Source: Gammaproteobacteria bacterium
GTDB taxonomy: Bacteria; Pseudomonadota; Gammaproteobacteria; CAMYNG01
Assembly: GCA_011051615.1 (NCBI GenBank)
Contig: DRKU01000067.1
Coordinates: 1 to 32,464, forward strand
DNA: 32,464 nucleotides
Direction of reading: 5' to 3'
This document shows, in pieces, positions 1 through 32,464 of this stretch (position 1 is the stretch's first letter; the number at the start of each line of letters is the position of its first letter). A model generated the notes under the pieces. The model saw nothing but the letters and a program-made list of their open reading frames with translations. It was not told the DNA's origin and made no database searches. A program made the translations under genes and the position numbers.

Positions 1-291
1 AAGCTCCAGCGCACCGTAGCGGCGCCCGGCACCGAGGACGACGATGGCACCGGCGGATGGTTTTTCCAGTGCAGCGGGGTTGATGGGTGGGGTGATCTCC
101 AGCAGGTAGAGCAGGCCCTGGGCAGTGATGGGCAGGCTGGCAACAAGCAGACCGAGGAAACCGGCCAGCACCATGAGGGTGCCGGTACGATACCAGCGAC
201 GCAGTGCGAAGGTGCCCAGTAACATGAGCAGGATCAGGCTGCCGGGTGGAATGAGCAGGGATTCCAGAAAGCGTACCAGGTAGATCTCCAT
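1..291 (-). CDS. YdcF/ElyC/SanA-like (DUF218) membrane protein, partial (3' end beyond window)
   Basis: Manual reverse-strand translation from ATG at 291: MEIYLVRFLESLLIPPGSLILLMLLGTFALRRW...PSAGAIVVLGAGRRYGALEL. N-terminal TM segments followed by the VVLGxG motif typical of YdcF-like proteins; open to the window edge. Confidence 0.7.
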   Translation of the reverse strand, partial: MEIYLVRFLESLLIPPGSLILLMLLGTFALRRWYRTGTLMVLAGFLGLLVASLPITAQGLLYLLEITPPINPAALEKPSAGAIVVLGAGRRYGALEL

Positions 292-458
292 GTCCTGCAG
301 TCTCTGTACGTGGGGTCAGGGGACGTTGCGTGCCGCGGATCATACCCGCTCGGCAGTATTGCCTGCACTAATACGATCGGAATACGTGCATGTCCAGCGT
401 CTGGCGGACAGACGGTGGGAAAATCCGGATACCCGTCGCCGCGAAGGTGAGTTCAGGT

Positions 459-1088
459 TCAGCGCAGGGCCGCGGCCAGCAGCGCCAGCAGGCGGTTGGA
501 AACGGCATCATGCTCGGCGTCACACAGATCAGTGAGGCGGGTTACCGGCAGTTGTGGGTAGCCACAGGGATTGATACGGGAAAAGGGCGACAGTGCATTG
601 TCGAAGTTGAAGGACAGACCATGGTAACTGCAGCCGTGGCGAATGCGCAGACCGAGGGCGCAGATCTTGGCACCATCCACGTAGACACCGGGGGCATCAC
701 GGCGAGCGCTGGCGGTGATGCCATACTCGCCGAGCAGGGTGATGACACTGTTTTCCATGAGCGACACCAGCTGACGCACACCAAGACCGCGGCGACGCAT
801 ATCCACCAGTACGTAGACGATGAACTGGCCCGGTCCATGCCAGGTTACCTGCCCGCCGCGATCACTCTGTATTACCGGCGTATCGCCGGGATCGAGGAGA
901 TGTTCGGGGCGGCCGTTGAGGCCCTGGGTATAGACCGGCGGGTGTTCAAGCAGCCACAGCTCATCGGGTGTGTCGACATCGCGCTCGGCCGTGAAGCGGC
1001 GCATGGCCTCCTGAGTCTCGGCATAGTCCCGCTGGCCGAGGTGGCGGACGATGAGATCGGTGGGCATGGCGCGCGGGGCGGTGTTCAT
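459..1088 (-). CDS. lipB: Octanoyl-[acyl-carrier-protein]:protein N-octanoyltransferase LipB
   Basis: 209 aa ORF with LipB motifs (LWLLEHPPVYTQGL, DRGGQVTWHGPGQFIVYVLVD, GAKICALGLRIRHGCSYHGLSFN). Confidence 0.95.
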   Translation of the reverse strand: MNTAPRAMPTDLIVRHLGQRDYAETQEAMRRFTAERDVDTPDELWLLEHPPVYTQGLNGRPEHLLDPGDTPVIQSDRGGQVTWHGPGQFIVYVLVDMRRRGLGVRQLVSLMENSVITLLGEYGITASARRDAPGVYVDGAKICALGLRIRHGCSYHGLSFNFDNALSPFSRINPCGYPQLPVTRLTDLCDAEHDAVSNRLLALLAAALR

Positions 1089-1354
1089 AGCGCCATAAGG
1101 ACATGCTCGGAAGCGGTCAACTCCCGGTAGGCTTCGTCCAGTTGTGCACGACTGCCGGCACGCACGGTGACGGTGAGGGACAGGTAGTTTGCCCCACGGC
1201 TGTTACGTCGCCGGGTGTCGAGAATATCGGCTGCGGCAAAATGACGACGCAGTACGTCGTGGACATGTTGTTCGAACTCCTCGCTCTGGCGTCCCATGAC
1301 CTTGATGGCAAAATCACAGGGAAACTCCAGCGGGGAGTCTTCGTCACGGCTCAT
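1085..1354 (-). CDS. YbeD/DUF493 family protein
   Basis: MSRDEDSPLEFPCDFAIKVMGRQSEEFEQHV...YLSLTVTVRAGSRAQLDEAYRELTASEHVLMAL; size and position next to lipB fit YbeD. Start could instead be an upstream ATG at 1384 overlapping the dat stop. Confidence 0.85.
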   Translation of the reverse strand: MSRDEDSPLEFPCDFAIKVMGRQSEEFEQHVHDVLRRHFAAADILDTRRRNSRGANYLSLTVTVRAGSRAQLDEAYRELTASEHVLMAL

Positions 1355-1380
1355 GGTATTCGTGTCCCGTTTACCTTTCA

Positions 1381-2235
1381 TCATGCGCGGCGCAGGGCCT
1401 GCTTGTAGTCCTGGTAGATGGCGAACATCTTTGCCCATACGGGTCCCGGTCGGCCATCGCCGACCGGCTGGTCATCCAGTCGTGTCACCGGCAGGATCTC
1501 CCGGGTCGAGCTGGTGAGCCAGATCTCATCGGCCTGGGTCAGCGTTGCGACAGGGATGTCTTCTTCGACACAGTCGAGGCCGTGTTTGTTGGCCAGTTCC
1601 ACCACCAGGTCACGGGTGATCCCCGGTAACAGCTGACGGCTCTTGGGTGGCGTGGTTATACGCCCGTCGTGGACCACAAAGACGTTACTGGCGGCGCCCT
1701 CGGTGACCAGCCCGTCGCGGATGAGAATGGCCTCCGCGCAGCCGGCATCGACGGCCTCCTGACGCAGGAGGATGTTGGGCAACAGGGTAATGGCCTTGAT
1801 ATTACAGTGTTTCCAGCGCGTATCTTCGAGGGTGATGGCACACACGCCCTGTTCACGGACCTGGTTATCCACCGGCTTGAGGGGATTGCACATGACGAAG
1901 ACGGTGGGTGTGATCTTTTCAGGGAAGCCGTGATCGCGTACCGCAATACCCCGCGTGACCTGCAGATAGACCGACTGGTCCCCATCCCCGTTCTTCTCCA
2001 GCAATGTTTCGAGAATGGTGCGCCATTCGGTATTGCTGTAGGGGTTGGTGATACGCGTGGCAGTCAGGCTGTCATCGAGCCTTTGCAGGTGTTCATCGAG
2101 GCGGAACAGCTTGCCGTTATAGGCAGGGATCACTTCATAGACACCATCGCCAAAGATGAAGCCGCGATCCAGCACGGGAACGCGGGCTTCCTCGGCGGGC
2201 AGGTACTCACCGTTGAGATAGACGATGCCGCTCAT
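1381..2235 (-). CDS. dat: D-amino-acid aminotransferase (class IV PLP-dependent)
   Basis: From MSGIVYLNGEYLPAEEARVPVLDRGFIFGDGVYEVIPAYNGKLFRLDEHLQRL; fold type IV PLP signature; start inferred at 2235. Confidence 0.9.
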   Translation of the reverse strand: MSGIVYLNGEYLPAEEARVPVLDRGFIFGDGVYEVIPAYNGKLFRLDEHLQRLDDSLTATRITNPYSNTEWRTILETLLEKNGDGDQSVYLQVTRGIAVRDHGFPEKITPTVFVMCNPLKPVDNQVREQGVCAITLEDTRWKHCNIKAITLLPNILLRQEAVDAGCAEAILIRDGLVTEGAASNVFVVHDGRITTPPKSRQLLPGITRDLVVELANKHGLDCVEEDIPVATLTQADEIWLTSSTREILPVTRLDDQPVGDGRPGPVWAKMFAIYQDYKQALRRA

Positions 2236-2248
2236 GGCTGGTCGGGTG

Positions 2249-3388
2249 CTAGTTGAACCACAGCATGATGCTGTCGGTGAAGCGCTGCCACAGCCCGCCC
2301 TCGGGGACGTCCTGCAGGGCCACCAGGGGGTGCGTGGCGATGACTTCATCTCCCAGGCGTACTTCAACCGTGCCATAGGTATTGCCCTTGAAGGCCGGCG
2401 CGATGATCTCCGGTTCCACCGTCATGCTGGCATCCAGTTTTGCGCGCTGGCCGCGTGGCAGGGTGATGTAGAGATCGTTGGTCAGGCCCAGTGGCAGCAT
2501 CTCGATTTCGCCTTTCCAGATGCGCATCTCGGTAAGTGGTTCATTGGCCTTGTACAACTGGAAGGTGTCGTAGAAGCGGAAGCCATAGTTGAGCAGCTTG
2601 CGCGTGGCCTCGACACGTGCATTTTCACCATCGGTGCCGAGCACGACGGAAATCAGGCGCATGTTGTCCTGTCTGGCCGAAGTCACCAGGCAGAAACCGG
2701 CGCTCTCGGTGTGCCCGGTTTTGACACCATCGACACGTTCGTCGAGCCACAACAGACGGTTACGGTTGGACTGGCGAATATTGTTATAGGTGAACTCCTT
2801 GATGCTGTACCAGGAATAGTACTCGGGGAATTCACGGATCAGGGCGCGGGTGAGGATGGCGAGGTCGTGCGCCGTGGTGTAGTGATCTTCGTCGGGCCAG
2901 CCGGTGGCATTGACGAAATGGCTGTCGTTCATGCCGAGCAGTTTGGCGTGCTGGTTCATCAACTGGGCAAAGGCATCTTCTCCGCCGGCGATGTGTTCGG
3001 CCAGTGCCACGCTGGCATCATTGCCTGACTGTACGATCATGCCAAGCAGCAGGTCATGGATGCTGACTTCCTTGCCTACCTCGATGAACATACGTGAACC
3101 TTTCATCTTCCAGGCCTTCTTGCTGACCCGCGTGGTTTCATCGAGGCTCACGGTACCGTTACGGATCTCGTTGAATACCACCCATGCGGTCATGAGTTTG
3201 GTCAGGCTGGCCGGCTCGATGCGTTCCATGCTTTTCTTTTCCGCCAGCACGCGGCCACTGTTGGCATCGATGAGCAGATAGGCGCGGGCCTTGATGGCCG
3301 GCGGTGCCGGTACCAGGTCAGGGCGTGCGCTGACGGTGGCGGTGAAGGCCAGCAGGCAGAGGGCAGTGACAAAACGCATCGTTTTCAT
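2249..3388 (-). CDS. dacA: D-alanyl-D-alanine carboxypeptidase (penicillin-binding protein 5/6 family)
   Basis: 379 aa with signal peptide, SxxK (EPASLTKLM), SGN (QSGNDASVAL) and KTG (VDGVKTGHTESAGFC) motifs. Confidence 0.95.
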   Translation of the reverse strand: MKTMRFVTALCLLAFTATVSARPDLVPAPPAIKARAYLLIDANSGRVLAEKKSMERIEPASLTKLMTAWVVFNEIRNGTVSLDETTRVSKKAWKMKGSRMFIEVGKEVSIHDLLLGMIVQSGNDASVALAEHIAGGEDAFAQLMNQHAKLLGMNDSHFVNATGWPDEDHYTTAHDLAILTRALIREFPEYYSWYSIKEFTYNNIRQSNRNRLLWLDERVDGVKTGHTESAGFCLVTSARQDNMRLISVVLGTDGENARVEATRKLLNYGFRFYDTFQLYKANEPLTEMRIWKGEIEMLPLGLTNDLYITLPRGQRAKLDASMTVEPEIIAPAFKGNTYGTVEVRLGDEVIATHPLVALQDVPEGGLWQRFTDSIMLWFN

Positions 3389-3484
3389 GATTCTTCCGTG
3401 TTCGTGTTTCGGATTTCAGACAGGGGATATTGTACTGATTGTGTGGGGTGAAACCCAGTCCACCGTATGGCAGGCAGAACGTGA

Positions 3485-3693
3485 ACTAGATAACTGTTCC
3501 GAAATCCAGGTCATTTCGGGGGGGCAGGCGCCGGTTGGTCGGTACGTCGCCCCACGTGTCCTGCCATGACACGCGGTAAATACGTCCCTGTACGCTCGAC
3601 AGCCGCGTCCCTGCGGCTGACGGTCATGCCAGGACACGTGGGACGACGTAGCTGGCGTAGGGAGTGATCTATATTTCGGAGCAGTTATCTAGT
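3485..3693. repeat. MITE-like imperfect palindromic element at the 3' end of rlpA
   Basis: Terminal arms actagataactgttccgaaat (3485-3505) and atttcggagcagttatctagt (3673-3693) are inverted with 1 mismatch in 21. Inner arms 3543-3569 and 3624-3650 (tacgtcgYcccacgtgtcctgScatga) are inverted with 2 mismatches in 27. A central hairpin lies at 3600-3619. Confidence 0.85.
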
Positions 3694-4498
3694 CGACCAC
3701 CACATGGGCACGTGCAATGCCAAGGGCCGAGATCCGCTCGGCCAGGCGATCGGCGGCTTCGACGCTGGAGACCGGCCCGATATGCACGCGGTAGAGCCTG
3801 TCCGTGCTGGAAAAGCGCATGTGCACGGGATGGTGGCCGGCAATGCTGTCCAGGCGGTGCTTGAGGCGCTCGGCATTGACGCGACTGGTGAAGGCACCGG
3901 CCTGCACGTAGAGGCGATAGCTTCCACCGGCGGGGGCCGGCGACGGGACCGGCTGGCCGGGACGCCAGCTGTCGGGATCGATGGCGCGCACTTCCACCAT
4001 GCCGGTACCAGTGGCGGTGATGCCCAGTTTGACGGCGGCCGCATAGGAGAGATCGATGATGCGATTGTCATGGAAGGGGCCACGGTCATTGACGCGTACT
4101 ACCGCACGGCGGTTGTTCTCCAGGTTGGTGACCAGCACGTAGCTTGGCAATGGCAGGGTGCGATGGGCGGCGGTCATGGCATACATGTCGTAGGTTTCGC
4201 CACTGGATGTGCGATGGCCATGGAACTTGGCGCCATACCAGGAGGCAACACCCCGTTCCACGTAACCCCGTGCCGACTGCATGACCGTGTAGCGCCGGCC
4301 ACGTTCCACGTAGGAGGCCGGGTTGCCATAGCGTGAACGCGGCTCACTGCGTGGCACGGCGTCGGCAATGCGATCGGGATCGAGGCTTCGTGAAGGAGCA
4401 CCATCCACCGCACGGCTGTAACGGGAAGTGCTACAGGCTGACAGGAAGAGACTCAGCAACAGCAGCAGGGCAAGACTGATATGTGTACGTCGCAACAT
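3689..4498 (-). CDS. rlpA: Septal ring lytic transglycosylase RlpA family lipoprotein with SPOR domain
   Basis: Lipobox (LSACSTSRYS), RlpA double-psi barrel (GVASWYGAKFHGHRTSSGETYDMYAMTAAHRTLPLPSYVLVTNLENNRRAVVRVNDRGPF), C-terminal SPOR-like region. Start inferred at 4498. Confidence 0.95.
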   Translation of the reverse strand: MLRRTHISLALLLLLSLFLSACSTSRYSRAVDGAPSRSLDPDRIADAVPRSEPRSRYGNPASYVERGRRYTVMQSARGYVERGVASWYGAKFHGHRTSSGETYDMYAMTAAHRTLPLPSYVLVTNLENNRRAVVRVNDRGPFHDNRIIDLSYAAAVKLGITATGTGMVEVRAIDPDSWRPGQPVPSPAPAGGSYRLYVQAGAFTSRVNAERLKHRLDSIAGHHPVHMRFSSTDRLYRVHIGPVSSVEAADRLAERISALGIARAHVVVD

Positions 4499-4521
4499 GG
4501 TGAGTGACCGCCAGGGACTCA

Positions 4522-5526
4522 TCAGGGTGTCGGGCTTGCAATGGCCTGGCTCAGCTGGAACACGGCCATGGCATACAGCTTACTGTGATTGTAACGCGTA
4601 ATGACGTAAAAGTTGTGCCAGCCGAGCCAGTATTCCGGACCATCCTTGCCCTGTAGTTCAATAAGTGTGGCGAGGCGATCGGCGGGGATGTCAGCGGGCA
4701 CTTCGACGCCGGCTGCGCGCAGTTGCGCCACGCTCCAGTGGGGTTTCAGTTCCCGGCCGAGCAGGGCGCGCCAGGCCTTGCCCGTCACCGTAACCGGCTG
4801 GGCGATGGCTTCACCGGTGCGCCAGCCGTGACGTTTGAAATAGTTGGCCACGCTACCGATGACGTCATGCCTGTTCTGCCACAGGTCGCGTTTGCCGTCG
4901 CCATCGAAATCCACCGCGTAGCGGCGAAAGCTGGAGGAGATGAACTGTGGCATGCCCATGGCGCCGGCATAGGAACCGGTCTGTTTGAGCGGGTCCATTT
5001 CCTGCTCGCGCGTCATGAGCAGGTATTGTTCCAGCTCACTGCGAAAGAAACGCGCGCGCGGCGGGTAGGCAAAGGCCAGCGTGGAGAGCGAGTCGATAAC
5101 CGGGTAGCGGCCCTTATGACGCCCGTAGAAGGTTTCGACACCGATAATGGCGGTAATGATCTCACCGGGTACGCCAAAGCTGACGGTGGCGCGCTGCAGG
5201 ATGTCGGCATTTTCCTGCATGAAGCTTCGCCCGCCTTCGATACGTTTCGAGGTCAGGAAAATAGGTCGGTACTCGTGCCAGGGCTTGGCTTCCGCGGGGC
5301 GGGAGATGGCGCGAATGATATCGCGGCGTAGCCGGGCCTGGCGCAGCACGCTTTCCAGGTCGCGGGCATCGAACTTGTGTCGCGTGACCATGTCACCGAT
5401 GAACTCGCGAATGGCATCGAGATCGACTTCGATCTCGGTCTCCGGCGAGGGGGAATTGGCGGCGGCCGGCAGGCCAAACAGCAGGCCCAGCAGCAGGGGA
5501 GCGACTCTACAGCGTTTCAGATCCAT
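4522..5526 (-). CDS. mltB: Lytic murein transglycosylase B
   Basis: ITAIIGVETFYGRHKGRYPVIDSLSTLAFAYPPRARFFRSELEQYLL and GSYAGAMGMPQFISSSFRRYAVDFDGDGKRDLW are characteristic of MltB. Confidence 0.95.
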   Translation of the reverse strand: MDLKRCRVAPLLLGLLFGLPAAANSPSPETEIEVDLDAIREFIGDMVTRHKFDARDLESVLRQARLRRDIIRAISRPAEAKPWHEYRPIFLTSKRIEGGRSFMQENADILQRATVSFGVPGEIITAIIGVETFYGRHKGRYPVIDSLSTLAFAYPPRARFFRSELEQYLLMTREQEMDPLKQTGSYAGAMGMPQFISSSFRRYAVDFDGDGKRDLWQNRHDVIGSVANYFKRHGWRTGEAIAQPVTVTGKAWRALLGRELKPHWSVAQLRAAGVEVPADIPADRLATLIELQGKDGPEYWLGWHNFYVITRYNHSKLYAMAVFQLSQAIASPTP

Positions 5527-5549
5527 GTTGTGTCAAGTATATCCAAAAA

Positions 5550-6686
5550 TCAGGTGGCCATGAGGCGACGGTGTGTATGGATGGACATAAGGATACCAAA
5601 GGCCGCCATCATGGTGACCATGGAAGTTCCACCATAGCTGACCAACGGCAGGGGCAGGCCTACGACCGGCAGGATCCCGCTGACCATGCCCATGTTAACG
5701 AAGAAGTAGACGAAGAAGGTCAGCGTAAGGCCGCCGGCCACCAGGCGACTGAAGGTATCCTGAGCCTGTGTCGCAATCACCATACCGCGCGCGAGGATCG
5801 TCAGGTAGATGGCCAGCAGCAACAGGCTGCCGATGAAACCGAACTCCTCGCTGTAGACGGCAAAGATGAAATCCGTCGAACGCTCCGGCAGGAAATCCAG
5901 GTGCGACTGGGTACCGTGCAGCCAGCCCTTGCCGTAGAGGCCGCCGGAACCGATGGCGATGGTGGACTGGATGGTGTGATAACCGGCGCCAAGGGGATCG
6001 CTTTCGGGATTGAGCAGGGTCAGCACACGTTGTTTCTGGTAGTCGTGCATGACGAACTGCCACAGCAGTGGCATGGAGGCGCCGGCCAGCACGGCGAGGC
6101 TGATCATCAGTCGCCAGCTGAGGCCGGCGAGAAAGAGCACGAAGAATCCCGAACTGGCAATGAGAATGGCGGTGCCGAGGTCCGGTTGTTTGGCCACCAG
6201 CAGGGTCGGCAGCAGCAGGAAGATGCTGGCGATGAACTTGCGCCGGTGACTGGGGGGGAGCGGGGCATCGGCCAGGTAGGCGGCGATCATCAGCGGCACG
6301 GCCAGTTTCATCAGTTCCGAGGGTTGGAAGGTGAACAGGCCGAGATCGAGCCAGCGCTGCGCGCCCTTGCCTGTCACGCCCAGCAGGAGCACGGCGAACA
6401 GCAGGATGAGGCCGATACCGAACAGCCACGGTGCCCAGCGACGCAGCACCATGGGCGGGATCTGCGCCAGCGCGAACATCACGCCGAAGGCAATGGCGAG
6501 GCGGATCAACTGGCGCACCACCAGTGCCGAATTCTGTTCGCCGGCACTGTAGAGCACGAACAGGCCCAGCCCGGCGAGTAGCAGCAGGGAAACCAGCATA
6601 GGCAGATCGATATGCAGGCGCATGAGCAGCTTGCGCCCGGCGCTGATGCGATCCTCCTCAATGAACTGGCCGCTGTGGGTGCTCAT
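5550..6686 (-). CDS. rodA: Rod shape-determining protein RodA (SEDS family)
   Basis: Polytopic SEDS protein; KQPDLGTAILI, STDFIFAVYSEEFGFIGSLLLL, GLPLPLVSYGGTSMV. Confidence 0.97.
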   Translation of the reverse strand: MSTHSGQFIEEDRISAGRKLLMRLHIDLPMLVSLLLLAGLGLFVLYSAGEQNSALVVRQLIRLAIAFGVMFALAQIPPMVLRRWAPWLFGIGLILLFAVLLLGVTGKGAQRWLDLGLFTFQPSELMKLAVPLMIAAYLADAPLPPSHRRKFIASIFLLLPTLLVAKQPDLGTAILIASSGFFVLFLAGLSWRLMISLAVLAGASMPLLWQFVMHDYQKQRVLTLLNPESDPLGAGYHTIQSTIAIGSGGLYGKGWLHGTQSHLDFLPERSTDFIFAVYSEEFGFIGSLLLLAIYLTILARGMVIATQAQDTFSRLVAGGLTLTFFVYFFVNMGMVSGILPVVGLPLPLVSYGGTSMVTMMAAFGILMSIHTHRRLMAT

Positions 6687-8536
6687 TGGGCCTTGACCAG
6701 AAAGGCATCCATGACCTTGCGCGCGATGGGCGCCGCCACGGCACCGCCGCTGCCACCGTTTTCGACGATCACGGCCACCGCGATGCGTGGGTCTTCCACC
6801 GGCGCGAAGGCGATGAACAGGGCATGGTCGCGCAGGCGCTTCTGGATGTCCTCGGCAACGTATTCCTCGTCCTGCTTGATGCCGAAGACCTGCGCGGTGC
6901 CGGTCTTGCCGGCGATGGTGTAAGTCAGATTCACGTTGATCCTGCGTGCGGTGCCATAGATGGAGTGTACAACACGCTTCATGGAACGAATGATCAGGTC
7001 CCAGTTTTTCTGCTGATGAATTATGACAGGTTCGAACTGGCGCGGTTCCAGCGGGATCACATTTTCAGCGCCGGGATGCTGGATACTGCGTACCAGGGTT
7101 GGCCGCATGTGCCGGCCGCGACTGGCCAGGGTGGCAGTGGCCGAGGCCAGTTGCAGCGGGGTAGTCAGGGTAAAACCCTGGCCGATGCCGGTGATGAGCG
7201 TCTCGCCGTGGTACCAGCGCTGGTTGTAGGTGGCCTTCTTCCATTCTCGTGATGGCAGCAGGCCGGGCAGTTCACCACGGATGTCGATGCCCGTGCGCTG
7301 GCCGAGGCCGAAGCGCGACAGGTAGCTGTGGATGCGATCGATACCCAGCTCGAAGGCGAGGTCGTAGAAGTATACGTCGCAGGACTCGACGATGGCCCGA
7401 TCCAGGTCCACGTCGCCATGGCCGCCCTTTTTCCAGTCACGGTAGCGCCGTTCATCGTTCTTGAGCATGTACCAGCCGGGGCAGTTCACCTCGCGCTGGG
7501 GATCGGTGACCTTGAGCTCCAGCCCGGCGAGGCCCATGAAGGGCTTGATAGTGGAGCCGGGCGGGTACTGCCCCTGCAGGGCACGGTTGAACAGCGGGCG
7601 GTTGGGTGAATCGCGCAGGGCCTTGTAAGTGGTGCTGTCGAGCCCGTTGACGAACAGGTTGGGGTCGTAGGTCGGCATGCTGACCAGTGCCAGTACGGCG
7701 CCAGTGCGTGGATCGATGGCCACCAGGGCGCCGTTTTCCTCGCCAAAGGCCTGCTGCGCGGCCAGTTGCAGGCGTGCATCAAGATTGAGATACAGGGTCT
7801 GGCCGGGGACCGGCAGGGTGCGATCCATCTTGCGTAAAACGCGCGCCTGGGCATTGGTCTCGACGCGCTGGTGGCCGACCTGGCCGTGGAGGATATCCTC
7901 ATAGTATTTTTCAATGCCCACTTTGCCGATGTAGTGACTGCCCCTGTAGTTGGATGGATCGAGCGTACGCAATTCCTCGATGCTGATGCGACCCACGTAA
8001 CCCACCGCGTGCGCAGTGAGTTCACCCAGCGGATAATGACGCGCCAGGTCGGCATTGATAAACACGCCCGGCAGGCGGTGGCGGCGCGCGGCGATCCGCG
8101 CCACCTCCTCGTCGGTGAGACGAAAGCGCAGTGGTACACCTTCGAAGCGGTGCGTGACCTTGAGTTGCTCGTGGAAACGCGCCAGGTCCTCGTCGGTGAT
8201 GCGCACCAGTGTGGCCAGCTCAGCCAGCGTCTGCTCCATGTTCTCGACACGCTCGGGGACGATCTCGAGGCGGAAGCTGGGCAGGTTCTGCGCCAGCAGC
8301 ACGCCGTTGCGGTCATAGATCAGGCCGCGTGTGGGCACCAGCGGGCGGATGCTGACACGGTTGTTCTCCGACAGCGTGGTGTAGTGTTCGTGCTCGAGGA
8401 TCTGCAACTGGGCGAGGCGGCCCATCAGCACGCTGATCAGCAGCAGCACCACCACCCCGGCGACCAGCATGCGGCGGTTGAACAGCAGGGTCTCACGCAG
8501 GTGATCCTTGATCGGCAGTGGGTTGAGTCGCGCCAT
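6683..8536 (-). CDS. mrdA: Peptidoglycan D,D-transpeptidase MrdA (PBP2)
   Basis: 617 aa; single N-terminal TM; YPPGSTIKPF active-site Ser; IAGKTGTAQV; adjacent to rodA. Confidence 0.97.
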   Translation of the reverse strand: MARLNPLPIKDHLRETLLFNRRMLVAGVVVLLLISVLMGRLAQLQILEHEHYTTLSENNRVSIRPLVPTRGLIYDRNGVLLAQNLPSFRLEIVPERVENMEQTLAELATLVRITDEDLARFHEQLKVTHRFEGVPLRFRLTDEEVARIAARRHRLPGVFINADLARHYPLGELTAHAVGYVGRISIEELRTLDPSNYRGSHYIGKVGIEKYYEDILHGQVGHQRVETNAQARVLRKMDRTLPVPGQTLYLNLDARLQLAAQQAFGEENGALVAIDPRTGAVLALVSMPTYDPNLFVNGLDSTTYKALRDSPNRPLFNRALQGQYPPGSTIKPFMGLAGLELKVTDPQREVNCPGWYMLKNDERRYRDWKKGGHGDVDLDRAIVESCDVYFYDLAFELGIDRIHSYLSRFGLGQRTGIDIRGELPGLLPSREWKKATYNQRWYHGETLITGIGQGFTLTTPLQLASATATLASRGRHMRPTLVRSIQHPGAENVIPLEPRQFEPVIIHQQKNWDLIIRSMKRVVHSIYGTARRINVNLTYTIAGKTGTAQVFGIKQDEEYVAEDIQKRLRDHALFIAFAPVEDPRIAVAVIVENGGSGGAVAAPIARKVMDAFLVKAQ

Positions 8537-8545
8537 GGCGAGCCG

Positions 8546-9034
8546 CTACTTCACCTGGTAGCGTCGGCGTACGAAACGCATGAACATGAACAGCCATGGC
8601 CAGACCAGTGCCGTGGTCAGGGTCGGCGCCAGGTTCGACCAGATGGTCGGTGCCGTTCCGGTAAGTCCGCGGATCCACAGCATGACAATGGAATAGATCA
8701 TCACCAGCAACAGCACCGTCAGGGCCTGCTGGCCGAGCGGAAAGACACGAATGCGTTGATGCAGCTTGATGGTGAGGAAGGCGACCAGCGCCATGGCCAT
8801 GGCATGCTGGCCGAGCAGGGTGCCCTGAGCCACGTCCACCATGAGACCGGCAAACCAGCCCAGCCCTACGCCGACGCGCTCGGGCAGGGCCATACACCAA
8901 TATATAAGCACCATGACCACCCACTCGGGGCGCAGCAGGCGCGCCCATTCGGGCAACGGCACCATCAGCAGGATCATGGCGGCGACGAAGGTGAAGAAGA
9001 TGATCCAGCCACCGCGATGGGTATGTGCTGTCAT
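8546..9034 (-). CDS. mreD: Rod shape-determining protein MreD
   Basis: MTAHTHRGGWIIFFTFVAAMILLMVPLPEWARLLRPEWVVMVLIYWCMALPERVGVGLGWFAGLMVDVAQGTLLGQHAM; between mreC and mrdA. Confidence 0.93.
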   Translation of the reverse strand: MTAHTHRGGWIIFFTFVAAMILLMVPLPEWARLLRPEWVVMVLIYWCMALPERVGVGLGWFAGLMVDVAQGTLLGQHAMAMALVAFLTIKLHQRIRVFPLGQQALTVLLLVMIYSIVMLWIRGLTGTAPTIWSNLAPTLTTALVWPWLFMFMRFVRRRYQVK

Positions 9035-9903
9035 GGCATCGCCTCCGCGTCGATGGTCGGGGCCTCGTCCGGTGCGCCGGGGACCTCGCGTTTCCACACC
9101 AGCAGCACCTGGCGACCGCGATCCAGGTCGGCCTGGGGCCGCGCGACGATGGTGGCAAACTGCAGGCTGGGATTGATATCCACCGACACCACTTCGGCCG
9201 CCGGGTAGCCCGCCGGGAAGACACCACCGAGCCCGGAGGTCACCAGCAGGTCGCCTTCCCTGATGTCGGCGTTGGTGGGCTGGAAGGGGATCTCCAGCAG
9301 ACCGTCGGCACCGGTGCCGATGGCGATGGCGCGCAGGCCGTTACGGTTCACCTGTACCGGCAGCGTATGGTTGGGATCGGTGATCAGCATGGCGACGCTG
9401 TTGAGGGCATCGGCCTGCACGATCTGGCCCATGACGCCCTTGGCATCGATGAGTGGCTGGCCGAGAAAGACGCCGTTGCGCGAACCCTTGTTGAGTGTCA
9501 CCAGGCGCCGGTAGGGATCCAGGTCCACGGAAATCAGCTCGGCCACCAGCACATGTTCGCCGACCTTGCGCGCCGACTTGAGCAACTGGCGCAGGCGCAC
9601 GTTTTCCGCCTCCAGCGAAGTGAACTTCTGCAACTTGGCCTTGAGCAGTTCGTTCTGCGTGCGCAGGATCTCGTTTTCCTTCTGCAGGCTGCTACGGCTG
9701 GTGAATTCGTCGGCAACCCAGTTGGAGAGGTCCCCCGGTACGGTGATGACGTATTGCAGGGGGTAGACCAGCAGCTTGAGGCTGGCACGGATGTGGTTGC
9801 CGTAGCGAGTCTGCTGGTCGAGGGTCATCAGACCCACGGACAGCAACATCAGCAGCAGCAGCCGCGTACCAATGGAAGGACCCTGGACGAAGAGAAGCTT
9901 AAT
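9031..9903 (-). CDS. mreC: Cell shape-determining protein MreC (start codon uncertain: first in-frame ATG at 9849, conserved N-terminus implies ~9903)
   Basis: TM plus coiled coil plus beta domain (DPYRRLVTLNKGSRNGVFLGQPLIDAKGVMGQIV...GLLEIPFQPTNADIREGDLLVTSGLGGVFPAGYPAAEV). In-frame upstream sequence encodes KLLFVQGPSIGTRLLLL, typical of an MreC N-terminus. Confidence 0.9.
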   Translation of the reverse strand: MKLLFVQGPSIGTRLLLLMLLSVGLMTLDQQTRYGNHIRASLKLLVYPLQYVITVPGDLSNWVADEFTSRSSLQKENEILRTQNELLKAKLQKFTSLEAENVRLRQLLKSARKVGEHVLVAELISVDLDPYRRLVTLNKGSRNGVFLGQPLIDAKGVMGQIVQADALNSVAMLITDPNHTLPVQVNRNGLRAIAIGTGADGLLEIPFQPTNADIREGDLLVTSGLGGVFPAGYPAAEVVSVDINPSLQFATIVARPQADLDRGRQVLLVWKREVPGAPDEAPTIDAEAMP

Positions 9904-9956
9904 AACGGCGCCCCGCGTGTGACGGCAAATACCGGCAACGGCCCGCCGTGTTCTGC

Positions 9957-11161
<1,205 letters not shown>

Positions 11162-11449
11162 ATGTCACTGGAGAACAAAGACGTCCAACGCATTGCCCAC
11201 CTTGCCCGCCTGGCGGTGGATGAAGCGGCGATCCCCGATTATGCGCGTGATCTGGGTAATATTCTCGATCTGGTTGCCCAGATGGATGCCGTGGACACCG
11301 CGGGCGTGGAACCCATGGCCCATCCCATGGAAGTCAGCCAGCGCCTGCGCCCCGACGAGGTGACCGAAAGCGACCAGCGCGAGCGTTTTCAGAAGCTGGC
11401 GCCACAGGTGGAGAACGGCCTCTACCTGGTACCGCAGGTGATCGAATAG
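11162..11449 (+). CDS. gatC: Aspartyl/glutamyl-tRNA amidotransferase subunit C
   Basis: [67 protein letters not shown]. Confidence 0.96.
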
Positions 11450-11503
11450 GCCTTTGGCGACAGAGACCACCGGCCGTAACACGTGATTCAGTCAGGACCC
11501 CAG

Positions 11504-12958
11504 ATGCACAACATGACCCTTGCCCAGCTGGCCGCCGCCCTGCAGGACGGCAGTTTTACCAGCGAGGAGCTGACTCGCCACCTGCTCGAACGGGCGCGTA
11601 GCCTCGATTGCCGGCTCAACAGCGTGGTGACCCTGGCCGAGGAAACGGCACTGGCCCAGGCGCGCGAGGCCGATGCCCGCCGTGCTGCCGGCGAGACCGG
11701 TCCCCTGCTCGGCATTCCGTTGATGCACAAGGATATCTTCTGCACCGACGGCGTGCGCACCAGCTGCGGATCGAAGATGCTCGACAATTTCATCGCACCC
11801 TACGATGCCACGGTGGTGGAAAAGCTCGCCGCCGCGGGCATGCCCATGCTGGCTAAGACCAACATGGACGAGTTCGCCATGGGTTCCAGCAACGAGACCA
11901 GTTTCTACGGTGCGGTGAAGAATCCCTGGCATACCGACACCGTCCCCGGCGGTTCTTCCGGCGGTTCGGCGGCGGCGGTGGCGGCGCGCATTACACCGGT
12001 TGCCACCGGCACTGACACCGGCGGCTCCATCCGCCAGCCGGCCTCGCTGTGCGGTGTCACCGGCCTCAAGCCCACCTACGGGCGGGTTTCGCGCTGGGGC
12101 ATGATTGCCTTTGCTTCCAGCCTCGACCAGGCCGGGCCGATCACGCGCACCGCCGAGGACGCGGCCCTGTTGCTCGGTGCCATGGCCGGTTTCGACCCGC
12201 GTGATTCCACCAGTCTCGATGAACCGGTGCCGGACTACAGCGCGACACTCGATGATGACATCCGTGGCCTGAAGATCGGCCTGCCAAAGGAATACTTCGG
12301 CGAGGGACTCGACAGTGAAGTGGGTGCGCGCGTGCAGGCCGCCATCGAGGAACTTACCCGCCTCGGTGCCGAGGTCAGTGAGATCAGCCTGCCCAACACC
12401 CACCTTGCGGTGCCAGCGTATTACGTGGTGGCGCCGGCGGAATGCTCGTCCAACCTGTCGCGTTTCGATGGCGTGCGCTTTGGTTATCGCTGCGACGATC
12501 CGCAGGATCTCGAAGATCTCTACAAGCGCAGCCGTGGTGAAGGTTTCGGCGACGAGGTCAAGCGCCGTATCATGGTGGGCACCTATGCCCTCTCGGCAGG
12601 CTATTACGATGCCTATTATCTCAAGGCACAGCAGATCCGGCGCCTGATCCGTGATGACTTCGTGCGCGCCTTCGAACAGGTAGACGTGATCATGGGACCC
12701 ACTTCACCCGAGGTCGCCTTCCGGCTCGGTGAGAAGACCGCCGATCCGGTCAGCATGTACCTGTCGGATATCTACACCATTGCCGTCAATCTCGCCGGCC
12801 TGCCGGGCATGTCGGTACCCTGCGGCTTTGCCCACGAGCTGCCGGTGGGTCTGCACATCATTGGTAACTATTTCGATGAAGCCCGCCTGCTGAATGTTGC
12901 CCACCGTTACCAGCAGGTGACGGACTGGCACGAGCGGATCCCTGCGGGATTCGAGTGA
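11504..12958 (+). CDS. gatA: Aspartyl/glutamyl-tRNA amidotransferase subunit A
   Basis: Amidase signature ([52 protein letters not shown]). Start at 11504, or GTG at 11483. Confidence 0.97.
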
Positions 12959-13132
12959 CGAGGCACGAGAGTCGAGTGGCGAGGAAAGGGTTTTTGACGC
13001 GTCGCCGCTTATGGAGTTAGTCAGAAAGAATCGTAAACGAAAATCGTAACGAGCAGCATGACGGCGTGATACCACGATATGCCTGCCGGGAAAATGTTTG
13101 TCTCGCTACTCGTTACTTGCAACTCGGTACTG
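12953..13132. repeat. Non-coding element bounded by inverted arrays of 7-nt repeats (gatA/gatB intergenic)
   Basis: Left array GAGTGAC GAGGCAC GAGAGTC GAGTGGC GAGG (12953-12984); right array in inverted orientation CTCGCTA CTCGTTA CTTGCAA CTCGGTA CTG (13102-13132). Confidence 0.7.
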
Positions 13133-13136
13133 TTTT

Positions 13137-14570
13137 ATGAATTGGGAACCGGTCATCGGCCTTGAGATCCACACCCAGCTTGCCACGCGCTCCAAGATCT
13201 TCTCCGGCGCATCGACGGCCTATGGCGCGGCGCCCAATACGCAGGCCTGCGCCATCGACCTCGGTCTGCCCGGTGTGCTGCCGGTGCTCAATGCCGAAGT
13301 GGTGAGCATGGCGATCAAGTTTGGCCTCGCCATCGAGGCGGACATCGCGCCGCGCTCGGTGTTCGCGCGCAAGAATTATTTCTATCCCGATCTGCCCAAG
13401 GGCTACCAGATCAGCCAGTACGAGCTGCCCATCGTCGGGCAGGGGCATATCGACATCGAGCTGGAGGACGGCACGCGCAAGCGCATCGGCGTGACCCGCG
13501 CACACCTCGAAGAAGACGCCGGCAAGTCCCTGCACGAAGATTTCCACGGTATGACCGGCATCGATCTCAACCGCGCCGGCACGCCCCTGCTGGAGATCGT
13601 CTCCGAACCGGATATGCGCTCGGCGGCCGAGGCGGTGGCCTACATGCGCAAGATCCATGCGCTGGTGCGCTACCTCGGTATCAGTGACGGCAACATGCAG
13701 GAAGGTTCCTTCCGTTGCGACGCCAATGTCTCGGTACGCCCGGCGGGCGAGGAAAAGCTGGGTACCCGCAGCGAGCTGAAGAACATCAACTCCTTCCGTT
13801 TCGTGGAACGCGCCATCAACATCGAGATCGAACGCCAGATCGAGATCCTTGAGTCCGGCGGCGAAGTGGTGCAGGAGACACGCCTCTACGATGCCGACCG
13901 CGATGAGACCCGTTCCATGCGTTCCAAGGAAGAAGCCATGGACTACCGCTACTTCCCGGATCCCGATCTGTTGCCGGTCGAGATCCACGCTGAGGATATC
14001 GAAAAAGTTCGTGCGAGCATGCCCGAGTTGCCGGACGCCAAACGGGAACGCTTCGTCAGCGAGTACAAGCTGTCCGTTGATGATGCCGCCTTCCTGACCC
14101 TGGCACGCGAGACCGCCGAATTCTACGAGGCCGTCGTTGCCGGCTGTGGTGACGCGCGGCTTGCCGCCAACTGGGTGCGCGGTGAACTGTTTGGCTATCT
14201 CAATCGTGAGAACCGGGACATCAGCGACAGCCCGGTGAGCGCGGCCATGCTGGGTACGTTGATCAGCCGTATTCAGGACAACACCATCTCCGGCAAGATC
14301 GCCAAGGAAGTGCTCGAGGCCATGTGGAACGGTGAAGGCGAGGTCGATGCCATCATCGAGGCGCGTGGCCTCAGGCAGATCACCGACACCGGCGCCATCG
14401 AGGCCGAGGTCGATCGCGTCATTGCCGAGAACCCCAAACAGGTGGAGCAGTACCGGGCCGGCAAGGACAAGCTGATGGGCTTCTTCGTCGGCCAGGTCAT
14501 GAAGGCCACACAGGGCAAGGCCAACCCGGCGCAGGTCAATGAGCTGATCAAAAAGAAACTCAGCGACTGA
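13137..14570 (+). CDS. gatB: Aspartyl/glutamyl-tRNA amidotransferase subunit B
   Basis: [69 protein letters not shown]. Start at 13137; the ORF-track extension (13098) comes from the upstream repeat. Confidence 0.97.
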
Positions 14571-14655
14571 GGCGTGGTCAAAACTTCAGCCTGTACCGTC
14601 TGGCCTCACCCCGGTCAGCGATGGCGCCATCACTGAACCGACACGGAGCGCAGCC

Positions 14656-15348
14656 ATGCACAAAGATCCCTCGACATTCCGGCGGCTGTGGAAGCAGTCC
14701 TTCCTGTTCCAGTTTGCCGTGCTGGCATTGTTCATTTCCAGTACACGCTCGGTGATCGCCGACTGGAACTATGTGCCCACCGGCTCCATGAAACCGACCA
14801 TCATCGAAGGCGATGCCGTGTTCGTCAACCGTATGGCCTATGATATTCGCCTGCCCTTCACCACGGTTTCGCTGTGGCACCGGGGTGATCCCGCGCGCGG
14901 CGATATTGTCATCCTCTATTCACCCGCCGATGGTCAGCGCCTGGTCAAGCGTGTCGTCGGCCTGCCGGGTGATACCCTGGCGCAGCGCAACGGTATCCTG
15001 AGCATCAACGGGCAACGCCTGTCCTACTTGCCGCGTGATGCCGAGCCGTTGCTGCCGGCAGGTGAGGCCGCCCGCCACCGTTTTCTCACCGAGTATCTGG
15101 GTGAACATTCCCATGCAGTAATGGTCGACCCGGCAGGCCGGCAACAGAGGGACTTTGGTCCCGTCGTTGTACCGGCTGCACACTATTTCGTCATGGGTGA
15201 CCATCGTGACAACAGTGCCGATTCGCGCTATTTCGGGTTCGTCGAGCGCAGCCTGATCCTCGGTCGTGCCAACGCGGTTCTCGTCTCACTGGATCCTGCG
15301 CACACCCTCTCCCCGCGTTGGTCGCGGTTCTTTTCGTCGCTACCGTGA
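14656..15348 (+). CDS. lepB: Signal peptidase I (S26 family)
   Basis: VPTGSMKPTIIEGDAVFVNR (catalytic Ser box), RGDIVILYSPADGQRLVKRVVGLPGD (Lys box), HYFVMGDHRDNSADSRYFGFVE. Confidence 0.92.
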   Translation: MHKDPSTFRRLWKQSFLFQFAVLALFISSTRSVIADWNYVPTGSMKPTIIEGDAVFVNRMAYDIRLPFTTVSLWHRGDPARGDIVILYSPADGQRLVKRVVGLPGDTLAQRNGILSINGQRLSYLPRDAEPLLPAGEAARHRFLTEYLGEHSHAVMVDPAGRQQRDFGPVVVPAAHYFVMGDHRDNSADSRYFGFVERSLILGRANAVLVSLDPAHTLSPRWSRFFSSLP

Positions 15349-15382
15349 GCCCACGTTCTCACCTGTTCAGCACTTGTCCGGC

Positions 15383-16261
15383 ATGAATGACAATGATGTC
15401 CTGCGCCGCTTCCTGTTCGAGGCAGCCCCGGTTCGCGGTGTCAGCGTGCGCCTCGATGCCACCTGGCGCGCGGTGCTGATGCGCCATGATTACCCTCCGG
15501 CGATACGACAACTGCTCGGTGAACTGATGGCCGCCGTGGCGCTGCTGTCGGCAACGCTCAAGTTTGAAGGCCGGCTGGTGGCCCAGTTGCAGGGCCATGG
15601 TCCGGTGACCCTGCTGGTGGTGGAGGCTACCAGCCAGCGTACCTTGCGCGCCATCGCCCACTGGAACGAGGAACCGAAGCGCTACGATCTCGCCGCCATG
15701 CTGGGTGATGGCCGCCTGGTGATCACCGTTGAGCCTGAGGGGGGTGGCGAACGCTACCAGGGGATCGTCGAGCTGGCCGGCGATACCGTAGCCGAGACCA
15801 TGAGCAACTACCTCATGCAATCGGAGCAGCTTGGTACCCATGTGTGGCTGGCCGCCGACGATCAGCAGGCCGCTGGCCTGTTGATTCAGAAGCTGCCCAG
15901 TGATGCCACTGCCGAGGATGCGGATCTTTACAACCGCGTGGTGCACCTGGCCGAGACCATCACTGTGCCTGAGTTACTGGAACTGCCGGCCAGGGACCTG
16001 CTCAGGCGTCTGTTCCACGAGGAGGATGTGCGCCTGTTTGAAACCGAACCGGTCTGTTTTCGGTGTACCTGCAACCGTGATCGGGTGGCCAGCATGTTGC
16101 GCGCACTGGGCAGCGAGGAAGTCCACAGTATTTTGCTCGAACAGGACCGGGTGGAAGTGGCCTGCGAGTTCTGCAACCAGAAATATCGTTTCGACGCGGT
16201 GGATGTGGAGCAGTTGTTTGCCACCGACATGTCACCGGGCACGCCGGGAACGTTCCACTAG
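15383..16261 (+). CDS. hslO: Redox-regulated chaperone Hsp33
   Basis: From MNDNDVLRRFLFEAAPVRGVSVRLDATW; C-terminal zinc/redox switch CRCTC ... CEFC. Confidence 0.95.
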   Translation: MNDNDVLRRFLFEAAPVRGVSVRLDATWRAVLMRHDYPPAIRQLLGELMAAVALLSATLKFEGRLVAQLQGHGPVTLLVVEATSQRTLRAIAHWNEEPKRYDLAAMLGDGRLVITVEPEGGGERYQGIVELAGDTVAETMSNYLMQSEQLGTHVWLAADDQQAAGLLIQKLPSDATAEDADLYNRVVHLAETITVPELLELPARDLLRRLFHEEDVRLFETEPVCFRCTCNRDRVASMLRALGSEEVHSILLEQDRVEVACEFCNQKYRFDAVDVEQLFATDMSPGTPGTFH

Positions 16262-16301
16262 ACGATCTGGTCTCCAGGAGCCCGGTTCCCGCCTGATCGC
16301 T

Positions 16302-16895
16302 CTAACGACAGTTGACCCCCGTGCGACGGATGGTATTCAGCAGCTCGTCCGAACGCCAGTCGCCTGCCCCGATCAGGCGGGCAACGATCAGACCATCGGG
16401 CCCGATCAGGTAGGTCGTTGGCAGGGCGCGGATCTCCCAGGCCCGGCGCAGGGCAAGGTTGTTGGCATGGATGACTGGCAGCGTGAGGCCATGTTCCTGT
16501 ACGAAGCGTTCCACTGGCCGGCTGTCACCGGGGTCGGCTGCCACCGTAACAATGCTCAACTGGCGGGGATCACAGGACGCCTGCAAGGCCTGCAGGGCTG
16601 GCAATTCCACAATACAGGGGCCACACCAGGTGGCCCAGAAATGCAGGAGCAGTGTTTGCCCACGATAGTCGTCGAGTCGCACCGGCCGGCCATGCAGATC
16701 GGCCTCCACGAACGTGGGTGCCAGACGGTGTTCGACGGGAAACTGCCAGCCCGGCGTCCTGCCTGCTCCTGCCGCCAGGGGACAGATCAACAGAACGGAA
16801 AGAATAAAAGGGCGCAATCCCCCCGGCGGCCAGATCAATGGCAGGGGGGCTGCGCAAGTACCCAACCAACGCGAGAGGATGTGGTTAGCGGGCAT
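16302..16895 (-). CDS. TlpA-like thioredoxin-fold thiol:disulfide protein
   Basis: N-terminal hydrophobic segment; FVEADLHGRPVRLDDYRGQTLLLHFWATWCGPCIVELPALQAL (WCGPC active site); ALPTTYLIGPDGLIVARLIG. Confidence 0.88.
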   Translation of the reverse strand: MPANHILSRWLGTCAAPLPLIWPPGGLRPFILSVLLICPLAAGAGRTPGWQFPVEHRLAPTFVEADLHGRPVRLDDYRGQTLLLHFWATWCGPCIVELPALQALQASCDPRQLSIVTVAADPGDSRPVERFVQEHGLTLPVIHANNLALRRAWEIRALPTTYLIGPDGLIVARLIGAGDWRSDELLNTIRRTGVNCR

Positions 16896-17163
16896 TTTGG
16901 GACAGGTAGGACAGGATACGCTGTCGCTCATCGTCACCGAGCGGCGCATGTCCACGCTCCTGCATACGTCTTTCCATCAGGGCCACCACATGCCGCCACT
17001 GCTGTGCGGTATGGCGTGCGGGGTGGGGAAGGGCATGGCAGGCGGAACAACGTGTATTGAATACCTGGCGTGTCTGCGCGTCTGTGGGAGGCATGCTCTG
17101 TTCCTGGGTGGCACAGGCAGAATTCAGGATGAGGGCAATCGTCGGCAGGATCAGTTTTCTCAT
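16885..17163 (-). CDS. Small c-type cytochrome lipoprotein
   Basis: MRKLILPTIALILNSACATQEQ (lipobox-like) ... FNTRCSACHALPHP (CxxCH haem motif); overlaps the downstream TlpA-like ORF by 11 nt. Confidence 0.8.
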   Translation of the reverse strand: MRKLILPTIALILNSACATQEQSMPPTDAQTRQVFNTRCSACHALPHPARHTAQQWRHVVALMERRMQERGHAPLGDDERQRILSYLSQNAR

Positions 17164-17185
17164 GGCTGTCTCCGGTAATGTCTGT

Positions 17186-18373
17186 TCAGAAACCGAGGCG
17201 GCCGGGGGCCGGTGCATCGCTACCCGTATAGCGCACACTCCTGCGCGTCGGTAGTTCATAGAACCACGTCAGCATGATGCGATAGTCGGTTTCCAGTTGC
17301 GGGCCGTTGAGATTGCGATACAGAGGTAGCGAGAACTGCGCATCGATGACATGCAGTGGCGCGGGTTGCCACTGGACGCCAAAAGTTGCAAAGGCCTGTG
17401 TGCCACCATAATTGTTTGGGTCCCAGAGGGGACTCATATAGGGTGAGGTGGGATCGCCCTGTACTGCGTGTCCCGAGGCACCAGTCAGGGCTTCATCTGC
17501 TTCACCGCGGATGCGGCCCTGGTGATGGAGATTGAGCTGTGCCTGCAGCAGGAAGTCATAGCGTATCTGGTACATGCTGTAGAAATCGATACGTGTCTCA
17601 TTGCCAAGCCGGTAGCCGCGGTCGTTGTCTTCGATACGGGCGGTGTACATGGCATTGACACCCCACCACCAGGGTGAACGCGATGCCTGGTAGAGAATGC
17701 CGATGGCAGGGTCGAAGGTTCCCGAGCCCAGTTGCATGCCATAAGGCAGGAGTTCCGTCTGACGCATGGCAAGCGGGTGAGTGGTGTTGCGTTCGTCGAT
17801 GGAACCCGTGGGAATGCTCAGACCAAGGAACAGTGAAGCCTGGCGTGTGGGCATGAGGGGATCATTGGCAAACAGGCGGTACTTGGCCATCAGCATGATA
17901 TCGGCCAGACCGTCGGATTCCATGGTGTAGCCACTAAGGCCGGTGAGAGTCTGCATGGCGGCATTGAATTTCATGTCCATGCGGTTGTCCTTCCACATGG
18001 CCATGATGCCGGCGAAGAAATCATCGCTGAAACTGTAGCCCACCGTGAGGTTGAGCATACGCATGTCCATGGAAAGGGGGGCGGCCATGTACTTGCCCGC
18101 TGCCGGCATGCCGAGGATGCTGTCTATGTCGATGGCGTCGGTACCGTCGCGCAGACCTTCCATGTGCATCAACATGGGACTGACCTTGAAGCGAAACTCC
18201 CAGGTCTCGGGTACGCCACCGCCGGGGATATTCATGGGCATATTGCCGCCACACTTCCCGCAGCACAGACCGACGTAGGCACTGGCTGCCGGTCCCCATA
18301 GCAGGAGGACAACGAACAGAAGTGCAGTGGTTGCCCGAGTAGAATACTGTGATAAAGTTTGTCGTGGTGTCAT
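17186..18373 (-). CDS. Predicted Cys/Met-rich outer-membrane beta-barrel ('transporter'/phenol MetA-like family)
   Basis: Signal peptide; mature N-terminus AYVGLCCGKCGGNMPMNIPGGGVPETWEFRFKVSPMLMHMEGL; barrel-like alternation (SLFLGLSIPTGSIDER, FATFGVQWQPAPLHVIDAQFSLPLYRNLNGPQLETDYRIMLTWFYEL). Start inferred at 18373. Confidence 0.65.
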   Translation of the reverse strand: MTPRQTLSQYSTRATTALLFVVLLLWGPAASAYVGLCCGKCGGNMPMNIPGGGVPETWEFRFKVSPMLMHMEGLRDGTDAIDIDSILGMPAAGKYMAAPLSMDMRMLNLTVGYSFSDDFFAGIMAMWKDNRMDMKFNAAMQTLTGLSGYTMESDGLADIMLMAKYRLFANDPLMPTRQASLFLGLSIPTGSIDERNTTHPLAMRQTELLPYGMQLGSGTFDPAIGILYQASRSPWWWGVNAMYTARIEDNDRGYRLGNETRIDFYSMYQIRYDFLLQAQLNLHHQGRIRGEADEALTGASGHAVQGDPTSPYMSPLWDPNNYGGTQAFATFGVQWQPAPLHVIDAQFSLPLYRNLNGPQLETDYRIMLTWFYELPTRRSVRYTGSDAPAPGRLGF

Positions 18374-18453
18374 GGTGTTCCACCTGCTTGCTGTATGGCC
18401 TGGTAGCGAGACTAATGCCGATTTTCCCTGCTGAAAATGTGACATGATGTCGC

Positions 18454-18468
18454 GCGACAATTTGTCGC
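18454..18468. promoter_or_regulatory. Putative RegA/PrrA-family operator GCGAC-AATTT-GTCGC
   Basis: Perfect inverted repeat matching the GCGNC-N5-GNCGC-type consensus known for RegA/PrrA, located in the divergent promoter region next to a regBA pair. Confidence 0.65.
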
Positions 18469-18532
18469 ATCCCCTGTGTCACGCCCCCGTAGCTGGTAAA
18501 CTTCTCATTACAGGTAGTGATCAACACATTCC

Positions 18533-19855
18533 ATGGATCACCATAACGACGACAGTACATTGCCATCCACGCAGGACAGCGAAATGCGCGCAGCGCGGCA
18601 GCACCTGCGACTGCTTTTCCTGTTGCGTAACATCGCCCTTGGCGGGCAGGTGGCGGCATTCGTCGTTGCCATTGTCTATCTGCACATGCGCTTGCCTTAT
18701 GTACCGGCCATGGTGGTGATTGGTGTCATGGTGGGATTCAATCTCTGGACTCGCTATCGTTCCCGACATGCGACGAAGATCGGCGAAGGTGAGCTGTTCC
18801 TGCAATTATGCATGGATGCCATCAGCCTGACCGTGTTGTTGTATCTTGCCGGCGGTGCCACCAACCCTTTCACCGCCCTGTATCTTTTGCCCATCACTAT
18901 TTCGACGATCATTCTTCCCGCACGCTTTACCTGGCTGCTGGTTGGTTTGACGGTGCTTTGTTATTCCCTGTTGATCCCGTTCAACATTCCCCTGCCCATG
19001 AATCATGACCTGCATACCGCCAATACGGAGTTCAATCTGCATGTGCTTGGCATGTGGCTGGGATTTATCCTCAGTGCCGGTCTGGTTGCCTTCTTCGTGG
19101 TGCGCATGGGGGAATCACTGCGCCGCCAGGAGAGGCTGATCAACCAGCAGCGCGAGGAGAGCCTGCGCAATGAACGATTGCTCGCCCTGGGTACGCAGGC
19201 GGCGACCACGGCCCATGAACTGGGTACGCCCCTGCAGACCATCTCCCTGTTGATCGATGAGCTGGGGGAGTCCATTACCGACGAGGCGCAGACGACGGAG
19301 ATCCTGGCGACCCTGAAGATGCAGGTGGAACGGTGCAAGAATGCACTGGCAGAGTTGTCGGCGGTGGCGGGCAATCCGGCGGCCACCTCCGGGGGGCTGA
19401 TGGCGGTGGAAGAGTTTCTTGACGAATGGCAGGCTGGCTTGCAGGCATGCAACATGCGCATTACGCCGGTCGTGGTCTGTGGCAAGGGGCCGCCGGCCTG
19501 TTTCCTGCTGGTGGACCGGATGCTCTACCAGGCCCTCAATAATCTGGTCGACAATGCCGTGCGAGCCTGTGCGCACCGTGTTGCCGTGGCGGTGGAGTGG
19601 GATGAAGGTGTGCTCAGTATTGTTATTGAAGACGACGGCCCGGGTATGAACGAGGCAATCCTGCGCCTGTCATACACAGGACCGGTGGATACCGGGAAAG
19701 GTGGCATGGGGATAGGTCTGTTTCTCAGTCGCGCGGTCATCGAGCGTTTCGGCGGCCGACTGGCTTTTCGTGACAGGGAGAGTGGTGGTACCTGTGTCGA
19801 GGTTGTGTTACCGGTTCGGCAACAGAACGAGGAAACGGAGGATAGCAGATGGTGA
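18533..19855 (+). CDS. regB: RegB/PrrB/ActS-type sensor histidine kinase
   Basis: Multi-TM sensor with quinone-site motif GGATNPF; H-box AATTAHELGTPLQTISLLIDEL; Cys in QVERCKNAL after the H-box; N/G boxes NLVDNAVRAC, EDDGPGM, GGMGIGLFLSRAVIERFGG. Confidence 0.9.
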   Translation: MDHHNDDSTLPSTQDSEMRAARQHLRLLFLLRNIALGGQVAAFVVAIVYLHMRLPYVPAMVVIGVMVGFNLWTRYRSRHATKIGEGELFLQLCMDAISLTVLLYLAGGATNPFTALYLLPITISTIILPARFTWLLVGLTVLCYSLLIPFNIPLPMNHDLHTANTEFNLHVLGMWLGFILSAGLVAFFVVRMGESLRRQERLINQQREESLRNERLLALGTQAATTAHELGTPLQTISLLIDELGESITDEAQTTEILATLKMQVERCKNALAELSAVAGNPAATSGGLMAVEEFLDEWQAGLQACNMRITPVVVCGKGPPACFLLVDRMLYQALNNLVDNAVRACAHRVAVAVEWDEGVLSIVIEDDGPGMNEAILRLSYTGPVDTGKGGMGIGLFLSRAVIERFGGRLAFRDRESGGTCVEVVLPVRQQNEETEDSRW

Positions 19856-20376
19856 AGTCGCGCCTGTTGCTTGTGGACGACGATGAAGTATTCTGCCAGA
19901 CCATGGCGCGTGCGCTTACACGCCATGGGTTCGATGTGGTGATCGCCAGTTCCTCGCATGAAGCGCTCGAACGTGCAGATGGCACGAGCTGTGGTGTTAT
20001 CGATCTGCGTATCGGCCAGGACTCGGGGCTAAGTCTAATCGCAGAACTGCACCGGCGGTACCCGGGCATGAAACTTGTTGTGTTGACGGGCTTCGCCAGT
20101 ATCGCCACGGCCGTCGAGGCGATCAAACTTGGTGCCACTCACTATTTGACCAAGCCGGCGGATGCCGCAGAGATCGTTGCCGCCTTCGGTCGGGAGAGGG
20201 GGGACAGCAGCGCGGAGATCAGCGAGACCCCCATGTCGGTAAATCGCCTCGAGTGGGAGCACCTGCAACGTGTCCTCGCCGAGCATGACGGCAACATCTC
20301 CGCTGCCGCGCGTGCCATGGGGATGCATCGTCGTACGCTACAGAGGAAACTGCAGAAGAAACCCGTGCGCCGTTGA
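19849..20376 (+). CDS. regA: RegA/PrrA/ActR-type response regulator with Fis-type HTH
   Basis: Receiver domain LLLVDDDEVFC ... CGVIDLRIGQDSGL ... VVLTGFASIATAVEAIKLGATHYLTKPADA; C-terminal NISAAARAMGMHRRTLQRKLQKK. Confidence 0.92.
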   Translation: MVKSRLLLVDDDEVFCQTMARALTRHGFDVVIASSSHEALERADGTSCGVIDLRIGQDSGLSLIAELHRRYPGMKLVVLTGFASIATAVEAIKLGATHYLTKPADAAEIVAAFGRERGDSSAEISETPMSVNRLEWEHLQRVLAEHDGNISAAARAMGMHRRTLQRKLQKKPVRR

Positions 20377-20385
20377 AGGTGTGCC

Positions 20386-21237
20386 CTAAGTTCCAAGCGC
20401 CCGTGCCGCGTAGCGGATCTCGTCCCGTGCCTGTTGCAGGATCTCAAGGCTGCCGTCTGCGCCCAGCTTGCTCACGGGCAGCTTGTGGAACACCGCGGTG
20501 TCGGTCATGGTGGGCAGGTCTTCGGGGTGGTTGTCACTACCGAACAACGCATGCATCTGTGCGACGATGATGATGTCACAGTAGTCGATGGCTTCACCGG
20601 TGTCCCGGTGCCAGTCCTCGGCATGTTCGGGGACCGCGGCGATATCGGGATCGAAATTCCATTTGTGCAATACCATGGAGCCCAGCAGACCGCGCAGGGA
20701 GGAGAGGCAATGATCCAGCAGGCCGGGTTTGTCCACCAGTTCGGTGTAGTCTTCGGCGTAGCGCAACAGGATCAATTCACCGATGTCATGGGTCAGCCCT
20801 GCGAGCATGGACTTCTCGGGCTGGATGGTTGGCGTGACGCCACCCAGCACACCGGCGATGGCGGCGATGTGGCGGCTATGGGCCCAGAGTTCGAGGATAC
20901 GTTGGCGGAAGGGGCTTGTCTCATGGGCGAATACACTGTTCATGGCCAGGCAGGTCACCAGGTCACGTACCGCGTCGAGTCCCAGGCGTGCGATCGCTGC
21001 GTGGGCACTGTCCACGGGTGAAAGGTGGGCAAAGGCCGCCGAGTTGGCGATCTGGATGATGCGGGCGGTGATGTTGGTCTCGGTCTGGATGATACGTGCC
21101 AGTTTGCCCAAATCGACATTGTCATTGGCCACGGCAGCGCGAACCCGCCATACCACGTCGGGCAGTGACGGCAGCTCGACGGTGCCGGCATTGCATTCAT
21201 CCATGACCTGTTCGGTCAGTTCTCGTACCACTTCCAT
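20386..21237 (-). CDS. HDOD domain-containing protein
   Basis: LPSLPDVVWRVRAAVANDNVDLGKLARIIQTETNITARIIQIANSAAFAHLSPVDSAHAAIARLGLDAVRDLV; AGLTHDIGELILLRYAEDY. Confidence 0.9.
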   Translation of the reverse strand: MEVVRELTEQVMDECNAGTVELPSLPDVVWRVRAAVANDNVDLGKLARIIQTETNITARIIQIANSAAFAHLSPVDSAHAAIARLGLDAVRDLVTCLAMNSVFAHETSPFRQRILELWAHSRHIAAIAGVLGGVTPTIQPEKSMLAGLTHDIGELILLRYAEDYTELVDKPGLLDHCLSSLRGLLGSMVLHKWNFDPDIAAVPEHAEDWHRDTGEAIDYCDIIIVAQMHALFGSDNHPEDLPTMTDTAVFHKLPVSKLGADGSLEILQQARDEIRYAARALGT

Positions 21238-21308
21238 AGGCGCGCCATTATAGTTGTACGGCGGGTTCTGGCTGTGTCGGCCCAATTATATGTGGACTTT
21301 AATCCCTC

Positions 21309-22052
21309 TCAGGAGCGACTGCATACCGGGCAGGCCGGATCCTTGCGCAGCTTCATGCTGCGCCATTCCATGGACATGGCATCGAGCAGCAGCAGGCGGC
21401 CATCAAGCGGCTGGCCGATGCCGAGCAGCACCTTGATGGCTTCCACGGCCTGCAGGGCGCCGATGGTGCCCACCACCGGGCCGAGGATACCGGTCTCGCT
21501 ACAGGTCTGTTCGTCCTCGCCTTCCTCGTGGTACAGGCAACGGTAACAGGGACTCTCGGGGCGCAGATTGAAGACGCTGAGTTGCCCCTCCATGCGCACG
21601 GCGGCACCCGAGACCAGCGGTTTCCCCGTCGCCACGCAGGCGGCATTGATGGCGAAGCGCGTGGCGAAGTTGTCCGAGCAGTCCAGCACGACGTCGACGG
21701 CGGCGCTGTGTTGCTGCAGGCCCGACTCATCAAGGCGATGACCGATGGTCTCGAGCCTTACTTCCGGATTGAGTGCCCTGAGGCGGGCCTGTGCCGAGGC
21801 AGTCTTGGGTATGCCGATGTGCTCGTTGTCGTGGAGGATCTGGCGTTGCAGGTTGGACAGGTCCACGCGGTCGTCGTCCACCAGCACCAGGCGGCCGACA
21901 CCGGCGGTGGCCAGGTACATGGCCGCCGGTGAGCCGAGTCCGCCGAGGCCGATGATCAGCACCGCCGACTCACGCAGGCGCTGCTGCCCGGCGGCATCGA
22001 TCTGTGGCAGCATGATCTGGCGGCTGTAACGCAGGAGCTGTTTGTCATCCAT
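21309..22052 (-). CDS. moeB: HesA/MoeB/ThiF family ubiquitin-like activating enzyme
   Basis: MDDKQLLRYSRQIMLPQIDAAGQQRLRESAVLIIGLGGLGSPAAMYLATAGVGRLVLVDDDRVDLSNLQRQILH; CYRCLY and C-terminal CPVC zinc ligands. Confidence 0.9.
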   Translation of the reverse strand: MDDKQLLRYSRQIMLPQIDAAGQQRLRESAVLIIGLGGLGSPAAMYLATAGVGRLVLVDDDRVDLSNLQRQILHDNEHIGIPKTASAQARLRALNPEVRLETIGHRLDESGLQQHSAAVDVVLDCSDNFATRFAINAACVATGKPLVSGAAVRMEGQLSVFNLRPESPCYRCLYHEEGEDEQTCSETGILGPVVGTIGALQAVEAIKVLLGIGQPLDGRLLLLDAMSMEWRSMKLRKDPACPVCSRS

Positions 22053-22103
22053 GGGCGCAGTATCGAATCTTGTGCCGTGTATCGCAAGGGAAGGGGGGAA
22101 ATC

Positions 22104-22334
22104 AGGGGCAAGGGGCGAGGGCCGAGTATCTGATCCCCGCCCCCTGTCCCCCGCCCTGAGGGCGGGGGGACCGGTGTTTTTCAGCAAACGAATAGCCCGG
22201 GTGACGCGAAGCGTAACCTGGTGAAGATGATCCCGGATTTCGGCCTGCGGCCTGCATCCAGGCCAGGGTATTCACCACGGGGACAGGGGGCGGGGATCAA
22301 ACGCCTGTTCCTCGCTACTCGCCACTCGCTACTG
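22104..22334. repeat. Composite repeat region between moeB and prmC: heptad arrays, 21-nt inverted repeat and REP/BIME-like hairpins
   Basis: AGGGGCA AGGGGCG AGGGCCG AGTATC (22104-22130); inverted pair 22131-22151 / 22279-22299 (tgatccccgccccctgtcccc); hairpins ~22195-22225 and 22233-22256; right array CTCGCTA CTCGCCA CTCGCTA CTG (22311-22334). Confidence 0.7.
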
Positions 22335-23180
22335 TTTTTTCGCCAGGCTCAGGCGTTCATGCCCGGCGTGATCGCGTACGGTCTCGATGTTGCCCAGACC
22401 CTGTGCGGCGAGCAGGGTGCGCACGGCCTCGCCCTGATCGAAGCCGTGTTCCAGTAACAGCCAGCCGCCGGCTTCGAGGTGGGCCGGTGCGTTGGCGACA
22501 AGCCGGGCCAGATCGTCGAGTCCCCCGGGACCGGCGTGAAGTGCTTCGATGGGTTCGAAGCGCACATCGCCCTGTTGCAGGTGAGGATCGTCTACGGCCA
22601 CGTAGGGGGGGTTGGCGACGATAACATGGTAGCGGTGACCCTGCAGGGGTGCGAACCATTCCCCGACGAGGAAGGTGACGTTGCTGATGTGCAGTTGCCT
22701 GGCGTTGTCTCGTGCCACGGCGAGGGCCGCTTCGGATCGGTCTGTCGCCGTCACCGTGCAGCCGGGGCACTCATGGGCGAGGGCCAGCGCGATGGCGCCG
22801 CTGCCGGTACCGAGATCGGCGATGCGCCAGTCGGCCCTGGCGGGAATGCGTGCCAGGGCCTGTTCCACCAGCAGTTCGGTCTCGGGGCGCGGGATGAGGG
22901 TGTCGGGGGTGACGCGCAGGGGCAGGGACCAGAATTCCTGTTCACCGACGAGATAGGCCACCGGCTCGCCCGTGGCGCGGCGTTCGATCAGGGCGGAGAA
23001 GCTCGTCTGTACCGCGGGGTCGAGGACCTCCTCCGGCCAGGTATGCAGGTGGGTGCGCGAGACACCGAGGACGTGGGCGAGCAGGATCTCGGCATCGAGG
23101 CGCGCGCTGTCCGACTCCGTCAGTCGTTGCCGGGCGGCGGCAAGCTGCGCGGCGATAGTGGCGGGCGCAGACATGGGCAA
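22329..23180 (-). CDS. prmC: Peptide chain release factor N5-glutamine methyltransferase
   Basis: IADLGTGSGAIALALAHE; VIVANPPYV (NPPY catalytic motif); RRATGEPVAYLVGEQEFWSLPLRVTPDTLIPRPETELLV. Start could be 23174. Confidence 0.95.
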   Translation of the reverse strand: MPMSAPATIAAQLAAARQRLTESDSARLDAEILLAHVLGVSRTHLHTWPEEVLDPAVQTSFSALIERRATGEPVAYLVGEQEFWSLPLRVTPDTLIPRPETELLVEQALARIPARADWRIADLGTGSGAIALALAHECPGCTVTATDRSEAALAVARDNARQLHISNVTFLVGEWFAPLQGHRYHVIVANPPYVAVDDPHLQQGDVRFEPIEALHAGPGGLDDLARLVANAPAHLEAGGWLLLEHGFDQGEAVRTLLAAQGLGNIETVRDHAGHERLSLAKKQ

Positions 23181-23184
23181 GGCC

Positions 23185-24270
23185 TTATTCGTTGCTCATT
23201 TCGGCGAGCAGATCCATCTGGTGTTCATTGATGAGGGGATCGATGATCTCATCGAGGTTGCCGGCCATGATCTCGTCGAGCTTGTAGAGGGTCAGGTTGA
23301 TGCGGTGATCGGTGACGCGGCCCTGGGGAAAATTGTAGGTGCGAATACGCTCGGAGCGATCACCCGAGCCCACCAGCAGGCGACGGGTCTGCGCCTGCTC
23401 GGCCTGCTGTTTCTCCTGTTCCTGTTGCAACAGGCGTGACTGCAACAGCGACATGGCGCGCGCGCGGTTCTTGTGCTGCGAACGTTCGTCCTGGCATTCC
23501 ACCACGATGCCCGAGGGCAGGTGCGTGATGCGGATGGCCGAGTCGGTCTTGTTGACATGCTGGCCACCGGCGCCCGAGGCGCGAAAGGTATCCACCTTGA
23601 GGTCGGCCGGGTTGATGTCGATGGCGTCCACTTCGTCTATTTCCGGCATCACCGCCACGGTACAGGCCGAGGTGTGGATGCGGCCCTGGGATTCGGTCTC
23701 CGGCACACGCTGCACGCGGTGGCCGCCGGATTCGAACTTGAGTCGCGAATAGGCGCCCTTGCCGATGATGCGCAGGATGATCTCCTTGTAACCACCGTGT
23801 TCACCGGGGCTTTCGCTGATCACTTCCAGTTGCCACTTGCGTGCCTCGGCGTAGCGCGCATACATGCGGTAGAGATCACCGGCGAACAGGGCGGCCTCGT
23901 CGCCGCCGGTGCCGGCGCGGATCTCGAGGAAGATATTGCGCTCGTCATTGGGATCGGTGGGCAGCAGGAGTTTCTGCAGTTCCACTTCGAGGCGTTCACG
24001 CTCGGCACGCGCGTGTTCGATCTCATCTTCGGCCATGGCGCGCATCTCGGCGTCATCCTCGCTGAGCATCTTCTCGGCCTCGGCCAGGTTGGCCTCGTTG
24101 TCACGGTATTCACGGTAGCAGTTGACCACCGGTGTGAGTTGCGCGTGTTCCTGGGACAGGGTACGGAAGCGTTCCTGATCGGCGATGGTGTCGGGATCGG
24201 CGAGCAGGGCATTGATTTCTTCCATGCGCTCGTCAAGCCCCTCCAGTTTTTTCAGCAGGGATGGTTTCAC
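23185..24270 (-). CDS. prfA: Peptide chain release factor 1
   Basis: [93 protein letters not shown] (GGQ). Confidence 0.98.
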
Positions 24271-24281
24271 GGTGGTTGCAG

Positions 24282-25544
24282 TTAGTCGTTGGTGTCTTTG
24301 AGGTCAAGCAGTTCGCGGGCGATGGCGAGCACGTCCTTGCGGCCTTCGAAGGCGGCGCGGTTGAGCTGGGCCGTGGGGCTGTGGATGAGACGGCTGGTGA
24401 GCAGGCGCGCCAGTTCGTTGAGCACTTCCTCGGGATCCTTGCCGGCGGCGAGCTGGCGGCGCGCGTCGGCCAGCGTGTCGTCGCGGATGTGTTCGGCCTG
24501 TTCGCGGTAGTGGCGGATGGTCTGCACCGCGTCCAGCGAGCGTAGCCAGCCCATGAACTGCTCCACCTGGTTGTCGATGATCTCCTCGGCCTCCGCGGCG
24601 GCGGCGGCGCGCGAGCGACGATTCTCCTCGATGACCGCATGCAGGTCATCGACGGTGTAGAGATAGACGTCGTTGAGTTCGCCGGCCTCGGGCTCGATAT
24701 CACGCGGTACGGCGATGTCCACCATGAACATAGGGCGATGCTTGCGCTGCCTGAGGGCACGTTCCACCATGCCCTTGCCGAGGATGGGCAGCGGGCTGGC
24801 GGTGGAAGAGATGACAATATCCGCGTCGGCCAGCGCCTGCGGCACATCGGCGAGCACGATGGCCTCGCCACCGATCTGGCGGCTCAGCTGACGTGCGCGC
24901 TCGACGGTGCGATTGGCGATGATCATACGCTTGATGCCCTGTTCGCGCAGGTGGCGTGCCACCAGTTCGATGGTCTCGCCGGCGCCGATGAGCAGGGCGG
25001 TGTGGCGGCCGAGGTCGGAAAAGATCTGGCGCGACAGGCTAACCGCGGCGAAGGCTACCGACACCGGGTTGGCGCCGATGGCGGTGTCGGAACGCACCTG
25101 CTTGGCCACCGAGAAGGTGTACTGGAACAGGCGGTTGAGCAGGCGGCCAATGGTGCCGGCATCGCTGGCGGTATGATAGGCATCCTTGATCTGGCCAAGG
25201 ATCTGCGGTTCGCCCAGCACCAGCGAGTCGAGGCCGCTGGCGACGCGCAGGATGTGGCGCACGGCCTGGCTGTCAGGGTGGGCGTAGATGTAGGGCGCCA
25301 CTTCCTCGGCACCGAGCTTGTGGTACTGCCGGAACCATTCGATGATGGCGTTGGCATCCGGTGACTCGGCCTGGCAGATCAGCTCGGTGCGGTTGCAGGT
25401 GGAGATGATGGCGGCTTCGCTGACCGGCGCGTGGGCGAGCAGATCGCGCAGGGCCTCGCCCACCTGCTCGGGCTGGAAGGCCACGCGCTCACGGATCTCT
25501 ACCGGGGCGGTTTTATGATTGATGCCAAATGCGAGCAGGGTCAC
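24282..25544 (-). CDS. hemA: Glutamyl-tRNA reductase
   Basis: [66 protein letters not shown]. Confidence 0.98.
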
Positions 25545-25705
25545 GGGCGGATACCGCTGATGGGTTCTGGGGGCAAACTTGAATTAGCCATTTCGATTGT
25601 GTCACAACGCCCACATTATAAAGGTAATTTCGCGTAAAGTTGTTTATAGTTTCCCCAGGCCGCTGCATCGTCGCATCAGGATTAGCCAAGGTTGGACCCC
25701 CAGGT

Positions 25706-27517
25706 ATGAAGATCTCCGCATTATTGCTGTTTTCCACACTTAATATATTGATATTACAGGGCTGCAGCTCCCTGCCGGATTCCCCCGGGGTACCGGAGGG
25801 CACGCCGGTGCCCATGCCGGTGGCCCGCCCGGCGGCGCCGGCGACACCCACGGTCCCCGTTGCGCCGGCCACCACGCCGCCGCCCGCCCCGGCGCCCATC
25901 GCTGCGGCCCCCGACGAGCAGTTCGAGCCTCCGGCCGGGCTCAATGCCGATATCCTTTATAACCTCATGCTGGCGGAGATCGCCGGCCAGCGTGGCCAGC
26001 TCAAGCTGGCGGTTCAGCACTACGTCAGCGCCGCCATGCTGTCACGCGATGCACGCATTGCCGAGCGTGCCACGCGTGTGGCGGTCTATGCGCGCGATGA
26101 TGAGAATGCCCTCATCGTCGCCAAACTGTGGGCCGAACTGGACCCTGAGAATATCGAGGCCAACCAGGTGGCCGCCGCCATGCTGGTACGCAAGGGCGAG
26201 GTGGATGGCGCACTGGGCTTCCTCGAAAAGGTCGTGGACGTGGCGCGCGGCAGCGGCAAGAGCTACCAGCTCATCGTCTCCCTGCTCAGCCGTGAGCGCG
26301 ATCGCGACACGGCGCTGGCGGTGATGGAAAAGCTGGCACAGAGCCGCGCCGACGACATCGAGGCCAACTTCGCCTATGCCCAGCTCGCGCTGTTGCTCAA
26401 TGCACCACAACGTGCGCTGCAGGCCGTCGATCGCCTGCTGACCATGGCCCCGGATCTGACCCGCGCCCTGATCCTGCGCAGCAACATCCTCGTACGCCTC
26501 GACAAGGGCGCCGAGTCGCTGGACATGCTCAGCGCGGCGGTGGCGCGCAAGCCGGACGACAGCGAACTGCGCACCTATTACGCCCGCCGGCTGGTAGATG
26601 AAAACCGTTTCGATGACGCCAGGGAACAGTTTGGTCTGCTGCTGGAGGCCGATCCCGCCAATGTGGATGCCATCTACGCACTGGGCCTGCTTAATCTGCA
26701 GATGAACCACTTCGACAGGGCTGTGCGACACTTCAAGCGGCTGCTGGAGCTGGGGCAACGCATCGATGAGGCCAATTATTACCTTGGTCAGATCGCCGAG
26801 AAGCGCAGGGACTGGCAACAGGCACTGGATTATTACCAGGCGGTGCGCAGCGGACGTTATTATCTCGAAGCACAGATCCGTATCGCCGTGGTGTACAGGA
26901 ATCAGGACGGTGTCGAGAAGGCGCGCCGCCATCTGCACAGCATCACCCCCACCTCGGCGGAAGTGGAACTGCGCCTCTATCTGGCCGAGGGGGAACTGTT
27001 GCGCGAGGCAGGCATGTACGCCGAGGCGGTGGAGATGTATACCGAGGCGCTGGGCAACCTGCCGGACAATACCGAACTGCTGTACGCGCGCGCGCTGATC
27101 GCCGAGAAGATCGACCGCCTCGATATCACGGAGGGGGATCTGCGCAGCATTCTCGAACGTGAGCCGGAGAACGCCCAGGCCCTCAATGCCCTGGGTTACA
27201 CGCTGGCCGATCGCACCGATCGCCTGGAAGAGGCCCTGGGTTACATCGAGCGTGCCTACAAACTCAAGCCCGACGACGCGGCCATCATCGACAGCATGGG
27301 CTGGATCCATTACCGTCTTGGGCACCATGACAAGGCACTGGAATACCTCAACAAGGCCTTCGAGATCATGACCGATCCCGAGATCGCCGCGCATCTTGGC
27401 GAAGTGCTGTGGGTCACCGGCGACCACGAACGGGCGCGCGAGGTCTGGGAGGCCGCGGTGCGCATTGCGCCCAAACACAAGTTGCTGCTCGACGTCATTC
27501 GCCGCTTCACCCAATGA
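25706..27517 (+). CDS. TPR-repeat outer-membrane lipoprotein
   Basis: MKISALLLFSTLNILILQGCSSLPDSP lipobox, Pro/Ala-rich linker, multiple TPRs; upstream of lolB, a common gammaproteobacterial arrangement. Start inferred at 25706. Confidence 0.88.
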   Translation: MKISALLLFSTLNILILQGCSSLPDSPGVPEGTPVPMPVARPAAPATPTVPVAPATTPPPAPAPIAAAPDEQFEPPAGLNADILYNLMLAEIAGQRGQLKLAVQHYVSAAMLSRDARIAERATRVAVYARDDENALIVAKLWAELDPENIEANQVAAAMLVRKGEVDGALGFLEKVVDVARGSGKSYQLIVSLLSRERDRDTALAVMEKLAQSRADDIEANFAYAQLALLLNAPQRALQAVDRLLTMAPDLTRALILRSNILVRLDKGAESLDMLSAAVARKPDDSELRTYYARRLVDENRFDDAREQFGLLLEADPANVDAIYALGLLNLQMNHFDRAVRHFKRLLELGQRIDEANYYLGQIAEKRRDWQQALDYYQAVRSGRYYLEAQIRIAVVYRNQDGVEKARRHLHSITPTSAEVELRLYLAEGELLREAGMYAEAVEMYTEALGNLPDNTELLYARALIAEKIDRLDITEGDLRSILEREPENAQALNALGYTLADRTDRLEEALGYIERAYKLKPDDAAIIDSMGWIHYRLGHHDKALEYLNKAFEIMTDPEIAAHLGEVLWVTGDHERAREVWEAAVRIAPKHKLLLDVIRRFTQ

Positions 27518-28128
27518 TGCGATCCCTGCTGTTTGCCTGCCTGTTGACCCTGGCGGGCTGCGCTGGCGTCGCGCCGGTCTCTCCCGACCTCGGCGGGGAC
27601 GGGCAGGATCCTGCCGTGGCCTGGGCAGAGCGCCAGCAGGCCCTGTCCCGGCTCGATCACTTCCGCCTCGTCGGTCGCCTCAGCGTCGTGCGCGGCGTGG
27701 AATCCTGGTTCATCAACGTGGAATGGCAGCAGCGTGGCAGCGACTGGCTGGTGGTACTGAGCGGTCCCTTCGGCGCCGGCCTGCGGCTGAGTGGTGCCGG
27801 CGGCGGCCCGGTGGTGCTGGAGAACAGCGAGGGACGCTTTCACGCCGACAGCGCCGAGCAGTTGCTCTACCAGCACACCGGTGTCGTCATGCCGCTGACC
27901 GGCCTGCGCTACTGGATGCTGGGGTTACCGGACCCGCGTCTGGCGGTGGACGGCGAGGAACTGGATGATCGTGGGCGCCTGCGGACCCTCCACCAGGCTG
28001 ACTGGCGTATCCGCCTGCGCCGCTACGTTGCGATCAATGGCCTCGAACTGCCCGACAAGGTCTTCGCCGATCAGGGCGAGCTCAAGGTGCGCCTGATCGT
28101 CGACGAATGGTACCTCGGTCTGGGCTGA
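27514..28128 (+). CDS. lolB: Outer-membrane lipoprotein localisation protein LolB
   Basis: MMRSLLFACLLTLAGCAGVAPV lipobox; FRLVGRLSVVRGVESWFINVEWQQRGSDWLVVLSGPFGAGLRLSGAG; between TPR lipoprotein and ispE. Confidence 0.88.
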   Translation: MMRSLLFACLLTLAGCAGVAPVSPDLGGDGQDPAVAWAERQQALSRLDHFRLVGRLSVVRGVESWFINVEWQQRGSDWLVVLSGPFGAGLRLSGAGGGPVVLENSEGRFHADSAEQLLYQHTGVVMPLTGLRYWMLGLPDPRLAVDGEELDDRGRLRTLHQADWRIRLRRYVAINGLELPDKVFADQGELKVRLIVDEWYLGLG

Positions 28129-28156
28129 GCCGCGTTCCCGGCTGCGGGAGGCTATA

Positions 28157-29059
28157 ATGGCCGCCATGCCCCAGGACCCTGCCCAGTTCACATGGCCCGC
28201 GCCGGCCAAGCTCAACCTGTTCCTGCACATTACGGGTCGCCGTGACGACGGTTTCCACGAACTGCAGACCCTGTTCCAGTTTCTCGATCGCGGCGACCGG
28301 CTGCGTTTTGCGCCACGTGGCGACGGCGCCATCGTACGTCACGGCGGGCTGGCGGCGGTGCCCGCCGAGGATGACCTGGTGGTGCGCGCCGCGCGGGCCC
28401 TGCAGGCTCGCTGCGGGACGGACAGCGGGGTGGATATCTGGCTGGAGAAGGTGTTGCCGGCGGGGGGCGGTCTGGGGGGCGGCAGTTCCGATGCCGCCAC
28501 CACGCTGGTGGCCCTCAATGCCCTGTGGGACTGCGGTCTGGGGGTGGCGGAACTGGCCCGGCTGGGGCTGGAGTTGGGCGCCGACGTGCCGGTTTTCGTG
28601 CGCGGCGAGGCGGCCTGGGCCGAGGGGGTGGGCGAGCAGCTGGCACCGGTGGCCGGGCTCGGGGTGGACCTGCCCGAGCCCTGGTACGTGGTTCTCGCCC
28701 CGCCGGTAAGTGTCTCAACAGCGGAGATTTTTTCCGACCCCGCATTGATACGGGATTGCCCAGCCATTAAAATACGCGACTTCCTGGCGGGGCAGGTCAG
28801 CAATGTCTGTGAAAAGGTCGTCTTTCGCCGCTACCCGGAGGTAGCCAGGGCGCAGGGCGAGCTCGCCCGTTTTGCGCCGGCGCGCATGACCGGCACCGGT
28901 GCCTGCATCTTCGCCGCCTTCGACGACGAGGCCGCGGCCCGCGAGGCGGCGAAGGCCCTCGCCGGGCGCTGGCCACTGCTGGTGGCGCGGGGCCGCAACC
29001 GTTCCCCGTTGCAGACGGCACTGGCGACGTGGCGGGCGCAAGCCGGTGCGGGAAACTGA
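28157..29059 (+). CDS. ispE: 4-diphosphocytidyl-2-C-methyl-D-erythritol kinase
   Basis: WPAPAKLNLFLHITGRRDDGFHELQTLFQFLD; LPAGGGLGGGSSDAATTLVALN; ARMTGTGACIFAAFDDE. Good Shine-Dalgarno (gggagg) before ATG 28157. Confidence 0.97.
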   Translation: MAAMPQDPAQFTWPAPAKLNLFLHITGRRDDGFHELQTLFQFLDRGDRLRFAPRGDGAIVRHGGLAAVPAEDDLVVRAARALQARCGTDSGVDIWLEKVLPAGGGLGGGSSDAATTLVALNALWDCGLGVAELARLGLELGADVPVFVRGEAAWAEGVGEQLAPVAGLGVDLPEPWYVVLAPPVSVSTAEIFSDPALIRDCPAIKIRDFLAGQVSNVCEKVVFRRYPEVARAQGELARFAPARMTGTGACIFAAFDDEAAAREAAKALAGRWPLLVARGRNRSPLQTALATWRAQAGAGN

Positions 29060-29061
29060 AT

Positions 29062-29136
29062 TGGGCCGTCGCCAAGCGGTAAGGCACTGGGTTTTGATCC
29101 CAGCATTCGCAGGTTCGAATCCTGCCGGCCCAGCCA
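29062..29136 (+). tRNA. tRNA-Gln (anticodon TTG), CCA encoded
   Basis: tgggccgtcgccaagcggtaaggcactgggttttgatcccagcattcgcaggttcgaatcctgccggcccagcca; 7-bp acceptor TGGGCCG/CGGCCCA, anticodon stem CTGGG/CCCAG with loop TTTTGAT, T-arm GCAGG-TTCGAAT-CCTGC. Confidence 0.97.
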
Positions 29137-29143
29137 GACAAGC

Positions 29144-29319
29144 CTGATCTGTTTGCCTGGTGGCAAACAGATCAGCCAGCTGGCGGCAGGATGAGAACCG
29201 CAGGTTCGACAAATTCGTCGGGAACGAATTTGAACATTCCTGTCATGCGTTGCATGACAGGAATGGCCCGAAGGGCACTGTGCAGGGATGCACAGTGTAA
29301 TCCTGCCGGCCCAGCCAGA
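29144..29319. repeat. Hairpin cluster with a partial tRNA-Gln 3' duplication
   Basis: Perfect stems: 29144-29157/29162-29175 (14 bp), 29210-29218/29224-29232 (9 bp), 29235-29248/29252-29265 (14 bp), 29276-29284/29289-29297 (9 bp). 29299-29319 is identical to tRNA positions 29118-29138; 29199-29209 is identical to 29108-29118. Confidence 0.85.
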
Positions 29320-29348
29320 TTGAGCCAGTTTGAATTTTACGCACCAGG

Positions 29349-30311
29349 GTGAGTGACGTGGCAGACAGCAGCATGATGGTCTTTTCCGGGAACGCCAACC
29401 CGAAGCTGGCGCAGGCCATGGTGGCACGCCTCAACATGCCGCTGGGCAAGGCCACCGTGGGGCGTTTCTCCGATGGTGAGATCCAGGTGGAGATCATGGA
29501 GAACGTGCGCGGTCGCGACGTCTTCATCGTACAGCCCACCTGTGCGCCGCCCAACGCCAACCTCATGGAACTGATGGTGATGGTGGATGCGGTACGCCGT
29601 GCCTCGGCGGGGCGTATTACCGCAGTGATCCCGTATCTTGGTTACGCACGCCAGGATCGCCGTCCGCGCTCGGCGCGCGTGCCCATCACTGCCAAGGTGG
29701 TGGCCGACATGCTGTGCGGCGTGGGCACCGACCGCGTGTTGACGGTGGATCTGCATGCCGATCAGATCCAGGGATTCTTCGATATCCCGGTGGACAACGT
29801 CTATGCTTCGCCCATTCTGCTGGGCGACGTATGGCGGCAGAAATACCCCAATCTGATGGTGGTGTCGCCGGACGTGGGTGGCGTGGTGCGCGCCCGCGCA
29901 CTGGCCAAGCGCCTCGATGACGCGGACCTGGCCATCATCGACAAACGCCGGCCGCGCGCCAACGAGGCCAAGGTCATGAATATCATCGGCGATGTCGAAG
30001 GCCGTACCTGTGTCATCGTCGATGACCTGGTGGATACCGCCGGTACGCTGTGCCAGGCCGCCGGTGCGCTCAAGGAGCACGGTGCCGAGCGTGTGGTGGC
30101 CTATTGCACCCATGCGGTACTGTCCGGTCCGGCGGTGAGCAATATCAGCAACTCTGCGCTCGATGAGCTGGTGGTGACCGATACCATCCCGTTGCGCGAA
30201 GACGCGCAGCAGTGTGAACGGATCCGGCAACTGAGTGTTGCCAGCATGCTGGCCGAGACCATGCGTCGTATCAGCGACGAGGAATCGGTCAGTTCCATGT
30301 ACGTGGATTAG
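29349..30311 (+). CDS. prs: Ribose-phosphate pyrophosphokinase
   Basis: [111 protein letters not shown] start at 29349 or 29358. Confidence 0.98.
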
Positions 30312-30421
30312 CCGCCGCGCCGACAGGCGCGATGGCCAACAGTCGTCTTCCCTGGTCGCGGGGAGGCGCGCGCAGCGGCAATGGTGCAGCTGCGTTCAAC
30401 TTTGACTTGGGAGTTCTCACA

Positions 30422-31075
30422 ATGAGCACAAGTTTCGTTCTTAATGCCGAAGTCCGTACGGACCTGGGGAAAGGTGCGAGCCGCCGCCTCCGTCGGACCG
30501 GCAAGGTACCCGCCGTGATGTACGGCGCCCACAAGGATCCGGTGTCCCTGACCCTGGATCACGATCAGCTTTTCCACAACCTGGAAAACGAGGCGTTCTA
30601 CTCACACATCCTGACCATCAAGCTGCCGGACGGTGAAGAGCAGGCGATCCTCAAGGATCTGCAACGTCATCCCGCCAAGCCGGTGGTTCTGCATGTGGAC
30701 CTGCAACGTGTCAGCGCGAAGGAAGCCATTCGTGTTCACGTTCCGCTGCACTTCATCAACGGTGATATCTCGCCGGGCGTCAAGGCCGGTGGTCTGGTCA
30801 CACACAACATGACCGAGACCGAGGTCAGCTGTCTGCCGGGCGATCTGCCGGAATACATCGAGGTGGACCTGGCGAAGATGGAACTCAACGATACGCTGCA
30901 TCTGTCCGACCTGGAACTGCCCAATGGTGTTGAACTGGTGGCACTGGCACTGGGTGCGGAACATGACCAGCCGGTGGCGGCCATTCACCTGCCGCGTGGC
31001 GCCAAGGATGCCGAAGGCGAAGAAGGCGAGGGTGAAGAAGAAGCCGCTGCCGAAGGCGAGGAAGGCGGCGAATAG
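30422..31075 (+). CDS. rplY: 50S ribosomal protein L25/general stress protein Ctc
   Basis: [66 protein letters not shown]; Glu-rich acidic C-terminal tail. Confidence 0.95.
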
Positions 31076-31110
31076 CCGTTTTCCCTGCGCGCAGATACGG
31101 GTAGCTTCCC

Positions 31111-31689
31111 TTGTCGCGTATCGAACTGGTCGTGGGCCTGGGCAATCCGGGCCCGGAATATGCTGGAACCCGGCACAACGCCGGGTTCTGGTTTATTGAC
31201 CAGCTGGCACGGAGCTTTCACGGCAACTTCAAACGTGAAAAGAAGTTTCACGGCGAAGTGGCGCGCGTGCGTCTCGCCGGTCACGATGTGTGGTTGCTCA
31301 AGCCGGATACCTTCATGAACAACAGCGGCCAGGCAGTGGCCGCGCTGGCGGGTTTCTACAAGATCGCGCCGGAGAGCATCCTTGTGGTGCATGATGATCT
31401 CGATCTGCCGGCCGGTGTGGCACGCCTCAAGCTTGGTGGTGGGCACGGCGGTAACAATGGTGTGCGGGATATCATCAGTCGCCTGGGCAACAATCGTAGC
31501 TTCGTACGCCTGCGACTGGGCATTGCCCACCCGGGAGAATCACGCAAGGTCACTGCGCACGTGCTGGGCAAACCCTCGGCCGAGGATCGCCGTGCCATCG
31601 AAGACGCCATCGAGCGTGCCATGGACGTTCTGCCACTGGTCATCGAAGGCGACACCCAGGCCGCCATGAACCGACTGCACGCGACTTGA
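31111..31689 (+). CDS. pth: Peptidyl-tRNA hydrolase (TTG start)
   Basis: IELVVGLGNPGPEYAGTRHNAGFWFIDQLA; LLKPDTFMNNSGQAVAALAGFYKI; VVHDDLDLPAGVARLKLGGGHGGNNGVRDIISRLG. Confidence 0.97.
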   Translation: MSRIELVVGLGNPGPEYAGTRHNAGFWFIDQLARSFHGNFKREKKFHGEVARVRLAGHDVWLLKPDTFMNNSGQAVAALAGFYKIAPESILVVHDDLDLPAGVARLKLGGGHGGNNGVRDIISRLGNNRSFVRLRLGIAHPGESRKVTAHVLGKPSAEDRRAIEDAIERAMDVLPLVIEGDTQAAMNRLHAT

Positions 31690-31691
31690 TC

Positions 31692-32224
31692 AACCACGGG
31701 GAACACGGGGTGCACGGGGAAAGATATCCAGGGGGGAAAAATCATGCTACAGGGACCAGGTAGCACAAGCGAACTGATTGAATGTAGTGACGAGCTATGC
31801 GGCAAGGTACTGGATGCGGCTACTGACGTTCATCGCTGTTTAGGACCGGGTTTGCTCGAATCCAATTACGAGAAAGCCCTCGTCATAGAGTTGGCAGAGC
31901 GAAATATCAGCGCCAGATGCCAGGTTGAAGTCCCCGTTTTCTACAAAGGGGTAGAACTGGGAAAAGGCTACTATGCGGATATTGTCGTGGAGGATTGTCT
32001 TCTACTTTAGTTGAAGTCAGTTGAGCAACTAACCCCGGTACATCTGGCGCAAGTGATGACATACCAAAAGTTTCTCCAGATCAAGAGGGGGTATCTTCTC
32101 AATTTCAACACCCGGTTATTGAAGCATGGAATCAAACGGGTCTCGATCTGAGCCCTTTTCGGCAAGCATGAAAAGAGTGGTTTTTAGCAATCTTTTCCCC
32201 GTGCGCCCCGTGTTCCCCGTGGTT
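31692..32224. mobile_element. Inverted-repeat-bounded GxxExxY cassette inserted between pth and ychF
   Basis: Left arm aaccacggggaacacggggtgcacggggaaagat (31692-31725) and right arm atcttttccccgtgcgccccgtgttccccgtggtt (32190-32224) are reverse complements except for one substitution and one 1-nt indel. Confidence 0.7.
31744..32151 (+). pseudogene. GxxExxY (PD-(D/E)XK-like) protein with one in-frame amber codon (TAG at 32008-32010)
   Basis: Read-through translation: MLQGPGSTSELIECSDELCGKVLDAATDVHRCLGPGLLESNYEKALVIELAERNISARCQVEVPVFYKGVELGKGYYADIVVEDCLLL*LKSVEQLTPVHLAQVMTYQKFLQIKRGYLLNFNTRLLKHGIKRVSI. The frame continues with family-like sequence after the stop. Confidence 0.85.
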
Positions 32225-32241
32225 AACAAAGGTAAATAGCA

Positions 32242-32464
32242 ATGGGATTTAAATGCGGCATTGTCGGTCTTCCCAATGTGGGAAAATCGACGCTTTTCAA
32301 CGCGCTGACAAAGGCCGGTATTCAGGCAGAGAACTATCCGTTCTGTACCATCGAGCCTAATGTGGGCGTGGTGCCGGTGCCGGATCCACGTCTCGACAAA
32401 CTGGCCGAGATCGTCAAGCCACAGCGCGTGTTGCCAACGACGATGGAGTTTGTCGATATCGCGG
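32242..32464 (+). CDS. ychF: Redox-regulated/ribosome-binding ATPase YchF, partial (5' part)
   Basis: [74 protein letters not shown]; open to window end. Confidence 0.97.

Follow-up and report, generated by a model that had tools for sequence, protein, structure and literature searches.

What placed a second, interrupted copy of a tRNA tail between a tRNA-Gln gene and prs? The window analysed here, a 32,464-nt stretch of a gammaproteobacterial contig (DRKU01000067.1), carries an intact tRNA-Gln(UUG) at 29062-29136, flanked by ispE (GHMP kinase domains) and by prs, with 212 nt between the tRNA and prs. An earlier note on this DNA had described a duplication of the tRNA 3' half within this spacer, the copy being split in its T-loop by a hairpin-rich insert, and had read it mainly as the att footprint of site-specific integration, with a structured RNA processed together with the tRNA as the alternative. 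We consider it probable (at roughly 0.78) that the unit is instead a tRNA-linked repeat, divergent but of the RtT / tyrT 178-bp kind, behind tRNA-Gln, composed of a tRNA-tail duplication and an inserted, non-autonomous mobile hairpin element, and co-transcribed with tRNA-Gln.

Architecture of the unit behind tRNA-Gln

The duplication was borne out: the 21-nt AATCCTGCCGGCCCAGCCAGA occurs exactly at 29118-29138 and again at 29299-29319, and CGCAGGTTCGA recurs at 29199-29209, with a gene-free gap of 160 nt between the two tRNA-tail copies. The second copy is indeed split in its T-loop by a separable hairpin element, spanning either 29210-29298 or 29210-29299 since the A at the junction fits on either side, and both the hairpins of this insert and the 14-bp hairpin that had been noticed right after the tRNA (29144-29175) are present in the sequence. 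A further part, absent from the earlier account, is an antisense arm at 29184-29199 (CGGCAGGATGAGAACC), 16 nt that are 88% reverse complement of the T-arm and that close the unit through a 9-bp outer stem and a 5-bp hairpin. The features of the locus are listed below, where R1 and R2 denote covariance models of the whole unit (built without E. coli) and of the insert only; the window copy is in the training set of both, and their E-values are rough.

29062..29136, + strand: intact host tRNA, tRNA-Gln, anticodon UUG (ARAGORN; Rfam RF00005, 64.7 bits)
29144..29175, + strand: spacer hairpin, 14 bp perfect, loop TGGT
29184..29319, + strand: whole RtT-like unit, consisting of antisense T-arm, T-arm 5' half, insert and tRNA 3' half (R1, RF00391, fold)
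29184..29192, + strand: 5' arm of outer stem P1, antisense to the 3' side of the tRNA T-stem; 9 bp with 29300-29308
29195..29207, + strand: hairpin H1, GAACC / GGTTC, loop GCA; the 3' arm is the tRNA T-stem/T-loop start
29210..29299, + strand: mobile-type insert in the T-loop, GGTTCGA / insert / ATCC (R2 match 29208-29300)
29210..29232, + strand: hairpin H2, CAAATTCGT / ACGAATTTG, loop CGGGA
29235..29265, + strand: hairpin H3, a 14-bp stem with loop GTT; longer here than usual, in a part that varies across the family
29266..29276, + strand: hairpin H4, GCCC GAA GGGC, GNA triloop; among the most conserved parts of the family
29277..29296, + strand: hairpin H5, ACTGTGC / GCACAGT, loop AGGGAT
29300..29319, + strand: second tRNA-Gln 3' half, from the 3' side of the T-stem through the 3' acceptor strand to CCA; an exact repeat

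The spacer hairpin at 29144-29175 has no T-run and is therefore no intrinsic terminator; it had no counterpart in the spacers of the relatives that were compared. A search of 28900-29450 for terminator- or promoter-like sites found none. An intrinsic terminator for tRNA-Gln was accordingly rejected, there being neither a T-run nor a terminator-like site in that interval, and because no such site was found between the genes, we infer that the unit would be transcribed as a 3' trailer of tRNA-Gln and/or as a leader of prs.

Folding, which the earlier note had proposed as a check, proved to be strong. As RNA, the unit (29184-29308, 125 nt, running on to ~29319) adopts a closed six-helix fold of -71.7 kcal/mol (z -9.9), the wider region 29062-29345 reaches z -9.0, and in both cases 0/200 shuffles folded as well. 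Folded as DNA, both strands of the unit give these helices as well (z about -10). In the fold of the whole region, the antisense arm pairs with the T-arm of the tRNA itself.

The structure is supported by covariation. Across 17 aligned copies, 96.0% of the cells in P1 and H1-H5 are paired (94.9% in P1, the first helix) and 19 pairs have changed on both sides, giving 75 both-side-change cells as compared to 19 +/- 3.4 in shuffles (0/500); this pairing signal is lost when the partner is shifted by 1-3 columns. For the insert alone, 32 copies yielded 139 such cells versus 44 in shuffles (0/500). G-U cells outnumber A-C cells 166:61 in the family alignment, which was itself fitted to the structure, and the tRNA-sense strand is therefore the strand kept foldable. 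The GNA triloop of H4 was seen in 125/125 copies matched by a search pattern that itself demanded GNA, and its middle base varies in the alignments.

A family of RtT-like units matched to their host tRNAs

The 178-bp repeats of E. coli tyrT/tyrV (RtT RNA, RF00391, rttR) have been known since 1978 and are usually regarded as an E. coli oddity. They stand in tandem behind their tRNA, and their parts follow the same order as in the window unit, namely GGATGAGAA.. antisense T-arm, loop, GGTTCGA, four hairpins, tRNA 3' end and CCA, with CCCGAAGGG and GAGTAATCC among the four hairpins of both. The window unit differs in its host tRNA (Gln and not Tyr), in being a single copy and in its extended H3, and its H2 and H5 loops carry GGA, whereas the E. 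coli repeats have no GGA loops. An open-access literature search on RtT and the tyrT repeats returned nothing on point.

RF00391 matches the window at 29170-29317 with 32.6 bits (E 2e-4 genome-wide), its sole match in that genome; this is below the curated gathering score of 45, and the unit is therefore called RtT-like and not filed as RF00391. At curated thresholds, the tRNA is the sole Rfam match in the window. R1 scores 95.4 bits at 29185-29307, a copy from its own training set, and gives 52-57 bits to the tyrT/tyrV repeats of E. coli K-12, which lie outside that set. Among 369 sampled Gammaproteobacteria, R1 finds the family in 162 (E <= 1e-3), mostly behind tRNAs; RF00391 does so in 66 at E <= 1e-3 and in 23 above its curated cut-off. 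Many of the sampled genomes are fragmented metagenome assemblies, and in the large genome sets 8-16 candidates were scored per genome, so that copy numbers there are lower bounds. Some relatives exceed the RF00391 cut-off, for example one behind tRNA-Tyr with 63.1 bits (L145), and such copies bridge the window-type units and the E. coli tyrT repeats.

Looking for other tRNA genes followed by the same hairpins, as had been suggested, was productive: a 287-nt query against relatives returned insert matches in other genomes. Four tandem units stand behind tRNA-Gln in genome G047, and G020 has units behind tRNA-Val and tRNA-Ser, most such units including the 3' end of the tRNA next to them. Tandem arrays with periods of 150-180 nt occur behind many tRNA isotypes.

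The association with tRNAs extends to the sequence of the host. All 30 of the 30 best loci have a tRNA gene beside the element, and in the fetched stretches 113 of 150 family copies lie downstream of a tRNA on the same strand, in most cases at a distance of 20-70 nt, the hosts being tRNAs for Gln, Tyr, Ser, Arg, Glu and Pro. The 19-nt 3' ends of 112 copies agree on average at 17.0/19 positions with their own host tRNA versus 11.4 with other isotypes, and 67 of these ends are perfect. Of 86 distinct first units, 68 carry the exact 12-nt end of the host tRNA, 32 of these 68 also repeating the spacer downstream of the tRNA (0.4% in controls), and host and antisense arm agree at >= 11/14 positions in 51% versus 7%. 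The whole unit therefore behaves as a tRNA-tail duplication that stays matched to its tRNA. The window unit has the hallmarks of RtT in this respect, lying behind a tRNA whose 3' end it carries and having the common secondary structure with covariation. Units were also often found a few hundred bases from csrA (G001:C167, G126:C1:2053154-2053900, G003:C1, G016:C104, G137:C23, G230:C16, G253:C57, G330:C22), probably because tRNA-Ser and tRNA-Arg genes commonly follow csrA; the loops of these units have CsrA-like GGA motifs.

Comparing the tRNA-Gln/prs spacers of relatives, another check that the earlier note had named, revealed this site both with and without the unit. tRNA-Gln lies directly upstream of prs in 75/80 loci, mostly 23-115 nt from it and, by a simple motif check, without the unit; in the same genus (L031/L122), a plain spacer of 28 nt without the unit separates the two genes. 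At this locus, L032 has a unit following the tRNA, and in L037, L039 and L124 an intact tRNA-Gln has beside it a tRNA-Gln copy that is broken precisely in the T-loop. Since the unit is absent in a sister species, and thus dispensable within the genus, no essential role is expected.

The four-hairpin insert at other genomic sites

Judged by its matches elsewhere, the four-hairpin insert is an independently dispersed, non-autonomous repeat of Pseudomonadota. Copies without tRNA flanks have H2-H5 in common, with the junctions GA/..GAGTA/A (the slash marking the junction). R2, which matches the window insert at 29208-29300 with 71.2 bits (a training sequence), has 73 matches in G250, 73 in G140, 22 in G129, 16 in G126, six of them with equal scores, and 3 in the genome of the window itself, and it matches 80/299 phylum-wide genomes, including families of other proteobacterial classes. 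Copies at non-tRNA sites lie in ERIC elements, in MITE-like repeats and in other surroundings. In G126 and G250, copies are found within larger repeats, and in G336 (L240, L241) within a palindromic repeat; as some non-tRNA matches are embedded in this way, the copy number overstates independent insertions.

In G574 and G519, insert copies interrupt ERIC elements, and L341 has the ERIC primer core (primer sequence in PMC4327755). Both empty and filled sites were found, the empty ERIC of G574 reading GGGGTGA/GTAAG.. versus GGGGTGA/CAAATC.. in the filled one. By R2, this is the same four-hairpin insert as in the window unit, the host site being ERIC in the one case and the tRNA tail in the other. 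Insertions of ~70 bp inside ERIC elements were reportedly described by Sharp in 1997 and by De Gregorio in 2005; the identity of our insert with the published ~70-bp insertion is putative.

Other copies interrupt tRNAs at a different point: in tRNA-Ser copies, the insert sits in the D-loop and not the T-loop (L179:621-695, L210:305-382, L234:621-694 and 796-869), and in L179 and L210 an intact tRNA-Ser follows the interrupted copy. Outside tRNAs, a flanking outer stem of >= 6 bp is present in 21% versus 8% (n = 58), a modest excess of hairpin-loop targets. Like REP/RAYT and other non-autonomous palindromic repeats, the window insert is short, hairpin-forming, dispersed and non-coding, with no target duplication seen; it differs from REP elements in having four hairpins as opposed to one or two, in the GA/A junction and in its association with T-loops and hairpins.

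Several further copies deserve mention. The window's genome has a second insert copy at L276:1518-1591 (G000:C225:6851-6924), part of which recurs in tandem at the contig end; it reads as sitting in an antisense tRNA-Leu T-arm, identified by eye, so that the orientation of the insert would not be absolute. Copies within or beside coding sequence were seen at L229:218-291, 327-404 and 619-693 (G129) and at L351:151-228 (G140); one of these adjoins the C-terminal end of an apparent large serine recombinase gene, and one occupies an identical, apparently intragenic site in two genomes. In L348, L353, L344, L345 and L207, inserts are nested or head-to-tail with one another, which suggests that the end of the element recreates its own target.

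Phage or plasmid carriage of the unit was considered and rejected, as the phage and plasmid records (enterobacterial prophage, plasmid) gave matches of just 28-33 nt, in the H1/H2 region. Two Klebsiella phage records, of prophages (MK416010.1:57497-57525, MK422448.1:3277-3305), have a 29-nt match to the H1/H2 region near one record end.

Origin of the unit and possible roles

The main reading of the earlier note, in which an island targeting the tRNA was excised and left an att duplicate behind, would account for the exact duplication of the tRNA 3' end, a trait that the unit shares with tRNA-associated att sites. It was rejected: the 212 nt between tRNA-Gln and prs contain no integrase, cargo or island remnant, the duplicate is interrupted and bears an inverted arm, this arm and the same dispersed four-hairpin insert recur in other species, and the family forms tandem arrays behind many tRNA isotypes, all of which makes an att footprint close to negligible. 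Pure DNA slippage, in which the quasi-palindromic T-arm would seed a palindrome through replication error and without any mobile element, agrees with the near self-complementarity of the T-arm and with the coexistence of inverted and direct tRNA-end duplications in the units. For the insert it is refuted, because slippage at one locus cannot supply a sequence whose homologues lie at unrelated sites in different genera and classes, also without tRNA flanks. Slippage may be the origin of the antisense T-arm; as an account of the whole unit, it is very improbable.

The unit could also be a structured RNA that selection maintains for its function. It would then be a conserved small RNA, or a module for processing, transcribed together with tRNAs as rtT RNA is, with GGA loops that bind CsrA/RsmA and act as a sponge. 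GGA is overrepresented in the loops of H2 (99/115 copies, 12% expected) and H5 (97/133, 8% expected), the window itself having CGGGA in H2 and AGGGAT in H5, and this repetition of GGA in hairpin loops is of the CsrB kind. H5 often reads CAGGA(T/C/A)G, corresponding to the CsrB repeat motif CAGGA(U/A/C)G, and CsrA prefers a GGA that is presented in a hairpin loop (PMC7652899, PMC5027483). The excess of G-U over A-C cells, with the tRNA-sense strand structured, also speaks for an RNA, and by hand tally csrA is present in 144/162 element-bearing genomes. However, csrA is also present in 169/207 element-negative genomes (odds ratio about 1.8 by the same tally, a weak association), and GGA loops are kept where csrA was not found (H2, 16/18 copies), against a dependence on csrA. 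E. coli has csrA, yet its tyrT repeats have no GGA loops, and GGA loops also occur in part among the copies dispersed in ERIC, MITE-like palindromes and genes. In 21/86 loci, tRNA and unit are set apart by a terminator-like hairpin, and this speaks against the unit having an obligatory role as part of the tRNA transcript. Together these data argue weakly for a CsrA-sponge role, and selection for a functional RNA seems an improbable explanation of the unit.

We therefore favour a divergent RtT-like repeat built from a tRNA tail and a mobile insert. At the level of sequence comparison, its architecture, covarying structure, family, matching to the host tRNA, presence and absence among relatives, and the homology of its insert with dispersed copies (including those in ERIC) are established. 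Its first component is an incomplete duplication of the tRNA 3' half, inverted in part (antisense T-arm and loop, and sense 3' half to CCA); the inversion would stem from the near self-complementarity of the T-arm. The second is the ~75-90-nt four-hairpin element (H2-H5), placed in the T-loop of the duplicate at GTTCGA/ATCC, and the duplicated tail would have been its landing site. From the distribution of the copies we infer that this element is mobile; its spread would be that of a non-autonomous repeat inserting into stem-loops at GA/A. Recombination between the short direct repeats of the tRNA would multiply, delete and homogenise the units, keeping them matched to their tRNA; such recombination would explain the arrays, the empty relatives and the chimeric interrupted tRNAs.

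For a structured unit transcribed with the tRNA, which the earlier note had offered as its alternative, the E. coli tyrT/tyrV repeats provide, by analogy, a precedent of the same architecture. The transcript of the window unit may serve processing, stability or termination, as has been reported of the rho-dependent tyrT region. The P1 stem would compete for the T-stem sequence of the tRNA; as the antisense arm pairs with the tRNA T-arm in the fold, tRNA maturation or the structure of the prs leader might be mildly affected, and any regulatory role of the unit is hypothetical.

More tentatively, the E. coli tyrT repeats, the ERIC insertions and the tRNA-Gln unit might all be forms of one widespread four-hairpin mobile element that inserts at GA/A in the loops of stem-loops, the T- and D-loops of tRNAs included, via single-stranded DNA or RNA, by a mechanism undescribed for known bacterial transposons; we regard this wider proposal as rather unlikely in its entirety.

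The tyrT-type layout occurs behind many tRNA isotypes across Gammaproteobacteria, in 162/369 genomes by R1 versus 23 above the cut-off of RF00391. Interrupted tRNA copies, which an annotator might mistake for introns or att sites, would find an explanation in this family. The tyrT repeats and the ERIC insertions, curiosities that were described separately, would thereby be tied together: the core of the tyrT-type repeats proves to be a dispersed element also present in ERIC repeats, and this gives the tyrT repeats a testable origin.
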